Shown: piece by piece, positions 1 to 64,000 of the stretch
Layout of the letters: each line of letters starts with the position of its first letter
How positions within the stretch are numbered: position 1 is the stretch's first letter
Assembly (NCBI RefSeq): GCF_900110815.1
Contig: NZ_FOIT01000002.1
Span: forward strand, 103,825 to 167,824
DNA from: Aliicoccus persicus
Lineage (GTDB): Bacteria > Bacillota > Bacilli > Staphylococcales > Salinicoccaceae
DNA: 64,000 nucleotides
Direction: 5' to 3'
Made by a program: the position numbers and the translations under genes
Notes under the pieces: generated by a model
What the model saw: only the letters and a program-made list of their open reading frames with translations
Told to the model about the DNA's origin: nothing
The model's database searches: none

Positions 1-714
1 TTGTTATTTACGTTGCCACTGCTCAGAGAAGATTCTAAGATCATCATCGAATCAACACTCGAATCAACGGGCTATATTGATCTGACTATCGACACGCTAA
101 GAGATTTCAACGTCACAATAAACAGAAACACTTATGAAGATTACGATGTGCCCGGCAACCAATCGTATGAAAGCATGACGTATTCAATCGAAGGTGATTA
201 CTCACAAGCTGCATTTTTCCTTGTTGCCAATCAACTGGGTCACGACATTGAATTACAAGGTTTAAAAGAAGATAGTAAACAAAGCGATAAAGAACTAATC
301 AACTTCTTAAATATTTTAAATACAACAACAGAGGCAGTGACGCTCGATGGTTCAAACTGCCCAGACGTTATTCCTGCACTTACACTCGCATGTGCACTAG
401 CGAATCATCCGACAACAATTATCAATGTTGGACGTCTGCGCATAAAAGAGTGTGATCGCTTAAATGCGACCGTCACTGAATTGAATAAGCTTGGTGCTAA
501 TACGATCGAACATGAGGCGTCGATTGAAGTGCACCCGGTGAAATCGTTAAAGGGTAACGTCGAAGTAGAAAGTTATAACGACCACCGCATGGCAATGATG
601 TTGGCGATCGCAGGTACGGTTTGTGACGGACCAATTATGATTAATGAAGCGGAGTCTGTGAACAAATCATTCCCGACATTTTGGGATGTTTTTCAAGAAT
701 TGAAGGAAAATTAA
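1..714 (+). CDS. aroA: EPSP synthase, C-terminal part (cut by window start)
   Basis: 3-phosphoshikimate 1-carboxyvinyltransferase, which moves enolpyruvyl from PEP onto shikimate-3-phosphate on the way to chorismate, in the cytosol. The 237 visible residues carry GDYSQAAFF (about 65-73), RIKECDR (147-153) and NDHRMAMM (193-200), all typical of the C-terminal EPSP domain. The frame is already open at base 1 and the first residues align inside the family (usual length about 430 aa), so the TTG at base 1 is not the start. The next gene is rlmH, 254 bp downstream. Identification is secure; only the missing N-terminus is unseen. Confidence 0.93.
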   Translation: MLFTLPLLREDSKIIIESTLESTGYIDLTIDTLRDFNVTINRNTYEDYDVPGNQSYESMTYSIEGDYSQAAFFLVANQLGHDIELQGLKEDSKQSDKELINFLNILNTTTEAVTLDGSNCPDVIPALTLACALANHPTTIINVGRLRIKECDRLNATVTELNKLGANTIEHEASIEVHPVKSLKGNVEVESYNDHRMAMMLAIAGTVCDGPIMINEAESVNKSFPTFWDVFQELKEN

Positions 715-750
715 AAATAAGTTTCAACAATGGTATGTGAGTTGTTAACA

Positions 751-842
751 TGTGGATAACGTGGATAAATGTGTGCAAATCTATAGAAAACATGGTTTTA
801 TCGTCATGAAACTGTGAATAACTCTGTGGACAATGTTGATAA
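751..842 (-). promoter_or_regulatory. Cluster of five DnaA-box-like 9-mers
   Basis: On the plus strand the 9-mers are TGTGGATAA (751-759, exact complement of the TTATCCACA consensus), CGTGGATAA (760-768), TGTGAATAA (813-821), TGTGGACAA (825-833) and TGTTGATAA (834-842). The last four each differ from consensus at one base. All point the same way and they form two head-to-tail pairs, followed by AT-rich sequence up to rlmH. The matches are seen directly. Whether this is an origin, a DnaA titration site or a DnaA-controlled promoter for rlmH is inference. Confidence 0.6.
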
Positions 843-968
843 GTGTGTGGGTGATATTGAAAGTTTGTTGAGAATTTTATTGTGTTGAAAATTTCACAGA
901 GTAAATATGTGTATAAAAGTTACAGTCATTATTAATAAAAAATGTTTGAATTGTTAGAGGTTAAAAAT

Positions 969-1448
969 ATGAAAATCACGTTGATCACCGTCGGAAAATT
1001 AAAGGAAAAATATTGGATAGCCGCTGTAAAAGAATATGAGAAGCGGTTGAGTGGCTATGCGAAAGTGAATTTGATTGAAGTAGCCGATGAGAAAGAGCCA
1101 AATAATGCGAATTCAGCTGATATAGAGATTGTTAAAAATAAAGAAGCAGAAAGAATTTTGAGTAAAATAAAAGATACCCAACACGTTGCGACGATGGAGA
1201 TTGAAGGTACGTCGTATACAAGTGAGGGACTTGCTAAAGAATATGAACGCTGGATGAATCAAGGAAAAAGTGATGTTGTGTTTGTTATTGGTGGAAGTAA
1301 CGGGATTGGAGATTCTGTGAAGCAAAGAAGTAACCAGCAGATCAGTTTCGGTAAGCTGACATTCCCCCATCAGATGATGAAAGTGTTTTTGCTGGAACAG
1401 TTATTCCGAGTGAATAAGATTATTAAAAATGAAGCGTATCATCGTTAG
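969..1448 (+). CDS. rlmH: 23S rRNA (pseudouridine1915-N3)-methyltransferase RlmH
   Basis: SPOUT-class methyltransferase that methylates pseudouridine 1915 in helix 69 of 23S rRNA. It is the orfX of staphylococci, whose 3' end is the SCC integration site. The protein has the knotted AdoMet motif [10 protein letters not shown] (about 100-109), the TFPHQMM segment and the C-terminus EAYHR. The start at 969 follows AGAGG and gives 159 aa, the family length; the ATG at 942 would add nine residues without a good ribosome site. The stop codon lies inside the first att-like sequence (1431-1456), as expected for the SCC target. Confidence 0.97.
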
Positions 1449-1583
1449 TGCGTGTTAAGACACAATACGCAATGTGGTAACTAGAAGCTTATCATCGTTA
1501 GTGCGTGTTTCCTAAAATTATTTATGATGATTTGAAGCTTATCACAAGGAGTGCGTGTTAAGACACAATACGCACATGTGGTA
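1431..1583 (+). repeat. Three near-tandem SCC-type att sequences at the rlmH 3' end
   Basis: Three related 26-bp sequences lie at 1431-1456, 1484-1509 and 1534-1559. The first two read GAAGC(G/T)TATCATCGTTAG followed by TGCGTGTT; the third has TATCACAAGGAG in the core. The first encodes the RlmH end EAYHR-stop, the second encodes it again, and the third encodes EAYHK. Copies 1 and 3 are also followed by the same roughly 24-bp tail (1457-1480 and 1560-1583). This is the pattern left when SCC-type elements insert in rlmH and regenerate its end. No ccr gene is present in the window. Confidence 0.75.
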
Positions 1584-1626
1584 ATCAGAGACATACCATC
1601 GTTGAATCAACAGAAAGGAAAACTAA

Positions 1627-2154
1627 ATGAACGAACAACGTGTTTTACAAAATATTGAAGATTGGGTGAGAGCCGAACTTGAATATGAGAAATTTTTAAA
1701 AAGAGCCGTTGAACTTGCTGAAGATGGTCTAAATAGTGGTAATCAGCCGTTTGGCTCGTTGCTTGTTGATAGGGCTGGAAATATTTTATTTGAAGATCAT
1801 AACCGTGACAACACAGAAAATCCGACAGCGCATCCTGAACTTGCAATCAGCAGGTGGGCAGCGCGTAATTTGAGTGAGGAAGAACGCCGTGAAGCGGTTG
1901 TGTATACATCCGGGGAACACTGTCCGATGTGTTCAACTTCCCATGCATTAGTTGGTCTTGGAAAAATTGTGTATGTAAGCTCATCGGCACAGTTGTCAGA
2001 GTGGCTGAGTGAGTTGGGTGTTGAACCCGCTTCCTACAGCGTAAAGTCTATTCAGGAAATGATACCCGGTGCCGATGTGGAAGGCCCCCACGAAAAATTT
2101 AGTCAACAGGTAAAAGCGTTACATGAGCGCTATCATACCAAAAATAAAGAATAA
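1627..2154 (+). CDS. Cytidine/deoxycytidylate-family nucleoside deaminase
   Basis: Zinc-dependent deaminase of the CDA superfamily acting on a nucleoside, nucleotide or free base; the substrate cannot be read from sequence. HPE (69-71) replaces the usual HAE, with the catalytic Glu kept, and the two other zinc ligands are Cys99 and Cys102 in EHCPMC. Length is 175 aa. The first 20 or so residues (MNEQRVLQNIEDWV) are not normal for this family but match the N-terminus of the HD-domain protein at 26113, so the gene looks chimeric. GAAAGGA lies just upstream. It follows the att cluster directly, so it may be element cargo. Confidence 0.85.
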   Translation: MNEQRVLQNIEDWVRAELEYEKFLKRAVELAEDGLNSGNQPFGSLLVDRAGNILFEDHNRDNTENPTAHPELAISRWAARNLSEEERREAVVYTSGEHCPMCSTSHALVGLGKIVYVSSSAQLSEWLSELGVEPASYSVKSIQEMIPGADVEGPHEKFSQQVKALHERYHTKNKE

Positions 2155-2156
2155 CT

Positions 2157-2191
2157 AATAAGGGCGATGTGAACACACATCGCTCTTATTT
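2157..2191. terminator. Bidirectional intrinsic terminator
   Basis: Inverted repeat AATAAGGGCGATGTG / CACATCGCTCTTATT with a 4-base loop and A/T-rich flanks on both sides. It lies between the convergent deaminase and XRE-TPR genes and can serve both. Confidence 0.8.
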
Positions 2192-2199
2192 ATATGAAT

Positions 2200-3447
2200 T
2201 TAAATGTCTGCAGCGTTATCTTCTTCTATCATCGATTTAATGCGACGATACTCTTCTGCATAGAGTGAGTTTCTTAAATCTCCTAAAGATTCTTCAACGC
2301 GTTTAATCTCCTGTTTTGCTTCATTGATGTTCCTGAGGCGATATAACGACAGTGCATAGACAAGAGAGCGTACTTCTCTCGTGATTCTGTCAATTGGGTG
2401 TGTTGCCTGCTTGAAGTCATAAATATCCAAGTCAAAATTATCTATGATATCTTGATATTGCCCTCGAACATATAACAATTCAAGCTCAGTTTGCTGCTTC
2501 GTTTTCCGCAGCCATTCGCTGTCTTCATCTAAAGTTTCAATGGTATTTATACGCTTCTGATAATTTGTTAGGCGCGTCTCAAGAATATCAGGTGAATCCA
2601 ATAAGTAATACTTATAATAAAACTCGTCTTCATCCATGAACTCGACTTTACTGTTGTTGTTTGGTATAAACTTCAAATATTCTTTCAGCTTTTTGGCATA
2701 CTCCATTTTTTTATCTGTTTCATCTTTAAACGTATAGTAAAGAATTAAAAATCGAATCGTATCATAATAATGTTGAAAATATAACTGTTCAAAAGATAAT
2801 GCTTCAACCTTTAATGAGTAGTCGACAAATTGATCATGATCTTCTACGGCGCTGGACAGTATACTCGCAATAGAATAATACTGAACTTCAATCCTTCTGT
2901 CATACCGGGCAAAATTTAATATGCTGTCTTTGTGATGTTCCAATGTTTTTAGTGCATCATTGTACTCCAGTGCAAACATTTTGGAGATAGAATGGTTCAG
3001 CAGTTCACGAATAGATAAGTGTGTGAGTCCAAGTTCACTAAAACGTTTATAAATCATCTCATGCAGGGCATCCGCCTCATCATTTTTTTGGTGAAATCTG
3101 TAATAGTATCTCAGGATTTCCAACAGTTTTATACCGTCTTCGTTAGGAAAAATACGTTCTACATTGGGTTCAATCTTCTCTTTAATTTCTTCGAATGGAA
3201 AATCCTCTTTAAATCTACTAAAATAATCAGCCATTTCTTTCGTCCATGATTCATCTCCGTTTTGAGTTAAGTAAGACACAGATACACCCAGCTTACCCGC
3301 GATATGTTCAAGTGTCTCCATAGAAGGAGCTGACTTATCATTTTCAATTAAGCTGAGCATGCCCTTTGTTAAAAAGCCCTCTGTTATATCTGTTTGAGTA
3401 AGTTTGCGTTCTTTTCTCAACTGTTTAATCCGAGCTCCGATAGACAA
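2200..3447 (-). CDS. XRE-family regulator with TPR-like C-terminal domain (copy 1)
   Basis: Transcription regulator: an N-terminal XRE helix-turn-helix (about residues 6-62, IKQLRKERKLTQ through VSVSYL) followed by about 340 helical residues resembling the TPR domains of Rgg/PlcR-type regulators. The TTG at 3447 is preferred because GAGGTGG lies 5 bases upstream and the start then aligns with the paralogue at 44486-45730 (MSLGNRIK). The GTG at 3456 sits within that ribosome site. It is 415 aa, divergent from the ABC exporter at 3561, with two palindromic operators in the shared spacer. It probably represses the exporter and itself. Peptide sensing is possible by family analogy but no peptide gene is visible. 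Confidence 0.85.
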   Translation of the reverse strand: MSIGARIKQLRKERKLTQTDITEGFLTKGMLSLIENDKSAPSMETLEHIAGKLGVSVSYLTQNGDESWTKEMADYFSRFKEDFPFEEIKEKIEPNVERIFPNEDGIKLLEILRYYYRFHQKNDEADALHEMIYKRFSELGLTHLSIRELLNHSISKMFALEYNDALKTLEHHKDSILNFARYDRRIEVQYYSIASILSSAVEDHDQFVDYSLKVEALSFEQLYFQHYYDTIRFLILYYTFKDETDKKMEYAKKLKEYLKFIPNNNSKVEFMDEDEFYYKYYLLDSPDILETRLTNYQKRINTIETLDEDSEWLRKTKQQTELELLYVRGQYQDIIDNFDLDIYDFKQATHPIDRITREVRSLVYALSLYRLRNINEAKQEIKRVEESLGDLRNSLYAEEYRRIKSMIEEDNAADI

Positions 3448-3462
3448 ATTAACCACCTCTTT

Positions 3463-3479
3463 GTTTAATTATATTAAAC
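3463..3479. promoter_or_regulatory. Operator-like palindrome O1 of module 1
   Basis: GTTTAATTATATTAAAC, a 17-bp palindrome about a central A with one mismatched pair. It lies between the regulator start and the exporter -35. A near-identical partner lies 66 bp away at 3529-3545. Binding by the adjacent XRE-TPR protein is inferred from position and from the same arrangement at 45753/45817. Confidence 0.65.
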
Positions 3480-3485
3480 TTTTGG

Positions 3486-3514
3486 TTGACGTGCAATATT
3501 TTATCATGTAATAA
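3486..3514 (+). promoter_or_regulatory. Promoter of the ABC exporter gene
   Basis: TTGACG (3486-3491), 17 bp, TAATAA (3509-3514), a good SigA-type match. It is flanked by the two operator palindromes, O2 lying just downstream of the -10, a typical repression layout. Confidence 0.6.
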
Positions 3515-3528
3515 TGTATACATATAAA

Positions 3529-3545
3529 GTTTAATTAAATTAAAC
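3529..3545. promoter_or_regulatory. Operator-like palindrome O2 of module 1
   Basis: GTTTAATTAAATTAAAC, a perfect 17-bp palindrome with a central A, at about the transcription start of the ABC gene. It differs from O1 at one base. Confidence 0.65.
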
Positions 3546-3560
3546 ATTGGAGTTGAGTTC

Positions 3561-5132
3561 ATGATAAAACTGATGGGAGAATTATCAAAAGGCAATACAT
3601 TTTTAGTAATTCTCACACTGATATTCGTAACTATATTTGCTTTAGATGGTATTGTCTATCCTTACTTTGCAGGTGCGCTGGCCGATACCCTTGGGGAGGG
3701 GCGCTTTGATGAACTGCCAGTACTTTTATTATTTTGGTTGTTTATGTGGATACTGCTTGCTGTCGGTGGAATTGGACAGGATTATTTTTTTGGGAAGCTG
3801 CGCGCACGCATACTCACTAGACTAAAAGACACAGTATTTAAACGTGCTTACAAGCCAGCCTATAGAAAAATAGGTTCGGATAAGTTTTATGCACAGATTA
3901 CAGCAGATACAAAGCAGGTAGAAACAGATTTTGTGAATCATATGGTGATGGTCGTATTTTGTATTGCACAATCTATCATTACACTAGTATTTTTAATGAC
4001 ATTAAATTGGCAGGTAGGATTAGTATTTGTATTACTCGGATTTATTCCAGCGATTATGCCGCGTTTCACATCGAAGTGGATACAAAATAGTGCAAGTGAT
4101 TGGCAAGAGAACAATCATAAGTATTTGAACTACACGAATGAAGGACTGAATGGACGTGGTGTAATCACGCGCTTCAATGCGATTCGTTTTATCAAAGATG
4201 AAACTGTTAAGCTTTTAAATAAAGAGCAGGATAAATACTTTTGGATGCACTTTAAACAAAGTTTGTCATCGAATGGTGTGTTTATTGTATACAGTATTAC
4301 GATGATTGGATCAATTGCTTATGGAGCGTTTCAAGTATACCAGGGGAATCTGACTGTCGGGATGCTCATTACGATTATGATGGCAGCTGATAGAGTTACG
4401 TCGCCACTCGTTTTTCTTGCGAGTATTTATAACAAGATGAATGCGATGGTACCAATATTAAATAAGTTACTCTATGGTGAAAATGCAGGAGAAGTTATTG
4501 CAGATCCAGTATTTAAAGATATGGGCGGTACATTGCTGCAACTTGATAATGGTGCAATCGGATATGATGAACCGTTAGTTGAAGATCTTAATCTATCAGT
4601 AGAACCGCGGGATAAGATTTTAATACAAGGTGGCTCAGGTACAGGGAAGTCCACATTATTAAAAACACTGATGAATGAACATGAGCCGCTTCACGGCGAA
4701 GTATCATATGGCGAACAACTCGATGATAATATTGTGATGAACTTTGCAGTCGTCGAGCAGCGGCCATTCTTATTTAACCAGTCTATTCGCTATAATCTGC
4801 AACTTGGAAATGATATAAGTGATGATGTTTTAATTGAGACATTGAAGAATGTCGGTCTCGATAAGTATGCACACGATAAAGGGCTCGACTTGATCATTGG
4901 AGATGATAATCATAGACTATCCGGCGGTGAGATGAAGCGCTTAGAAGTCGCACGTGCGCTAGTGTACGGAAAAGATATTCTTGTCGTGGACGAAGCATTG
5001 TCCGGTCTCGATGATACATCTGCGCGTAAATTAAACGATCTCATCATGCGCTTCCCGGGTGCAGTCATTAATATTGAACACCATATTCCAGAAGAATTGA
5101 AAGGGAACTATAACAAAGTGATTGCGTTGTAA
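3561..5132 (+). CDS. ABC exporter half-transporter (membrane domain fused to ATPase)
   Basis: Type IV ABC exporter subunit, probably acting as a homodimer in the membrane; substrate unknown (drug, peptide or lipid). About residues 1-300 form the transmembrane domain. The ATPase follows with Walker A GGSGTGKS (357-364), signature LSGGE (453-457) and Walker B ILVVDE (473-478). At 523 aa it is slightly short for the family, mainly in the ATPase. Its start follows GGAG and an operator-controlled promoter shared with the XRE-TPR regulator. Two partial copies of its 3' end occur at 6633-7051 and 29832-29933. Confidence 0.88.
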   Translation: MIKLMGELSKGNTFLVILTLIFVTIFALDGIVYPYFAGALADTLGEGRFDELPVLLLFWLFMWILLAVGGIGQDYFFGKLRARILTRLKDTVFKRAYKPAYRKIGSDKFYAQITADTKQVETDFVNHMVMVVFCIAQSIITLVFLMTLNWQVGLVFVLLGFIPAIMPRFTSKWIQNSASDWQENNHKYLNYTNEGLNGRGVITRFNAIRFIKDETVKLLNKEQDKYFWMHFKQSLSSNGVFIVYSITMIGSIAYGAFQVYQGNLTVGMLITIMMAADRVTSPLVFLASIYNKMNAMVPILNKLLYGENAGEVIADPVFKDMGGTLLQLDNGAIGYDEPLVEDLNLSVEPRDKILIQGGSGTGKSTLLKTLMNEHEPLHGEVSYGEQLDDNIVMNFAVVEQRPFLFNQSIRYNLQLGNDISDDVLIETLKNVGLDKYAHDKGLDLIIGDDNHRLSGGEMKRLEVARALVYGKDILVVDEALSGLDDTSARKLNDLIMRFPGAVINIEHHIPEELKGNYNKVIAL

Positions 5133-5263
5133 TAATCTTTTTACAAATCCTATTCAAATTATAGAATTTTTTTAAGAATGAGAAAATAATTGTAAGACTA
5201 AAGACTCGAAATAGTTGGTAGTAATTAAAAAATATTACCTAACAAATTAGGAGGAGAATGTAT

Positions 5264-6484
5264 ATGTACAAAAAAATTTTTGATGAAGTGGTTAGCATAA
5301 TGCAAAACGACTATGCTGGCTTTATAGATAAGAATGGATGGGATAATCCAGAAAAATACAGAAAACTGGTTGAGGAGTTAGTAGAGAATAAAGAAAATGA
5401 TCAAAAGTTTATGGATATAGTTCAAGATTATCTTTTGGCTTTTAAAGATCGGCATGTATTCTTCTTAAAAAGTGAGGAAAGTGAATTGAAGGAGTACGAT
5501 GTTGGCTTTAAGGTAAGACGTTTTGAAGAACATTTGGTAGTGACTGAAGTGCTGGATGATAATCGACTTGAGGTGGGGCAGAAAATTGGATATTTGGATG
5601 ACGTACCCATCCCAGAGCTAAGTACTCGTTATCAAAGACAGCTATATTTTGAAATAAATGAACGACAGAAGTGGAATGCTCTGCTCATGAACCATGATAC
5701 ATTTGAAATCGAGGGACAAACGTATCGGTTCAAGTATTTTGACAAGAATACCTATAAACCAGTACACAAGGGAGAATTACTGAATGATGACACTTTAATA
5801 TTTACTTTTACTGATTTTATAAACAATGAGCCGGTAGACATAATAATAGATGAGTTCAAGAAGGAACTTGAAACAGTTGAGAACTTGATTATAGATATAA
5901 GAACCAATTTGGGCGGCAGCGACTTTGCCTATCATAATCTCTTGAAATATATACTTCCGGAAGGTGAAAATAGATTTTTCAATCACGAACATCGAATGAA
6001 ATTCAACCTGACCGAAAGGAACTCGGAATGGCTGATTGAACTTTATGAAGGAATGATGACGAGTGGCTCTAAACACTTGGACGGAATGGTGAAGTTCATA
6101 AAAGCCAACAGAGGTAATGGGTTTGTTCCCTTATCCGATGACTCCGATTTTACAATAATGGGAACAAGTAAACCTTCGAATATCATTGTACTCACGGATA
6201 CTTATTGCGCGAGTGCCGGTGATGTGTTTGCATTGACCGCACGATCATCGCCAAAAGTGACAATCGTTGGGCGTGACACTTTGGGGGTGTTGGACTATGC
6301 CAACTTGAACATTCGTAAATATGAAAACAAGTTCGATTTCTACTACCCTACATCCCGGTATTCAGACAAAAATGATGAAGTCGTTACCGGAAGGATTAAG
6401 CCTGATATTTATATACCATGGACACCAAAACAATTAAATGAAGACATTGATCTTATAAAAGCTTTTGAAATTATAAATAGCTAA
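5264..6484 (+). CDS. S41-type (C-terminal-processing-like) serine protease
   Basis: S41 peptidase-fold protein. The later half has the family's LIIDIRTNLGGS strand-turn and YCASAGD, whose Ser (about residue 317) is the likely nucleophile, then a GRDTLG turn. No signal peptide or clear transmembrane segment is present, so it looks cytoplasmic. The start at 5264 is chosen because AGGAGG ends 9 bases upstream; the in-frame ATG at 5258 is too close. It follows the ABC exporter by about 130 bp without a clear terminator and precedes a broken copy of the exporter's ATPase, so it may have been inserted between duplicated exporter ends. Function in the module is unknown. Confidence 0.75.
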   Translation: MYKKIFDEVVSIMQNDYAGFIDKNGWDNPEKYRKLVEELVENKENDQKFMDIVQDYLLAFKDRHVFFLKSEESELKEYDVGFKVRRFEEHLVVTEVLDDNRLEVGQKIGYLDDVPIPELSTRYQRQLYFEINERQKWNALLMNHDTFEIEGQTYRFKYFDKNTYKPVHKGELLNDDTLIFTFTDFINNEPVDIIIDEFKKELETVENLIIDIRTNLGGSDFAYHNLLKYILPEGENRFFNHEHRMKFNLTERNSEWLIELYEGMMTSGSKHLDGMVKFIKANRGNGFVPLSDDSDFTIMGTSKPSNIIVLTDTYCASAGDVFALTARSSPKVTIVGRDTLGVLDYANLNIRKYENKFDFYYPTSRYSDKNDEVVTGRIKPDIYIPWTPKQLNEDIDLIKAFEIINS

Positions 6485-6632
6485 AACCATTTTTTAAGAG
6501 ATGAATTTAAACAATATATAAGTAAGAATTAATACTTTATCTCTTTAATTGAATGCACAGTCGGTTGATAACTCTTTCATTATGTCTATTGATTTCTTAG
6601 ATGAATCAACTGAGCGTGATGTATCGCACGAA

Positions 6633-7051
6633 GAACAACTAAGTGATAATATCGTGATGAACTTCGCAGTCGTTGAGCAGCGACCATTCTTATTTAACCA
6701 ATCCATTCGCTATAATCTGCAACTTGGAAATGATATCAGTGATGATGTTTTAATTGAGACATTGAAGAATGTCGGTCTCGATAAGTATGCAAGTGAAAAA
6801 GGTTAGACTTAGTGATTGGAGATAACCACCATAGACTATCTGGCGGTGAGATGAAGCGCTTAGAAGTCGCACGTGCCTTGTTGTATGGAAAAGATATTCT
6901 TGTCGTGGACGAAGCATTGTCCGGTCTCGATGATACATCTGCGCGTAAATTAAACGATCTCATCATGCATTTCCCGGGTGCAGTTATAAATATTGAACAT
7001 CACATTCCTAATGAATTGAAAGAAAAGTATAATAAAGTGATTGCGTTATAA
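6633..7051 (+). pseudogene. Duplicated, frameshifted 3' end of the ABC exporter ATPase
   Basis: This stretch matches 4713-5132 of the intact exporter almost base for base, with a one-base deletion near 6802-6806 that shifts the frame between KYASEKG and the following LIGDNHHRLSGGE. It covers exporter residues 385-523, including signature and Walker B but not Walker A or the membrane part, so it cannot work as a transporter. Upstream, 6549-6632 is open in frame but unrelated to the exporter. The remnant suggests a second exporter copy once lay here. Confidence 0.88.
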
Positions 7052-7133
7052 ATAAAATTGTATAATAATACTGGTAATGGTTAACTGACCGTTAGAACAA
7101 TTTGGAAAAACTATCTGAGGGGAGAAAGGTTTT

Positions 7134-7520
7134 ATGAAGACTTCGCCAATTAAAAATGTCGGGCAGATTGGTATACCTGTAAAAGATATACACAGAGCAA
7201 TGGATTTTTATCAAAATAAACTGGGACTTACTATTTTATTTAACACGGATAGCATGGCGTTTTTTGACTGCGACGGATTAAGACTCATGTTGACACTTCC
7301 AGAAAAAGAGGCGTTCGATCATCCAAGTTCGGTTATTTACTTCCAAGTAGATAATATTAACGATACTTATAAGGATTTGGAAAGTAAAAATGTTGTGTTT
7401 TTAGATAAACCGCATATGGTAACCAGGATGGGACAGACTGAAACATGGATGGTATTTTTTAAAGATACAGAAGATAATACCCACGCATTGATGAGCGAAG
7501 TACAGGTGAAAGATTTTTAA
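7134..7520 (+). CDS. VOC-superfamily (glyoxalase/bleomycin-resistance fold) protein
   Basis: A 128-aa protein of the vicinal oxygen chelate fold. It opens with VGQIGIPVKDIHRAMDFYQNKLGL, the usual first beta-alpha unit, and ends with a VFFKDTEDNTHALMSE strand whose Glu is a likely metal ligand. Such proteins are metal-dependent lyases, dioxygenases or drug-binding proteins; the substrate cannot be assigned. GGGGAG lies upstream. It stands alone between the ABC pseudogene and the broken nuclease gene. Confidence 0.85.
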   Translation: MKTSPIKNVGQIGIPVKDIHRAMDFYQNKLGLTILFNTDSMAFFDCDGLRLMLTLPEKEAFDHPSSVIYFQVDNINDTYKDLESKNVVFLDKPHMVTRMGQTETWMVFFKDTEDNTHALMSEVQVKDF

Positions 7521-7547
7521 ATATGCGTCGGCAAAAGGAAAATTAGT

Positions 7548-8402
7548 ATGATAAAACTATCAGAATTTATTAAAACTCCCAATGATAAGCGTACCAAAAT
7601 TAAATTTAACATGAATCCCGCGGATGTAAATTTAAGAGCATGGGACTTCTTACTCGAAGACGATTCTGAATGGCTAATCATGAATGCCTGGAAGACAAAG
7701 CAGCCAAATAACAATCTGAACCATGCAGACTATTTAATTGCTTTAGCTCAGTACTATCCTTACGGACCGGAATACTTTGTGTTTGGCGGACTTTATCGGG
7801 TAGAAAAAAAGATCCCGGAAGTCTTTAATGATGTAGGGTACAATTTAACCCTGATGAATGACTATCAAGAATATATAAAAAGATTAATTATAAAAATTGA
7901 GAAGCCCATAGGCAGAGACGTATACAACTGAAGGTACCATACAATTCAAACGCAACTAAATCCCGAAGTTTACGAGATTGCGCCGAATATTAAACTTGGC
8001 CATGTCCCTGGTTACCAGAATGTGCGAATGAGTCATAAAGAAATGCAGCAAGTCCTCACGAGAGAGGATCCGAGTTGGAAATCAGCACTTAGTTATGTTA
8101 AGGATATTTATGTCATCACAGATAAAAGCAATGGTAAACTCTATATCGGTTCTGCGTCCGGTAATACTGATGGGATATGGCAAAGATGGGCAGGATATGC
8201 GCATTTAGAAAACCTAACAGGTGGAAACAAAGAATTTAATAATATTGTATTAAAAAATGGTAGAGCGCATATTCAAGAATACTTCCAATACTCAATTCTT
8301 GAAATCTTTGATACGAGAACTAAAAGTGAAATCATTATCGAACGTGAAAATTATTGGAAAAGTGTGTTCGACACGAAAAAACATGGAATGAATCATAACT
8401 AG
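7548..8402 (+). pseudogene. GIY-YIG nuclease-domain protein interrupted by an in-frame TGA
   Basis: Two open segments, 7548-7931 and 8022-8402, are in the same frame and separated only by the TGA at 7929-7931. The stretch between them stays open and reads like protein (RYHTIQTQLNPEVYEIAPN). Joined, they give about 284 residues. The first part is a small domain of unknown function (WLIMNAWKTKQ). The second is a GIY-YIG domain with IYVITDKSNGKLYIGSASG as the GIY...YIG pair and a Glu in IIERENYWK as a likely metal ligand. A single point mutation seems to have broken the gene; readthrough cannot be excluded. Confidence 0.8.
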
Positions 8403-8414
8403 TTAAACTTAAAT

Positions 8415-8462
8415 AAGATAACTATCTCTGCGGTCACCTTCCGCAGTGTAGTTATCTTTTAT
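8415..8462. terminator. Intrinsic terminator after the GIY-YIG gene
   Basis: Nested inverted repeat: AAGATAACTA pairs with TAGTTATCTT and, inside it, CTGCGG with CCGCAG, followed by a T run. It begins 13 bases after the nuclease stop. Confidence 0.8.
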
Positions 8463-8523
8463 ATTGAATTTATTTAATAAATATATTCCTTCCCTGTGTA
8501 TAAAATACTTATGTTATGCCGCA

Positions 8524-8694
8524 TCATTGAAAAACGACCTTAAATTCCTCACAAACAACTTTTGTATTTATATCAAAGGTAAGTCCTGCTTCTTCCAACC
8601 ATTTTTTAAATAATTCTTCATGTATCTTTCGCCAATACTGAAGTGACCGTTGGCCCCATGGAGCGTAATTCTGAGGGTACAAGTTTTTGGCTTG
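8524..8694 (-). pseudogene. Fragment of a possible ASCH-domain protein
   Basis: On the minus strand a 56-residue frame without a start codon ends in SLQYWRKIHEELFKKWLEEAG and KVVCEEFKVVF. This resembles the C-terminus of ASCH-domain proteins (SLEYWR..H..FF, then VVCE.F.VV). A stop codon lies directly upstream and nothing recognisable precedes it. I read it as a decayed gene end. The plus-strand frame at 8643-8780 overlaps it and looks like its shadow. Between here and 8818 I see nothing else. Confidence 0.5.
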
Positions 8695-8818
8695 CTATGG
8701 GTTTGGCTTTAAAAGATTTATACGGATTTAGAAACAGAACACTAAAGTCATTACTGATTAAATTGAAGAATAGTTACTAAATACAGTATGATATTAGAAA
8801 TATGATGACAGTAGTATT

Positions 8819-8857
8819 ATCTCCTGAATATCGCCATGGTATTCAGGAGATATTTTC
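8819..8857. terminator. Intrinsic terminator-like hairpin
   Basis: ATCTCCTGAATA and TATTCAGGAGAT pair around a 9-base loop, followed by ATTTT. It stands between gene remnants, so the transcript it served is unclear. Confidence 0.6.
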
Positions 8858-8975
8858 ATATCTATTTGAAATAATTCTAGAAGTGTTTGATTTAGATATT
8901 GATACAACCAAAACGTGATAAGTTAATTTAAAGAATAACTTATCTGAGAATAACCGCATCATAGAGCGATACGCT

Positions 8976-9001
8976 GAGAGTTATCATAAGTGATACGTGT
9001 T
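8976..9001 (+). repeat. SCC att-like sequence (fourth copy)
   Basis: GAGAGTTATCATAAGTGATA followed by CGTGTT. It shares the TTATCAT core and the CGTGTT tail with the rlmH-end copies, and TATCATAAGTGA matches what I recall of staphylococcal SCC att sequences. Read in frame it again gives a YHK-stop end. It lies in a non-coding stretch between two terminators. Confidence 0.55.
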
Positions 9002-9021
9002 CTTAAAAATTTAAGACAGTG

Positions 9022-9060
9022 AAAAGAGACCTAATATCAATCCGATATTAGGTCTCTTTT
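9022..9060. terminator. Intrinsic terminator after pepF
   Basis: AAAAGAGACCTAATATC and its exact complement GATATTAGGTCTCTTTT around a 5-base loop, directly downstream of the pepF stop on the minus strand. Confidence 0.88.
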
Positions 9061-9065
9061 AATAG

Positions 9066-10871
9066 TTAAACATACGATTCTGTAAGTTCTAAAAATTCTT
9101 CAATATCTTTATGCACAGAATCCAGTGCTTCTTGCCAGAAGTCTGGTTTTCTCAGGTCAACATTTAAGTGCTTTTCAGCAAGGTCTTCTGTAGTCATGCT
9201 CGCAGTATCGCGAAGAAGTGCAATATAGTCATCTTCAAGTAACGTATCGTCTTCTAAGAAACGGTTGTATATACCTAAGCTGAAAAAGTATCCAAATGTA
9301 TAAGGGAAGTTATAGAATGGTACGCCTGTATTATGAAAATGTAACTTTGTTGCCCAGAACATTGGATGGTATGAACGAAGTGCATCTTGATATGCTTCTT
9401 TTTGTGCTTCTTCCATCAGTTCTTGCAGTCTGTTGCTGTCTACAGTTCCTTGTTGGCGTTCATCATATAAATTGCGTTCAAAGATATAGCGTGCATGGAT
9501 ATTCATCATAAAAGTCGCACTTCTAGCAATTTTTTCATCTAGTAAGTTGATTTTTTCTGCATTGGACGTTGCATTTTCAATCGTTGCATTTGAAACGACA
9601 AGTTCCGCAAATGTAGAAGCTGTTTCTGCAACGTTCATTGCGTAACGTTGGTTAAATAGTGGTAAATCACGCAGGACATAACTATGGAATGCGTGTCCGA
9701 GTTCATGTGCGAGTGTTGACACGTTGCTTGTGCTACCGGCAAACGTCATAAAAATACGTGACTGTTTAGATTCAGGAAGATTTGAACAGTATCCACCTGG
9801 ACGTTTTCCTGGACGATCTTCCGCTTCAATCCACTGCTCTTCAAAAGCTCGATGTGCCATCTCTGCCATTTTTGGACTGAATGATTTAAAGTTATCGATA
9901 ATAAACGTTGCTGCTTCATTGTAAGTATACTGCTTGTTCGTATAATCACCTACGTCAACACTTGCTGTAACATCGAGCCATCCTAATTGATCAACACCAA
10001 TTAGTTGCGCCTTTCGTTCAAAGTATTTTTTGAAAGGTGTTTTATTTTTTGTAATAGTATCCCACATCGTATCGAGAGTTTCTTCTTCCATACGGTTGTA
10101 ATCAAGCGGTGCTTTCATATAATCTTTATAGTCGTGAAGTTCATAGTTGTTTAAACGGAATCCTGATAAATGATTTAGCGTTGTAGAGAATAAATACGCT
10201 TTTTTCTCCCATGTCTCTTCCCAAGTTTTTAAAAGTTTTTCACGATGTTTTGGATTTTCTTCTGACTTCATCTTGTTTTCAAATTGACCCGCTGAATAAT
10301 AAACGGTTTCATTATCTTCAGTGACTGGAATTTGAATAGAAGCGACGAGTTGATTGTACATATTCCCCCAGCCCTGGAACCCGTCTAGTGATAAATGATT
10401 GATGATTGTTTCTTCTTGAGTGGATAGTAAATCTTTTTCTTTTTGACGTATTTCTTCTAACGGGAAACGCATCGGCTTAAAGAATTCGTCCTCTATCAGC
10501 TTGCTAAATTGATCTTCAGTCAGCGCACTGATTTTTTTATTTAAAATAATATTCTGTGATGAGAAGTCTTTACGTAAGTTTGCAACAGCATTTGAATTCT
10601 GCAGTGCTTTTTGATCGGTAACATCCGCAGATACTAAACCATTCGCAAAGCTCCCCATTTCACCAAGTGCGTTTGAAATTTTTTCGTAGTGTCGTAAGAT
10701 CCTCTTCAGTGACGCAAAATCATTTGAATGTTCGTCCAGCTCCCAATTATCGAGCTCTTGAGAAAAAGCTGTAATACTATCTTTTACTTCTGATAATCGT
10801 TTTTGAAAAGCTTCAGATGCACTTCCACCAGGAAACACACTCTCCATATCCCAATTTTCTTTGTAGTTCAT
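9066..10871 (-). CDS. pepF: Oligoendopeptidase F (M3 family)
   Basis: Cytosolic zinc metallopeptidase that cuts oligopeptides of roughly 7-17 residues. The zinc site HELGHAFH lies at about 387-394, with the downstream Glu of the M3 family in the following helix (VAETASTFAELVV). The length of 601 aa equals the family norm. The ATG at 10871 is preferred to the TTG at 10874 because the GGAGAGGAAGG ribosome site then has normal spacing. It stands alone between two att-like sequences (8976 and 11303) and ends in a strong terminator. Its codon use and intactness contrast with the eroded genes around it. Confidence 0.95.
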   Translation of the reverse strand: MNYKENWDMESVFPGGSASEAFQKRLSEVKDSITAFSQELDNWELDEHSNDFASLKRILRHYEKISNALGEMGSFANGLVSADVTDQKALQNSNAVANLRKDFSSQNIILNKKISALTEDQFSKLIEDEFFKPMRFPLEEIRQKEKDLLSTQEETIINHLSLDGFQGWGNMYNQLVASIQIPVTEDNETVYYSAGQFENKMKSEENPKHREKLLKTWEETWEKKAYLFSTTLNHLSGFRLNNYELHDYKDYMKAPLDYNRMEEETLDTMWDTITKNKTPFKKYFERKAQLIGVDQLGWLDVTASVDVGDYTNKQYTYNEAATFIIDNFKSFSPKMAEMAHRAFEEQWIEAEDRPGKRPGGYCSNLPESKQSRIFMTFAGSTSNVSTLAHELGHAFHSYVLRDLPLFNQRYAMNVAETASTFAELVVSNATIENATSNAEKINLLDEKIARSATFMMNIHARYIFERNLYDERQQGTVDSNRLQELMEEAQKEAYQDALRSYHPMFWATKLHFHNTGVPFYNFPYTFGYFFSLGIYNRFLEDDTLLEDDYIALLRDTASMTTEDLAEKHLNVDLRKPDFWQEALDSVHKDIEEFLELTESYV

Positions 10872-11040
10872 CAATTTCCTTCCTCTCCAAGTTAAAACTG
10901 TATTTAATTTAATAATACAGGAAATGAATGTAGAGAAACACTAATCACATTAATATACATCAATAGTCCGAGCATGTACCTATGCTAAACGATAAAAAGA
11001 AGAGCAATATTTGTAGAATGTAAACTAATGAGAAAAAGCG

Positions 11041-11222
11041 ATTTTAATTAACACAGCAAGAGTTAGGAGTGCAGATGAGATGACTCTTGTTGAAGTGCTT
11101 AAAAGAGGAAAATTAAAAGTTTTGCGATTGATGTCCATGAAGAGTCAAAGATGAATCCTAATTTAATTGGCATGGAGAATGTAGTCTTAACGCTATATAT
11201 TGGAAAATGTTTACGTTTATAG
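11041..11222 (+). pseudogene. Remnant of a D-2-hydroxyacid dehydrogenase gene
   Basis: A broken stretch reads INTARVRSADEMTLVEVLKRGKLK, then after a frame change FAIDVHEESKMNPNLIGMENV. This is the conserved NTARG..VDE.AL...L..G....DV.E region of NAD-dependent 2-hydroxyacid dehydrogenases, with the catalytic-domain return sequence damaged (TLYIG for TPHIG). It is under a fifth of a full gene. A complete family member exists at 53009-53956 but its sequence differs clearly, so this is not a recent copy of it. Confidence 0.7.
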
Positions 11223-11302
11223 TCAAATATAATATAGACAAACTTACTTTATATTAATTCAACCTGTAAAATTTTTTAATTCACTAGTTTGGAGGATAAC
11301 TA

Positions 11303-11328
11303 GAAGTGTATCATAAGTGATCCAAGAA
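11303..11328 (+). repeat. SCC att-like sequence (fifth copy)
   Basis: GAAGTGTATCATAAGTGATC then CAAGAA. It keeps the GAAG..TATCATAAGTGAT core typical of staphylococcal SCC ends and encodes an EVYHK-stop end in frame. It lies in a 920-bp region without intact genes (10872-11794) that also holds the dehydrogenase remnant and a broken membrane-protein gene. Confidence 0.55.
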
Positions 11329-11465
11329 CTAGATTTGATTATGACAAGAAAACTTGTTATAAACTCACCGCCCTAAATTGTTAGAACGGTAAGTTAAGTA
11401 ACAAGATCCAATGAAATTTCTCGAGTTAGTAGTCTTTAAATTTCATCTTATCACTTTCTCTATTT

Positions 11466-11693
11466 TTATTTATCAAATCCTCTATATATAAATCCCATAA
11501 GTACTACAACTTGAAATAGGATTAAACTAGCACAAAAAGTGAGTGACACTAAATGGTATAGATAGAGCTGTAGAATCTATCAAAATAATGCTTGGTAAAT
11601 CCATTTATTCATCTGTTTGTTTTTAACAATATAAACTTCTAAAAAGCCGAAAGCTATACCTATTAACAAATATACTATTATATAATTATTCAC
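11466..11693 (-). pseudogene. Small two- or three-helix membrane protein, interrupted by two stops
   Basis: A 76-codon minus-strand frame from GTG 11693 starts MNNYIIVYLLIGIAFGFLEV and ends VVVLMGFIYRGFDK. It has hydrophobic segments on both sides of adjacent TGA and TAG codons in the middle (after QALF). The frame is otherwise open and both halves read as membrane helices, so I read it as a decayed small membrane protein. No family is recognised. The first half alone could be a 37-aa peptide. Confidence 0.45.
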
Positions 11694-11794
11694 TTTCTGA
11701 ACCCTAGTTATTATTTTTTCTGGAGATATTTATGTCCCAGCCTCAATATAAAAAACACAACGTAAAATTGAGGTGTACCTATGAATCATTCAGC

Positions 11795-13102
11795 TTAATA
11801 CTTATCGAGTTCCAGCATTTCTCTAAACGTTTCACCGTTATAATCTCTTCTAAAAATGCCGCGTTTTTGCATTTCCGGAATGACTAAGTCGACAAAGTCT
11901 TCAAGACTTCCCGGGAGTGTTGGAGGCATCAAGTTAAATCCATCTGCGGCACCTTCATTCATCCATCTTTCTAATTCATCGACAATTTCTTCAGGTGTGC
12001 CAATGAGTGTTAAATGTCCACCTCCAGCATTGAGATAACCGAGTAGTTCTCTGACTGTGGGATTTCTGTCTTCTATAATTTCTAAAACAGTTTGATAACG
12101 TCCAACAGGTCCTTTGAATTCTTCGACTGGCGGCAATTTTGGTACTTTTTCGTCGAGTTTCCATGATTTTGTATCTTGCTGAATAAAGAATTCGAGCTGA
12201 TTAAGTGCAGTATCAATTGGAAGTAGGTTGTCTAATTTTGCTTTCTTTTCTTGCGCTTCTTTTCTTGTTTTACCCACGTAAGTCACTAGCCCCGGAAATA
12301 CTTTGATATAGTTGTCTGGACGACGGCTTTCTTTTATGGCTTGATTTAATTTTTCACGATAAATTTTTGCTTGTCTTAAGTTCCAAGAAACTGAATAAAC
12401 AGCATCAGCATATTTCGCAGCAAGTGCAACACCTTCTTTTGAAGCCCCGGCTTGCATCGCCACTGGCTTACCCTCTTTTCTTAAAGGTAAAGTTAGCGGA
12501 CCTTTAACTTGGAAGTTTTCACCATTGTGATTGAATGGCTGAATATTTTTGTTTTTAGTAATTGTGTTATTTTCTTTATCTGGCTTGTAGCTTTCAATTG
12601 ACCACGATTCAAATAGTTTATTCATGACTTCAGCAAATTCATCCGCTTTCTTATAACGAACGGCTCTGTCAGGCAATTCAGGCATACTGTGGTTTTGTGC
12701 TTCGCGGTCGGTCATTGATGTCACTAGATTCCATCCCATGCGTCCTTTTGTTATGTGTTGCAGTGTGAGTAACTGTCTTGCTGTGGTAAATGGGTTGTTA
12801 AATGTACCTGAAATAGTTGCAACAAGTCCAACGTTATCTGTGACTTTACTCATAGCAGTTAATGCAACAATTGGATCAAAATAACTCGCTGGCAATTTTG
12901 ATGGACTATCTGCGGGGAAGGCTTGTGAATCTGCGAAAAATACGGCATCAAATTTTCCGCGTTCTGCAATTTTTGCCAGATTTTCATAATATTCAATTGT
13001 CGTGAATTCATTGATACTCGAATCATCTTCTAACCATGCTGCCTGATGATGACCCACACCATACATTAAAATCCCTATATTTAACTGTTTAGAATTATTC
13101 AT
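11795..13102 (-). CDS. Luciferase-like flavin monooxygenase (NtaA/SnaA/DszA family)
   Basis: A 435-aa flavin-dependent oxidoreductase of the bacterial luciferase superfamily, nitrilotriacetate-monooxygenase branch. It uses FMNH2 supplied by a separate reductase. Signs are LNIGILMYGVGHHQAAW at the N-terminus, FDAVFFADS (about 53-61), the TGRMGWNLVTS-type loop (here KGRMGWNLVTS) and PVAMQAGASKEG in the middle. It starts 12 bases after the SDR gene and shares its TPP-riboswitch-controlled transcript. Known family members attack chelators, sulfur heterocycles and other xenobiotics. A thiamine-linked substrate is inferred from the riboswitch alone. Confidence 0.85.
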   Translation of the reverse strand: MNNSKQLNIGILMYGVGHHQAAWLEDDSSINEFTTIEYYENLAKIAERGKFDAVFFADSQAFPADSPSKLPASYFDPIVALTAMSKVTDNVGLVATISGTFNNPFTTARQLLTLQHITKGRMGWNLVTSMTDREAQNHSMPELPDRAVRYKKADEFAEVMNKLFESWSIESYKPDKENNTITKNKNIQPFNHNGENFQVKGPLTLPLRKEGKPVAMQAGASKEGVALAAKYADAVYSVSWNLRQAKIYREKLNQAIKESRRPDNYIKVFPGLVTYVGKTRKEAQEKKAKLDNLLPIDTALNQLEFFIQQDTKSWKLDEKVPKLPPVEEFKGPVGRYQTVLEIIEDRNPTVRELLGYLNAGGGHLTLIGTPEEIVDELERWMNEGAADGFNLMPPTLPGSLEDFVDLVIPEMQKRGIFRRDYNGETFREMLELDKY

Positions 13103-13114
13103 AATATATACCGC

Positions 13115-13864
13115 CTAGTTCATAGTAAGTCCGCCGTCTACCGTGATGTTTTGACCGGTAATCCCATCTGCTGCCTCAGAACAAAGATAAACAACCATAT
13201 TAGCAACGTCTTGTGGTGTTGTTACTTTTCTCAATGGTGTGGACTGTGCGATTAAATCAAATACTTCTGGTGTTGTGACTGCACTTGCGTCTGTTGTTTT
13301 CAGTAAACCGCCAGAAACAACATTTGCACGGATACCATACTGTCCAAGTTCTGCTGCAACGTTTCTTGTGAACCCAATTAAAGCAGCTTTTGCAGTGGTG
13401 TACTCATGATATGGTACTACAGGATTTTGATATAGATTCGTTCCAATACTAATAATTGCACCGTCTTTACGTTCTAAAAACTGTGGTATTACACTTTGTG
13501 ATACATTGAATGCAGCTTTTAGTGTCCCGTCTAACTGTTGCTCGTAATCTTTATAAGTTAAATCTTTAAATGCTTTTTGAGTGGTTGGATCAAATTTAAA
13601 ATTAACGAGTGCATTGTTTACAACAACATCAATCTGGCCGAAATGTTCAGTCCCTTTTTTAACTAACTGTTCAACTGCTTCACGGTCTGTAATGTCGGCT
13701 TGAATCGCAATGGCTTGTGCTCCAATTTCGTTTTTTAACTTCTCTGATTCTTCTTTACTTTTGTTGTAGTTAATTATGACATTAAAACCTTTTTCACTTA
13801 GTGCTTTTACGATATAGCTGCCAAGTCCTCTTCCGCTTCCCGTTACTAAAACTGTCCTTGTCAA
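13115..13864 (-). CDS. Short-chain dehydrogenase/reductase under TPP control
   Basis: NAD(P)-dependent SDR of the FabG type. It has TGSGRGLG near the N-terminus, NNALV, the catalytic YTTAK with Ser upstream in ISIGTN, and an ITGQNITVDGG end that is classical for the family. TTG 13864 is preferred because AGGAG lies 8 bases upstream; the GTG at 13873 overlaps that site. This gives 249 aa. It is the first gene after a TPP riboswitch (13983-14067) and is followed 12 bp later by the flavin monooxygenase. The substrate is unknown; it may reduce or oxidise the same compound as its partner. Confidence 0.82.
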   Translation of the reverse strand: MTRTVLVTGSGRGLGSYIVKALSEKGFNVIINYNKSKEESEKLKNEIGAQAIAIQADITDREAVEQLVKKGTEHFGQIDVVVNNALVNFKFDPTTQKAFKDLTYKDYEQQLDGTLKAAFNVSQSVIPQFLERKDGAIISIGTNLYQNPVVPYHEYTTAKAALIGFTRNVAAELGQYGIRANVVSGGLLKTTDASAVTTPEVFDLIAQSTPLRKVTTPQDVANMVVYLCSEAADGITGQNITVDGGLTMN

Positions 13865-13891
13865 ATAAATCACTCCTATAATTTTTTAGAA

Positions 13892-13928
13892 TAAAAAAAT
13901 ACGCAGCCTTCATAGGAAAGTTACGTAT
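13892..13928 (-). terminator. Riboswitch expression-platform terminator
   Basis: On the minus strand ATACGTAACTTTC and GAAGGCTGCGTAT pair at 12 of 13 positions (with G-U pairs) around CTAT, followed directly by seven T. It lies between the TPP aptamer and the SDR start, as expected for a switch that turns transcription off when TPP is bound. Confidence 0.75.
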
Positions 13929-13982
13929 CGAGAGTAAATTATATGCCCGCAAAGACATAGATATACAACTGTATCGATGTAA

Positions 13983-14067
13983 CACTTTCCTACGCCAGTT
14001 TTAACTGGATCAGGTTCAAAGGGTCTGAGGTTACCCTCATCTCAGTTTATAAAAACGCCCCTAGTGC
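13983..14067 (-). ncRNA. TPP (THI-box) riboswitch aptamer
   Basis: Minus-strand RNA shows the conserved THI elements in order: GGGGCG, CTGAGATGAGGG, AACCTCAGACCCTTTGAACC, then CTGATCCAG and ACTGGCGTAGGAAAG. These are the two arms that grip the pyrimidine and the pyrophosphate of thiamine pyrophosphate. A terminator hairpin follows at 13892-13928 and then the SDR/monooxygenase operon. Neither gene is among the classical thiamine synthesis or transport genes. Confidence 0.92.
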
Positions 14068-14419
14068 GAATCTATTCTATTTAACATCATTGTAGTACTT
14101 TACAAAGATACGTCAAGTAAATCACAAATTATGTGAATTGGAACAAACACAATTCAAATTCAACTCTGTAACTGTACTGCTATCTAGTTCTTATATGATT
14201 GAGTGAATGTTATAAGATAGTTATCAGTATAATTAAAATCTAATTTTATTTGCAATATTTAACATTTTAGAATAACTTGAGGTTATTCATTGGAAAATTA
14301 AATAGTTAAGACCACTACAGGCAATCTTACTCATTAACTTAAGAAGCACAGCTGAAGCAATAGATTATATGCATGTGTGAAGTGAAAATAGAAAAAATTT
14401 TAATACTGGAGGAATCAAC
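14068..14419. other. Intergenic stretch with no recognised feature
   Basis: AT-rich 352 bp between the riboswitch and the restriction gene. It should hold divergent promoters for both but I see no convincing pair of -35/-10 boxes, hairpin or small gene. Confidence 0.4.
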
Positions 14420-15562
14420 TTGAGCAATGAACTAAGAAACAGTTTTAATCAAGTGTTGGAAACATACTTTCATGAGAGAAACTTAAACAGTAGTCAATCA
14501 GGACATCCGTTAAGTCAATTAAGTTTAATTCGAAATGAAATTATGCCTAAAATGAGTTCGCAGTTTAACGAAAAATATCATGTCAAAGGGTCAATCGGTA
14601 CACCCAAAGAATGGGCTTGGATTCCGTGGCTTAAAATCGGATTGAGGAACAAAATTATTCATGTGAATGCTCATCATGGATTTCACATAATGTATATTTT
14701 CAGAGAAGATATGAGTGGATTTTATCTAAGTTTGATGCAGGGTTGGAATTACTTTAAAGAAGAATACAACGTTGAGACAGCACACATTAGAGTACGTGAA
14801 CTCGCTGCAAAAATAAGACCTATGATTGTTTCAGAAGACGATGGTGAGTTTGCTGCAAACATGGACTTAAAGACAGACGGAAACTATGGCTCTGGTTATG
14901 AAAGTTCATATATCTTCGGTAAGTTTTATGAAGCAGGAAAAGTTCCATCAGATGAAATTCTATTTAATGACCTAGATAAGATGCTGCAACTCTATGATAG
15001 ATTAGCTGGTCTGATAGGGAATAGAACTTTTCAAGAATTTAATAGAGAGCTACTATTGAATGATGATTTACTCTATGGCGAAGAAAATACCGAAGAACAA
15101 GATTATCAGACTAAAGCGAATGAAACTGTTTCGGAAGTACTAGTTGAAGAACATGTAACATCACCAAAAGTAAAGAAAGCAACGGTGAGATCATCAGATT
15201 TAAAAGAATATTATCCCCGTGATGCTAACCAAGCAGGGATTGCAATTGAGCTAGCCGGAAATAAATGTGAGTACGATGATTCTTTGCCTTCATTCAAAAG
15301 AAATACTACAGGAAAAACTTATGTTGAAGCGCACCACCTGATACCGGTCAGTAAGTATAGGGCATTTGATTATGATATTGATGTGCCAGAGAACATTGTT
15401 GCTTTGAATCCCATGATTCATCGTCAGATACATCTAGGTAAAGATGATGATAAGCAACAAATTATAGAGAAACTATTTGAAGTTCGCAAAGAAAAATTAA
15501 GAGAAGCAGGTATAGGAATTACTCTGGAACAGCTGTTGGAGATGTATGGTATAACACATTAA
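14420..15562 (+). CDS. Type IV-like restriction nuclease (McrB-type N-terminal domain plus HNH)
   Basis: Putative modification-dependent restriction enzyme. Residues 1-200 resemble the DUF3578/MrcB N-terminal DNA-recognition domain (GSIGTPKEWAWIPWL, QGWNYFKEEY, GYESSYIFGKFY). Residues 255-380 carry an HNH nuclease with YVEAHHLIPVS and ENIVALNPMIHRQIH. Only one of the usual zinc cysteines (NKCEYDD) is present. The start is TTG with GGAGG upstream. It stands alone with its own terminator. Solo proteins of this design cut methylated or otherwise modified foreign DNA; the target base is unknown here. Its place beside an SCC-like region fits a defence gene. Confidence 0.75.
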   Translation: MSNELRNSFNQVLETYFHERNLNSSQSGHPLSQLSLIRNEIMPKMSSQFNEKYHVKGSIGTPKEWAWIPWLKIGLRNKIIHVNAHHGFHIMYIFREDMSGFYLSLMQGWNYFKEEYNVETAHIRVRELAAKIRPMIVSEDDGEFAANMDLKTDGNYGSGYESSYIFGKFYEAGKVPSDEILFNDLDKMLQLYDRLAGLIGNRTFQEFNRELLLNDDLLYGEENTEEQDYQTKANETVSEVLVEEHVTSPKVKKATVRSSDLKEYYPRDANQAGIAIELAGNKCEYDDSLPSFKRNTTGKTYVEAHHLIPVSKYRAFDYDIDVPENIVALNPMIHRQIHLGKDDDKQQIIEKLFEVRKEKLREAGIGITLEQLLEMYGITH

Positions 15563-15569
15563 TAGAATC

Positions 15570-15614
15570 AAAAAAGCTATGACCATCGGCATCCTCAATG
15601 GTCATAGCTTTTTT
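15570..15614. terminator. Intrinsic terminator after the HNH gene
   Basis: AAAAAAGCTATGACCAT and ATGGTCATAGCTTTTTT flank an 11-base loop. T runs on both strands let it serve the convergent lipoprotein gene too. Confidence 0.88.
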
Positions 15615-15646
15615 GTTATTCTTTGAACAAGTTAATTGATGTGACT

Positions 15647-16126
15647 TTACTCAACGGTAAACTCATCAGCCAACCAGAATCTCGAATCTTCTTCTTCGTA
15701 ACGAAAGGCTTTTGATAGACGATATTCACCCGAATCAATCGTTAAGTTATATTTACCCGGGTCTATTGAATGAACCCTTTCCCCTTCCGGTTTAATGAAA
15801 TGACCGAAATTGGTAAACGAGTAAAAGTCACTGAAGATTTTATCTTCAAAAGCAAGCATATACCACTCACCGTTCACTTTCTTCTCCAGATAAAAGAACT
15901 CACCATACTCAAGCAATGATTCACTCGAATTGTCTATCGTATATTTGATATTGTCGACGGATCTGTCATAAGACGCTTCTGTCACAGATAGTTTCAGATC
16001 ATGACTCGCGCTATCTCGATTCTGATTTGGACTTGGATTTTCTAACAAGTCAGCTGAAATCGGTTGGATGCATCCGGACAACGTCAAAGACGTAATCATC
16101 AACAATAATAAGTACTTGAAATGCAT
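15647..16126 (-). CDS. Lipoprotein, possibly Ig-like domain
   Basis: A 159-aa exported lipoprotein. A hydrophobic signal MHFKYLLLLMITSLTLSGC ends in the lipobox LSGC, with the lipidated Cys near residue 19. The rest is rich in beta-strand patterns (LKLSVTEASYDRSVDNIKYTI, GEWYMLAFEDKIF, GKYNLTIDSGEYRL) like the small immunoglobulin-like domains of Gram-positive lipoproteins. That domain call is by pattern only. It is monocistronic, between the HNH gene and the antiporter. Function is unknown. Confidence 0.75.
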   Translation of the reverse strand: MHFKYLLLLMITSLTLSGCIQPISADLLENPSPNQNRDSASHDLKLSVTEASYDRSVDNIKYTIDNSSESLLEYGEFFYLEKKVNGEWYMLAFEDKIFSDFYSFTNFGHFIKPEGERVHSIDPGKYNLTIDSGEYRLSKAFRYEEEDSRFWLADEFTVE

Positions 16127-16242
16127 ATGGATTCCCCCTTGTAATCGTTGGAAACCTTATACCTTAAGGATACTACGAATAGGTGAAAACTCCATGTGAT
16201 ATGTTTCACAGAGGGCAATGATACGTTCTTTACTAATAATAT

Positions 16243-18021
16243 TTAATCTATCGCATTTTTCATGACACCGAGCGTCCATTCATCTTCTACTTGTAGTTTT
16301 ACAGTTTTATTTTTAAATGTGATGTGTTTATCCTCATCGATGTAATAGATGACTAAATCATTTTTAGTCAGTTCTTCAACCTGGCTCGCTGAGATTTCAA
16401 TGAAATTCCCTTCTTTTGTGAGTTGATTCAGCTTTCTATAACCGAGGTCATCATGAAACAAAATGTGGCTGTGCATAGCACTTCCAAGCATGTTATTTCC
16501 TTCTCTATAATCTGGACTCAGTAACATGACATTTTTAACGCCAAATTCATCAGCCATTACTTCATGAGCGAGTAGATTAAGTACAGTAGATCGCGTCATA
16601 ATGAGACTCTTTTCGAATCGTGTGAGGTCAGCATACATTCTGTCATCTTCACTTAACATGTTGCCATCAAATCGTTCGATACCGTCATCTTCTTCTGTTT
16701 CTCTGTAATCTCCCAATGCGTCTGAGATCATAACGGGTATGCCGTGCTGTTTAATGTTTTTTGCGACTTCAAGTGAGAACGGACTTTCACCAATCATGAT
16801 GACGCCTGGTGGTTCGCTACTTGATAATCCAAGTGTTTGACTGAATGGTTTGAATCCAAAACCATAGATGACAACGGTTATGAATGACAAGCCGAACGTT
16901 ACAGGAAGTATGAGTTCTGCCATTGGCACTTCAAGTGTATTAAACTGTTCCATGAAGAAACCAGCGACGGTTAGTGCAACCACACCTCGTGGTGCTACGA
17001 CACTTAAGAAAGTTCGCTCTTTCATATTTAGTTCTGCACCGATTGTAGAACCGTAGATTGAAAGCGGTCTGACGATGATAATCATAGCAGCACAGAACAG
17101 AATGACTTCCCAACTGACGACGAAGCTGAGCATTTCTCGAGTGAGTGAAGAGGTGATTAGAATGAACACCGTTGAAACGGCAATCATTGTCAGTTGCTCA
17201 ACAAAGTGATTTGACTCGTTGTAAATTAAGTCTCTCTTCTTATATCTTGCCATGCCAAGACCAAATATTGTCACAGACAGTAGTCCGGATTCATGTAATA
17301 TGAAGTCACAGACACTAAAAATAAGTAGTACAAATACGAACTGCATCGGTGCGATTAGATGGGGACCGATCATGTCTTTCTTGACCATGACAGTAAAGAG
17401 TTTTGTCGCACCTAAACCGATGATGACTGCAATTAACAAGCCGAGTATATATTCAGCTAATATCGCTATGCTGAACCCTTCGATTGACATTCGAAATCCG
17501 TAAAACACAAATAATGCGATTAGTGGTCCAACCGGATCAAGAATGATACTCTCCCACCGTAGGATTGAGTCAACGGAGCGCTTCACCCTCGCCTGTTTTA
17601 ACAGTGGTTGAATAACGGTTGGACCGGTAACGATGAACAATGCCGATAGTACAAGTGCAATTGCGAGTGGGAAATCAACAATATAATATAAAGCTACCGT
17701 ACCTAAAATCCACCCGATTAATGCACCATATGTCATAATGCGTCTTAAAGTTTTAGAAATCCCGAGCAATTCGCGGGTATCCAAGTTACTACTACCTTCA
17801 AATAAGATAATTGCTACAGACAGTGACACAATCGTGCCATATATTTCTGGCCCCATCGTTTCTTGTGGATTAACGATTCCTATGATTGGACCGATAAGCA
17901 GTCCGATGATTGACATGACGACAATCGCCGGCCATTTTAAGAGATTGGCAAGCCACTGACTGAATATTCCAAGACCAATGAATAGTGAAACGAGCAACAT
18001 GAGTGGGAGGTCTATATTCAT
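16243..18021 (-). CDS. CPA1-type Na+/H+ antiporter with C-terminal TrkA-like domain
   Basis: Membrane cation:proton antiporter exchanging Na+ (or K+) for H+. The first 390 or so residues form about 12 membrane helices, with VTGPTVIQPLL and DPVGPLIALFVF holding the family's ion-binding residues. The rest is a Rossmann-like TrkA_N/RCK domain (GVIMIGESPFSLEVAKNI) and a short TrkA_C-like end. The ATG at 18021 is chosen because AAGGTG lies 7 bases upstream; GTG 18030 overlaps it. It is 592 aa and monocistronic. Such carriers support salt and pH tolerance. Confidence 0.9.
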   Translation of the reverse strand: MNIDLPLMLLVSLFIGLGIFSQWLANLLKWPAIVVMSIIGLLIGPIIGIVNPQETMGPEIYGTIVSLSVAIILFEGSSNLDTRELLGISKTLRRIMTYGALIGWILGTVALYYIVDFPLAIALVLSALFIVTGPTVIQPLLKQARVKRSVDSILRWESIILDPVGPLIALFVFYGFRMSIEGFSIAILAEYILGLLIAVIIGLGATKLFTVMVKKDMIGPHLIAPMQFVFVLLIFSVCDFILHESGLLSVTIFGLGMARYKKRDLIYNESNHFVEQLTMIAVSTVFILITSSLTREMLSFVVSWEVILFCAAMIIIVRPLSIYGSTIGAELNMKERTFLSVVAPRGVVALTVAGFFMEQFNTLEVPMAELILPVTFGLSFITVVIYGFGFKPFSQTLGLSSSEPPGVIMIGESPFSLEVAKNIKQHGIPVMISDALGDYRETEEDDGIERFDGNMLSEDDRMYADLTRFEKSLIMTRSTVLNLLAHEVMADEFGVKNVMLLSPDYREGNNMLGSAMHSHILFHDDLGYRKLNQLTKEGNFIEISASQVEELTKNDLVIYYIDEDKHITFKNKTVKLQVEDEWTLGVMKNAID

Positions 18022-18129
18022 TAAATTCACCTTCTGTATTTAGTATGTTATTCACTGTTGATTATAGACAAGATATCTTATAAAGTATAACGCTATTCAA
18101 ATATAAATATCGGTAATACAATTAATATA

Positions 18130-18361
18130 AGTCGCGAAAGAGAAAAATAATTAGATGAAAAGAACTTAGATGAGCTTTCAGTTACAGAAATATGCAAAAA
18201 CGCAAAGATCAATCGAGGTACTTTTTACTTGCATTACGGCAAAATTGAAGATGTATTTGAAGAATACTTTAAGGAAATCACTTTAGATTTAGCAGAATCT
18301 TATAATGAACCATACCGACGCGTAGAGAAGTTTGTGGTTGAAGAGTTAGATGCATCAACTT
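18130..18361 (+). pseudogene. N-terminal half of a TetR-family regulator
   Basis: Plus-strand reading gives LDELSVTEICKNAKINRGTF then YLHYGKIEDVFEEYF, the TetR helix-turn-helix, continuing to VVEELDAS. The frame upstream has a stop and no usable start. Downstream the homology ends abruptly at about 18361, where antisense kinase sequence begins. The missing C-terminal half appears to be at 19179-19346 on the other strand. Confidence 0.75.
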
Positions 18362-18611
18362 TTAAATTAAATGCCCAGACGAATGTGAAGACAATGCCAG
18401 GATGTGTTTCGTCTTTTGCACTATGCTCAAATATGCCCATACGTAAATTATGAGATAGTCTAAAAGTGTCTTCGTTCCAACCGATGTATGGCCATATCGC
18501 ATCGAGCGTGACGTGATTATGCAACAAAGGTAAATTAAATGCTTGACCAACCTTTTCCCCGATTGTCATCTTCCCCACTGCTTGTGGGCCAAATAATAGT
18601 ACAACTTTCAT
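18362..18611 (-). pseudogene. Truncated copy of the P-loop kinase at 37285
   Basis: The first 84 or so residues match the protein at 37285-37851 closely (FGPQAVGKMTIGEKVGQA, WPYIGWNEDTF, GIVFTFVWAFNL). The frame then runs into antisense tetR sequence and gives an unrelated tail. Walker A is intact but the C-terminal half, with the lid and base-binding parts, is lost. It is most likely non-functional. Confidence 0.82.
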
Positions 18612-18642
18612 GTGACTCCCCCATTACGTTGTGAGCATTTTT

Positions 18643-19149
18643 TTATATTTTTATAATCTTCTTCCCCATTATGACGAGATCTCTTTTGACACCATCTAAT
18701 TCTGCAACTTCGGGTAAGTGTGCCCATTTTTCAAAACCTAAACTCGAGACGAGCTTAAGGCTCGGTTCATTATGCGCAAAGATAAATCCAAGCAACGTAT
18801 CAATTCCTAGTTTGGGTGCTTCATCGAGTACTTTGCTTAAGATCTCTTTACCAAGTCCTTTGCTGCGCGAGTTTTCATGTAGATATATGCTCAGTTCTAC
18901 AGTACGGTCATACGCAGGTCTGCCATAGAACGTTTCAAAGCTGACCCAACCACAAATTTCTCCGTTGTTTTCAACCATCCACAACGGTCTTTTATCTGGT
19001 GTGTGATTTTTAAACCAATCTAATCTATCTTCAATAGTCACAGGCTCAGTATCAGCAGTTACCATTCGACTTGTGATTGTTGAATTATAGATTTCGACAA
19101 TGATTTCCAAATCTTCAATGATGGCATCTCTAAAAGTAATGTTATTCAT
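18643..19149 (-). CDS. GNAT N-acetyltransferase, phosphinothricin-acetyltransferase-like
   Basis: A 168-aa acetyl-CoA-dependent acetyltransferase. It has the N-terminal FRDAIIEDLEIIVEIYNSTI common in the PAT/Bar branch, the substrate-side WVSFETFYGRPAYDRTVELSI, and the acetyl-CoA loop SRSKGLGKEIL followed by NEPSLKLVSSLGFEKW. Relatives acetylate methionine sulfone or sulfoximine, phosphinothricin or amino acids; the substrate here is unassigned. It lies inside the segment inverted together with the tetR fragments and the truncated kinase. Confidence 0.85.
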   Translation of the reverse strand: MNNITFRDAIIEDLEIIVEIYNSTITSRMVTADTEPVTIEDRLDWFKNHTPDKRPLWMVENNGEICGWVSFETFYGRPAYDRTVELSIYLHENSRSKGLGKEILSKVLDEAPKLGIDTLLGFIFAHNEPSLKLVSSLGFEKWAHLPEVAELDGVKRDLVIMGKKIIKI

Positions 19150-19178
19150 GCAGGGACCTTCTTTCTCATTTTCATTTT

Positions 19179-19346
19179 TTATCTTTTTAGTTCGTCCGGT
19201 GTTACTGATTGATATAATATAACTGTTCTTCTTGAGAACGTTTCAGCATCTTCGGGATTGTCACTATTTAACCACCACGCCAACAGACCCAGAACGCCAT
19301 ATGAGAAGAACTGTGATGCAACTTCCCTGTCTTTTTCATCTTTAAC
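19179..19346 (-). pseudogene. C-terminal half of a TetR-family regulator
   Basis: Minus-strand 56-codon frame without a start: VKDEKDREVASQFFSYGVLG then LLAWWLNSDNPEDAETF and a stop. This matches the C-terminal dimer region typical of TetR proteins (FF.YG..G....W). A stop codon lies directly upstream. It faces the N-terminal half at 18130-18361 across the inverted segment. The remaining 150 bp up to 19495 hold nothing I recognise. Confidence 0.65.
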
Positions 19347-19495
19347 CTATCTAGTACAAGTTAAAACCCACTTAGGTAACAACTGTGTAGTAATACTCAA
19401 ATTACAATACTTTGGTTATAGAGTATAAATGATTTGTACTTAATATTAGCTAATATACGAAAATATTTATTTAGAATGAGAGAAGGTAAACGAAA

Positions 19496-19837
19496 ATGAA
19501 AGTGGAACTAACAAGGTTTAGAGTGAAACCAGGTAAAAGTAAACGTGTTGATGATTGGATGGAATATTTCCGGCTGAATATGGATGATATTCAGATAAAT
19601 CTCGATGATGAGAACACATTTGTTGAGTCAATTTTTCGAGAAGAGTTTTACGGAGAAGAATATATTTATTGGTACAGTGTTAAAAGTAATAAAGAGAATG
19701 AAAGTGATAAGGAACCATATCTAGATCCAACGCATCTAAGGTTTATGGATGAGTGTATTGATAAGACATATCGCCCTGAGGATATGAACGCAGAAGTAAA
19801 CATGATCAAAAGAGATATCAGTCAAGTAATGATTTAA
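19496..19837 (+). CDS. DUF6176-like small protein
   Basis: A 113-aa cytoplasmic protein beginning MKVELTRFRVKPGKSKRVDD, with aromatic-rich FREEFYGEEYIYWYSV in the middle and an acidic helical end. The pattern suggests a ferredoxin-like alpha-beta dimer resembling DUF6176 proteins. That assignment is from memory of the family and is tentative. AGAAGG precedes the ATG. It is monocistronic, followed by a strong terminator. Function is unknown. Confidence 0.7.
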   Translation: MKVELTRFRVKPGKSKRVDDWMEYFRLNMDDIQINLDDENTFVESIFREEFYGEEYIYWYSVKSNKENESDKEPYLDPTHLRFMDECIDKTYRPEDMNAEVNMIKRDISQVMI

Positions 19838-19858
19838 TACAGTGAATAGTATCTAAAT

Positions 19859-19905
19859 AAAAATCCAATTATTCAATCATTGATTATTGAATAATTGGAA
19901 TTTTT
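19859..19905. terminator. Intrinsic terminator
   Basis: AAAAATCCAATTATTCAAT with its complement ATTGAATAATTGGAATTTTT, T run following. It can serve both the DUF6176-like gene and the VTT gene on the opposite strand. Confidence 0.8.
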
Positions 19906-19949
19906 ATTTTACCTATGTCAGTCAAAGTTTATTTGATGTTGTTAAAACA

Positions 19950-20630
19950 CTAAATCACTCTCTTTTGTGACTTCTTCATGTATCTGTAAGAAGTCCATGT
20001 ACCTACAAGTACGACAACCCAAGCAGAAACGAGTACTATACCATTAAACAGAGATTGGTTGGCAGCAAATGAACCAAGGGCAACCAATGATATTTGTCCT
20101 GGTAAAGTGGCGAGTAACGTTGCTGATACAAATGTGGATTGGGTGACACCGAGTGCACCAGCACCATAATTGACCGGCCAATACGGGAGTCCTGGCATGA
20201 GTCTTGCAGTACACATCGCAAGGAACCCAGCATTACTCAAATACTTTTTCACGGTTCTTCCATGACCACTAAGAATTTTGAATGTCCATTTTTGACCTGT
20301 AAAACGGGCAAGCCAATAACCAAGCCACGAACCTATGGCGACACCTGTGTAGGAGAATAAGGTACCTTCAATCACACCATAAAGAGACCCTGCGACGAGT
20401 GCGGGTATCGTTACGGGAATTGGTGTAATGGCGATCAATGCTGTAATGCCAATGAAGATTAGCCAGCCAGCCCAACCGTAACCTTGGACCATTTCTCTTA
20501 GTTCAGCCGGTCTTGGAACATCTACATTAAAACTCACCCATATCAATATGCCGATGACTAATACGAGACCGAATAGAGATAAGATTGAACGTAGAGAAAA
20601 AACACCTGTAGAATTCCTCTTAGACCTCAT
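19950..20630 (-). CDS. VTT-domain (TVP38/TMEM64, DedA-like) membrane protein
   Basis: A 226-aa integral membrane protein with about five or six helices. It has the VTT/SNARE-associated signature: ITPIPVTIPALVAGSLYG, then GSWLGYWLARFTGQKW, and RLMPGLPYWPVNYGAGALGV with the conserved Arg-x-x-Pro. The family includes lipid scramblases and undecaprenyl-phosphate or phospholipid flippases in the DedA branch; substrate is not known for this one. It has a normal start. It is divergent from oligopeptidase B. Confidence 0.88.
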   Translation of the reverse strand: MRSKRNSTGVFSLRSILSLFGLVLVIGILIWVSFNVDVPRPAELREMVQGYGWAGWLIFIGITALIAITPIPVTIPALVAGSLYGVIEGTLFSYTGVAIGSWLGYWLARFTGQKWTFKILSGHGRTVKKYLSNAGFLAMCTARLMPGLPYWPVNYGAGALGVTQSTFVSATLLATLPGQISLVALGSFAANQSLFNGIVLVSAWVVVLVGTWTSYRYMKKSQKRVI

Positions 20631-20808
20631 AATGCTTCCTCTTTCCTATGTTCGCTATTAAATAATTTTCAAAATGAGTTGAATTAACAACAGTTTAACA
20701 AAAATTCAATTTTATAGATATTACTAAAGTTACCATGAAGTTGGTTATTTCCTATAGTATAATGAACACAAAGAAATGAATATTTATTTCAAATGAAGGG
20801 AGATTATT

Positions 20809-22863
20809 ATGCAACCACCTAAAGCAAAACAAATACCATATGAACACAGAATTCATGATGACGTACGTCAAGATCCATACGATTGGTTAAAAGATTCGGA
20901 TAATCAAGAAGTCATTGACTATTTAGAAGAAGAGAACAAATATTTCAAACATAAACTTTCTTCGCTACAAGCACAATCAGATCAGATTTTTGAACAGATG
21001 GTTGAACGTATACCAGAATCAGAAGAAGTCGTACCGGTAAAACGTGGGCCTTATTTCTATTACTCTCGATTAGAAAAAGAACAGCAGTATGAGATTTATG
21101 CACGCAAGCGTGCGGGCAGACGTGAAGATTTAGATGATGCTAAAGAAGAGATTGTTCTTGATGTTAATACTTTGTCTGATCCAAACAATGAAGAAGAATA
21201 CTTAAATGTTACTGAGCAGCGCATAAGTTCGGATCATAAATTACTTGCATACTTAGAGAATAGAGATGGCACCGATCGATATACGCTATTCATTAAGAAT
21301 TTAGAAACAGGTGAATTGTTGGAAGATAAAATTCCGAATGTCTATCTGTTTAGTAGTATCGAATGGAGCAAGGATGGTAAGTACATTTTCTATATCACGC
21401 TTGATGATATGCAACGTCCAGATAAATTATGGCGTCATCAGTTAGGTACAAGTATTGATACGGACGAGCTTCTGTACGAAGAGAAAGATTCAACGTTTAC
21501 TATATTTATGGAAATGACGCAGAGTGGGAAGTTTATCAGTGTGATTTCAGGATCAACGATGACGACCGAAGTCAGATTGATCGACACGGAACAACCACTT
21601 GAAGCACCCAAGTTAGTTGATGCGCGTAAGCGTGGTGTGATTTACTTTGTTGAGCATTGGGAGAATGATTTGATTATTGTTACAAATGAAGATGCAATAA
21701 ACTTTAAATTATTAAGTGCATCTTTAGGTGATTTCAGTGAAAAACAAGTTCTTGTTGAACATGATGAGAAACGTTATATACAAGGTGTTTATCCGTTTAA
21801 AGGCGTACTGTTTGTTTACGGTCGTGAAAATGGTATGACTCAGATTTGGAGGCTTGAAGCGGGTCAGCTTGAACTTGTAAATTGGGATGAGGATATTTAC
21901 ACAGTCTATATTATTGGCGATCAAAGCTATGATGCTAGCGAAGTATTGATTGGATTTTATTCGTTGATTACTCCGAAAACGACGTATGCACTAGATATTG
22001 GTAGTGGTAAAAAAGAGGTACTGCAAGTTGCACCAGTGAGTGGAGACTACGATAAGTCGAACTATGTTCAGAAGCAACTCTGGGTTACTGCTGCAGATGG
22101 TGTAGAGGTGCCGATGATGATGCTCTATCATCAGGATGCTCTTAAGGGCGGACCTGCACCACTAATTCTTGAAGCGTATGGTTCATATGGTTCGAATAGT
22201 AATCCATTCTTTAGTCCATATATACTTCCAATTTTAGATCAGGGTGTCGTGTTTGTGACCGTTCAAATTAGAGGTGGATCTGAAATGGGACGTACTTGGT
22301 ATGAAGATGGAAAAATGAACAAGAAAATGAACTCATTTACGGACTTTATTGCAGCCGCAGATTATTTAATTGACGAAGGTTATACGACTGCAAATCAGCT
22401 TGCTGCTCGTGGTGGTAGTGCGGGTGGATTACTCGTTGGTGCTGTTGCTAACATGGCCGGTAGTAAATTCAAAGTCATTGTACCAGAAGTGCCATTTGTT
22501 GACGTTGTAACGACGATGCTTGACGATACATTGCCGCTAACGACGCTAGAATGGGACGAATGGGGAAATCCTCAAAATGAAGAATCCTATCATTACATGA
22601 AGTCATATAGTCCGTACGATAACGTAGAGAGTAAAGATTATCCACATCTATACGTGACAGCAGGATTAAATGATCCTCGGGTCGGTTACTTTGAACCAGC
22701 AAAATGGGTTGCGAGATTACGTGAGATGAAAACAGATGATAATACGATTGTTTTAAAAACACATATGGGTGCCGGACACTTTGGTGCATCGGGTCGTATC
22801 AATCATTTGAAAGAAGAAGCGGAGTGCTATGCGTTCGTTTTGGATAAGATACTTACAAAATAA
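20809..22863 (+). CDS. ptrB: Oligopeptidase B-type prolyl oligopeptidase (S9A)
   Basis: Cytosolic serine peptidase of 684 aa, with an N-terminal seven-bladed propeller (about 75-400) and a C-terminal alpha/beta-hydrolase domain. The catalytic triad is Ser537 in GGSAGG, Asp622 in LNDPRV and His657 in GAGHFG. The YGSYG loop and RGGSEMGR are family marks. Oligopeptidase B cuts short peptides after Arg or Lys. The RBS AAGGGAG lies 8 bases before the ATG. It is monocistronic with its own terminator. The symbol follows the family name, not a proven orthology. Confidence 0.9.
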   Translation: MQPPKAKQIPYEHRIHDDVRQDPYDWLKDSDNQEVIDYLEEENKYFKHKLSSLQAQSDQIFEQMVERIPESEEVVPVKRGPYFYYSRLEKEQQYEIYARKRAGRREDLDDAKEEIVLDVNTLSDPNNEEEYLNVTEQRISSDHKLLAYLENRDGTDRYTLFIKNLETGELLEDKIPNVYLFSSIEWSKDGKYIFYITLDDMQRPDKLWRHQLGTSIDTDELLYEEKDSTFTIFMEMTQSGKFISVISGSTMTTEVRLIDTEQPLEAPKLVDARKRGVIYFVEHWENDLIIVTNEDAINFKLLSASLGDFSEKQVLVEHDEKRYIQGVYPFKGVLFVYGRENGMTQIWRLEAGQLELVNWDEDIYTVYIIGDQSYDASEVLIGFYSLITPKTTYALDIGSGKKEVLQVAPVSGDYDKSNYVQKQLWVTAADGVEVPMMMLYHQDALKGGPAPLILEAYGSYGSNSNPFFSPYILPILDQGVVFVTVQIRGGSEMGRTWYEDGKMNKKMNSFTDFIAAADYLIDEGYTTANQLAARGGSAGGLLVGAVANMAGSKFKVIVPEVPFVDVVTTMLDDTLPLTTLEWDEWGNPQNEESYHYMKSYSPYDNVESKDYPHLYVTAGLNDPRVGYFEPAKWVARLREMKTDDNTIVLKTHMGAGHFGASGRINHLKEEAECYAFVLDKILTK

Positions 22864-22873
22864 AGCGTATATT

Positions 22874-22904
22874 AAACACATCATCAGTAGATGGTGTGTT
22901 TTTG
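22874..22904 (+). terminator. Intrinsic terminator after oligopeptidase B
   Basis: AAACACATCATC pairs with GATGGTGTGTTT around AGTA, followed by a T run. Confidence 0.85.
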
Positions 22905-23016
22905 TTTGAAATTGGGACACAATCTCACAAATTGACTTTAGAAATTTTCGTATTCATACTTGTATGTAGCAATACCTTTTATAGGTGAAATTCATAAGGA
23001 GAGGTCTCAGTTAGTT

Positions 23017-24000
23017 ATGACAAAGGTTTATGATATTACGATTATTGGTGCCGGTCCGACAGGATTATTTACAGCATTTTATGGTGGAATGCGCCAAGCA
23101 AGTGTAAAAATTATAGAAAGTTTACCCCATGTTGGTGGTCAGCTGACTTCACTGTATCCGGAAAAAGATATTTATGATGTTCCGGGATTCCCTAAAGTCA
23201 AGGCGCAAGATTTAGTCAATCAGCTCGAAGAACAGATAAAATTATTCGATCCCGAAATTGTTCTTTCACAGGCAATTGAAAATGTTGAACGTTTAGATGA
23301 CGGCACGTTGAAGCTCACATCTAACACAGGCGAAGTACATTTGACGAAAACGATGATTCTCACTGCTGGTAACGGTGCATTTAAGCCACGTCTTTTAAAT
23401 ATTGACAACAGTGAAGAATTTGAAGGAAAGAACTTGCATTATCACATTAGAGATATGGAACAATTTAGAGATCAGCATGTCGTGTTACTCGGTGGTGGTG
23501 ACTCTGCCGTTGACTGGGCACTGATGCTTGAAGAGGTTGCTAAAAAAGTAACGATTGTTCACCGACGCGATAAGTTCCGTGCACATGAGCACAGTGTCGA
23601 ACGTCTTCATGCATCGAGTATTGAAGTATTGACACCATATAAAGCAGAAAGCATTACGACGTCAAACAAAATTGATTCGATTACTCTGCAAGAAGTTAAA
23701 GGCGATACAGTTCATGAGTTACGTCCGGACTCAATCATTTGTAACTATGGCTTTGTGTCCACATTAGGACCAATCAAAGATTGGGGACTAGAAATTGAGA
23801 AAAACAGTATCGTCGTCAATTCAAAAATGGAGACGAATATACCAGGAATTTATGCTGCTGGTGATATAAACACCTACCCAGGAAAAGTTAAATTGATTGT
23901 CACTGGGTTTGGTGATGGTCCTATTGCAGTAAATCATGCGAAACAATATATGGATCCAGATGCAAGACTTCAACCAAAACATTCAACGGATATGTTTTAA
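23017..24000 (+). CDS. Ferredoxin/flavodoxin--NADP+ reductase (YumC, thioredoxin-reductase-like)
   Basis: FAD enzyme moving electrons between NADPH and ferredoxin or flavodoxin. It has FAD-binding [17 protein letters not shown] at the N-terminus, the VGGQL motif, NADPH-binding [13 protein letters not shown] in the middle and [18 protein letters not shown] at the end. It lacks the CxxC of true thioredoxin reductases, which marks the TrxR-like FNR type. ATG 23017 follows AAGGAGAGG and gives 327 aa; a longer frame from 22960 adds 19 residues without family likeness. It is monocistronic. Confidence 0.93.
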
Positions 24001-24046
24001 AATATAACCAACGGTGTTTGGACATAAGTTTTGATTAAGTAAATTT

Positions 24047-24143
24047 AAAATAAAAAGCGCACTCGCTTTTTCCTGGGGTATCGCGTGAGCCTGTAGTCTC
24101 ACGCAGATGCTATTCCCCAAGGAGTCGAGTGCGCTTTTATTTT
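24047..24143. repeat. Long imperfect palindrome between convergent genes
   Basis: A 97-bp hairpin: outer arms AAAAGCGCACTCG / CGAGTGCGCTTTT, middle arms CTGGGG / CCCCAAGG, inner arms GCGTGAG / CTCACGC around CCTGTAGT, flanked by A/T runs on both sides. It lies between YumC and VLRF1, whose 3' ends face each other. It could be a bidirectional terminator, a structured RNA, or a mobile palindrome that insertion sequences target. Its size and G+C content exceed the other terminators in the window. Confidence 0.7.
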
Positions 24144-24189
24144 GAGACTGGACTTAAAGTGGAACCCTTAGCAAGGACACACAGATTAT

Positions 24190-24558
24190 ATCCGTTTGCG
24201 CGTCAGTGAGCCACTTTCATTGGCACGTAAATCCGTTTGCGCGTCAGTGAGCCACTCTCATTGGCACGTAAATCCATTTGCGCGCCAGTGAACCACTCTC
24301 ATTGGCACGTAAATCCGCTTGCGCGTCAGTGAGCCACTCTCATTGGCACGTAAATCCATTTGCGCGCCAGTGAGCCACTTTCATTGGCACGTAAATCCAT
24401 TTGCGCGCCAGTGAACCACTCTCATTGGCACGTAAATCCGCTTGCGCGTCAGTGAGCCACTCTCATTGGCACGTAAATCCATTTGCGCGCCAGTGAACCA
24501 CTCTCATTGGCACGTAAATCCGCTTGCGCGTCAGTGAGCCACTCTCATTGGCACGCAG
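24190..24558. repeat. Nine 41-bp tandem repeats, each able to form a hairpin (array A)
   Basis: Units start at 24190 and recur exactly every 41 bp to 24518. They open ATCC(G/A)(T/C)TTGCGCG(T/C)CAGTG and close CTCATTGGCACGTAA. Within a unit CGCGTCAGTGAG can pair with CTCATTGGCACG (11 of 12 positions with G-U pairs) around CCACT. Some units are identical blocks of two, showing recent expansion. There is no spacer variation, so this is not CRISPR. The unit length is not a multiple of 3 and no gene is encoded. A diverged array lies at 32353-32844. Confidence 0.92.
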
Positions 24559-24603
24559 ATCCGTTTAACGGCCTATAAGATTTTGCCTCTGCCCTTTTTC
24601 CTC

Positions 24604-25395
24604 TTAAATCAAATCTTCATATATTTCGTTAACGATCTCATGGCTTTTCTTCGTACCGATGTTTTTATATACGACACCGCTTAAATGTGCCTTATCCATG
24701 TTTTCTTCGAGTGCTTGAACGAGGTCACTACTGCCAATTAAATAAGCACCTTCAAGTCCTCTATCTTTAATCTTCTTACCAATCTTAGGTGCGATATTTT
24801 TGTACCAACGATGTTTGTTTTCATTGAATCGGCGTTCAAAATGATCTTGTCCAGAACCTCTTGAGCCTGGTGGTGAATCATTGTTGTAGTCCAACCAACT
24901 TTCACTTTCGAAATCCCAACTATAAGCAATCTCATCTTTTATATCACCGAGTTCAGTTTCAATAAATCGCACATCCGTTTTTTGTAGTGCAATGACTGCA
25001 ACATTTGGATATTTTTGAATAATTGCTTCAAACTGTTTAGTTGCTGGCGTTTTCTCCCAGTGGAGCGTCGTTGTCACAGGCACTTGTAGATTTCTTTCTT
25101 CCCATAACTCCCCATCTGCTGATGCCGTGATGACTAATCCTTTGTGTAAGTCCATTTGAAGTTCACTCACGCGATCTTCAAATTGTTTCAGCAACTTTTT
25201 CAATGCTTTCTTCTCATCGTCATTCGCGTCTTTATCGGCATAGTTTTTCATTTCTTTGATTTCATTTTTTAAGTGAATTTTCCATTCACCATTATTTAAT
25301 TCTGGACTGCTCGCATCGGTAGTCAAATAAAGTGTTAATACACCGATTTCGTCTTCTATTTTACTGATCCGTTCAAATTCTTTTCTAACAGACAT
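24604..25395 (-). CDS. VLRF1-family (archaeo-eukaryotic RF1-like) release factor
   Basis: A 263-aa protein of the bacterial aeRF1-like group. It has the N-terminal EFERISKIEDEIGVLTLYLTT segment, a basic central loop DSPPGSRGSGQDHFERRFNE that holds the glycine-rich motif where eRF1 has its GGQ peptide-release motif, and a C-terminal nucleotide-like fold with AYLIGSSDLVQ. The family is thought to release nascent chains from stalled large subunits in rescue or quality control; that role is family knowledge. ATG 25395 has AAAGGAGG at normal spacing. It is monocistronic and convergent with yumC across two repeat structures. Confidence 0.82.
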   Translation of the reverse strand: MSVRKEFERISKIEDEIGVLTLYLTTDASSPELNNGEWKIHLKNEIKEMKNYADKDANDDEKKALKKLLKQFEDRVSELQMDLHKGLVITASADGELWEERNLQVPVTTTLHWEKTPATKQFEAIIQKYPNVAVIALQKTDVRFIETELGDIKDEIAYSWDFESESWLDYNNDSPPGSRGSGQDHFERRFNENKHRWYKNIAPKIGKKIKDRGLEGAYLIGSSDLVQALEENMDKAHLSGVVYKNIGTKKSHEIVNEIYEDLI

Positions 25396-25642
25396 CAAAT
25401 CTTCCTCCTTTATTGTTGTAAAAACGTTGTATGGAAAAATAGTTGTCTTTCTTAAAGGATTGATATATTGAAATAGGAAATTTCAGTATCACAATGCCCC
25501 TGATGGTGGTGTCTCTACACTTTAACAAATATAATTCTTTCAATCTATTTAGAACTATTTCAAATGTTATGAATGTATCAAATAAATGAGGGGTAAATAA
25601 AAGTTAGAACAAATGAATGAATATGATTGGAGGACTGATTCA

Positions 25643-26062
25643 ATGGAAACTTTTTTGTTGCTCATCTTAATCGGATTTATCGCAGGTGTGGTATTAGCCG
25701 GAGTTATGAAACTCGTTCGGTTTACGACTGGCAATAAAGCAGAAATACTTCTCTACAACATGGACTACATACCATTCTTAAAACAATGGGCCCACCTTCC
25801 CATTACGGGTCTCATTTTTCATTATGTGACATGCATTTCTAGTGCTGTTATTTTATATTATTTATTGATTCCGTTTAATTTAGAATTAGCCATATGGCCA
25901 TATATTTATGTGTTTTCACTCGGCGGCGGTATTCTTTACTTCTTAAGTGCACTCACACGCACACCACCGAGCCATAACGATTGGATCTCTTGGTTTAACT
26001 GGACTGCGAGTCATTCAATATTCGGTTTTACTGTTGGCGTACTCCTTTTTTGGTTGATTTAA
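25643..26062 (+). CDS. Small integral membrane protein, YagU-like
   Basis: A 139-aa membrane protein with about four helices (LLLILIGFIAGVVLAGVMK, ISSAVILYYLLIPF, YIYVFSLGGGILYFLS, SIFGFTVGVLLFWLI). The overall pattern resembles YagU/DUF1440 proteins, an unproven likeness. ATG 25643 is chosen because GGAGG lies 10 bases upstream; the frame could begin at 25613 but has no ribosome site there. It precedes the HD-domain gene by about 50 bp and may be co-transcribed. Function is unknown. Confidence 0.65.
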   Translation: METFLLLILIGFIAGVVLAGVMKLVRFTTGNKAEILLYNMDYIPFLKQWAHLPITGLIFHYVTCISSAVILYYLLIPFNLELAIWPYIYVFSLGGGILYFLSALTRTPPSHNDWISWFNWTASHSIFGFTVGVLLFWLI

Positions 26063-26112
26063 AATGGTATACAATAAGTTTGAGAACATGAACCTGAAGG
26101 AGTAATACTGTT

Positions 26113-26760
26113 ATGAATGAAGTACATGTACTAAATAATATTGAAGACTGGGTGAAGGATAAACTTCACGACGAAAAAAGTGGACACGACTGGTACCATA
26201 TCTACCGGGTGACATCGCTTGCAAAAGAGATTTTAAAAGAGGAAAAAGCGAATGAATTTATAGTAATTGCAGCTGCCCTATTGCATGATGTCCCAGACGA
26301 TAAAGTAACGGATGATGTCGAAGGTGCGCTACAAGAAATTAGAGATATGCTTGAAAGTAACGGCGTTACAACCGTTGATATAGAAGCAATTGTTGAGATT
26401 ATAACGACGATATCATTCAAGGGTGGAACAGGCAAACCGCTGACAAACATCGAAGCACAAATCGTGCAGGATGCGGATCGTTTAGATGCACTTGGTGCAA
26501 TTGGAATTGCTCGCACATTCCAATACGGCGGCGCGAAATCTCAAGCGATGTATGACCCAAAAATCCCGGTACGAGATCAGATGAGTTTTGAAGAATATCG
26601 TGGTGGTCAGTCAACTTCAATCAATCATTTTTATGAAAAGCTTCTATTATTGAAAGATAAGATGAATACAAAAACTGCAGTCAAAATTGCTGACAAAAGA
26701 GAATCATATATGAAAGAATTCTTAAATCAGTTCTTCAGAGAATGGAATGGTGAGGCATAA
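26113..26760 (+). CDS. HD-domain metal-dependent phosphohydrolase (YedJ-like)
   Basis: A 215-aa phosphohydrolase of the HD superfamily. Metal ligands are His in HDWYHIYR (about 25-32), the HD pair of LLHDVPDD (58-59) and a later Asp in VQDADRLDALGAIG. Proteins of this type hydrolyse nucleotides or related phosphoesters; the substrate is not known. GAAGGAG lies before the ATG. Its first 20 residues (MNEVHVLNNIEDWV) are nearly the same as those of the deaminase at 1627, where they look out of place, so this gene type is the likely donor. Confidence 0.87.
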   Translation: MNEVHVLNNIEDWVKDKLHDEKSGHDWYHIYRVTSLAKEILKEEKANEFIVIAAALLHDVPDDKVTDDVEGALQEIRDMLESNGVTTVDIEAIVEIITTISFKGGTGKPLTNIEAQIVQDADRLDALGAIGIARTFQYGGAKSQAMYDPKIPVRDQMSFEEYRGGQSTSINHFYEKLLLLKDKMNTKTAVKIADKRESYMKEFLNQFFREWNGEA

Positions 26761-26816
26761 CAGGGTCAAACCGTGTATACTTAATAAACAATCGAAGTAT
26801 TAGAAGGAAGTCATAC

Positions 26817-27713
26817 ATGAACAATAAAAAAGATTTAAATTTAATTAAAGATGAGTGGACAGTCGAAGAGCCGAATGAAGTACTGAAGTTTCTCTTTGAA
26901 AAAATGTCTGACCGTAGTAAAAAATCAGTAAAAGCAATGCTCTCTCGTGGCCAAGTGCTCGTTAACGGCCAATCGACGACGCAGTTTAATGATCCACTAA
27001 AACCTGGCGACCGCGTTGAGATTGAAAAAAGTACATCGAAGCACCATGCAGATATCAGAGGGATCGAAGTGCTGCATGAAGATGATGATATCATCGTTAT
27101 TTCAAAAGAAGCTGGACTTTTATCGATTGCGACAGATAGTGAAGACCGCTTCACAGCATACCGACTGTTATCGAATTATTTACAGACCATCAATCCGAAA
27201 ACACGTATCTTCATCGTCCATCGTTTGGACAAGGATACTTCAGGTGTGATGGTATTTGCTAAAAATCAAATGGTACAAAAGAAGTTGCAGGATAACTGGA
27301 GTGACAAAGCGAAAGAGCGTACTTATGTGGCTCTAGTTGAAGGATACGTAGGAAAATCTGGGACTGTGACATCTTATTTAAGTGAAGATCAATCATTTAA
27401 GGTCCATTCATCGAAAGATCCAAAAAAAGGTAAGAAAGCGATTACGCATTATGCACCACTGAACCACACGCGTGGATATACCCTACTTCGTGTAAATCTT
27501 GAAACAGGTCGTAAAAACCAAGTGCGTGTTCATATGAGTGACATCGGACATCCAGTGGTTGGCGACAAAAAATATGGTGCAAAGTCTCGCATCATAAAAC
27601 GACTCGGACTTCATGCACATGCCATTGCGTTAAAACACCCATCGACAGGAAAAGTAATGCGTTTTGAAGCAAAAGTGCCGGAGTCTCTAACACGAATGTT
27701 TGGTAAACGTTAA
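26817..27713 (+). CDS. RluA-family rRNA/tRNA pseudouridine synthase
   Basis: A 298-aa enzyme that isomerises specific uridines in RNA. It has an N-terminal S4-like RNA-binding domain (about 35-85, SVKAMLSRGQVLVNG) followed by the catalytic domain with HRLDKDTSGVMVFAKN, whose Asp is the nucleophile, and LETGRKNQVRVHM and VVGDKKYG at the C-terminal side. The target nucleotide cannot be named because RluA, RluC and RluD branches are not separated by these motifs. AGAAGGAA precedes the ATG. It ends before a hairpin terminator. Confidence 0.92.
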   Translation: MNNKKDLNLIKDEWTVEEPNEVLKFLFEKMSDRSKKSVKAMLSRGQVLVNGQSTTQFNDPLKPGDRVEIEKSTSKHHADIRGIEVLHEDDDIIVISKEAGLLSIATDSEDRFTAYRLLSNYLQTINPKTRIFIVHRLDKDTSGVMVFAKNQMVQKKLQDNWSDKAKERTYVALVEGYVGKSGTVTSYLSEDQSFKVHSSKDPKKGKKAITHYAPLNHTRGYTLLRVNLETGRKNQVRVHMSDIGHPVVGDKKYGAKSRIIKRLGLHAHAIALKHPSTGKVMRFEAKVPESLTRMFGKR

Positions 27714-27732
27714 AACAATATGAATGATGAGT

Positions 27733-27770
27733 AGCCGTCTAGACTTTTAATCGTCTGGACGGTTATTATT
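27733..27770. terminator. Intrinsic terminator after the pseudouridine synthase gene
   Basis: GCCGTCTAGAC pairs with GTCTGGACGGT around an 8-base loop, followed by a T-rich tail. Confidence 0.7.
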
Positions 27771-27814
27771 GTGGGTAATATGAAGATTTAATTGTTGAGT
27801 AAGGGGGCACTCTT

Positions 27815-28690
27815 GTGAAGAATATAGCACCATTATTGATATTATTAGCAGCAGTTCTATGGGGTACCACGGGCACAGCTCAAGCACTCGCACCGGATGA
27901 TGCACATCCAATTGCAATCGGTGCAGCCAGGCTAGCAATCGGTGGGTCTTTTTTAATGCTTATTTTACTCGTGAGTAGCTCATTATCATTAAAAAATTGG
28001 CCAATAAAAGCGACACTGCTTGCTACATTATCGATGGCCGTGTATCAACCGCTCTTCTTCACTGGCGTTATGGTCACAGGTGTTGCAGTCGGAACAGTTG
28101 TAACAATTGGTAGTGCCCCGATATTATCTGGACTATTAGAATGGATATTTCTAAAGACACGTCCAACACGCGTCTGGTGGTACTCAACGAGCTTATCGAT
28201 CATCGGGTGTATTCTTTTGTTTGCAAATAGTGAATCTGTGCAGGTGGACCCGATTGGGATCATGCTCGCACTCGGCGCAGGTCTTGTCTTTGCGACGTAT
28301 ACGCTCGTCAGCCGCAGCGTCGTACAAGTTCAACCATCATTATCAGCAACAGCCGTCATCTTCTCATTAAGCGGCCTGATGCTATCGCCGTTCTTATTCA
28401 TCTTTGATATGTCTTGGATTATAGAAATAAATGGACTTGGTGCCAGCTTACACTTAGGTATCGTGGCAACAGCACTTGCGTATTTCTTATTTGCACAGGG
28501 ACTTAGACACGTGAAGTCGTCTACCGCCGTTACACTGGCGTTAGCCGAACCGTTGACTGCTGCATTGCTCGGTGTATTTCTGCTTGGTGAGGCACTATCA
28601 CTTACGTCTTGGATTGGCATAGTCTTTATCATTTTAGGTATTGTCGTATTGGTCAGTGCGTCACGACGTAAAGTTAGTACAGTAGAATAA
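27815..28690 (+). CDS. EamA/DMT-family transporter
   Basis: A 291-aa membrane protein with ten predicted helices arranged as two EamA repeats (about 5-135 and 150-285). Motifs include LLAAVLWGTTGTAQAL at the N-terminus and AEPLTAALLGVFLLGEAL near the end, both typical of drug/metabolite exporters of the RhaT/YdcZ type. The GTG start has AAGGGGG 8 bases upstream. It is monocistronic. Substrate is unknown; relatives export amino acids, nucleobases or drugs. Confidence 0.88.
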   Translation: MKNIAPLLILLAAVLWGTTGTAQALAPDDAHPIAIGAARLAIGGSFLMLILLVSSSLSLKNWPIKATLLATLSMAVYQPLFFTGVMVTGVAVGTVVTIGSAPILSGLLEWIFLKTRPTRVWWYSTSLSIIGCILLFANSESVQVDPIGIMLALGAGLVFATYTLVSRSVVQVQPSLSATAVIFSLSGLMLSPFLFIFDMSWIIEINGLGASLHLGIVATALAYFLFAQGLRHVKSSTAVTLALAEPLTAALLGVFLLGEALSLTSWIGIVFIILGIVVLVSASRRKVSTVE

Positions 28691-28786
28691 TAGAAAACTT
28701 TTTAGAGCAATATCCACTCAAACAGTCATGGATTGTGATACATTCATAATTAAATCATTTAGCAATTGCATATAGGGGGTTACTCA

Positions 28787-29494
28787 ATGTCATTCGATGA
28801 ACATGTTTCAACGTTTAAATATGCTTTTCCTAAAACGATACCGATATTAGCAGGATTCGCCTTTCTCGGCATGTCCTACGGTATTTACATGAACTCCCTA
28901 GGATTCGGACCACTCTACGCAATCTCCATGAGTATGTTTATCTTCGCCGGCTCGATGGAATTCGTTGCAGGCAGTTTACTACTTGGGCCATTTGCCCCAC
29001 TCAGTGCTTTTTTACTGACACTGATGATAAACGCCCGTCACTTATTTTATGGCATTGCCATGCTCGACAAGTTCAAAGGTACCGGTAAGAAGAAAGCGTA
29101 CTTAATATACGGCATGTGTGATGAATCATTTGTTATCAACAGTTCTACCCAAGTTCCACAATACATAAATCAAGGGTGGTTCATGTTCTATGTGACACTT
29201 TTGAATCAGATTTATTGGGTGGGCGGCACGACGATTGGCAGTTTGTTCAGTTCTGCAGTCACATTCAATACCGACGGACTCGAGTTCGTCATGGTCGCCC
29301 TATTTGTCATAATCTTTTTAGAAAACTGGATGAAAGAACATAATCACATCAGTTCGATCATTGGAATCGTTGCATCTGTTCTATCTTTGTTGATATTTGG
29401 AACAGACAACTTCATCATTCCAGCGATGATCTTGATACTGGTGTCATTAACATCCATTAAATCGACAGTTGAAAAACGCGAGGTGATTAAATGA
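28787..29494 (+). CDS. azlC: AzlC-type branched-chain amino acid exporter, large subunit
   Basis: Large membrane subunit of the AzlCD exporter for branched-chain amino acids or analogues. It has AFPKTIPILAGFAFLGMSYGIYM at the N-terminus, the NARHLFYGIAMLDKF block and a C-terminal helix bundle, which are diagnostic for the family. ATG 28787 is used because GGGGGT lies 7 bases upstream; the in-frame TTG at 28766 lacks one. It is 235 aa and overlaps azlD by 1-4 bp, so the two are translationally coupled. Confidence 0.92.
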   Translation: MSFDEHVSTFKYAFPKTIPILAGFAFLGMSYGIYMNSLGFGPLYAISMSMFIFAGSMEFVAGSLLLGPFAPLSAFLLTLMINARHLFYGIAMLDKFKGTGKKKAYLIYGMCDESFVINSSTQVPQYINQGWFMFYVTLLNQIYWVGGTTIGSLFSSAVTFNTDGLEFVMVALFVIIFLENWMKEHNHISSIIGIVASVLSLLIFGTDNFIIPAMILILVSLTSIKSTVEKREVIK

Positions 29495-29823
29495 TGACGA
29501 TCACAGAACATATAATCATTATTGGCGTTGTTGTTTTAGGTACACTGTTAACACGGTTTTTACCATTTTTAATTTTCTCAGGTGATAAAGAGACACCGCA
29601 ATACATGAAATACCTTGGCTATGTACTGCCACCAGCAGTATTTGGATTACTCGTCGTCTATTCGTTGAGAAATGTGGATTTAACGAGCGTTTCAGGGTTC
29701 TTGCCAGAGTTGCTTGCAATTGGTCTGATTATCGTGTTGCATTACTGGAAACGAAATATGCTCCTCTCACTTGCTGGAGGTACAATATTTTATATGATAC
29801 TTGTGCAGATGGTGTTTGCTTAA
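29491..29823 (+). CDS. azlD: AzlD-type branched-chain amino acid exporter, small subunit
   Basis: A 110-aa membrane protein with about four helices. TLLTRFLPFLIF and the YLGYVLPPAVFGLLVVYSLR block are the AzlD hallmarks. Its ATGATG start overlaps the azlC stop, which fits a one-to-one complex. Immediately after the stop lies a short fragment of the ABC exporter ATPase. Confidence 0.92.
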   Translation: MMTITEHIIIIGVVVLGTLLTRFLPFLIFSGDKETPQYMKYLGYVLPPAVFGLLVVYSLRNVDLTSVSGFLPELLAIGLIIVLHYWKRNMLLSLAGGTIFYMILVQMVFA

Positions 29824-29831
29824 GATTATGA

Positions 29832-29933
29832 TTAAATGATTTGATTATGAAATTCCCGGGTACGGTGATTAATATAGAGCACCATATTACAGAAGAACTA
29901 AAATCAAATTATAATAAGTTCATCGTTTTATAA
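29832..29933 (+). pseudogene. Third, 33-codon fragment of the ABC exporter ATPase end
   Basis: In frame it reads LNDLIMKFPGTVINIEHHI then TEELKSNYNKFIVL and a stop, matching the last 33 residues of the exporter at 3561-5132 (residues 491-523) with several changes. No start or upstream homology is present. It is more diverged than the copy at 6633-7051. It lies 8 bp after azlD, about 25 kb from the intact gene. Confidence 0.85.
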
Positions 29934-29974
29934 CATCACATGAGATGTGCTCTTAAGATGGAGGCATTGATTCT

Positions 29975-30316
29975 ATGTTAAAGATTAAACGAGTGTACGA
30001 TGATGTTTCAAATCAAGATGGCAAACGTATTTTGATTGACCGTGTTTGGCCAAGAGGTATAAATAAAGAAGAATTAAAACACGATGAATGGTACAAAGAT
30101 ATCGCGCCATCAACAGAACTAAGGAAATGGTTTGACCACGATGAGGAAAAGTGGACAGATTTTAAAAAGAAGTACAAAAAAGAGCTGGAATCGCATCAGG
30201 ACACGCTCGAAGATATCCGTAAAGATGCGGATGGCCATAATGTAACGCTGTTGTACGCGGCTAAAGATGAAAAACATAATCATGCGATTGTGCTAAAAGA
30301 AGTGCTAGAGAACTAA
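29975..30316 (+). CDS. DUF488-family protein
   Basis: A 113-aa cytoplasmic protein with the DUF488 marks RVWPRGINKEELKHDEWYKDIAPS and LRKWFDHDEEKW, and VTLLYAAKDEKHNHAIVLKE at the end. The biochemical role of the family is not established. GGAGG precedes the ATG. Its stop overlaps the stop of the convergent formiminotransferase gene by a few bases, so no terminator fits between them. Confidence 0.88.
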   Translation: MLKIKRVYDDVSNQDGKRILIDRVWPRGINKEELKHDEWYKDIAPSTELRKWFDHDEEKWTDFKKKYKKELESHQDTLEDIRKDADGHNVTLLYAAKDEKHNHAIVLKEVLEN

Positions 30317-31209
30317 ATTAAATAGTTCTCTAGTATTTGTTTGTCAGAATTAAAATGATCAGCCTGTAAATAATGCGATGCTGTTTGAATCATCACATCG
30401 GCCGGTACAATACCGAATATTTCAGAATTGATGACTTCAATATCCCTGGACGCTGCCTCTTCTTTTACACGCTCAAACACGACATGCAACGGAAGTTCCT
30501 TATAGTTTTCGATTGTCGTCGAAATTTGTATACCTGCTTTAGAATCCAAATCCAGTGCAATGGCTTTTAATCCTTTCAAACCACTGTTTTTCTCTCGAAT
30601 TGCAGATGCAGTCGCTTTTGCAGCCGTTATATCGGTGGTATTTATGTTGATATTAAGTGATATTAAATCACGGAGCACACCTATTGCAGTCACACCAGCT
30701 GTTGGATGAACTGTATTTGGACCATAGTCCGGCTGCCATTCTGGTTGTTTTATCTTTTGTGGGAATCCTTCAAATTCTCCTTTAATGATTTTTGAAAGAT
30801 CTTTTCGTTCCTCATTTTTAGCAGCCTCACCATACAAATACACTGGTAACTTTAATGTCTCACCAATCACCTGCCCCAGTTGCTCGGCATATTCAACACA
30901 TTCTTCCATTGTAATATTTTTTACAGGTATAACCGCTATCACATCACCTGCACCTATCCATGGATGAGGCCCCTCTTGCTTTGTCATATCAATGTGACTG
31001 ATAGCATATTCAAGCATTTCAACAACTGTGTCTAATATCCCCGACTTTTCTCCGAGCAGATAAAACCCGCTTCGATTGTAGTCAGGTTCAGCAAGAGAAC
31101 CAATCAACTTGTAGCCCTGACCATTTTGTGCAATTTGCTTTAAACCATTATAGATTTCTTTATTTCTACCTTCAGAAAAATTCGCAATCACTTGGATTGT
31201 TTCAGTCAT
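30313..31209 (-). CDS. Glutamate formimidoyltransferase
   Basis: Transfers the formimino group between formiminoglutamate and tetrahydrofolate in histidine breakdown or purine-linked folate metabolism; cytosolic. The 298 aa cover the two formiminotransferase domains (QVIANFSEGRNKEIYNGL at the N-terminus, DYNRSGFYLLG, GPHPWIGAGDVIAVIPV, VTAIGVLRDLISLNINI) without the cyclodeaminase of the animal enzyme. ATG 31209 fits the AAAGGA ribosome site better than ATG 31218. No other hut genes are nearby, so it may serve another one-carbon route. Confidence 0.88.
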   Translation of the reverse strand: MTETIQVIANFSEGRNKEIYNGLKQIAQNGQGYKLIGSLAEPDYNRSGFYLLGEKSGILDTVVEMLEYAISHIDMTKQEGPHPWIGAGDVIAVIPVKNITMEECVEYAEQLGQVIGETLKLPVYLYGEAAKNEERKDLSKIIKGEFEGFPQKIKQPEWQPDYGPNTVHPTAGVTAIGVLRDLISLNININTTDITAAKATASAIREKNSGLKGLKAIALDLDSKAGIQISTTIENYKELPLHVVFERVKEEAASRDIEVINSEIFGIVPADVMIQTASHYLQADHFNSDKQILENYLI

Positions 31210-31319
31210 AATTATCATCCTTTTTGAAAGTATGTTACTTTTAAATTATCAAAAATCGATGTAAACAGCTATAGTATCAACTTTTAAATGCTTACAATGA
31301 TTAATTTTAGGAGAAATTT

Positions 31320-31775
31320 ATGATTGAACTACGAGAAATTACAGAAGAAGATTTTCATGACGTATTGTCACTTGAACTTAGTGAAGACCAGCAAAAGGCG
31401 AAGTTAGTCGCACCAAACGTTAGATCTCTAGCAGAGGCATGGTTGTATCGAGCAAATGAAGATGTCTTTCCATATGCGGTTTATAACAATGAAGAACTTG
31501 TTGGATTTATTTTGATTGATGTAGATGAAGAAGAACGTGCATATATGATTTGGCGCATGATGATCGATAAAAACCATCAAGGAAAATGTTATGGAAAAAA
31601 ACTTGTTGAGAAAGTGATTGAGATTGCGCGCCAACGGGAAGATATGGATGTACTACATTGCAACTACGTTGTTGGTAACGATGCAATGAAAAAGATTGTG
31701 GAAAGCTTCGGCTTTGTATCTAATGGGTTCGATGATGAACATAATGAGCAATTGATGAAGTTAGATGTAAAATGA
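31320..31775 (+). CDS. GNAT N-acetyltransferase, BltD/SpeG-like
   Basis: A 151-aa acetyltransferase. It begins IELREITEEDFHDVLSLELSEDQ, an opening common in spermine/spermidine acetyltransferases of the BltD type. The acetyl-CoA loop is QGKCYGKKLV, followed by VGNDAMKKIVESFGFVSNGF. A polyamine substrate is a family-based suggestion only. TAGGAG precedes the ATG. It lies 44 bp upstream of the DHFR gene and may share its transcript. Confidence 0.82.
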   Translation: MIELREITEEDFHDVLSLELSEDQQKAKLVAPNVRSLAEAWLYRANEDVFPYAVYNNEELVGFILIDVDEEERAYMIWRMMIDKNHQGKCYGKKLVEKVIEIARQREDMDVLHCNYVVGNDAMKKIVESFGFVSNGFDDEHNEQLMKLDVK

Positions 31776-31819
31776 GGCTTTTTATCGGTTAATACATTCA
31801 ATAAAAGGAGATGAGTCGT

Positions 31820-32311
31820 GTGATTGCATATGTTTGGGCAGAAGATGAAAATCGTTTGATCGGAGATGGTGATGCATTGCCGTGGCGTTTGCCTGCAGAT
31901 GTGAAATTTTTTAAGGAGATTACGATGCGTGGTGATATCGTAGCTGGAAGAAAAACGTACGATACGATACCACATCGACCATTGCCTAGACGACGCAACA
32001 TTGTATTAACATCAGATGAGAGTTATGAAGCACCAGGTGCAATTGTGGTCCACTCAAAAGAAGAGATTCTTGAAATTGCAAAGTATGGTAACGAAGATTT
32101 ATACATCATTGGCGGAAGCACATTATTTGAACTGTTCGAGTCAGAAGTCGATGAATTATATCGAACAGTAGTTCATGACACATTTGAAGGTGATGTCTAC
32201 TTCCCGGAAGATTTTGATTACGAACCATTCGAACGCGTTGAACACTGGGCAGGTCCAGTGGATGAGAAAAATAAGCACCCGCACACGTACGAGATTTGGA
32301 AGAGGAAATAA
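31820..32311 (+). CDS. Dihydrofolate reductase
   Basis: Reduces dihydrofolate to tetrahydrofolate with NADPH. It has the family's IGDGDALPWRLPAD near residues 15-28, AGRKTYDTI and IIGGSTLFELF. The Phe of the last motif corresponds to Phe98 of the S. aureus enzyme, where Tyr gives trimethoprim resistance, so the sensitive residue is kept here. GTG 31820 is preferred because AAAGGAG lies 9 bases upstream; ATG 31811 touches it. This gives 163 aa. No thymidylate synthase gene is adjacent, unlike the common thyA-dfrA pair. Confidence 0.92.
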   Translation: MIAYVWAEDENRLIGDGDALPWRLPADVKFFKEITMRGDIVAGRKTYDTIPHRPLPRRRNIVLTSDESYEAPGAIVVHSKEEILEIAKYGNEDLYIIGGSTLFELFESEVDELYRTVVHDTFEGDVYFPEDFDYEPFERVEHWAGPVDEKNKHPHTYEIWKRK

Positions 32312-32317
32312 GAGAGT

Positions 32318-32345
32318 AAAACGGCCTGGGTTTGGGCCGTTTTTT
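32318..32345 (+). terminator. Intrinsic terminator after the DHFR gene
   Basis: AAAACGGCC pairs with GGGCCGTTTT around a short loop, followed by a T run, 6 bases after the stop codon. Confidence 0.85.
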
Positions 32346-32352
32346 GTTTATT

Positions 32353-32844
32353 GTTGTGTTTCGTGTCAGTGAGTGGGTTTCATTGACGTGTAAATCTGTT
32401 TTCGTGCCAGTGAGCGGGTTTCATTGGCGTGTAAATCTGTTTGCGTGTCCGTGAGCTAGTTTCATTGGAACGCAAATCAATCTGCGTGTCCGTGAGCAAG
32501 CCTCATTGGAACGCAAATCAATCTGCGCGTCAGTGAGCGGGTTTCATTGGAACGCAAATCAATCTGCGTGTCTATGAGCGAGCTTCATTGGAACGCAAAT
32601 CAATCTGCGTGTCAGTGAACAATCCACATTGGAACGTAAATCAATTTGCGCGTCAGTGAGCGAGTCTCATTGAAACGCAAATCAATCTGCGCGTCAGTGA
32701 GCGAGTCTCATTGAAACGCAAATCAATCTGCGTGTCCGTGAGCAATCCACATTGGAACGCAAATCAATCTGCGTGTCCGTGAGCAATCCACATTGGAACG
32801 CAAATCAATCTGCGTGTCAGTGAGCACATCTCATTGAACCGTAA
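32353..32844. repeat. Twelve 41-bp tandem repeats, hairpin-forming (array B)
   Basis: The same 41-bp family as at 24190, phase kept exactly (unit starts 32353, 32394, 32435 ... 32804) but more diverged. Typical units read ATCAATCTGCGTGTCCGTGA and end CATTGGAACGCAA. Arm changes often remain pairable, for example TTGCGTG with ACGCAA where array A has GCGCG with GCACG. The first two units and the last are the most divergent, as expected at array edges. It lies in a 667-bp gap (32312-32978) between two plus-strand genes, downstream of the DHFR terminator. Confidence 0.9.
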
Positions 32845-32978
32845 ATCCATTTTCCCACCAAGAAACAAGTCTCTTTTATACAGTTGATAAACTTCCTACT
32901 AAACAGATTGCTCGCCAACTCCACTCTTCCTACATATAATAACTATTAATAAGAAAACTATTTAGGAGTCGTTCAATT

Positions 32979-33689
32979 ATGAAAATAGAATTCGTTCATG
33001 ATGTCATTTGTAGCTTCTGCTTTCCAATGTCACCTCGCATGAGAAAAATCGATGAGAAGTATAATAATGTTGAAATCACACATCGATCTTTTGCGCTCGC
33101 ATGGGACATATCTAACTTCAAGGCAATGTTTGGCTCTCATGAAGCTGTTAAGCCTGAAGTGTTAGGACACTGGGAACAAGCGAATCAAAACGATGATCTT
33201 TCTCGATTTAACATTGAAGGTATGCGTGAGCAAGAGTTTTTGTTCCCGACATCTAAACTACCACTCATTGCAGCAAAAGCAGCGGGTCGATTCGGTGGAG
33301 AGCATGCGTACTGGGAAGCTTTTGATGCTCTGCAACATGCACTATTTGTAGACAATAAAGATATCGCTGACCCAATCGTGATTGAAGCAGTTATCGGTAA
33401 CACATCATTAGATTTTGAACAATGGAAACAATTATTCGAAGATCCACAGACGGAACAAGATGTTCAGAGTGATTTAGACTTTGTACGAAGTAAAGGTATC
33501 AATAGTGTACCGGCTTTAATTGTTGAAGATAAGTACTTGATTAATGGTGCACAACCGCAAAAAGTGATTGAAAAAACTTTAGAAGACATTGCTGAGAAAG
33601 AAAACTTACAATTGAATACAGGATTCCAAATGATCGGTGGCCAAGGTGAAGCGTGTCGTATGGAAGATGGTCAATGGAAATGTGATTAA
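32979..33689 (+). CDS. DsbA-family (FrnE-like) thiol oxidoreductase
   Basis: A 236-aa thioredoxin-fold protein with an inserted helical domain. The active site is CSFC (about 11-14), and NSVPALIVEDKYLINGAQ contains the cis-Pro. Two further Cys near the end (EACRMEDGQWKC) may form a second redox pair as in FrnE-type proteins. There is no signal peptide, so it is cytoplasmic. AGGAG precedes the ATG. It is monocistronic with a terminator. Likely a role in thiol stress, by family. Confidence 0.88.
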   Translation: MKIEFVHDVICSFCFPMSPRMRKIDEKYNNVEITHRSFALAWDISNFKAMFGSHEAVKPEVLGHWEQANQNDDLSRFNIEGMREQEFLFPTSKLPLIAAKAAGRFGGEHAYWEAFDALQHALFVDNKDIADPIVIEAVIGNTSLDFEQWKQLFEDPQTEQDVQSDLDFVRSKGINSVPALIVEDKYLINGAQPQKVIEKTLEDIAEKENLQLNTGFQMIGGQGEACRMEDGQWKCD

Positions 33690-33713
33690 GCAACCAGCTC
33701 GGTTGCTTTTTTT
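33688..33713 (+). terminator. Intrinsic terminator after the DsbA-like gene
   Basis: AAGCAACC pairs with GGTTGCTT around a short loop with a T run; the stem overlaps the stop codon. Confidence 0.8.
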
Positions 33714-33774
33714 ATTTCTAAACTTGTTATTTTAGTTTAAAATTAATGACACTATGATAACAGGTGGGAATATT

Positions 33775-34584
33775 ATGAAGCGTGTGATCGTCATCGGTTG
33801 TCCAGGTAGTGGTAAGAGTACGTTTGCTAGAAAACTACAAAGTATTATCGACATCCCTCTACACTACCTCGATATGCTGAAATGGAATAGTGATAAGACA
33901 GTTGTTGAAAAAGAAGTCTTCATTGAACGATTGAACAGAGTACTAGTAACAGATTGTTGGATCATCGATGGAAATTATTTACGTACGATGCCCTTACGCA
34001 TGAAAGAAGCAGATACGGTCTTTTTTTTAGATTATGATGTGGAAACGTGTTTGAGTGGAGTTGAAGCGCGTAAAGGACAGCCACGCTTAGACATGCCATG
34101 GATAGAAACAGAGACAGATCCGGCGTTTATCGAATTTATAAAATCATTTCATTCAGAATCTCGTCCAAAGATTTTGGAGTTATTAGAAGCAAATCAAGAT
34201 AAAGAAATCGTAGTTTTTAAAAATCGTTCTGAAGCAGATCAATATTTATTGAAGTTAACAATGCTTAATTTAGAACAATATCACCTGGATAAAGAGAATC
34301 GTAATAGCGGAAAATACGTCGATGTTCTCCATCCAGAATTTAAAGAATTTGGACAATCTGGTGCTATATACCACCTATGTGACTTCAAAGGTATACCACT
34401 TAAAGATACGAGTGAGTACGAAATTTCAAATTTTTTTGTTAAAGAATTATCGGAAGATAATCGGCTTTGTACTTATACTTTACTCAACAAAAATTCAGGT
34501 ATGAAAAGTAACCGGAGCTCTCTCTGGTTAAGGGATTACGACGATTGGAAACTATACTTTCACCAAGGTACAACAGTAAAATAA
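33775..34584 (+). CDS. P-loop kinase (FlaR/adenylate-kinase-like) fused to an NTF2-like domain
   Basis: A 269-aa two-domain protein. Residues 1-160 are a small P-loop kinase of the topology-modulation (FlaR) type: Walker A GCPGSGKST (8-16), YLDMLKWNSD, CWIIDGNYLRT and an ARKGQPR lid. Residues 160-269 resemble DUF4440/NTF2-like domains (LHPEFKEFGQSGAIYHL, SSLWLRDYDDWKLYFHQGT). Both usually occur as separate proteins, so this is a fusion. ATG 33775 fits AGGTGGG spacing. Substrates are unknown. It has its own terminator. Confidence 0.8.
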   Translation: MKRVIVIGCPGSGKSTFARKLQSIIDIPLHYLDMLKWNSDKTVVEKEVFIERLNRVLVTDCWIIDGNYLRTMPLRMKEADTVFFLDYDVETCLSGVEARKGQPRLDMPWIETETDPAFIEFIKSFHSESRPKILELLEANQDKEIVVFKNRSEADQYLLKLTMLNLEQYHLDKENRNSGKYVDVLHPEFKEFGQSGAIYHLCDFKGIPLKDTSEYEISNFFVKELSEDNRLCTYTLLNKNSGMKSNRSSLWLRDYDDWKLYFHQGTTVK

Positions 34585-34595
34585 TAACGATATTT

Positions 34596-34629
34596 TAATT
34601 CCCTAATTTCGATTAGGGAAATTTTTTTA
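34596..34629 (+). terminator. Intrinsic terminator after the kinase fusion gene
   Basis: AATTCCCTAAT pairs with ATTAGGGAAATT around a short loop, followed by seven T. Confidence 0.85.
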
Positions 34630-34666
34630 TTCAAAACCCTTTACAAGATAGATATATGCTGTTACT

Positions 34667-34686
34667 GTTATATACATAAGTATAAC
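34667..34686. promoter_or_regulatory. Operator-like inverted repeat before the GntR gene
   Basis: GTTATA and TATAAC arms separated by 8 bp, 21 bp upstream of the GntR start. A TTTACA-like -35 lies about 25 bp before it. It is a plausible autoregulatory site for the YtrA-type repressor, by position only. Confidence 0.4.
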
Positions 34687-34707
34687 ACTATATGAGGAGG
34701 TACAACT

Positions 34708-35097
34708 TTGAATGGAATGCTGAATGAGAGGAAGCCAATCTATGAACAGATTAAAGATTGGATTAGCGATCAAATTATTGATAAGTCACTCAGGCCACAT
34801 GATCGAGTACCATCAACAAACGAAATGGTTACTTTCTTTAAAGTAAATCATTTAACGGTCTCTAAAGGTGTCAATCAACTCGTAGATCAAGGCGCAATTT
34901 ATAAAAAGAGAGGTGTCGGCATGTTTGTTGCTGATGGAGCAAGAGAAACATTAATTGCAGAACGTAAAAAGAAGTTTAAAGAGGACTACGTAAAGCCAAT
35001 GGTTAATGAAATGTATGTACTTGGATTAAAAGAAAAAGAACTCAACCAATTAATCGAACGTGTGAAGGAGGATGAATATGGTCAGCGTAGAGTTTAA
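34708..35097 (+). CDS. GntR-family regulator, YtrA type
   Basis: A 129-aa repressor: an N-terminal winged helix (about 10-75, PIYEQIKDWISDQIIDKSLR with VPSTNEMVTFFKVNHLTVSK) and a short helical C-terminal tail, the YtrA subfamily design. The TTG start has GAGGAGG 7 bases upstream. It overlaps the ABC ATPase gene by about 20 bp and so heads a three-gene operon. YtrA regulators usually repress their own ABC operon until cell-wall stress occurs; the signal here is unknown. Confidence 0.88.
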   Translation: MNGMLNERKPIYEQIKDWISDQIIDKSLRPHDRVPSTNEMVTFFKVNHLTVSKGVNQLVDQGAIYKKRGVGMFVADGARETLIAERKKKFKEDYVKPMVNEMYVLGLKEKELNQLIERVKEDEYGQRRV

Positions 35098-35944
35098 AAA
35101 TGTTAACTTTAACATTAAGAAGGAAAAAATTTTAAATAATATTAACCTTAATTTTGAGCCTGGTAAAATTTACGGATTGCTTGGACGTAATGGTGCAGGT
35201 AAGACAACGTTACTTTCACTGATTGCAACGTATCAAAAAGTAACAAGTGGTGAGTTAACAGTGGCTGGTGAGAATCCGTATGAGAATGAAAGAGTTTTGC
35301 CACTTGTGAACTTCTTTCACCAATCGAATTATAACGACGATACAGATTCAATAAAAGCATTTTTTGAGCTACGTCAACTGTATTATCCAGATTTCAATAT
35401 GAGCTATGCAGAGGACTTGCTTGCTGAATACAAAATCAGTAGAGACAAAAAGATGAGTTCGCTTTCGCAAGGTCAAGCTTCTGTCATAGAGGCAATTATG
35501 GGACTTGCAACGATGGCGCCGGTCGTGCTGTTTGATGAAGTAACGAATGGTATGGACGCACCGTCGAGAGAAAAGTTTTATAAGCAAGTATTGAATGCAA
35601 AAGACCGTGAAAATCGTGTGATCGTATTATCGACACATATGGTATCTGAGATGGATTACTTGTTTGATGAAATTACGATCATTCATCACGGTGAAGTTCT
35701 AGTCAATGAAACGGTTGATACTTTCCTAGAAAGTGGTTATGAAGCGACAGGACACATTGAAGCAATCAAGCAATTCTCAGCAGATAAAAATGTCCTGCAT
35801 TCACGCACACTTGGCACGACGAGAGCAGTTTCAATTTTAGGACAAATTACAGAAGAAGAAATGCAAAAAATGGATGAATTAGATATTAGATTTGCACCAA
35901 TAAAATTACAAGATTTATTTATCAATATGACGGACGATAAATAG
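35078..35944 (+). CDS. ABC transporter ATP-binding protein
   Basis: A 288-aa ATPase with Walker A GLLGRNGAGKTT (about 35-46), Q-loop FFHQSNY, a degenerate signature LSQGQ, Walker B PVVLFDEVT and the switch His in STHMVSEMD. LSQGQ in place of LSGGQ occurs in YtrB/NatA-like groups. ATG 35078 is preferred because AAGGAGG then sits 6 bases upstream; ATG 35072 touches it. It is followed 13 bp later by the permease. Confidence 0.88.
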   Translation: MVSVEFKNVNFNIKKEKILNNINLNFEPGKIYGLLGRNGAGKTTLLSLIATYQKVTSGELTVAGENPYENERVLPLVNFFHQSNYNDDTDSIKAFFELRQLYYPDFNMSYAEDLLAEYKISRDKKMSSLSQGQASVIEAIMGLATMAPVVLFDEVTNGMDAPSREKFYKQVLNAKDRENRVIVLSTHMVSEMDYLFDEITIIHHGEVLVNETVDTFLESGYEATGHIEAIKQFSADKNVLHSRTLGTTRAVSILGQITEEEMQKMDELDIRFAPIKLQDLFINMTDDK

Positions 35945-35957
35945 GAAGGAGAGCAGT

Positions 35958-36623
35958 ATGAAGAATAATAGAGTAAGACTTGCAACGAACCATTTAAATT
36001 GGGCTGGATTTTTCGGGATGGCTTGGTATGTCGCGATTTTCACACTTATATATATTGCATTATTTCTAATTTTTGGCTCAGCAGAGCTAGATTCAATGTC
36101 ATATACGTCAATTGGGCTTAATGCAAACCGAGTGTTTATGTTAGTCATGGGAATCATTGTCGGAGGTGGCTATATATCGTGGGCATTTAGCTTAGCGATT
36201 ACAAGAAAACAATTCTACAAAGCCAATCTCCTTTCTGGATTAATCATATCGGCTATATTGGTAGCAGCAATACTATTGGTGGGATTATTAGTAAATCTAC
36301 TACCATTCACGGGAACAGAGGGTATCATTGAATTACAAATGCATCCGGTCTTAAACATTATTACAGTGTTTATCCAGACGTATTTAGCGTATCTCGCTGG
36401 GACATTAATCGGTATGGGCTTCTATCGTAATAGTTGGGCAGGTACACTTGCGATTCTTATTACAGTGGTATTTAATATGTCGCCAGATACGCTGGACCCA
36501 TATATCGTTGATATCCTAAATACAAGTAATGGTGTAGGTATGTTAATTGTAACCACAATATATGTGATCATCTTAGTAATTCTAAATTATGTTTATACAC
36601 GAGACGTTGCCATTCGCGTTTAG
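35958..36623 (+). CDS. ABC transporter permease
   Basis: A 221-aa membrane protein with about six helices (WYVAIFTLIYIALFLIFG, FMLVMGIIVGGGYISWAF, SGLIISAILVAAILLVGLLV and others). It is probably the membrane partner of the ATPase just upstream. GGAAGGAG lies before the ATG. It is the last gene of the GntR-ABC operon and is followed by a strong terminator. Substrate is unknown. Confidence 0.82.
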   Translation: MKNNRVRLATNHLNWAGFFGMAWYVAIFTLIYIALFLIFGSAELDSMSYTSIGLNANRVFMLVMGIIVGGGYISWAFSLAITRKQFYKANLLSGLIISAILVAAILLVGLLVNLLPFTGTEGIIELQMHPVLNIITVFIQTYLAYLAGTLIGMGFYRNSWAGTLAILITVVFNMSPDTLDPYIVDILNTSNGVGMLIVTTIYVIILVILNYVYTRDVAIRV

Positions 36624-36629
36624 TTAAGT

Positions 36630-36670
36630 AGCCAGAACACACATTTTGTTGTGAGGTTCTGGCTATTTTT
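36630..36670 (+). terminator. Intrinsic terminator after the GntR-ABC operon
   Basis: AGCCAGAACACACA pairs with TGTGAGGTTCTGGCT (one bulge) followed by a T run. Confidence 0.82.
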
Positions 36671-36755
36671 ATGCATGCTGATAAAGTACTCGGCTTTAAT
36701 TGTGCGTATAGGTAAGAGATAATAGATATATAATATTTTAAAAAGGATGATTCTA

Positions 36756-37268
36756 ATGGATGTAAAATTTCCGATTGGTCAGTTAGAACTACCTGAAGTA
36801 GTAACGGTGGAAAACTTAAAGTCTTGGTTAGTAGACATCGAAGGTTATGTCGTACGGCTAAATGAAATCGTCGATGGATTAAGTGAAGAAGAACTAGAGA
36901 AGCGCTATCGTGACGATGCATGGACAGTGCGGGAGCTCGTTCATCATATTGCAGACTCTCAGATTGGAATGTTTCATCGTTTAAAACTCGCTTTAACGGA
37001 TGATCGTCCGAATGTACCGAGATTTAATCAGGATGAATTTATCAATCTTGCTGATAGTAACATGCCGATAAAACCATCCCTCCTCATCTTGGCAGGGCTC
37101 AATGCACGAATCGTTGAGATGGGTGAGAGAATCAGCGAGGAACAGCTGTTAAGAATACTCACACTGGAAAATGAGAAAGAAATCTCAGTGGCAACGAAGT
37201 TTGCTAAACTGGCATGGCATCCTAATCACCATTTAGCACATATTAAAATTGCACTGGACAAAAAATAA
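36756..37268 (+). CDS. DinB/YfiT-like putative bacillithiol transferase
   Basis: A 170-aa metal-dependent protein of the DinB four-helix fold. It has RYRDDAWTVRELVHHIADSQ, then MFHRLKLALTDDRPNVPRF, and HPNHHLAHIKIAL; the three His are the metal ligands of the YfiT/BstA group. Such enzymes attach bacillithiol to electrophiles for detoxification, a family-based inference. ATG 36756 has AAAAGG 7 bases upstream; ATG 36747 does not. The next gene, a P-loop kinase, follows 16 bp later. Confidence 0.85.
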   Translation: MDVKFPIGQLELPEVVTVENLKSWLVDIEGYVVRLNEIVDGLSEEELEKRYRDDAWTVRELVHHIADSQIGMFHRLKLALTDDRPNVPRFNQDEFINLADSNMPIKPSLLILAGLNARIVEMGERISEEQLLRILTLENEKEISVATKFAKLAWHPNHHLAHIKIALDKK

Positions 37269-37284
37269 GATATCGAGGTAGTAT

Positions 37285-37851
37285 ATGAAAATCGTACTCA
37301 TATTCGGCCCTCAAGCTGTGGGCAAGATGACAATTGGAGAAAAAGTCGGCCAAGCATTGAATATCCCACTCTTGCATAACCACGTGACATTGGACGTGAT
37401 ATGGCCATATATCGGATGGAATGAAGATACATTTAAATTGTCCCATGATTTAAGGATGGGCATATTTAAACATATCGCAAAAGATGAAACACATCGTGGT
37501 ATCGTGTTTACGTTTGTTTGGGCATTTAATTTAGAAAGTGATTGGGATGCGGTAGGTGAAATGAAACAAATATTTAGCGCACAACATCATGAACTGTACT
37601 TTGTCGAATTGGCAGCTGATTTAGAGGAGAGAATTAAAAGAAATACGTCAGCTTATCGATTGGAGAAAAAACCATCGAAGCGTAACCTTGAGCATTCCCA
37701 CAATGAATTAGTACGTTCTATGGATAAACATCGTATGAATTCATTGGATGGTGAAATTAAAGAGAAAAACTACATGAAGTTAGATGTCACACATATCGGT
37801 GCGACAGAAGCGAGTCAGCACATAACAGAATGGATCAATTCTCGTGAATAG
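37285..37851 (+). CDS. P-loop kinase of the AAA/shikimate-kinase-like type
   Basis: A 188-aa protein with Walker A FGPQAVGKMT (7-16), a NHVTLDVIWPYIG substrate-side segment, GIVFTFVWAFN and a helical end with a RIKRNTSAYRLEKKPSK lid-like stretch. It looks like a small-molecule kinase related to antibiotic or nucleoside kinases; substrate unknown. A truncated copy of its first 84 residues lies at 18362-18611. It is close behind the DinB-type gene and probably co-transcribed. Confidence 0.78.
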   Translation: MKIVLIFGPQAVGKMTIGEKVGQALNIPLLHNHVTLDVIWPYIGWNEDTFKLSHDLRMGIFKHIAKDETHRGIVFTFVWAFNLESDWDAVGEMKQIFSAQHHELYFVELAADLEERIKRNTSAYRLEKKPSKRNLEHSHNELVRSMDKHRMNSLDGEIKEKNYMKLDVTHIGATEASQHITEWINSRE

Positions 37852-37976
37852 TAACCAATTAAGTAATACCTAAGTCTAATTTTTCATAAAAGACAAACAA
37901 CTCATTTGTCTAATAAAATGGACTCGTGTACCCTTAAAAAGGAATGTTACTATTATTAACTAAGGATTGATTATAG

Positions 37977-38537
37977 ATGAAGGTCGTATTTTTGTCGGGA
38001 TCGAATATCGGAACGAAGACATTAAAAGCTGTGGAGTATGTTGCTGAAGAATTTAAAACACAACATGAAACAGTAGAAACAGAAATATTAGATTTAGCAA
38101 ACCTATCGATGCAGTTTTGCGATGGTAGAAACTACACGGACTACGAAGGTGACACGAAGCATATCATCGATACGATTATCGATGCGGATGCAGTCATTAT
38201 CGGAACACCTGTTTTCCAAGCATCCATTCCAGCAGCACTAAAAAATGTATTTGATCTATTGCCACAACAAGCATTGTCAAACAAAGTGGTCGGTATACTC
38301 GTTACAGCGGGTTCTTCAAAGCATTATTTAGTTGCAGAACAACAATTAAAACCAATACTTTCATTCATGAAGGCACATGTTGTTAACGCGTATGTATTTA
38401 TTGAAGAGAAAGATTTTTATCAGTATGAAATCATTAATGAGAATGTAAAGATTCGCATAAAGCGACTCGTACAAGAAACGCATGCTTTGTCACAAGCGAT
38501 GCAGCAAGTACAAAGTATCACAGAAAAACTGCTCTAA
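37977..38537 (+). CDS. NADPH-dependent FMN reductase, SsuE-like
   Basis: A 186-aa flavodoxin-fold reductase. LSGSNIGTKTLKAVEYV at the N-terminus binds FMN phosphate and IIGTPVFQASIPAALKNVFD is the flavin loop. It supplies reduced FMN or reduces quinones or azo dyes. It could in principle feed the luciferase-like monooxygenase at 11795, though nothing in the sequence links them. CTAAGGATT lies before the ATG. A terminator follows immediately. Confidence 0.85.
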   Translation: MKVVFLSGSNIGTKTLKAVEYVAEEFKTQHETVETEILDLANLSMQFCDGRNYTDYEGDTKHIIDTIIDADAVIIGTPVFQASIPAALKNVFDLLPQQALSNKVVGILVTAGSSKHYLVAEQQLKPILSFMKAHVVNAYVFIEEKDFYQYEIINENVKIRIKRLVQETHALSQAMQQVQSITEKLL

Positions 38538-38566
38538 CCATCTTATAAAAGATGGTTATTTTTTTC
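38536..38566 (+). terminator. Intrinsic terminator after the FMN reductase gene
   Basis: AACCATCTT pairs with AAGATGGTT around ATAA, followed by a T run; the stem overlaps the stop codon. Confidence 0.88.
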
Positions 38567-38578
38567 ATGGAGGTCAAT

Positions 38579-39493
38579 ATGGAGAGCATTATAGAGGCGT
38601 TACATCGACAGTTAGAAAAGTATGAACCGACTGCTATCTACACTTTTAATGAAGGTTGGTCAGATGATGATAAGTTTATTGTGGAGACAAAGTCAGGTGG
38701 TAAGTATTTGCTCAGACTTTCTAACATAGACAAAGCATCACGTGCACAGCGGCAAGTGAAAATTATAGAGCAAGCAATGCATGCAGGAATTCCGACTCAA
38801 ACTCTGATCGATTACGGACCATGTTTGAATAATGAGCGGTACTTTATCCTACTCAAATGGATAGAAGTTGAACCATTACTCGATAAAATTTTAAGTTATT
38901 CTGAGGATGTACAATACAATTTAGGAAGAAAAGCTGGTCACTATTTACAAAAAGTTCACCAATTTTCTACTACTTATTCCACCGGACTCGATTGGGATGT
39001 GTTGTTTAATCGAAAGATAGATAAGAAGCTTGAGATGTATGAAAATTGCCCTTTGAAATACGATAGAGATCAGGAATTGATTGAAGCGGTTCAAACGTAT
39101 CGTAAAAACCTATCAGCAACACCTCAAGTTGTGCATCATGGTGACTATCATTTAGGGAATATGTTAATTGATAAAGATCGTGTTATTTACATCATTGATT
39201 TTGATCGACATGATGTTGGTGATGCTTGGGAGGAGTTTAACCGTCTGCCATTTAGTTATGACGTCAGTCCTACATTTGCATCCGGTCTTGTAGATGCCTA
39301 CTTTAATGATGTGATTCCACATGAATTTTGGGAGATGGTGTGTCTGTACACCTCAACCAACGCACTATCGGCTTTACCATGGGCGTTACGATTCGGTGAT
39401 GATGAAATAACGACGATGAAACGACAGACAGAGTCACTATATAAGCAATACAATAATTTTAACGACGTTATACCGCAATGGTATCATCGATAG
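38579..39493 (+). CDS. Aminoglycoside-phosphotransferase-fold kinase
   Basis: A 304-aa kinase of the APH/choline-kinase superfamily. The catalytic loop is VVHHGDYHLGNML with Asp as base, and the metal site is YIIDFDRHD. The N-terminal lobe has KYLLRLSNIDKASR. Family members phosphorylate antibiotics, choline, homoserine or sugars; the substrate is open. ATG 38579 has GGAGGT 4-5 bases upstream; the frame extends to 38552 but without a ribosome site. It has its own terminator. Confidence 0.85.
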   Translation: MESIIEALHRQLEKYEPTAIYTFNEGWSDDDKFIVETKSGGKYLLRLSNIDKASRAQRQVKIIEQAMHAGIPTQTLIDYGPCLNNERYFILLKWIEVEPLLDKILSYSEDVQYNLGRKAGHYLQKVHQFSTTYSTGLDWDVLFNRKIDKKLEMYENCPLKYDRDQELIEAVQTYRKNLSATPQVVHHGDYHLGNMLIDKDRVIYIIDFDRHDVGDAWEEFNRLPFSYDVSPTFASGLVDAYFNDVIPHEFWEMVCLYTSTNALSALPWALRFGDDEITTMKRQTESLYKQYNNFNDVIPQWYHR

Positions 39494-39494
39494 T

Positions 39495-39520
39495 AAAAAA
39501 GAGCCGATCGGCTCTTTTTT
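39495..39520. terminator. Bidirectional intrinsic terminator
   Basis: AAAAAAGAGCCGATCGGCTC with a T run, nearly perfect palindrome between two convergent genes. Confidence 0.88.
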
Positions 39521-40418
39521 AGATTAAGTTCTTATTTTCTTGTTTGGGAATACCGACACGTAAACTGATTTGCATTGCTTCAAGGTCACATCCTTGGTTT
39601 ACTTCTACATGACCATCGAGACTTAAGTACAAATCAATATCAGTGTTATCCCAACCGTATGGTTCACGCATCAGTCGTTGCATATCTTTCATCGATAACG
39701 ACAATGCCTCTTCATATGTGTCACGTGCAGCTGTCGTATACCAACGATCTTCTGTTTCTAATACTGGGCGGTCTAGCTCAACGTTTTTAATAACGTCTAC
39801 AGTAACAGTTGCTGACCCACTACACTCTAATCCTGCGCCATCTAACTCGCCGTCTCCCATCGCACCGTGCAGATCTCCGATTTGCAATAATCCACCAGAT
39901 ACATTTACTGGGAAATATAGAGTAGCACCTCTTCTAATCAAGCGGTTATCCATGTTACCACCGTGGTCACCAATGCGTCCACAACCGATTGGCTCTCCAC
40001 TTGGCGCAACGCCAATGACTCCAATCATTTTACGTAATGGTATTTCAATGTCATTAAAGAACGCAACTTCTCGTTCATTATCAATTTCTATAATCTTCGT
40101 ACGTATATCTGAGTTCTCTTTTAAAGGACCAACACCATATGTCACTGCAACCCCTTTGTCAGCAACACTTACATCATCGATATACACTTTTAAAACGTCA
40201 CCAGGTTCTGCCCCTTCTACGAAGAGAGGTCCTGTTCCCGGGTTAACTTGATCAAAATCAATGTCTCCAATAAGATCATCACTGGATTGAATCTGTTCAG
40301 AGAAACAGTCTACCGTATTAAACTTCACTGTATCTCCAGGTACAACGCGTAAAGCTGGTTCGTGCGACTTGTCAAACGTGAATTGACGTGTTTCCTTATC
40401 AATTTCATAACTTGCCAT
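39519..40418 (-). CDS. Acetamidase/formamidase-family hydrolase
   Basis: A 299-aa hydrolase of the FmdA/AmdA family that releases ammonia from formamide, acetamide or related amides. It has LRVVPGDTVKF at the N-terminus, the GPLFVEGAEPGD loop, IGCGRIGDHGGNMDNRLI and the metal-linked QIGDLHGAMGDGE. ATG 40418 is used because GGAGGG lies at normal spacing; the longer frame adds MEGFF. It is monocistronic. It may supply nitrogen from small amides. Confidence 0.9.
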   Translation of the reverse strand: MASYEIDKETRQFTFDKSHEPALRVVPGDTVKFNTVDCFSEQIQSSDDLIGDIDFDQVNPGTGPLFVEGAEPGDVLKVYIDDVSVADKGVAVTYGVGPLKENSDIRTKIIEIDNEREVAFFNDIEIPLRKMIGVIGVAPSGEPIGCGRIGDHGGNMDNRLIRRGATLYFPVNVSGGLLQIGDLHGAMGDGELDGAGLECSGSATVTVDVIKNVELDRPVLETEDRWYTTAARDTYEEALSLSMKDMQRLMREPYGWDNTDIDLYLSLDGHVEVNQGCDLEAMQISLRVGIPKQENKNLI

Positions 40419-40525
40419 AAAGAATCCCTCCAACTTTTTCCATGATACCGTTAGTATAGCACCTTCTACTCAAAGAAACTTAAAAAACCCTTGAGTCAAG
40501 GGACCCAAAGGGTAATGAGTATTAA

Positions 40526-41503
40526 TTACTTTGCATCTTCTTCATCTGATTCATCATTCTCTTCAGAATCTTCTATTTCAGTACCTTCACCGTCAGTGGG
40601 TTCAAGTGATTCTACACCATCTTGAATTTCTACACCTTCCGGTAATTCTAATTCAAATAATGATTCTTCAAATTCTTCTTCATTCATTTCAAGTGTTACA
40701 TATTCAGAACCGATAACTGAGTCTGAACCATCATCAATTTCTTGTTTTAAGATGATGTAATACTCTGTATCAATCCACATCGTTGTTGGTGAAGCGAATT
40801 CAGCACCTTCTGCATCTTCAATAGGTTCTAAGTTCACTTTGTATGCATCACGATCTCCAACTTGTTGAGTTCCTTCAACTGTTATATCATATGTTGTTGC
40901 AAGTGTTTCTAAATACTGAGATGCAGTGATTGCAGTGGACTCCATTTCTGTTTCAGGTGCATCAATACCACTTTCATCTTCAGTTTCAGTATCTTCTTCA
41001 CCTTCAGCTGCATCGTCTTCTTCAGATACGCTTATTGGAATTCGGAATGCTTGTTCTTGTCCTTCAGTATACACTAGCATTTCCTCACCATTGTTCACCA
41101 TTATTGTTAATGAACCATCAGGGTTTTCCATTTCCGTTCTAGAAAGGACAACATCTCCATCGTTCTGATACCATTCACGTGTTAAAGATTCATTATCAAC
41201 ATCTGCAACAGTTACTGAAATTGCTGTTTCAAGATAAAGATTCTCAATCTCATCTTGTGCTGCATAGCCATTTTCAATTAATGTTTCAAAATCAATTGCT
41301 TCATCTGTATTCACTTCACTCGATTCTTCTTGAGTTTCAGTATCGTCTTCTACATCTTGAGTTTCTGTTTCTTCCTCTACTTCTTCTGTGTCCGCATCAC
41401 TATTGTCCTCATCGTCTTGTGCAAATGCTACGTTTTCTCCATTCACGTTAAGTGCGAGTACCGACATTAGTGATAAACCTATACCTGTTTTTAAAAGTTT
41501 CAT
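40526..41503 (-). CDS. Acidic exported protein, LolA-like domain
   Basis: A 325-aa exported protein: a signal peptide with likely cleavage after AFA (about residue 28), a run of Glu/Asp/Thr (29-70), then a beta-rich domain (YLETAISVTVADVDNESL, EWYQNDGDVVLSRTEM, YVTLEMNEEEF) that resembles the LolA-like fold of Firmicutes sporulation and lipoprotein-carrier relatives, and an acidic tail. The fold call is from pattern only. No anchor is visible. It shares general design, not clear identity, with the protein at 51986. Such acidic surfaces fit a salt-tolerant host. Confidence 0.7.
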   Translation of the reverse strand: MKLLKTGIGLSLMSVLALNVNGENVAFAQDDEDNSDADTEEVEEETETQDVEDDTETQEESSEVNTDEAIDFETLIENGYAAQDEIENLYLETAISVTVADVDNESLTREWYQNDGDVVLSRTEMENPDGSLTIMVNNGEEMLVYTEGQEQAFRIPISVSEEDDAAEGEEDTETEDESGIDAPETEMESTAITASQYLETLATTYDITVEGTQQVGDRDAYKVNLEPIEDAEGAEFASPTTMWIDTEYYIILKQEIDDGSDSVIGSEYVTLEMNEEEFEESLFELELPEGVEIQDGVESLEPTDGEGTEIEDSEENDESDEEDAK

Positions 41504-41768
41504 AATAACTACTCCTCCATTTTCTTAAATGGTAGTTGGTATATTCCCAGTTCATATATCCAATAAACAAGCCATAAAATGTAAATAATCTAATTTTCAA
41601 GAACTATGCTTTAAAGGATAATAAACAACTGAAATTATTTTATATTATTTCAATATAACTATGAAATTTTCGAAACTTCATCAAAAAGGGTTTTATTTTT
41701 TACAAACCCCCGATATGATAGTCTTTTATAAGACAGATTAAAAATGGATTAAAAAGGAGTTGCGACTT

Positions 41769-43196
41769 ATGGTAAAAGAACCAGTTTCATCAGAAGAGAA
41801 CGTACAGAAGACAAAGAAGTTTGAACTTCCTCACATTTACGTCATACTCTTTACATTAACAGCACTTGCAGCGATTGCGACATATATCATTCCTGCAGGT
41901 CAATTTGAAAGGGAAACAGTTGATGACCGTGAGGTCATTATTCCTGGCACATTTGAGTATGTGACACAAAGTCCAGTTGGTATTCTTAACTTTATGACTG
42001 CGATTCCTCGTGGTGTACAAGAAACGGTAATCATCATCTTTGGTATCATGGCCATCGGTGCGATGTTCAAAATTCTTGAAAAAGCTGGTGTTATTAGTTA
42101 CATCATTAGTTTTTTAATCAAGAACTTTGGTAACAAAGGGATGTTGATATTCCCTGTTGTTATCGTGCCACTCGCATTATTTGTATCACTGACGGGTAAC
42201 ATTGAGTCTTCATTAATATTTATACCTGCCCTACTGCCATTATTCTTAAGATTAGGATATGACAGAATGGCAGCGACGGGTGCGATTCTTATTGCCACAG
42301 TTGTCGGTTTTACCGTAGCATTGACTGCCCCAGCGAACTTAGGTACAGCACAAACGATTGCTGAACTTCCACTATTCTCAGGTATCGGTTATCGTGCAAT
42401 CGTCCTTGCAGTCATGACAACGGTGGGTATTTTGTTCGTTATGTATTATGCGAGAAAAGTTAAGAACGATCCGAGTAAATCATTGATTTCTGACAATGTT
42501 GATAACAATGAGTTCATTGAACAAAGTATGGTCGAAGGCAATCCGATGAATACGCGTGCGATGATTGCAACAATAGTGTTTGTTCTGTTATTAGGATTTA
42601 TGTTGTTCGGAATTTTCCAGTATAACTGGTATTTTATCGAACTTGCTGGATTCTATATCTTTACAGGTATTATCATCGGTTTTATAGCTGGTATGGGACC
42701 TTCAAAAATTGCAGAAGCAATGAATGAAGGTGTAAAAACGATACTGCTTGGTGCGTTGATCGTCGGTCTTGCACGTGCAATTTCTATCATGTTAGAAGAC
42801 GGTTTGATCATGGATACTGTCGTCAACGGTTTAAGTATGCTCGTTACATTAATGCCGGAATGGCTAGTGCCGGTTGCGATGATGGTTGTTCAAGGTATTA
42901 TTAACTTCTTCATCCCATCAGGAAGTGGTCAGGCTGCTGCGACGATGCCGATTATGATCGGTGTTGTTGACCTTGCAGATATGACACGTCAAACTTCAGT
43001 GCTCGCATTCTTATATGGTGATGGATTATCGAACATATTCTATCCAACTTCGGGTTACTTCATGGCAGCACTAGTAATCGCAAAAATTAAGTATACTGAT
43101 TGGTTGAAATTTATTTGGCCTCTCTTATTATTATGGTACTTAATTGGTGCAGTGACGCTAGTTATCGCGTTCTTCATTGAGTATGGTCCATTCTAA
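41769..43196 (+). CDS. YfcC-family (C4-dicarboxylate/AbgT-like) transporter
   Basis: A 475-aa membrane carrier with about twelve helices. It has the family opening FELPHIYVILFTLTALAAIATYIIPAGQFER and FMTAIPRGVQETVIIIFGIMAIGAMF, then FFIPSGSGQAAATMPIMIGVVDL, the substrate loop shared with arginine/ornithine and peptide carriers. ATG 41769 has AAAAGGAG 9 bases upstream; TTG 41760 overlaps it. It is convergent with an M20 hydrolase, a pairing seen where imported amides or peptides are hydrolysed inside the cell. Confidence 0.88.
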   Translation: MVKEPVSSEENVQKTKKFELPHIYVILFTLTALAAIATYIIPAGQFERETVDDREVIIPGTFEYVTQSPVGILNFMTAIPRGVQETVIIIFGIMAIGAMFKILEKAGVISYIISFLIKNFGNKGMLIFPVVIVPLALFVSLTGNIESSLIFIPALLPLFLRLGYDRMAATGAILIATVVGFTVALTAPANLGTAQTIAELPLFSGIGYRAIVLAVMTTVGILFVMYYARKVKNDPSKSLISDNVDNNEFIEQSMVEGNPMNTRAMIATIVFVLLLGFMLFGIFQYNWYFIELAGFYIFTGIIIGFIAGMGPSKIAEAMNEGVKTILLGALIVGLARAISIMLEDGLIMDTVVNGLSMLVTLMPEWLVPVAMMVVQGIINFFIPSGSGQAAATMPIMIGVVDLADMTRQTSVLAFLYGDGLSNIFYPTSGYFMAALVIAKIKYTDWLKFIWPLLLLWYLIGAVTLVIAFFIEYGPF

Positions 43197-43200
43197 AACA

Positions 43201-43240
43201 AATAAGCACAGGCTTTGATTTTCAAAGTCTGTGCTTATTA
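43201..43240. terminator. Bidirectional intrinsic terminator
   Basis: AATAAGCACAGGCTTTGA pairs with TCAAAGTCTGTGCTTATT (one G-U), with T-rich flanks, between convergent genes. Confidence 0.88.
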
Positions 43241-43250
43241 TTTGGATTAT

Positions 43251-44408
43251 TTAATTCAATTGTACTTTACTTCCGTTTCTTGCCACTTCTATAAACATTT
43301 TAAAACCTTTCTCAAATACATCCTCGAGCAACTTGAATTTAGGATGATGATGGTTATAGTCATAACCAGGCGCTTTTGCACCAATAAATGCATAGCATGA
43401 CGGCACTCTATTGCTAAATGCACTAAAGTCTTCCCCACCCATCATCGGTCGTTCACTGACGAGTTCTCCCGGGAAATGTTCTTCTACAATAGACCGGACA
43501 TAGTCAGTGACCTGTTCATTATTCATAACAGAGTCATAACCATCTGTGTATTTTAACGTATAGTCATAACCGAGTGATTTGAGTTGTTCTAAGTTTTTCT
43601 CGAGTAGTTCTTTAACTAACTGACGATCTTCTTGACGCAGTGTTCTGACAGAACCGCCGAGAAACACTTTGCTAGGTATTACATTTTCTGAACCGACATT
43701 ACCTGCATTAAATACTGTGTTTGACACGACAACCGGATTAAAAGGATCAGCATGCCGAGAGACAATGGTCTGGATGTTATTGATAAACTGCGTACTTGCA
43801 ACAATCGGATCAAGATTTAGTTGTGGTGTACTTGCGTGACCACCATGCCCTATGATCTCGATATGGTATAAGTCCGAGTTAGCGCTTGCGTGATCATATT
43901 TAACGTCAATATCACCGTAATTAGTTAATGTCCAATAGTGGTGACCATAGATAAAAGAAAAGTCATCAAAGTATCCCGTATCTACCATTTCACGTGCCCC
44001 ACCTGGAATAAGCTCTTCAGCATGTTGGAATATGCCGACGATTTCATTATCAAATGCTTCGATATAATCGTTGATATACCATAATGCGCCGAGTAATGTT
44101 GCTGTATGTCCATCATGACCACATGCATGCATCGCACCTTTATTTAATGATTTATAGTCCACATCAGCCTCTTCTTCTATAGGTAATGCATCGATATCTG
44201 CACGCAGACCAATCTTCTTACCCTTTCCTTTATTGAAAATAGCAACGGCACTTGTATCTGTAATCGATTCAATCGTACAGTTCTCCATCTGTTCAAGAAT
44301 GCCTTTAATATACTTAATCGTTTCAAATTCTTTGAAAGATACTTCAGGGTGCTGGTGTAAATATCGTCTGTATTTAATGACTCTCTCTTTATAATTCTTG
44401 TAACTCAT
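43251..44408 (-). CDS. M20-family metallo-amidohydrolase
   Basis: A 385-aa hydrolase of the amidohydrolase/aminoacylase branch of M20. It has RRYLHQHPEVSFKEFETIKY at the N-terminus, HACGHDGHTATL as metal site, QHAEELIPGGA with the catalytic Glu and MGGEDFSAFSNRVP near the end. It removes acyl or amino-acid groups from amides such as N-acetyl amino acids, indole conjugates or dipeptides; substrate unknown. It converges with the YfcC transporter gene and may act on what that carrier imports. Confidence 0.9.
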   Translation of the reverse strand: MSYKNYKERVIKYRRYLHQHPEVSFKEFETIKYIKGILEQMENCTIESITDTSAVAIFNKGKGKKIGLRADIDALPIEEEADVDYKSLNKGAMHACGHDGHTATLLGALWYINDYIEAFDNEIVGIFQHAEELIPGGAREMVDTGYFDDFSFIYGHHYWTLTNYGDIDVKYDHASANSDLYHIEIIGHGGHASTPQLNLDPIVASTQFINNIQTIVSRHADPFNPVVVSNTVFNAGNVGSENVIPSKVFLGGSVRTLRQEDRQLVKELLEKNLEQLKSLGYDYTLKYTDGYDSVMNNEQVTDYVRSIVEEHFPGELVSERPMMGGEDFSAFSNRVPSCYAFIGAKAPGYDYNHHHPKFKLLEDVFEKGFKMFIEVARNGSKVQLN

Positions 44409-44485
44409 AGTAAATTCCTACCTTTTTGAAAAGATTAAACATTACAACGTTATATTGCATACCATTATAATGCTGTCGTTTGTTC

Positions 44486-45730
44486 TTAGCTATATATCAT
44501 CTCTTTTATTTTACGTATTTCAACGGCATAAATAGAATTCATCAGTGGACCCAAATCATTTTCTACAATCATAATTTCTTGTTTTGCTTCTTCTATTCGA
44601 CCGACTTTATACAATGATAGTGCATAGACAAGTGTTCGTACTTTCAAATCAATACGGTCAATTGGATGTAACGCGATTTTGAAAGTATAGAGACTTCTAT
44701 CGAAGTGTTCGAGGACAAATTCGTAATTACCTTGTAAGTACTCTATTTCCAAATCTAAACTCTTAAGGGTAAGTTTGAGATACTCTACTTTTCCAGTATC
44801 ATTACTGACGAATGTATCAATTGTATCCATTGATCTTTCTTTGTATGCGAGTAGTTTTTCAACAATGTCATCCGGTTGTTCAATTAATGAATACTTTGAG
44901 TAAAGCGTATCTTCATATCGAAATTCTATTTCTCTCACAGGATCCGGCGAAAACTCTAGAAATTTCTTTACTTTACTGACATATTCTAGCTTTTTATCGT
45001 CCTCATCAACATAGGTATAGTACAGTGCCATGATACGGATTGCATCAAGATAATGTTGGAACTGTAACGTTTCAAAGGATAATGCTTCAATTCTCTCTGA
45101 ACTTTCTACAAACAAAGCGTGATTTTCTACTGCAGACGCTAGAATTGATTCAATATACAGATATGAGAGTTCGATTTTTGAATCATGCTGTTTGAATGAT
45201 AATATCTCTTCTTTGTGCTGTTGTAACGTGCGCAATGCGTCTTCATACTCCAATGAGTATAGTTTTGACGAGGCATGATCAATCAGCTCTCTCATCGCTA
45301 GATGTCTCAGTCCATTTTCTATTAGTCGTTTGTAAATGGTTTGGTGTAAGTTGTCTGCTTCTACATGCTGCTGATTAAGTCTATAGTAGTATCGCAACAT
45401 TGATAATAAAAAAAGACCTTTGTCATTTGTGAAGATTCGATCTTTGTTTGGCAAGATTTTCTCTTCGATTTCATCATAAGGGAACTTTAAAAAATAGTCC
45501 TTGAAATGTTCAGCCATCTCTTCAGTCCATGCCTCATCCCCTTCCTGTGTTAAATAGAACACAGAAACTCCCAACTTGTTAGCGATCTTTTGCAATGTTT
45601 CTATTGACGGCAATGTTTTATCGTTTTCGATTAAACTTAATGTCCCTTTTGTGAGATAGCCATCAATCAATTCAGACTGAGTCATTTTTTTTTGTTTTCG
45701 TAATGATTTTATACGATTTCCGAGTGACAT
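44486..45730 (-). CDS. XRE-family regulator with TPR-like C-terminal domain (copy 2)
   Basis: Paralogue of the regulator at 2200-3447, 414 aa, aligning end to end (MSLGNRIKSLRKQKKMTQ, GTLSLIENDKTLPSIETLQKIANKLGVSVFYL, then matching TPR-like repeats). The recognition-helix region differs from copy 1, in keeping with a different operator. It is divergent from the MFS gene, with paired palindromes in the shared spacer (45753-45769 and 45817-45833). GGAG precedes the ATG. It is probably an autoregulated repressor of the MFS exporter; the inducer is unknown. Confidence 0.86.
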   Translation of the reverse strand: MSLGNRIKSLRKQKKMTQSELIDGYLTKGTLSLIENDKTLPSIETLQKIANKLGVSVFYLTQEGDEAWTEEMAEHFKDYFLKFPYDEIEEKILPNKDRIFTNDKGLFLLSMLRYYYRLNQQHVEADNLHQTIYKRLIENGLRHLAMRELIDHASSKLYSLEYEDALRTLQQHKEEILSFKQHDSKIELSYLYIESILASAVENHALFVESSERIEALSFETLQFQHYLDAIRIMALYYTYVDEDDKKLEYVSKVKKFLEFSPDPVREIEFRYEDTLYSKYSLIEQPDDIVEKLLAYKERSMDTIDTFVSNDTGKVEYLKLTLKSLDLEIEYLQGNYEFVLEHFDRSLYTFKIALHPIDRIDLKVRTLVYALSLYKVGRIEEAKQEIMIVENDLGPLMNSIYAVEIRKIKEMIYS

Positions 45731-45752
45731 TATTTCAACTCCATCCTATTTA

Positions 45753-45769
45753 GTTTGATTATACCAAAC
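45753..45769. promoter_or_regulatory. Operator-like palindrome O1 of module 2
   Basis: GTTTGATTATACCAAAC, an imperfect 17-bp palindrome. Its partner lies 64 bp away. It replaces the AA/TT step of module 1 (GTTTAATT) with GA at the fifth base and CC/TC in the other arm. Confidence 0.65.
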
Positions 45770-45775
45770 TTTATC

Positions 45776-45804
45776 TTGACATCCAATTATACTTTTGACA
45801 TACT
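45776..45804 (+). promoter_or_regulatory. Promoter of the MFS gene
   Basis: TTGACA (45776-45781), 17 bp, CATACT (45799-45804). A perfect -35 with a weak -10, flanked by the two operator palindromes as in module 1. Confidence 0.5.
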
Positions 45805-45816
45805 TATAAGCATAAA

Positions 45817-45833
45817 GTTTGATTGTATCAAAC
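45817..45833. promoter_or_regulatory. Operator-like palindrome O2 of module 2
   Basis: GTTTGATTGTATCAAAC, palindromic except the centre, just after the -10 of the MFS promoter. It differs from O1 of this module at two bases. Confidence 0.65.
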
Positions 45834-45848
45834 AAACGAGGTGAAATT

Positions 45849-47165
45849 ATGATTTTTGACAGAAATGTACCAGTTCAAGAGCGTGTTAACTTCCTATTCT
45901 ACATATTGAGTCGCTTTATTTTAACTGCAGGAAATTATATTTACCTGTTCGCAGTTTCCTACTTTATTTTGTATGAAACAGGTTCTGCATTTTACTTCTC
46001 AATAAACTTAGCGATTTCCGTTGTTGTCTCTCTTATATTACTACCCTTTGCTGGTTTAATTAGTGATTTAGGAAATAAGAGAAAGACAATTATTACTGGT
46101 GAATGGCTGTTTGCTGGTGTAATTATCGGGCTTTTTGCCTATACACAAATCGTAGAAGTATCATTAATCGCCATTTATATAACGACGTTATTAACGAGCT
46201 TAATCAGTCCTTTTGTTTCTAATACATTCCAAGCAGCGATAACAGAAATGTTCCATAAAGCACGCATACAAAAGGTCATGGGATATACACAGAGTATTTT
46301 ATCGGCAGTGCCTATCTTAGGGCCTGTGCTCGGTGGTGTATTATTCGGACTCTTAGGATTTCAAGGCATCGTTATCATCTTCATGATTGCGACGATATTC
46401 TCAGCTGCTATTAACTTACTGGTAAAATTCGATCTATATTACGATAAAGCAAATTATGAGACGGATGATGAATCAATTGATGGTGCAGTCAACAAGTTCA
46501 AACGAGATGTCAGCCAAGGATTTTCATTTTTATTTAAAAGTGATGTATTCAAATCAATACTGATAACAGTATCTCTAATTAATATATTTGTCGGTCCGAT
46601 TTCAGTATTCCCAGAAATTATGATGATTGTAGAGCTTGGATTTGAGCCAGAAACTCTCGGTTTAGTAAATGCACTTGCTGGTATTGGTGTGCTTGTTGCT
46701 GGTGTAACAATCGCGAACATGAAAAGTTTCAAGAATCCCCTACTACAAGTCAAATTTGGCATTATTATTTTAGGTACCCTCTATTTCATCTATGCATTGC
46801 CAATTTATATTGATATGCAAGTATGGATGAGCTTTGTCTACATCGCATGTGTTGGTTTTACAATTATCGTGACTTTGCAGTTTATCAATGTACCTGCGGG
46901 GATATTTCTTCAAAAATGTATTCCACAACATATTAAGGGGCGAGCGCTAAGCGCATTTAATATGTTTGCAATGAGTTTAAGTCCAATTGGTACGATACTA
47001 TATGGTGTGCTCTATGACACGGGCATGTATGCCACTGTAAATATAGTAAGTGGAGCCGCACTAATCTTAGTCGTTGTATTAACGCTGAGATCAACAGTGA
47101 TTAAGCGTGCTAGAGACTTAAATGCACAAGTAGATGCTGAAATAGAAGCAGCTAAGGAAGTATAG
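45849..47165 (+). CDS. MFS transporter, MefA/NreB-like exporter
   Basis: A 438-aa major facilitator protein with about twelve helices. It lacks a strong antiporter motif, but LLPFAGLISDLGNKRKTII is the loop 2-3 signature and GVLYDTGMYATVNIVSGAAL closes the domain. The overall pattern resembles the macrolide-efflux MefA branch. Substrate is unknown. ATG 45849 has GAGGTG 6 bases upstream; the longer frame starts inside the operator. It is controlled by the divergent XRE-TPR regulator. Confidence 0.85.
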   Translation: MIFDRNVPVQERVNFLFYILSRFILTAGNYIYLFAVSYFILYETGSAFYFSINLAISVVVSLILLPFAGLISDLGNKRKTIITGEWLFAGVIIGLFAYTQIVEVSLIAIYITTLLTSLISPFVSNTFQAAITEMFHKARIQKVMGYTQSILSAVPILGPVLGGVLFGLLGFQGIVIIFMIATIFSAAINLLVKFDLYYDKANYETDDESIDGAVNKFKRDVSQGFSFLFKSDVFKSILITVSLINIFVGPISVFPEIMMIVELGFEPETLGLVNALAGIGVLVAGVTIANMKSFKNPLLQVKFGIIILGTLYFIYALPIYIDMQVWMSFVYIACVGFTIIVTLQFINVPAGIFLQKCIPQHIKGRALSAFNMFAMSLSPIGTILYGVLYDTGMYATVNIVSGAALILVVVLTLRSTVIKRARDLNAQVDAEIEAAKEV

Positions 47166-47173
47166 ATTATATA

Positions 47174-47206
47174 AAATTTCCTCTACAAGCTCTGTAGAGG
47201 AAATTT
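47174..47206. terminator. Intrinsic terminator after the MFS gene
   Basis: AAATTTCCTCTACA pairs exactly with TGTAGAGGAAATTT around a short loop. Confidence 0.82.
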
Positions 47207-47210
47207 AAAG

Positions 47211-47490
47211 TTTGGAATATTTCTCCATATTTGCAACTAAACGTACAGCAATTTCGTGCCGTTCTAAACGCTCAAATTCATCAGGAATTTCATCGAAAGC
47301 AATTTCAGTTACAGAGGTTTTACACTACCATCTGTGAATAACTCATAGATTTCAGTGATATCTTGTGGGTTACCACCGTTACTACCGACTACAGTTACTT
47401 GTTTAGTAATCATAGAAGAAAAGTTTAAAGTTGTATCAAGTTTACCCATACCTACCAATATAACTTTACCTTGACCTTTCATGAATAAAT
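47211..47490 (-). pseudogene. Fragment of a zinc-type alcohol dehydrogenase gene
   Basis: On the minus strand a frame reads GKVILVGMGKLDTTLNFSSM, then ITKQVTVVGSNGGNPQDITE and FTDGSVKP. After a one-base frame change it continues VTEIAFDEIPDEFERLERHE and VRLVANMEKYSK. This matches the C-terminal third of zinc-dependent medium-chain alcohol dehydrogenases. The N-terminal two-thirds, with the zinc sites, is absent. Confidence 0.75.
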
Positions 47491-47567
47491 CTTCCCAATA
47501 ATAAAAGTTTCCATATTTAATTATCTCGGTAATATTATGGTATAGTACTAGTAACTAATATTGAGGA

Positions 47568-47720
47568 GGAATACTTATGTACTTTATGAGAATTTGGAAC
47601 AGACGTAATGCCCAATAATTAAATAATTATTAATACGTCTAGAACTAAATTTTCTCAACGGGATAAGTATGTCCTTTTTTAATAACACACTTGAGAGATG
47701 GTCTAGGACTGTCTTTTTTT
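47568..47720 (+). promoter_or_regulatory. Attenuator of the first ABC-F gene
   Basis: Possible pairings: leader ribosome site and start (47568-47578) with 47663-47674, followed by six T; leader codons GAGAATTTGG and AGACG (47588-47605) with CGTCT and CTAAATTTTCTC (47636-47656); and TCTAGAAC...TTCTCAA (47638-47658) with TTGAGAGATGGTCTAGGA (47691-47708), followed by seven T at 47714-47720. The second and third compete, so a ribosome paused early on the leader would favour readthrough. Pairing is seen by eye, energies not computed. Confidence 0.6.
47577..47618 (+). CDS. Leader peptide of the first ABC-F gene
   Basis: A 13-codon frame, MYFMRIWNRRNAQ, with a strong ribosome site GAGGAGGA 6 bases upstream and a -10-like TATAGT about 35 bp before. 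It starts about 190 bp before the ABC-F start and is embedded in alternative RNA hairpins with two T runs downstream. Short leaders of this kind control antibiotic-inducible ABC-F genes by ribosome stalling. Confidence 0.65.
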   Translation: MYFMRIWNRRNAQ

Positions 47721-47763
47721 GTTGTGAAAATTTGTTCTAAGCATGTTTAAGGAGTGCTTTAGA

Positions 47764-49218
47764 ATGAATCAATGTACTGTAAAGTTAAAGAATGTGAAAA
47801 AAGTCTATGAAGGAAGAACACTATTTAAGATCGATGAACTATCCGCATACATTGGAGATAAAATAGCAATAATAGGTAATAATGGTGCCGGTAAATCAAC
47901 GTTACTCAAAATCATTAATAACGATATAACGCCCGATTCAGGAGACGTTATGATCGATGAATCGTTTAACTATTTACCACAGATCGCAGAGCCTAGTTTT
48001 ATAGATGAGACGATTGATTTTGAGCTATTAAGTCGTTTTAATGTACCAAATAATAAGCAACTAAGTGGTGGAGAACAAACAAAATTAAGAATTATAGAAG
48101 CGATCAGCACATATAAAATGGGTTTGTTATTGGACGAACCGACAACTCATCTAGATAAAGACAGCATTGACCTTGTGATAGAACAACTAGAATATTATTA
48201 CGGCACATTAATTTTTGTCAGTCATGATCGCCACTTTATAAATAAAATAGCGAATAAGATATGGGAAGTTAAAGAAGGCAAGCTTAATGTTTTTAACGGT
48301 AATTATGACGAATTTTTAGAAAAGAAAGAATTAGAGAAAAAGACTCTGGAAGCTAAATCAGAAACGATACAAAAAGAACGTGCACGGCTAACGAATGCAG
48401 CATCTAAGCAACAGGCATATGCGAATAAGATGAGTAACTACAATAAGAGTCAAGCAAAGTCACATAACGTCGGTCGCCTTGCTCAATCAAAGCAAAAGGA
48501 CACTGTTCAAAAGAACGCACATAAGAAAGCAAAAGCAATAGAAAGTCGAATCGAACAACTTGAGGAAGTCGACTTACCAGAAGAGATGCGTACGATTAAG
48601 TTTCCGATAAAGCAATCTGAAGTGATTCATAATAAGTTTCCGATTATCGCTCAAGATCTGTCCATAGTACGAGGAGAAAAACTATTATTAGAGAACACAT
48701 CTTTTCAATTCCCATTCGGAAAAACGATCGCAATAACTGGTCCAAATGGAGCTGGGAAATCATCACTACTTCACGAAATTATGAATAACGACGATATAGA
48801 AAAATCTCCAAAACTGAATATCATTACGTATAAACAGATGGATTATAAAATAGGTTCAACTGAATCTGTTTTATTCTATGTAATGGAAGCTTCGGGACAA
48901 GAAGAACCACTTGTGAGATCAGTACTGGATAGACTTAATTTTAATCAGACAGAGCTGAATAAGTCAGTTAGCGATATAAGTGGTGGAGAAGCGACACGAC
49001 TGACGTTAGCTTTGTTATTCCTCAAGCATTCTAACGTTATAATATTAGATGAGCCAACGAATTTTATCGATATAACGACAATTAATGCACTAGAAGATTT
49101 TATTAAAGGTTATCAAGGTATGATAATATTAGTTTCTCATGATAGAGCATTTGTGGATAATGTTGCGGATGTTATCTATACAATAGAAGATAAGAAACTA
49201 AAATTAGTTAAAAATTAA
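47764..49218 (+). CDS. ABC-F ribosome-protection ATPase (Lsa/Vga/Msr-like), first copy
   Basis: A 484-aa soluble protein with two ATPase domains and no membrane part: Walker A GNNGAGKSTLL and GPNGAGKSSLL, signatures LSGGEQTKLR and ISGGEATRLT, Walker B LLLDEPTTHLD and IILDEPTNFID. The linker is long and charged (about 190-270), as in ABC-F proteins that push macrolides, lincosamides, streptogramins or pleuromutilins off the ribosome. ATG 47764 follows AAGGAG. A leader peptide and attenuator precede it. The GNAT gene follows 24 bp downstream. The antibiotic class cannot be read from sequence. Confidence 0.88.
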   Translation: MNQCTVKLKNVKKVYEGRTLFKIDELSAYIGDKIAIIGNNGAGKSTLLKIINNDITPDSGDVMIDESFNYLPQIAEPSFIDETIDFELLSRFNVPNNKQLSGGEQTKLRIIEAISTYKMGLLLDEPTTHLDKDSIDLVIEQLEYYYGTLIFVSHDRHFINKIANKIWEVKEGKLNVFNGNYDEFLEKKELEKKTLEAKSETIQKERARLTNAASKQQAYANKMSNYNKSQAKSHNVGRLAQSKQKDTVQKNAHKKAKAIESRIEQLEEVDLPEEMRTIKFPIKQSEVIHNKFPIIAQDLSIVRGEKLLLENTSFQFPFGKTIAITGPNGAGKSSLLHEIMNNDDIEKSPKLNIITYKQMDYKIGSTESVLFYVMEASGQEEPLVRSVLDRLNFNQTELNKSVSDISGGEATRLTLALLFLKHSNVIILDEPTNFIDITTINALEDFIKGYQGMIILVSHDRAFVDNVADVIYTIEDKKLKLVKN

Positions 49219-49242
49219 TTCAAATCTAGAGGTGGGATGACA

Positions 49243-50103
49243 ATGAATTTTGTAAAGGGTTATCCAATAGACAAGTTAGTTGATTATATTGCTGAGTTAA
49301 GTAATGAAAATAAACATCGGATCGAATATATGGATAATCATCCAGATAGTATTCGATTTGAAATCGAGCACATCGCAATAGATAATCCTGAAATAGAAAC
49401 GGTTTATGTTGCAGAAGAAGATGGTGAGATAGAATGTCTTTTTATATTTGATGCGAGTGGTGCACACACGGAGGTTATTGGTCCCTTTACAAAAGGTTAT
49501 GATATTGCGATGATGCAAAAACTTTTTGCTTTTGCACTAGGTCATCTAATCGCTCACATGAAATATTTAGAGTTCGCTATCAATGGAGATAACGCCGTTG
49601 CATTGTTGTTCGTAGAAGAGATTGGTGCTGTATTATACGAAGAAAATTATGTCTTAGTCCTGCCAAGAGAATCTTACAAAATGAATGATGCTCCACAAGT
49701 GAGTGTGATGGAGGAACATGAGTTAGATTCTGTTGAACAACTATTTGGACGAGTTTTTCCAGATTATCGTTTTAATTATTATCCAGAGACTGATGTTGAA
49801 GAACATTTAGTACAAGTCACTCATAACGATGAAAATAACGTTATAGGATTTATACACACAGTTGTTAAAGAAGAATTCAATGATGGTTTGATTAGTTACT
49901 TAGGCGTCGATGAAAGAGCTAGAAATCAAGGATTAGGTAGTGAACTCATGAATGCGGGTTTAAAAATTATCTTTCAACATGACGATATAACGGAAGCATA
50001 TTTACGCATCGATGTTAATGATATGATTACAGAAAAGTTTTATGAAAATTTTGGTTTTGAAACATCTATTCACACAAAAATATATCGATTAAAATTAATA
50101 TAG
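49243..50103 (+). CDS. GNAT-family N-acetyltransferase between two ABC-F genes
   Basis: A 286-aa protein whose C-terminal half (about 150-286) is a GNAT domain: EFNDGLISYLGVDERARNQGLGSELM holds the acetyl-CoA loop and FYENFGFE the final motif. The N-terminal half has weaker GNAT-like strands, suggesting a tandem fold. ATG 49243 has GAGGTGGG 6 bases upstream; ATG 49237 touches it. Placed 24 bp after the ABC-F gene, it is probably on the same inducible transcript. Acetylation of an antibiotic or a ribosome factor is possible but unproven. Confidence 0.8.
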   Translation: MNFVKGYPIDKLVDYIAELSNENKHRIEYMDNHPDSIRFEIEHIAIDNPEIETVYVAEEDGEIECLFIFDASGAHTEVIGPFTKGYDIAMMQKLFAFALGHLIAHMKYLEFAINGDNAVALLFVEEIGAVLYEENYVLVLPRESYKMNDAPQVSVMEEHELDSVEQLFGRVFPDYRFNYYPETDVEEHLVQVTHNDENNVIGFIHTVVKEEFNDGLISYLGVDERARNQGLGSELMNAGLKIIFQHDDITEAYLRIDVNDMITEKFYENFGFETSIHTKIYRLKLI

Positions 50104-50174
50104 TGTCGGTAGAAACGATATATAATACAACGTTATATAGATATGCATTAGCATGTTACAATGCATCATGATTC

Positions 50175-50203
50175 TTTACAATAAAATCTGTTGATGTTAT
50201 ATT
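50175..50203 (+). promoter_or_regulatory. Promoter of the second ABC-F gene
   Basis: TTTACA (50175-50180), exactly 17 bp, TATATT (50198-50203). It gives an untranslated leader of about 205 bases containing a small reading frame and attenuator. Confidence 0.65.
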
Positions 50204-50273
50204 AATTCCAACAAAACGAAAGTGGTGAACTGCAGGGATATGTACAATTAATTCTTATTCAACCAAAAGACAA

Positions 50274-50336
50274 ATGAATGCACAAAAGTCGCTATATTTA
50301 TTTAGTGTGCGAAAAATTTGTCAGAATAAGGATTAG
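50274..50336 (+). CDS. Candidate leader peptide of the second ABC-F gene
   Basis: A 20-codon frame, MNAQKSLYLFSVRKICQNKD. Its codons for CQNK cover GTCAGAATAAGG (50320-50331), the arm that forms the anti-terminator, so translating it would block that structure. The ribosome site is weak. An overlapping 30-codon frame from ATG 50278 crosses the same arm and is the alternative leader. Upstream GTG 50227 gives an 8-codon frame. Confidence 0.45.
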   Translation: MNAQKSLYLFSVRKICQNKD

Positions 50337-50417
50337 TTTAAGTATTTCTATATTTAAATTCACTCGCTGAGTTTATTTTCTATACCCTTATTCTGACTAT
50401 GAATAGGGGTATTTTTT
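50320..50417 (+). terminator. Attenuator (anti-terminator/terminator pair) before the second ABC-F gene
   Basis: GTCAGAATAAGG (50320-50331) is exactly complementary to CCTTATTCTGAC (50386-50397). The latter overlaps the 5' arm of a terminator, ATACCCTTATTC (50382-50393) with GAATAGGGGTAT (50401-50412), followed by six T directly before the ATG at 50418. The two structures cannot coexist. The terminator also buries the ribosome site (AGGGG). Seen directly; regulation is inferred. Confidence 0.82.
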
Positions 50418-51908
50418 ATGCTAGTAATTAAAAATCAAGTATTTGAAATTCAAGGTGAACCATTATTTGAAATGCCACAAGTTCTAATCAATCAGCCAAC
50501 GATTATTGGTCTTGTTGGTAAGAATGGAAGCGGTAAGACGACATTATTGAAACATATTGAAGATACTATAGATGATGCAAGACTGATTGAACAGATTAAA
50601 CCAAAGACGGCTGATCGAAGTGGTGGAGAGGTAACGAAGGAATATTTGCTCGATGCGATGAACTCTCTTTCGAGTATTTTACTCTTGGATGAACCGACGA
50701 CTCACTTAGATGAAAATAATAGAGATTGGTTAATCCAGAAAATAAAGCGATTACCGAGTATTGTAATTATAACATCACATGATCGATATTTTTTAGATGC
50801 AGTTGTTAAAAAGATATGGGCAATCGATGATGACAAGTTAGAAGCATATGATGGAAATTACACCCATTATAAAGAAGTGTTAGAGCATAGAAAAAAAAGA
50901 CATGAAGAAGAATATCGTCAGTATATCAATGAGAAAAATGAAATAGAAAAGAAAATAGCGCGTAAGAGAGACCAAGCATCAAGATCTAATGTGGCACCAG
51001 GTTCTTATGATCATGGTGATGATGGTTCTAGTCCTTACTTCAATAAAGTACAGAAGAAATTGTTTAAATCTGCCAAGGCTTTTGAGTCAAGAATGGACCG
51101 ACTAGAGGAAGTGGATCAACCAGATAAAGTGCGAGAGGTTCGTTTTTATAATCACGATGCAACACAGTTCGGAAAGAAATTTGTATTGCGTTATGAAGGC
51201 GATGTAACGGTGGGGGAACGTCTTTTAATACATGATGCGAAGCTATTTATACGAAATCACGAAAAGGTCGCTATAACGGGGCCAAATGGTTCTGGTAAAA
51301 CGACATTGCTCAAAAAAGTGCTCAGTAAAAATGATCATATAAACGTCGGATACTTCCATCAACAACTCGAAAGTTTAGATACCGAGAAATCTATAATGGA
51401 GAATGTCCAAGAAGATAGCTTGTATGACGCAACTACGATTCGAACGATGTTATCACGATTAAATATAAAAGGAGACAAAGTGTTTGAGCAGGTGAAGTGG
51501 ATATCTGGTGGTGAACGTATTAAAGTACAGCTCGTTAAAGTATTAGTAGGGGCATGCGATGTACTTGTACTGGATGAACCAACTAACTTTCTCGATATAG
51601 ATGCTGTCGAAGCATTGGAGAGTATGCTTGAACACTATCCAAACACAGTTATTGTTATATCTCATGATAGACGCTTTATAGATAACATATGTACGCTTGA
51701 GTTTAAAATAGTAGATAAGGCACTTGTAGATCAGTCAATGGCGGTTAATGATAGTAGTGATGATGCAAATGAGCTATTAATAATAGAAAATAAAATATCA
51801 CAGGTACTCAGCGACTTATCAGTTGAAGCCACTCCAGAACTAGAAGAAGAATTCCAAAAATTAGTGAAGTTAAAGCGGGAGATAAGCGATATTGGTAAAA
51901 ATTACTAG
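50418..51908 (+). CDS. ABC-F ribosome-protection ATPase, second copy
   Basis: A 496-aa soluble ATPase with two ABC domains: Walker A GKNGSGKTTLL and GPNGSGKTTLL, signatures RSGGEVTKEYL and ISGGERIKVQL, Walker B LLLDEPTTHLD and LVLDEPTNFLD. The charged linker (about 165-245) includes a GSYDHGDDGSSPYFNK insertion. The first domain is unusually short between Walker A and signature. It is clearly diverged from the copy at 47764, so it is not a recent duplicate. The ATG lies 5 bases after a terminator stem that contains the ribosome site. Antibiotic target class is unknown. Confidence 0.87.
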   Translation: MLVIKNQVFEIQGEPLFEMPQVLINQPTIIGLVGKNGSGKTTLLKHIEDTIDDARLIEQIKPKTADRSGGEVTKEYLLDAMNSLSSILLLDEPTTHLDENNRDWLIQKIKRLPSIVIITSHDRYFLDAVVKKIWAIDDDKLEAYDGNYTHYKEVLEHRKKRHEEEYRQYINEKNEIEKKIARKRDQASRSNVAPGSYDHGDDGSSPYFNKVQKKLFKSAKAFESRMDRLEEVDQPDKVREVRFYNHDATQFGKKFVLRYEGDVTVGERLLIHDAKLFIRNHEKVAITGPNGSGKTTLLKKVLSKNDHINVGYFHQQLESLDTEKSIMENVQEDSLYDATTIRTMLSRLNIKGDKVFEQVKWISGGERIKVQLVKVLVGACDVLVLDEPTNFLDIDAVEALESMLEHYPNTVIVISHDRRFIDNICTLEFKIVDKALVDQSMAVNDSSDDANELLIIENKISQVLSDLSVEATPELEEEFQKLVKLKREISDIGKNY

Positions 51909-51985
51909 TAATAAATCTTCACTTTATCCCTTTAATCATAAATTTATTGGGTATAGATTGAGTATCATAACCTTGGAGGGCTATA

Positions 51986-52948
51986 ATGAAGAAATTATTT
52001 ACGACAGTATTATCTATTACAGCAATTGGTGCTTTAGCGGTAAATGCAAATGCTCAAGAAACTGAGACGGAAACGGATTTATTCGAAGATAGGTCAGAAG
52101 ACACAGTGATTGCAAATGATGTTATCAGCTTAGTTGCTGAAACAGAGTATGAAGCTTCAGATGTTACTTTATCTGAGATTTTAGGAGAAACTCAAGACTT
52201 TGAAACATATGTCGCTTTATTAGACTTAGGTGTAGCAATTAGAGACATGAACGCTGAGACACTCATTGAAGAAAATTATACATCAATGGATGCGATTATT
52301 GCAGAGTCGGGTGAGAATGTAGAGATTGAAACATTCTTATTGCAAGAAGATCAGCTGTTCCCGAATGTATATGGTAATTCAGAAACAGATGAATTGATCA
52401 TGTATGAAGGTGGTGTTGCACAGGAGTCATCATTAACAGAGTCAATAGGTGATGTTAATGAAATCTTCTATTACAGATACGAAGATTTAGAAAGCCTGAT
52501 TCTTGAACTTGAAGAGTATGCAACAATCTATGAAAATGATGAGCACTACATTGTTACAGTTGAAAGTGATGAAGATGAAGTAGAAGAGATTATTAACCAA
52601 AAAGATAGCTTTGCATTTGAGGGCATAGATGAAGAAACAAAAACATTTGGACTAATATCGTTAGTTAATAAAGAAAGCGGTCTACTAACACACACTGGTA
52701 TGTTTGCAGATGCATTTAACGCAGATGAATCAGGTAGAATTACTGTTGAAGTTGGGGTTATCTTTGAAGCGTTTGATGAGTATGAAACTGTAGAAGAATT
52801 CAGAGAAGTTAATGAGATTTCATATGACGAAGCTGAACCAACAGAAGATATTGAGACAGATGGTGTAGAAACTGATGACCTTGAAGAAGACGTTGAAACA
52901 GAAGAAGATGCTGAAGAGGAAACAGAAGTTGAAGACTCTGAAGAATAA
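51986..52948 (+). CDS. Acidic exported protein with signal peptide
   Basis: A 320-aa exported protein. The signal MKKLFTTVLSITAIGALAVN ends at about ANA-QE (residue 23). The mature part is strongly acidic and ends in a Glu/Asp/Thr tail (TEDIETDGVETDDLEEDVET). The middle has alternating beta-like strands (YIVTVESDEDEVEEI, TKTFGLISLVNKESG) reminiscent of LolA/DUF6612-like lipoproteins, without a lipobox. Same architecture as the protein at 40526. GGAGGG precedes the ATG. Function is unknown. Confidence 0.7.
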   Translation: MKKLFTTVLSITAIGALAVNANAQETETETDLFEDRSEDTVIANDVISLVAETEYEASDVTLSEILGETQDFETYVALLDLGVAIRDMNAETLIEENYTSMDAIIAESGENVEIETFLLQEDQLFPNVYGNSETDELIMYEGGVAQESSLTESIGDVNEIFYYRYEDLESLILELEEYATIYENDEHYIVTVESDEDEVEEIINQKDSFAFEGIDEETKTFGLISLVNKESGLLTHTGMFADAFNADESGRITVEVGVIFEAFDEYETVEEFREVNEISYDEAEPTEDIETDGVETDDLEEDVETEEDAEEETEVEDSEE

Positions 52949-52960
52949 TTTATAACGAAT

Positions 52961-52985
52961 AAAGGGCTAGCGATAGCCCTTTTTT
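52961..52985 (+). terminator. Intrinsic terminator
   Basis: AAAGGGCTA pairs with TAGCCCTTT around GCGA, followed by T run. Confidence 0.85.
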
Positions 52986-53008
52986 ATATTGCCGTTATAG
53001 TGTTGTAT

Positions 53009-53956
53009 TTACTTATTAACCTGGTGATCCAACGCGTCATTATTAAAGAATTTAATGACTTGCTGTATTGCCGTTTCAGCCATTGCATGACGCGCTTCTA
53101 CAGTATCATTACCGATATGTGGTGATAGTATGACGTTATCTCTATTACGTAATCGTTGATTGATTTTCTGTTCATATTCATGCACATCGAGTGCTGCACC
53201 TTTGATTACCTTCTGATCTAACGCATCTGCGAGTGCTTCTTCATCTACAATGCCACCACGTGCATTATTAATGAGGTATGCAGACGAATTCATTAATTGC
53301 AATGTATCTTTGTTAATCATATGATGATTGTCATTTGTATAATTCATCTGAAGTATAACGAAATCGGCAATTGGCAATGCTTCTTCTAATGTTTTTCTCT
53401 CATAAACTACATCCTTTTTTTCGAGATCCACATATAAGATGTTCATTTGAAATGCCTCTAATATTTTAGCGATATGTTGGCCGATAGTTCCAAGACCGAT
53501 GATGGCTACAGTTTTCCCACTCATTTGATTGCCGCCTAAATAACCCATCACTTGCCAACCTTCAAACTTATTATCTTGAGTCAGTTGTTCTGCTGCTTTT
53601 AAATCACGTGATAATGCTAGTGTAAGGAGCACTGCATGTTCAGCGGTAGAGGCAGTCGATTCATAAGCGGGTGAGTTCGTAACGACAATATTATGCTCAT
53701 TTGCTGTATCTAAGCTTATATGGTTATATCCCGCACCGACGTTACTTATAATTTTTAGTTTAGGACTAGACTTGATTAACTCTGCATTAATTGGTGTATT
53801 GACACCTGATATAATGGCATCCACATCTTGAATATGATTTAACATATCTTCTTGGCTCGGTGTTGTTAACTCGTCATGCATCATTAAATCATGTTTGTTT
53901 TCATTCAGTAAGTTAATGATATGTTCGGGTAATTTAACAGCACTATAGACTTTCAT
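53009..53956 (-). CDS. D-2-hydroxyacid dehydrogenase
   Basis: A 315-aa NAD(P)-dependent dehydrogenase. The catalytic-domain ends and the central Rossmann domain are visible: VGAGYNHISLDTA, GKTVAIIGLGTIGQHIAK (NAD binding), NNARGGIVDEEALADAL with the catalytic Arg, and VILSPHIGNDTVEAR with the His. Family members reduce glyoxylate, hydroxypyruvate or other 2-oxoacids; substrate not fixed. AGAGGAG precedes the ATG. Monocistronic. Confidence 0.9.
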   Translation of the reverse strand: MKVYSAVKLPEHIINLLNENKHDLMMHDELTTPSQEDMLNHIQDVDAIISGVNTPINAELIKSSPKLKIISNVGAGYNHISLDTANEHNIVVTNSPAYESTASTAEHAVLLTLALSRDLKAAEQLTQDNKFEGWQVMGYLGGNQMSGKTVAIIGLGTIGQHIAKILEAFQMNILYVDLEKKDVVYERKTLEEALPIADFVILQMNYTNDNHHMINKDTLQLMNSSAYLINNARGGIVDEEALADALDQKVIKGAALDVHEYEQKINQRLRNRDNVILSPHIGNDTVEARHAMAETAIQQVIKFFNNDALDHQVNK

Positions 53957-54028
53957 TTTATCGGCTCCTCTTTGTTATATTACATTCAATATTACTATAT
54001 ATTTGCTCAGAGAGTAGTTAGAAGATAA

Positions 54029-54067
54029 AAAACGGCGTTATATCTATATGGGATATAACGCCGTTTT
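54029..54067 (-). terminator. Intrinsic terminator after the CDF gene
   Basis: AAACGGCGTTATATC pairs with GATATAACGCCGTTT around a 7-base loop. Minus-strand reading gives a T run after the stem. Confidence 0.85.
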
Positions 54068-54077
54068 ATTGATAAAT

Positions 54078-54093
54078 TGTTTCACGTGAAACA
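54078..54093. other. parS centromere-like site (ParB/Spo0J binding)
   Basis: TGTTTCACGTGAAACA, a perfect 16-bp palindrome identical to the bacterial parS consensus, extended by one pair on each side. It lies 2 bp after the CDF stop codon and before its terminator. ParB binds such sites and loads SMC; they concentrate around the replication origin. Confidence 0.88.
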
Positions 54094-54095
54094 AT

Positions 54096-55091
54096 TTAAC
54101 GTTTAGGTTGATCCAATTCATTTTGTGTTTCTGGCCATGCTCGATTGCCATCATCTTCAGCAAACTCTAAGTTCACGTCAGTCACATGACTTTGTTTATA
54201 TAGTATTTCTTCGATTTCTTCTCTTATATCAGATGCCTGTTCAATTGTTTTATCTTTGGCGACTTCAACAACAGCTTCGATGTGTAAGGAATCTCCTTCT
54301 TTTAAAATGATTAGATTTTTAATATCTTTTACTTTTGGATTGTTTAAAATAATTTTTGATACTTGCCCTTCCATATATGGGTCGTGTTCTCCAAGAACAC
54401 CAGCGGCATTTTCCATAAATATTTTATAAACAATGTAGAACATCATCAAACCAATTAAAATTGAAGCGATTCCTTCTCCGATATCGATTGAAGTGAAGAA
54501 TCCTAGTAATATTGCAAAAATAGCTAGTAAACCACCAAGTATTGCTACTGTATCTTCTAAAAACACGAGTTTTGTAGCAGGCTTTGCACGATTCATATGA
54601 ATATATGCTGTCGTGATAGGTCTGATACCACCTTCTGGTTGATTTGCTTGTTCAAGTAATTCTGTACCTGCTTTATAAAGAACAAAAAGTTCTAAGAAAA
54701 AGGCAATAGCTAATACGGTAATATTAATAACCAAGTTCGTCACGTCAGTATCACCAGGTAATGGTTCAATAATGTGATTGATACCTTCACGGATTGTTTC
54801 ATACGATAAAATTCCGACGAATACGACAGCAAATAGACAAACGAGATTAACTAGACGTCCGAATCCATACGGAAATCGTTTAGTTGGTGCTTTCTTTGAA
54901 AGGCTGGATCCGATAAATACGAAAAATTGGTTGATTGCATCACCAAGTGAGTGCATCATTTCAGCGAACATCGCTACATTTGCAGTGAGTATGTAAGCAA
55001 AAAATTTAGCGATTGCTATAACTAAGTTGACGATTGCTGCAGTAAAAGAAGCGCGGCTTCCTTGCTTTAATAACGTTAATAAGTTCTTCAT
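54096..55091 (-). CDS. Cation diffusion facilitator transporter
   Basis: A 331-aa metal exporter with six helices and a cytosolic C-terminal domain. AKFFAYILTANVAMFAEMMHSLGDAINQ carries the metal-site pattern in helix 2 (here HSLGD), and VFLEDTVAILGGLLAI its counterpart in helix 5 (ED). Family members swap Zn2+, Mn2+ or Fe2+ for protons; the ion is not fixed here. GGAG precedes the ATG. Its 3' end is followed by parS and a terminator. Confidence 0.88.
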   Translation of the reverse strand: MKNLLTLLKQGSRASFTAAIVNLVIAIAKFFAYILTANVAMFAEMMHSLGDAINQFFVFIGSSLSKKAPTKRFPYGFGRLVNLVCLFAVVFVGILSYETIREGINHIIEPLPGDTDVTNLVINITVLAIAFFLELFVLYKAGTELLEQANQPEGGIRPITTAYIHMNRAKPATKLVFLEDTVAILGGLLAIFAILLGFFTSIDIGEGIASILIGLMMFYIVYKIFMENAAGVLGEHDPYMEGQVSKIILNNPKVKDIKNLIILKEGDSLHIEAVVEVAKDKTIEQASDIREEIEEILYKQSHVTDVNLEFAEDDGNRAWPETQNELDQPKR

Positions 55092-55242
55092 AATGTTTCT
55101 CCATATCTAAAAATTTATTTTAAGTATACTGCTTAACCATAGATACCACTATATGTTAGAAATAATCATATAATTTTTATTTCACTATACCCCATTATAT
55201 GAGTATAATGAGTTTAAAGGTTAATTAAGTGAGGAGTTTACT

Positions 55243-56448
55243 ATGAAGCTCATTTTGAAGTTAGTATTAGGTATATTGATTGGTCTCGGAGTGGGTTATG
55301 GTTATTACGCCTTTGAAGCGGGTACGACACTATCGTCAGTATTTGAATTTGGAACAAGATTGTTACTGACGTTAGAATCATTTTTAGGTCAATTTATTTT
55401 CTTCATGATTCCATTGATCATCCTGTTCTTTATCGCTTCGGGGATTCAACAAATTGGAGCAGGTTCAGGTAAGGTAGTTGGTGCGACGCTCGGAACAGCA
55501 TACACATCAACAATTGTTGCAGGTACACTTGCATATATCGTCGCAATACTTATCATACCTTCAATAACAGATGGCGGTAGTATTCCAGAAGAAGGTGAAG
55601 GGTTAGAACCATTCTTCGTTTTAGAGGTACCACCTGTTATGGATATTATGACGGCGCTCGTAATGGCGTTTGCATTCGGTATTGTTCTAACATTCTTTAA
55701 ATCAGATGTGATGTCAAAATGGTTTGATGAAGGTAAGAAGGTTGTAGAGATTCTTATCGAGAAAGTCGTTATTACAATCCTTCCATTCTTCATCGCGGGT
55801 GTATTCGCTGGATTAGGTGCTGAAGGTACAGTGATTGAAACAATTGCAGTATTTGGTCTCGTATTGTTACTTTCTATCGCAATGCATTGGGTTTGGTTAA
55901 TAGTACTTTATACAATTGCTGGTGCGTTGATGGGTGTCAATCCATTTACGCTAATTGGTAAGATTCTACCAGCATACTTTACTGCGATTGGTACAATGAG
56001 TAGTGCAGCGACTATTCCAGTAACATTGAAACAAGTTAAAACGTTTGGTGTGCGTAAAAACATCGCAGAATTCGTTATACCGCTTTGTGCAACGATTCAT
56101 TTATCAGGCAGTGTTATTACAATTACAACAGCATCTATCACTGTTATGTCGATTCTCCCTGGGTATGATACGCCAGGAATGTTAATTATGGTTGGTACGA
56201 TTTTACTTCTCGGCGTTGTAATGGTAGCGGCACCTGGTGTACCTGGTGGTGCAATCATGGCAGCGAGTGGTGTACTTGCGCTTAACTTAGGCCTCTCAAA
56301 TGAAGCACTTGCATTTATGATTGCTATTTACATGGCTCAGGATAGTTTTGGTACAGCAACAAACATTTCAGGTGACGGTGCAATTACCGTGTTCATCGAT
56401 TGGTTTGATAAGAAGTTTAATAAGAATTCTACGACAGAGTTAGAATAG
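55243..56448 (+). CDS. Dicarboxylate/amino acid:cation symporter (DAACS)
   Basis: A 401-aa carrier of the glutamate/aspartate/C4-dicarboxylate symporter family. It has GTMSSAATIPVTLK (the Ser-rich hairpin), CATIHLSGSVITITTASIT and the C-terminal AQDSFGTATNISGDGAITVFID that binds substrate and Na+. The typical Asn-Met-Asp motif positions are altered (ATIHLSGS), which may change selectivity. GAGGAG precedes the ATG. Monocistronic with terminator. Confidence 0.87.
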   Translation: MKLILKLVLGILIGLGVGYGYYAFEAGTTLSSVFEFGTRLLLTLESFLGQFIFFMIPLIILFFIASGIQQIGAGSGKVVGATLGTAYTSTIVAGTLAYIVAILIIPSITDGGSIPEEGEGLEPFFVLEVPPVMDIMTALVMAFAFGIVLTFFKSDVMSKWFDEGKKVVEILIEKVVITILPFFIAGVFAGLGAEGTVIETIAVFGLVLLLSIAMHWVWLIVLYTIAGALMGVNPFTLIGKILPAYFTAIGTMSSAATIPVTLKQVKTFGVRKNIAEFVIPLCATIHLSGSVITITTASITVMSILPGYDTPGMLIMVGTILLLGVVMVAAPGVPGGAIMAASGVLALNLGLSNEALAFMIAIYMAQDSFGTATNISGDGAITVFIDWFDKKFNKNSTTELE

Positions 56449-56460
56449 TCTTTAAACAAG

Positions 56461-56505
56461 TAATAGCGTTATATCCGGTAAATACACCGACTATAACGCT
56501 ATTTT
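56461..56505. terminator. Bidirectional intrinsic terminator
   Basis: AATAGCGTTATA pairs with TATAACGCTATT around an 18-base loop containing CGGT/ACCG pairing, T-rich on both sides, between convergent genes. Confidence 0.78.
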
Positions 56506-57125
56506 TAATTAAAGAATGGGTTTGTTAGCTTCTCATCACCGATTGTTGTTGGCTCTCCATGACCTGGGTATACAACCGTATCATCAGGTAGTTTAAACAG
56601 TTTCTCAGTTATTGAAGTCATTAAATCTTGGTGATTTGAGCCAGGTAAGTCTGTTCTACCAATACCACCATTGAATAATACATCACCTGATACGATGTAT
56701 CCATCAAATACATACGATAAACTACCTGGTGAATGTCCAGGTGTTTCTAGAACACTAAATGCGATACCATCGATCTTGTGTTCTCCTTCGTCCAATATGA
56801 TTGGTTCTATATCATAGACGAGACGACCAATTTCTTCTGATGCACGTACGGATAAGTTCTTCGTTGGTTCTTTTAGCCAATCTTCTTCTTTTCTACCCAT
56901 GTACACATTTACACTATATTTCGTAACGACTTCATCCAAAGCTAAAATGTGATCCCAGTGCGCATGGGTTAAAAATACTGCGATGACTTTTACATTTAGA
57001 TTTTCTATTTCTTCAAAAATTATTTCTGGCTCGCCTGAAGGATCTATAATGACTGCCTTTTCCTTATCATATAAAAAGTAACAATTAGTTCCCAAATGAT
57101 TTAAAGGATAATATTTTATGTTCAT
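56505..57125 (-). CDS. Metallo-beta-lactamase-fold hydrolase (glyoxalase II-like)
   Basis: A 206-aa binuclear-metal hydrolase. Ligands lie in THAHWDH (about 53-59), ETPGHSPGS, SGDVLFNGGIGRTDL and YPGHGEPTTIG, the glyoxalase II-like set. Family members hydrolyse thioesters or act as persulfide dioxygenases; substrate not assigned. AAGGAG precedes the ATG. Monocistronic. Confidence 0.9.
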   Translation of the reverse strand: MNIKYYPLNHLGTNCYFLYDKEKAVIIDPSGEPEIIFEEIENLNVKVIAVFLTHAHWDHILALDEVVTKYSVNVYMGRKEEDWLKEPTKNLSVRASEEIGRLVYDIEPIILDEGEHKIDGIAFSVLETPGHSPGSLSYVFDGYIVSGDVLFNGGIGRTDLPGSNHQDLMTSITEKLFKLPDDTVVYPGHGEPTTIGDEKLTNPFFN

Positions 57126-57221
57126 TTTTTCATCTCCTTAATTTTTATTACCTTTCATTTTACATGTTATTGTTTTAGAGTTCATCTCTTAAATTTCAAT
57201 GAAAATCTATTATTTAACAAA

Positions 57222-57262
57222 CGATATAACGTTATAACATTTGACGATATAACGTTATATCG
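57222..57262. promoter_or_regulatory. Pair of 18-bp palindromes upstream of an SDR gene
   Basis: CGATATAACGTTATAACA (57222-57239) and CGATATAACGTTATATCG (57245-57262), the second a perfect palindrome. Spacing is 23 bp, about two helix turns. They lie between divergent genes (MBL at 57125, SDR at 57386), so a dimeric repressor could control either or both. No regulator gene is adjacent. Confidence 0.5.
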
Positions 57263-57385
57263 CGATGCTTATTTGCTACTCAAAGCATTATGAAATTAAA
57301 ATAAAAACTTTTATGAAATTTGATTAGAGGACCGGCTTAAGTGGTAATGTATTTATAGAGAAAATACATCGAGGAGGATACCGAA

Positions 57386-58111
57386 ATGAGGTATGTTGTC
57401 ATCACTGGTGCAAACAGAGGTTTAGGTGAAGCATTGGTCAATCAATTTAAAGACGACCATGTGATCGCTATCACTAGAACAACGACTGAGAACAAAAATA
57501 TAGATAAGCAATATACATGTGATCTTTCTAATGAAGGATCTGTTCAACATGTCGTGGATGAGTTAAAAAGAGATTATAAATTAGATGACAGTGATGAGAT
57601 TTTATTAATAAATAATGCGGGTACAGTAAAGCCAGTTAGTAGATCGGAAAATACGTGTATTGAAGGATATATGACGAGTTATAAAACTAACACACTTGCT
57701 CCGATAATTCTTTCCACTGGGTTTGTGGATTGGCTGAGAAACTCAAAATGTAAGAAAAAAATTGTAAATATTTCGAGTGGGGCGGCTATTAATGCGGTAT
57801 CTGGTTGGAGTGCTTATTGCAGTTCAAAAGCTGCGTTGAACATGTTCACAGATGTTATGAGACTTGAACAAGAAAATGAACAGTATGGTGTGAAAGTTGT
57901 TACATTTAGACCAGGTGTCATTGATACTGATATGCAATTAGAGATCAGAAGTTCTAAAAAGGAAGATTTTGAAGATCTAGAACGATTCAAAGCGATGAAG
58001 GATAATGAACAGCTTCTCTCTGCAGATCAAGTTGCAGGTGCTCTTACTAACCTGATTGACAGTGAAGATTTTGGGCAAGTCGCGCATACGACAGTTCAGG
58101 ACTATCTATAA
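57386..58111 (+). CDS. SDR-family reductase, benzil-reductase-like
   Basis: A 241-aa NADPH-dependent SDR. It has ITGANRGLGEAL at the N-terminus, LLINNAGTVKP, catalytic Ser in NISSGAA and YCSSK as the YxxxK pair, and VVTFRPGVIDTDMQ. The pattern fits the (S)-benzoin-forming benzil reductase / YueD group, related to sepiapterin reductase. Physiological substrate unknown. GAGGAGG precedes the ATG. The paired palindromes lie 120 bp upstream. Confidence 0.87.
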   Translation: MRYVVITGANRGLGEALVNQFKDDHVIAITRTTTENKNIDKQYTCDLSNEGSVQHVVDELKRDYKLDDSDEILLINNAGTVKPVSRSENTCIEGYMTSYKTNTLAPIILSTGFVDWLRNSKCKKKIVNISSGAAINAVSGWSAYCSSKAALNMFTDVMRLEQENEQYGVKVVTFRPGVIDTDMQLEIRSSKKEDFEDLERFKAMKDNEQLLSADQVAGALTNLIDSEDFGQVAHTTVQDYL

Positions 58112-58119
58112 ATATACCT

Positions 58120-58159
58120 AAAAGACTCTGTATCTATAAATTTGATACGGAGTCTTTTT
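58120..58159. terminator. Bidirectional intrinsic terminator
   Basis: AAAGACTCTGTATC pairs with GATACGGAGTCTTT around an 8-9 base loop with T run. The SRPBCC stop codon lies inside the stem. Confidence 0.85.
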
Positions 58160-58589
58160 TTATTTCTTCTATAAAATTATTAATGCTACGGTCTAAAGCC
58201 ATTTTTAGAATAGGATGCATAATTTTTAAGATTAATTGCGTTGATTTTTGAGTATTATCTATCTTACTGTTAATCTTAACTTGACTGCCTTCATGGTGAT
58301 CGACAAGGTTTAGATCAGTTCGGATGTTACCATGACGAGTAAATGTAATGATAGAGAAATACTGCGGTACATTATAATCGTTTATCTCAGATTTAAAGCG
58401 AAAGATTTTACGTCTCAATTGGAATAATACTTTAAATTTCGTGCCTTTCGTCCGTCTATCTTCTGTTAAATATTTAATGTGGTCTAGCATATTAAAATGA
58501 TTGATAATAAAAGTGTCATCTTCAAGAACTTTTACGATCTGTTGTCTATCAATCGGAATGATTTGATTAAACTCATATATATGATGCAT
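58134..58589 (-). CDS. SRPBCC-fold protein
   Basis: A 151-aa protein with the START/SRPBCC pattern: an opening strand HHIYEFNQIIPIDRQQIVKVLED, a turn-rich beta sheet (TKFKVLFQLRRKIFRFKSEI) and a long C-terminal helix (ILKMALDRSINNFIEEIKKD). Such folds bind lipids or hydrophobic compounds; the ligand is not known. ATG 58589 has AAGGAGA upstream; the longer frame adds an N-terminus without a ribosome site. Divergent from queT. Confidence 0.75.
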   Translation of the reverse strand: MHHIYEFNQIIPIDRQQIVKVLEDDTFIINHFNMLDHIKYLTEDRRTKGTKFKVLFQLRRKIFRFKSEINDYNVPQYFSIITFTRHGNIRTDLNLVDHHEGSQVKINSKIDNTQKSTQLILKIMHPILKMALDRSINNFIEEIKKDSVSNL

Positions 58590-58665
58590 AGTATCTCCTT
58601 GTAAAATTGCTCCGTTTCTCATATGATAATATAGTTAAAAAATTAAATGAAGAGGTTTACATAGA

Positions 58666-59115
58666 ATGAATTCAAAGTATGTTGTCTATAATGCAGTTAT
58701 TGCAGCGATTTATGTTGCAATGACTGTCATTAATCCAATCGGTACTATGGCAATACAAATACGTGTCAGTGAAATGATATCCGTCCTACCGTTTTTCAAT
58801 CGAAAATTCATACCTGGCGTTTTAATTGGGGTTGGTATTGCGAATATGTTTTCCGGGCTCGGTATTTTAGACGTAATTGTTGGAGTGGGTATTGGCGCAG
58901 TTGCATATACGATCAGTTATTTTGTAAAGAATGTTTGGATCAACGTTATAATATTTAGTTTGCTCTGTGGTGTGTTTGTCGGATGGATGTTACTCGCTGT
59001 TGCTGGACTTCCATTTTGGATTAGTTTCTTCTCAATCACTATATCCACACTCATCACGACTTCAATAGGTGCATTGATTTTTAAATCGATAGGGAAAAGA
59101 ATCACAGCAATATAG
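58666..59115 (+). CDS. queT: QueT-type ECF substrate-specificity protein
   Basis: A 149-aa membrane S-component with five or six helices, thought to bind queuosine precursors (preQ0/preQ1/queuine) and to work with the shared ECF energising module. Signs are NAVIAAIYVAMTVI, QIRVSEMISVLPFFN (the family's QxRxSE motif) and IPGVLIGVGIANMFSGLG. No preQ1 riboswitch is visible in the 43 bp upstream of the start, where one often sits. Terminator follows. Confidence 0.88.
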   Translation: MNSKYVVYNAVIAAIYVAMTVINPIGTMAIQIRVSEMISVLPFFNRKFIPGVLIGVGIANMFSGLGILDVIVGVGIGAVAYTISYFVKNVWINVIIFSLLCGVFVGWMLLAVAGLPFWISFFSITISTLITTSIGALIFKSIGKRITAI

Positions 59116-59118
59116 AAG

Positions 59119-59154
59119 AAATCCGAAAACACGTTGCCGTTTTCGGATTTCTTT
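59119..59154. terminator. Bidirectional intrinsic terminator
   Basis: AAATCCGAAAAC pairs with GTTTTCGGATTT around an 8-base loop, T run after, between queT and the TRAP operon. Confidence 0.87.
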
Positions 59155-59157
59155 ATG

Positions 59158-61230
59158 TTAAACATTTTCTAATTTAATTGTCTGATTTCCTTCTTCTCGA
59201 TGACCATCACCATGTTTTTTATATGATATATAGTTCAAGCTGAGAAGTACAATGGCAGTACCAACACCTGCAATATCACTCCATGTTTCTGGAATGATTA
59301 AGAGCACTGCTGAAGCAATAAGCAAAATCCTTATAAACCAGTTGATACGTTTCTTAAACCAGCCTTCAAGTGCGGCTGCTAGAGCGACGAGTCCAATAAG
59401 TGTGGAAGCAACAACCATGATAACGTCAATGGCACTTGCGAGTGGGTATTCTCTCGCATTCGTTGCGAGTCCTTCGACATCAATGAGGAGCATTGCCGGC
59501 TCGTAAACAAATATAAACGGGATTAAGAACCCTGCAATGGACAGTTTGAGGGCTTGGAATCCGGTTCGCATTGGATCCCCGCCAGATACACCTGCACCAG
59601 CAAATGCAGCGAGTGCAACTGGTGGTGTAACGTTCGCGAAAATACCAAAGTAGAATACAAACATATGTGCAACAAGTATTGGAATGCCAAACTCAGCTAG
59701 AGCAGGAGCAGCCATTGTTGCTGTGATGATATATGCTGGGATTGATGGTAATCCCATTCCAAGAATCATCGATGCAATCATCGTGAAGAATAGCGTTAAG
59801 AATAAGCTACCTGCACCAATGCTAGCGATAGCAGAAGTCATGATTGATGCGAAACCTGTAAGAGAAACAACACCAATGATGATACCAACGACCGCACATG
59901 CAATCATTACTGATAAAGCTTGCTGAGCACCACTTGCAAGTGCAAGAACAACGTCTTTAACAGACATTCTCGTTGATTTTCTAAGCATTGCGACAACTAC
60001 TGTAAGCGCAAGCGTGTAAAGTGCCGCTCGAGCAATCGGGAAGTTTAAGAATAACATGACAACTAACCCGACGAGCGGAATTAGCAAGTGTCCACGTTCT
60101 AACATAACTTCTTTAATTACAGGTAAGTTATCTTTAGAGATACCTTTTAAGTTTTTCTTACCTGCACGGTAGTGAACTTGCATGATTACTGCGAGATAGT
60201 ATAAAAGTGCTGGGAACATCGCACCAAGTGCGATGACACCGTAGTTAATTCCGGTCGTCTCCGCCATGATGAATGCACTCGCACCCATGATTGGTGGTAA
60301 GATCTGTCCACCGACGGAGGCGCTGGCTTCAACAGCACCGGCGAAGTTTTTATCGTAGCCCACTTTTTTCATTAAAGGAATCGTAAATGCACCGGTACTT
60401 ACTACATTTGCAACCGCTGCACCATTGATACTCCCCATGAAACCACTTGAAACAACCGCAACTTTTGCCGGACCACCTTTATAGCCCCCGGCAATAGCAA
60501 GTGCCAAGTCATTAAAGAACTGTCCCATTCCAGATTTCTGTAAAAACGCTCCAAATAGTATGAATAGGAAGATAAAGTTTAGTGACGCACCGATGGCCGT
60601 TGAGTATAGACCTTCAGTACTTAAGTAAAGTTGTCTGAATATATCCCCGATATCATATTGACGTGTCATCATCATATTCGGTAAAAAATCCATATGGCTA
60701 AAGAACGGATATGATAAGAAAATCAATGCGAGTATCGGTAGAATTAAACCGGTAACTCGACGGGCAGCTTCTAGTACAAGAATAACTGCGACAATACCCA
60801 TGATAATATCCATAGTATTTGGTGAAATACGAGCGGTCATAATCTCAGTGTATTCAACATAGATGTAAAGTGCAGTTGCAATACCACCGAGAGAGAGTAT
60901 CCAGTCATAAATCGGTACTTTACCTCTGTCTTGTGATTTATACATCGGATAAAGTAAGAAAATTAATACCAAACCGATTGCAACGTGAATAGAACGTGAT
61001 TGCAATGTTGGCATCGGATTAAATACTAAATATATATGGAATAGAGAATAGAGTATAGCAACAATCATCATAATGTAATACACAGTCTTAGATCGATGCT
61101 TACGAGTTGTTGAATCTCTATCGAATTTTTCTAATACAGCCTGAGTATCTGGTGCAACTTCGGGCTCTTGATTATTCGATGTTGATAATGATTCATTGTC
61201 TCTGATTTTTTTAGCGTTTTTATTGGCCAT
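59158..61230 (-). CDS. TRAP transporter fused permease (TAXI type)
   Basis: A 690-aa membrane protein combining the small and large TRAP subunits in one chain. About residues 45-170 form the DctQ-like part and 175-600 the DctM-like part with GMGLPSIPAYIITATMAAPAL, FANVTPPVALAAFAGAGVSGGDP and ASVGGQILPPIMGASAFIMAE. It takes up an organic acid with Na+. It is the last gene of the operon TAXI-DUF1850-permease, 12 bp after DUF1850. AGGGAGGG precedes the ATG. Substrate unknown; glutamate or related acids are common. Confidence 0.93.
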   Translation of the reverse strand: MANKNAKKIRDNESLSTSNNQEPEVAPDTQAVLEKFDRDSTTRKHRSKTVYYIMMIVAILYSLFHIYLVFNPMPTLQSRSIHVAIGLVLIFLLYPMYKSQDRGKVPIYDWILSLGGIATALYIYVEYTEIMTARISPNTMDIIMGIVAVILVLEAARRVTGLILPILALIFLSYPFFSHMDFLPNMMMTRQYDIGDIFRQLYLSTEGLYSTAIGASLNFIFLFILFGAFLQKSGMGQFFNDLALAIAGGYKGGPAKVAVVSSGFMGSINGAAVANVVSTGAFTIPLMKKVGYDKNFAGAVEASASVGGQILPPIMGASAFIMAETTGINYGVIALGAMFPALLYYLAVIMQVHYRAGKKNLKGISKDNLPVIKEVMLERGHLLIPLVGLVVMLFLNFPIARAALYTLALTVVVAMLRKSTRMSVKDVVLALASGAQQALSVMIACAVVGIIIGVVSLTGFASIMTSAIASIGAGSLFLTLFFTMIASMILGMGLPSIPAYIITATMAAPALAEFGIPILVAHMFVFYFGIFANVTPPVALAAFAGAGVSGGDPMRTGFQALKLSIAGFLIPFIFVYEPAMLLIDVEGLATNAREYPLASAIDVIMVVASTLIGLVALAAALEGWFKKRINWFIRILLIASAVLLIIPETWSDIAGVGTAIVLLSLNYISYKKHGDGHREEGNQTIKLENV

Positions 61231-61242
61231 TGGTGTCCCTCC

Positions 61243-61710
61243 CTAAAACCTAAAAATGCGTGGTACACGTTTGATACTGATTTTTACTGAAACATATGAG
61301 TCAAACCAATCATACAATAAGTACTCATCGTCCCCTTGAATTACTTTAGTATCAACATTTTTAGATACATTTAAATGCATGTCTTCATATTGATTTTCAA
61401 TGACATAGACGACGTACCCGTCCTCTATATATGTTTCTTTATCTGAAGTGGCTGGAACACCAGCACCAAATGTTTTGAAATGTGAAGTTGAGAGTAACAA
61501 ACTATCATCTACAACTTCGTACACTTCAAACCATTCCTCTTTTTCAATCGAATGTACCCAATGCAATTCAAATGAACCAGGAAAAAGATAAAGGTTGTCA
61601 TACCCTTCTGCTTCAAAAACAACCTGTTTGAAAGGGTATACAAAAACAAAAAGGAGCACTATAAAAATGCTCCCTAAAATGGTTGCGAATCGTTTATTCG
61701 ACTTCATCAT
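61243..61710 (-). CDS. DUF1850 protein of the TAXI-TRAP operon
   Basis: A 155-aa protein with an N-terminal membrane helix (FATILGSIFIVLLFVFVYPF) and an extracytoplasmic beta domain. FELHWVHSIEKEEWFEVYEV is the DUF1850 hallmark. DUF1850 genes travel with TAXI-TRAP permeases and may be a small accessory subunit; the role is unproven. ATG 61710 lies inside the end of the TAXI gene (overlap 17 bp), a translational coupling, without a clear separate ribosome site. Confidence 0.82.
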   Translation of the reverse strand: MMKSNKRFATILGSIFIVLLFVFVYPFKQVVFEAEGYDNLYLFPGSFELHWVHSIEKEEWFEVYEVVDDSLLLSTSHFKTFGAGVPATSDKETYIEDGYVVYVIENQYEDMHLNVSKNVDTKVIQGDDEYLLYDWFDSYVSVKISIKRVPRIFRF

Positions 61711-62914
61711 AGTAACGTTGTGCACCAGGGTGAACATCAATTACCATATTTTCAAGCGAGTTTTCAACGCTAATATCTTCAGCTGCTTGGTGAGAGTTCG
61801 CAAGTGTATCTAAATTTTCAAATAAGAATCGAGTTAAGTAGTATACATCATCTTCACTTAAGTCAGCGCGGACAACTAAAGCGTTCATAATCGCAGCAGT
61901 CGGAACTGCTTCTTCATTTCCATATGTGTCAGCAGGAATATCCATTGAAGTAAAGTAATCTTCTTCGATATTTGAAATCACCTCAGGATCGATAGGTACA
62001 ATCTTCAGGTCAACTGAGTTTTGTAATTCCATAACAGACGCGTTTGGTAAACCAGATGTCAAGAATGCAGCATCTAAATTTCCACCGCGCATAGCCTCAG
62101 CCGCTTCAGCGTAACCTAAGTAGTCCACATTAAAATCATCATACGATAAGTCATGTGCTGCAATGATTGCACGAGATGCAATTTCTACACCTGAGTTTTG
62201 GTCACCAACAGCAACACGTTTACCTTCTAAATCTGCGATGCTTTCAATACCAGAACCTTCAGTTGTGATTAACTGTACGAAGTTGGGATATAAAGCAGCA
62301 ACTTGTTGTACGTTTTCAACTGGCTCAGAGAACGATTCTTCACCGTTTACAGCTTGCATTAACGCATCAGACATTACGAACGCCATTTCAACGTTTTCTT
62401 GAGAAAGTAAGATTAAGTTTTCTGCAGAAGCACCAGTAGTTTCAGTACGTGCGTTAACACCGAAAGCTTTAGAGTACCCGTCAGCTAACGTCGTTGCAAT
62501 GATGTTATATGGTCCAGAAGAACCACCAGTTGCAATTGTTACAAGGCTAGTTTCAAGCTCCACATCTTCAAAATCAGCAGCAGCTTCATCTAACTCCGCT
62601 TCAATATCAGCATCTGATACTTCATCCTCTTCAGCGTCCGCGTCTTCTTCAGCGTCCGCATCTTCCTCAGCGTCCGCATCCTCGTCAGCGTCTGCGTCTT
62701 CTTCAGCGTCCGCGTCTTCTTCAGCGTCTGCGTCTTCTTCAGCGTCTGCGTCTTCTTCAGCGTCTGCGTCTTCTTCAGTGTCCGTATCTTCCTCTACTTC
62801 TTCAACGTCCTCTGTATCTTCGTCCGTTGTATCCGTATCCTCTTCTGAATCATTACATGCAGCAAGCAGTAAAGATGCAGCAAATAGAGCAGCTAATGGC
62901 TTTCTTAATTTCAT
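61694..62914 (-). CDS. TAXI-family TRAP solute-binding lipoprotein with acidic tandem linker
   Basis: A 406-aa extracytoplasmic binding protein. The lipobox LLAAC ends the signal peptide (Cys about 20). Residues 25-115 are an acidic linker made of repeated (D)AEEDAD units, then the TAXI domain begins (SLVTIATGGSSGPYNIIATTLADG, RTETTGASAENLILLSQ, LEGKRVAVGDQNSGVEIASR). It delivers its ligand to the fused permease downstream. AAGGAGG precedes the ATG. The linker length is unusual for the family. Confidence 0.92.
   Translation of the reverse strand: MKLRKPLAALFAASLLLAACNDSEEDTDTTDEDTEDVEEVEEDTDTEEDADAEEDADAEEDADAEEDADAEEDADADEDADAEEDADAEEDADAEEDEVSDADIEAELDEAAADFEDVELETSLVTIATGGSSGPYNIIATTLADGYSKAFGVNARTETTGASAENLILLSQENVEMAFVMSDALMQAVNGEESFSEPVENVQQVAALYPNFVQLITTEGSGIESIADLEGKRVAVGDQNSGVEIASRAIIAAHDLSYDDFNVDYLGYAEAAEAMRGGNLDAAFLTSGLPNASVMELQNSVDLKIVPIDPEVISNIEEDYFTSMDIPADTYGNEEAVPTAAIMNALVVRADLSEDDVYYLTRFLFENLDTLANSHQAAEDISVENSLENMVIDVHPGAQRYYDEVE
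62628..62778 (-). repeat. Short tandem repeats coding the acidic linker
   Basis: In-frame repeats of about 18 bp, coding AEEDAD with single-base variants (GCGTCCGCGTCTTCTTCA, GCGTCTGCGTCTTCTTCA on the plus strand), occur about eight times within the TAXI gene. Near-identity of units suggests the number can change by slippage. Confidence 0.8.
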
Positions 62915-63121
62915 TGGTGAATCCTCCTTAGTATGTAAGATAAGTGAATTATAACAATTAAAATTCGAATTGGGAATAAACTTTTGATAAATTTTTAATG
63001 GGATGCATAAATAACCAGCCGTAACTATATTGACTGGTTATTATGATTTAAAGACTATTAATTTGTATTTTTGGAAAATAAATGTAGTCGTTTACTATTA
63101 ATATTTTAAATATTTTACAAA

Positions 63122-63337
63122 TTAGAAACTCGGTTTTACGACGACACGATCACACGACTTACAATAGTAAGCTTCTTTGTTCTCTTCTTCGAAGCGGCTT
63201 TCTTCCGGTAAAAGTACAGCTTCTGGATCTAATGTTGGATCCTCATCCATACTTTTCTTCGATGGCGTCCACACAATATCCATGCGGGCATTTATATATC
63301 CTTTTTGCATCGGCGTTTCACAAAATGGGCAATTCAT
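63122..63337 (-). CDS. Small zinc-ribbon-like protein (DUF6487/PF20097-like)
   Basis: A 71-aa protein with CxxC pairs at each end (NCPFC near 2-5 and YYCKSCDRVVV near the C-terminus) and an acidic middle, so probably a zinc ribbon. The family name is recalled from similar short proteins and is tentative. ATG 63337 begins directly with MNCPFC; ATG 63343 is 6 bases earlier and closer to GGAGGT, so either is possible. Function is unknown. Confidence 0.72.
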   Translation of the reverse strand: MNCPFCETPMQKGYINARMDIVWTPSKKSMDEDPTLDPEAVLLPEESRFEEENKEAYYCKSCDRVVVKPSF

Positions 63338-63357
63338 AATCATCTAACCTCCAATTT

Positions 63358-64000
63358 TTATGAGCGAACAATTTCTACTTCATCGATAACAAACTCATTC
63401 AATCGATTTAATGTACCGATGATATCATCTTTTGTAGTTTCAGGATTAATCGTACACATACGAATGACCTTTTCCTTATTTAATTCTGTTGTGTAAGTCA
63501 CAGCATAGCCGGATGATGCCATACGCTGTGCTGCGTTTGATAATACTTTGTTGTTTTGTGCAGCAGTTAGACTCGGATGTACATATTTGAAGCTAAGAAT
63601 TGAAAGGCTCGCTTTAGAAGTGATGTGCCAGTGCTCCATTTCAGAAACCACACTTTCTGTTAATTCTGCAAGTTCTTGGCCGTAGTCAATGCGTGCACGA
63701 TATTGCGATTCTCCTAATACTTGTAACGTTATCCAAAGTTTGAGTGCACGTGCTGGACGTGTGAGCTCCATACCAATCATCTCAGGATCTATGACGTCAT
63801 CATCACTTTGCACATCTGTTAAGTATTCAGCTTCTTCACTAAAGCTATTTAACATATGCTGTTTTTCTTTCACGATGACCATTGCACAGCTATATGTCTG
63901 GAATAATAGTTTGTGAGCATCCCAACTGACACTATCTACACGTTCAATACCTGGGAAAAGCTCTCGACCTTTCGTTGAAAGTAAGTGACTCAGTCCATAT
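63358..64000 (-). CDS. PLP-dependent group II decarboxylase, C-terminal part (cut by window end)
   Basis: An amino-acid decarboxylase of the aromatic/glutamate/tyrosine group. The visible 213 residues begin inside the PLP domain: RVDSVSWDAHKLLFQTYSCAM holds the Schiff-base Lys in DAHK, followed by the small C-terminal domain. The frame is open back to 64000, so the start lies outside the window. Members convert amino acids to amines (tyramine, tryptamine, GABA and others); substrate unknown. Confidence 0.88.
   Translation of the reverse strand, partial: YGLSHLLSTKGRELFPGIERVDSVSWDAHKLLFQTYSCAMVIVKEKQHMLNSFSEEAEYLTDVQSDDDVIDPEMIGMELTRPARALKLWITLQVLGESQYRARIDYGQELAELTESVVSEMEHWHITSKASLSILSFKYVHPSLTAAQNNKVLSNAAQRMASSGYAVTYTTELNKEKVIRMCTINPETTKDDIIGTLNRLNEFVIDEVEIVRS

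Follow-up and report, generated by a model that had tools for sequence, protein, structure and literature searches.

Tandem arrays of 41-bp dyad units in Aliicoccus persicus and a linked family of NERD-domain genes look like an undescribed two-part genetic system

The window analysed here is a stretch of 64,000 nucleotides of Aliicoccus persicus (C7:103825-167824) and contains two tandem arrays of 41-bp units. Array A occupies the gap between two convergent genes, and array B, which belongs to the same family, lies between two + strand genes. Genes and open reading frames (ORFs) were called by script, and array boundaries were set by the repeat finder. The features of the locus, in window coordinates, are as follows:

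23017..24000, + strand: gene left of array A, a putative ferredoxin/thioredoxin-reductase-type flavoprotein judged by eye (ORF calling)
24046..24141, no strand assigned: long terminator-like inverted repeat, AAAAGCGCACTCG...CGAGTGCGCTTTT, between the + strand gene and array A
24190..24566, + strand: array A, nine 41-bp units with the consensus AAATCCRTTTGCGCGYCAGTGARCCACTCTCATTGGCACGT (Tandem Repeats Finder and sequence)
24195..24231, no strand assigned: first 37-bp imperfect dyad of array A, the remaining dyads following at +41 steps
24204: start of the first 19-bp core of array A, with one core per 41 bp thereafter
24604..25395, - strand: gene right of array A, 263 aa, convergent with the left gene (ORF calling)
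32351..32849, + strand: array B, twelve 41-bp units of the array A family, between two + strand genes

Array A was reported by Tandem Repeats Finder with a period of 41, 9.2 copies, 91% matches, and 0% indels, and nine complete dyads are visible in its sequence, each unit being an imperfect inverted repeat. An initial sequence-only reading had described nine hairpin-capable units with an exact 41-bp period in a convergent gap; the sequence, the repeat finder, and the ORF calls all confirmed this, and the pattern of identical unit pairs within the array was as that reading had stated. Assignment of the array to the + strand is a convention in which the GTGAGC arm is placed on the left. The inverted repeat at 24046..24141 was partly detected as a terminator-like site on the - strand. 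Elsewhere in the window, a TPP riboswitch was identified at 13970-14072 on the - strand (Rfam, 77.9 bits), two copies of a 27-bp repeat were found at 41328-41385, and an 18-bp repeat with 8.7 copies at 62628-62784 fits an Asp/Ala/Glu repeat in a coding frame.

The ability of each unit to fold by itself, also claimed at the outset, was verified on the + strand (-14.6 to -16.7 kcal/mol; z of -3.4 to -4.8 relative to shuffles), and the - strand of a unit folds less well. Good folding of single units on one strand would suit transcribed hairpins acting as 3'-end stabilisers or terminators, as would the placement of arrays at the 3' ends of genes, where those linked to the protein family described below start just past the stop codon. 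Comparison among units argues strongly against such a role. Over 78 distinct units the arms paired at 76.7% of positions versus 78.0% after shuffling, pairing in 483 of 500 shuffles equalled or exceeded that observed, and inner stem positions paired less often than in the shuffles. RNAalifold returned no consensus structure, G.U and A.C mismatches were not strand-concordant within arrays, and the two orientations were about equally frequent in tandem gaps (6 versus 5). No Rfam family matched over array A at the gathering score. The earlier suggestion of a processed structured RNA did not survive these comparisons, and a function as transcribed hairpins is very improbable.

A genome-wide search for the unit returned many more occurrences than one per genus. 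The A. persicus genome (G000; 2.06 Mb in 8 contigs) carries about 43 arrays and about 374 units of the array A family, distributed over every contig except the smallest, and array copy numbers are lower bounds at the runs of N (C4:50081, C4:144082, C5:97729, C5:155949, C6:234244, C6:249430, and C7:256877) where the assembly is unresolved inside or beside arrays. The window does lie near the origin, with dnaA at C7:68980, as had been remarked; the arrays are spread genome-wide, and the idea that they organise the chromosome near the origin was not borne out.

Related arrays with a common core and differing linkers are present in Jeotgalicoccus genomes. The arrays that were read came from nine genomes, and the spacing between their units was exactly 41 bp in 542 of 552 cases (98%). 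When a search of three Jeotgalicoccus genomes left the gap free (8-36 bases), almost only a gap of 22, corresponding to the 41-bp step, was recovered. The core can be written CNRTGA-N7-TCAYNG, with most Jeotgalicoccus array consensi taking the form CWATGA-N7-TCATWG, and is nearly invariant, the same core pattern having served both to find the arrays and to describe this conservation. Linkers vary between arrays and are homogenised inside each array; the consensus of 317 units has AAATC linkers. One half-site is usually ATGAGC (or GTGAGC), and the other half-site differs. In both genera, dyad positions adjacent to the spacer paired less often than in shuffles, and perfect palindromes seem to be avoided. 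At the edges of 63 arrays, identity to the array consensus was retained for about 9-10 bp past the outermost core and then dropped on both sides, which indicates that the arrays consist of whole 37-bp imperfect dyads set 4 bp apart. The core-pair pattern gave 295 hits in A. persicus and was present in 8 of 9 Jeotgalicoccus genomes (6-116 hits), with 0 hits in the other 147 genomes of the order that were searched; a reversed-pattern control gave zero in every genome. The exact unit pattern had no match in named genomes or viral contigs because linkers differ between species. An exact 56-bp duplication with a terminator-like hairpin adjoins one Jeotgalicoccus array (L059:1686-1797).

Comparison of the proteins flanking the arrays identified a recurrent chromosomal gene family in whose products, of about 327 aa, an N-terminal NERD domain is followed by a zinc ribbon with four cysteines and by a winged helix at the C-terminus. 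Within the taxonomic family, 32 of 33 genomes contain it, most Jeotgalicoccus genomes having 7-12 hits. The A. persicus members considered here are as follows:

C8:45959-46942: NERD1, with array A-type arrays on both sides in direct orientation
C6:210631, with C6:209913-210497 (L149:1314-1898): NERD2 and its own, unrelated 41-bp array of 14 copies

The NERD1-linked array on contig C8 is adjoined by a predicted lipoprotein in which runs of Asp-Ala are very long. To extend the comparison, named genomes of Jeotgalicoccus, Salinicoccus, Lacicoccus, Alkalibacterium, and Marinilactibacillus were scanned with two short protein patterns, yielding 67 NERD loci that are a sample and no census. An adjacent tandem array was present at 54 of these 67 loci, which are related to each other and hence not independent, with a step of 41 bp in 46 arrays, 42 bp in 11, and 52 bp in 1. 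The array lay downstream at 47 loci and in all but one of these had its start between -7 and 53 bp relative to the stop codon, and several of the loci scored as array-less had a 41- or 42-bp autocorrelation at the gene end. The complete Jeotgalicoccus genome G010 has four NERD copies with an array about 10-22 bp past the stop, one of them with a 42-bp step. Arrays with a period of 40-42 bp numbered 59 in the 40 kb lying within 300 bp of NERD genes, compared with 6 in 357 kb of other sequence, and 4 of these 6 lay just past broken or misread NERD genes, which had an early stop or a frame open into the array. Among distant relatives, those of genus g3 had no array, and those of genus g5 and Marinilactibacillus had 52-bp arrays (L128:923-1537 and L216), a step that exceeds 41 bp by about one helical turn.

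The NERD domain (PF08378) scored 46.1 and 54.8 bits against a Pfam cut-off of 22.1. The D...ExK signature of PD-(D/E)XK enzymes is formed by D74, E87, and K89, residues that do not vary among 52 proteins; one paralog, outside the 52-protein set, is without the lysine of the EIK motif. A sequence search against solved structures gave meaningless matches only. The predicted model of the A. persicus NERD protein (pLDDT 92.6) has a winged-helix arrangement at the C-terminus. Its N-terminal part was matched best by the PD-(D/E)XK nucleases Can2, VC1899, Cdn1, and McrC (Z of 7.5-8.4) and its C-terminal part by the RAP30 winged helix (Z of 6.6 over 68 residues), matches that are modest, with a best Z of about 8 and Foldseek E values of about 1e-3. 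In the putative recognition helix, fixed positions are mixed with highly variable ones. On the basis of the predicted fold and the D...ExK signature, the family was classed as PD-(D/E)XK nuclease-like.

A nuclease encoded beside a repeat array raises the question of a defence or addiction module, in which the enzyme would have a toxic action on foreign or host DNA, and the arrays would hold the enzyme by acting as a DNA sink or immunity mark. Some defence proteins contain NERD domains, weak partial hits to MkoA of Mokosh and PglW of BREX were obtained, gene and array are adjacent, and genomes hold several diverged copies. Against this, PADLOC gave only short partial hits of 10-22 bits to much longer profiles, so that no full-length defence match was found; by PADLOC and NCBIfam searches the family is not a known defence system. 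Moreover, no second protein was seen, and gene-less arrays are scattered through the genome. Nor were relatives of the family found in plasmid, phage, or viral collections, a result that speaks against carriage by plasmids or phages as a defence module, led to the rejection of a phage or plasmid origin, and means that nothing shows present mobility. A defence or addiction function is therefore quite improbable.

The array type differs from gene to gene. Between paralogs, array sequences are unrelated (mean identity of 0.44 versus 0.42 for shuffles), and NERD-linked arrays are dyad-symmetric as a set (P about 1e-9); since they are unrelated and have the same step, the shared trait is the period and not the sequence. 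Array likeness nevertheless tracks protein likeness (Mantel 0.36, P<0.002), although inheritance of a gene together with its adjacent array could yield part of this signal. The partial Mantel value was 0.253 for the C-terminal part given the NERD part (P 0.001) versus 0.074 for the NERD part given the C-terminal part (P 0.027), from which it follows that the winged-helix domain carries the tracking. All 42 dispersed A. persicus arrays compared were nearest to the NERD1 type, with an identity of 0.74 versus 0.40 for the NERD2 type, the latter being at chance level. Judged by its sequence, array A is thus a dispersed, gene-less copy of the NERD1-flanking type. The NERD2 array type has relatives at about six other places in A. 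persicus, and a Salinicoccus genome in which one array type adjoins its NERD gene contains 12 additional matches to that type. In G010 all arrays fall to three NERD-linked types, with counts that include the gene's own array:

gene at 1796536: nine arrays
gene at 539213: five arrays
gene at 1751301: one array

The DNA flanking the arrays has a compositional footprint. Read 5' to 3' towards the array, the flanking strand is C-poor and G/T-rich, with a GC skew that falls from 0.51 over the first 20 bp through 0.29 at 40-60 bp to about 0.05 beyond 120 bp; no comparable skew was seen in array-free gaps. The same skew occurs beside unrelated NERD-linked arrays, at 32 of 32 Jeotgalicoccus flanks and 17 of 22 Salinicoccus/Lacicoccus flanks. 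Transcription was rejected as its cause, because the skew was equal in convergent and tandem gaps and inverted between the two sides (left +0.42, right about -0.4), independently of gap type. Cytosine deamination alone does not account for the G enrichment. The pattern suggests a trace of repeated strand-specific DNA processing outwards from the array, such as resection and repair. At one occupied/empty pair of sites, the skewed tails belong to the segment missing from the empty site, and they may instead be added sequence. This symmetric footprint also bears on the view that the arrays are ordinary neutral minisatellites adjoining NERD genes by chance. Homogenised units and variable copy number are typical of slippage or unequal exchange and agree with that view, which has to contend, beyond the footprint, with a single 41-bp period across unrelated sequences, linkage to one gene family, and matching of type to gene; it is barely credible.

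Arrays are concentrated in convergent gaps: 25 of 42 array-bearing gaps were convergent versus 21 of 133 other gaps in A. persicus (odds ratio 7.8, P 1e-7), and 14 of 26 versus 7 of 65 in Jeotgalicoccus (odds ratio 9.7, P 3e-5); divergent gaps are nearly array-free. Positions were compared between the Jeotgalicoccus genomes G010 and G014, in which all four arrays examined in the first 300 kb were co-located, with matched flanking proteins 81-97% identical; this stability between close species indicates that array movement is slow. Co-located arrays kept the core, and their other columns were 52-65% identical. Elsewhere, 17 units in G010 corresponded to a single dyad in G014 and 14 units to none, and two short G014 arrays had no counterpart at the matching G010 sites. 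Only one array place was found common to A. persicus and Jeotgalicoccus. Such presence and absence between species, together with dispersal, is compatible with the earlier proposal of a selfish repeat.

The strong convergent-gap bias, the exact phasing of units, and the retention of the core in orthologous gaps while other columns diverge could be expected of sites placed between convergent genes to serve the host as a chromosomal organiser, an insulator, or a topology device, in which case the nuclease domain would be structural or regulatory. This reading is modelled on a proposal made for gyrase at REP elements of Escherichia coli. Harmless insertions also survive in convergent gaps, however, and close relatives are without arrays at orthologous gaps. 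One housekeeping role is hard to reconcile with as many as 12 paralogs that each have a separate array, and the active site is conserved. A host-serving role for the arrays is considered unlikely.

Taken from sequence comparison and predicted structure, the arrays and NERD genes look like an undescribed two-part genetic system. It is probable that array A is a gene-less copy of the DNA half of this system, that the cognate NERD protein is the other half, and that DNA processing maintains and occasionally spreads the arrays. The winged helix would bind the dyads of its own array type, and binding would be cooperative, the 41-bp step placing successive dyads on the same face of the DNA about four helical turns apart. 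The predicted nuclease domain would then cut or process DNA at the bound arrays, and repair would amplify, homogenise, and occasionally relocate them. Direct arrays flanking some genes would allow recombination that could leave solo arrays, and copies would persist most readily between convergent genes, since no promoter is harmed there. The protein-binding array proposed at the outset thus gains indirect support from the invariant core, the 41-bp phasing, the whole dyads at array edges, and the tracking by the winged helix. Slightly short of an even chance, in our judgement, is the broader proposal of a new class of element, in which a putative nuclease recognises, makes, and spreads its own 41-bp-phased palindrome arrays, with many diversified, mutually orthogonal protein-array pairs within one genome, gene-less non-autonomous copies, and a strand-specific flank footprint of repeated cutting and repair.

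A search of the open-licence literature turned up no report of NERD genes being linked to repeat arrays, or of such repeats in these genera. With the association, a little-known protein family is joined to a large class of repeats that had gone unnoticed, and both become testable. If the proposal is true, dozens of naturally diverged protein-DNA pairs would be available from which the recognition code of the winged helix could be read, and the flank footprint, taken with the fixed 41-bp step, would point to a mechanism of array building undescribed in the literature found.

Among known systems, PglW (BREX/Pgl), MkoA (Mokosh), and SmdA, a NERD-domain protein of Staphylococcus aureus (PMC9040797), have the NERD domain (PF08378) alone in common with the present family; their domain make-up is otherwise different, and no repeat arrays are described for them in the literature found. 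CRISPR arrays are similar in being regular tandem repeats beside a nuclease gene. They differ in that here the whole 41-bp unit is repeated, linkers are homogenised within arrays, unique spacers are absent, and the NERD protein is without a cas-like match, so that the initial judgement that array A is not a CRISPR holds. The BOX and STAR elements of Gram-positive cocci are likewise species-limited, intergenic tandem modules of variable copy number, with other unit sequences and lengths and without a constant 41-bp step across unrelated units; we know of no nuclease gene described as linked to them.

The system appears to work most like REP elements with their RAYTs, to which it is unrelated in protein. 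REP, BIME, and REPIN sequences are dispersed extragenic palindromes that are commoner at sites downstream of genes or in the gaps between convergent ones (PMC3733652), and each REP family is tied to one protein gene that has such repeats alongside (PMC3116915). Dispersed extragenic palindromes, a linked protein gene, and a bias to 3' ends and convergent gaps are thus held in common. Membership in the REP/RAYT class was rejected. The Y1 (HUH) transposase domain (PF01797) had 0 matches in the whole A. persicus genome, the control being positive in 5 known genomes, and neither a GTAG nor a CGTC tag was found at the hairpin foot in the consensus of 317 units. The partner is instead a NERD nuclease-like winged-helix protein with another enzyme fold, the repeats form fixed-period tandem arrays of whole dyads at 41 bp whose sequences are unrelated between paralogs, no hairpin pairing is selected, and the flanks have a skew footprint. 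If the proposed system is real, it would mean that the REP/RAYT strategy has been invented a second time, independently and with another enzyme.
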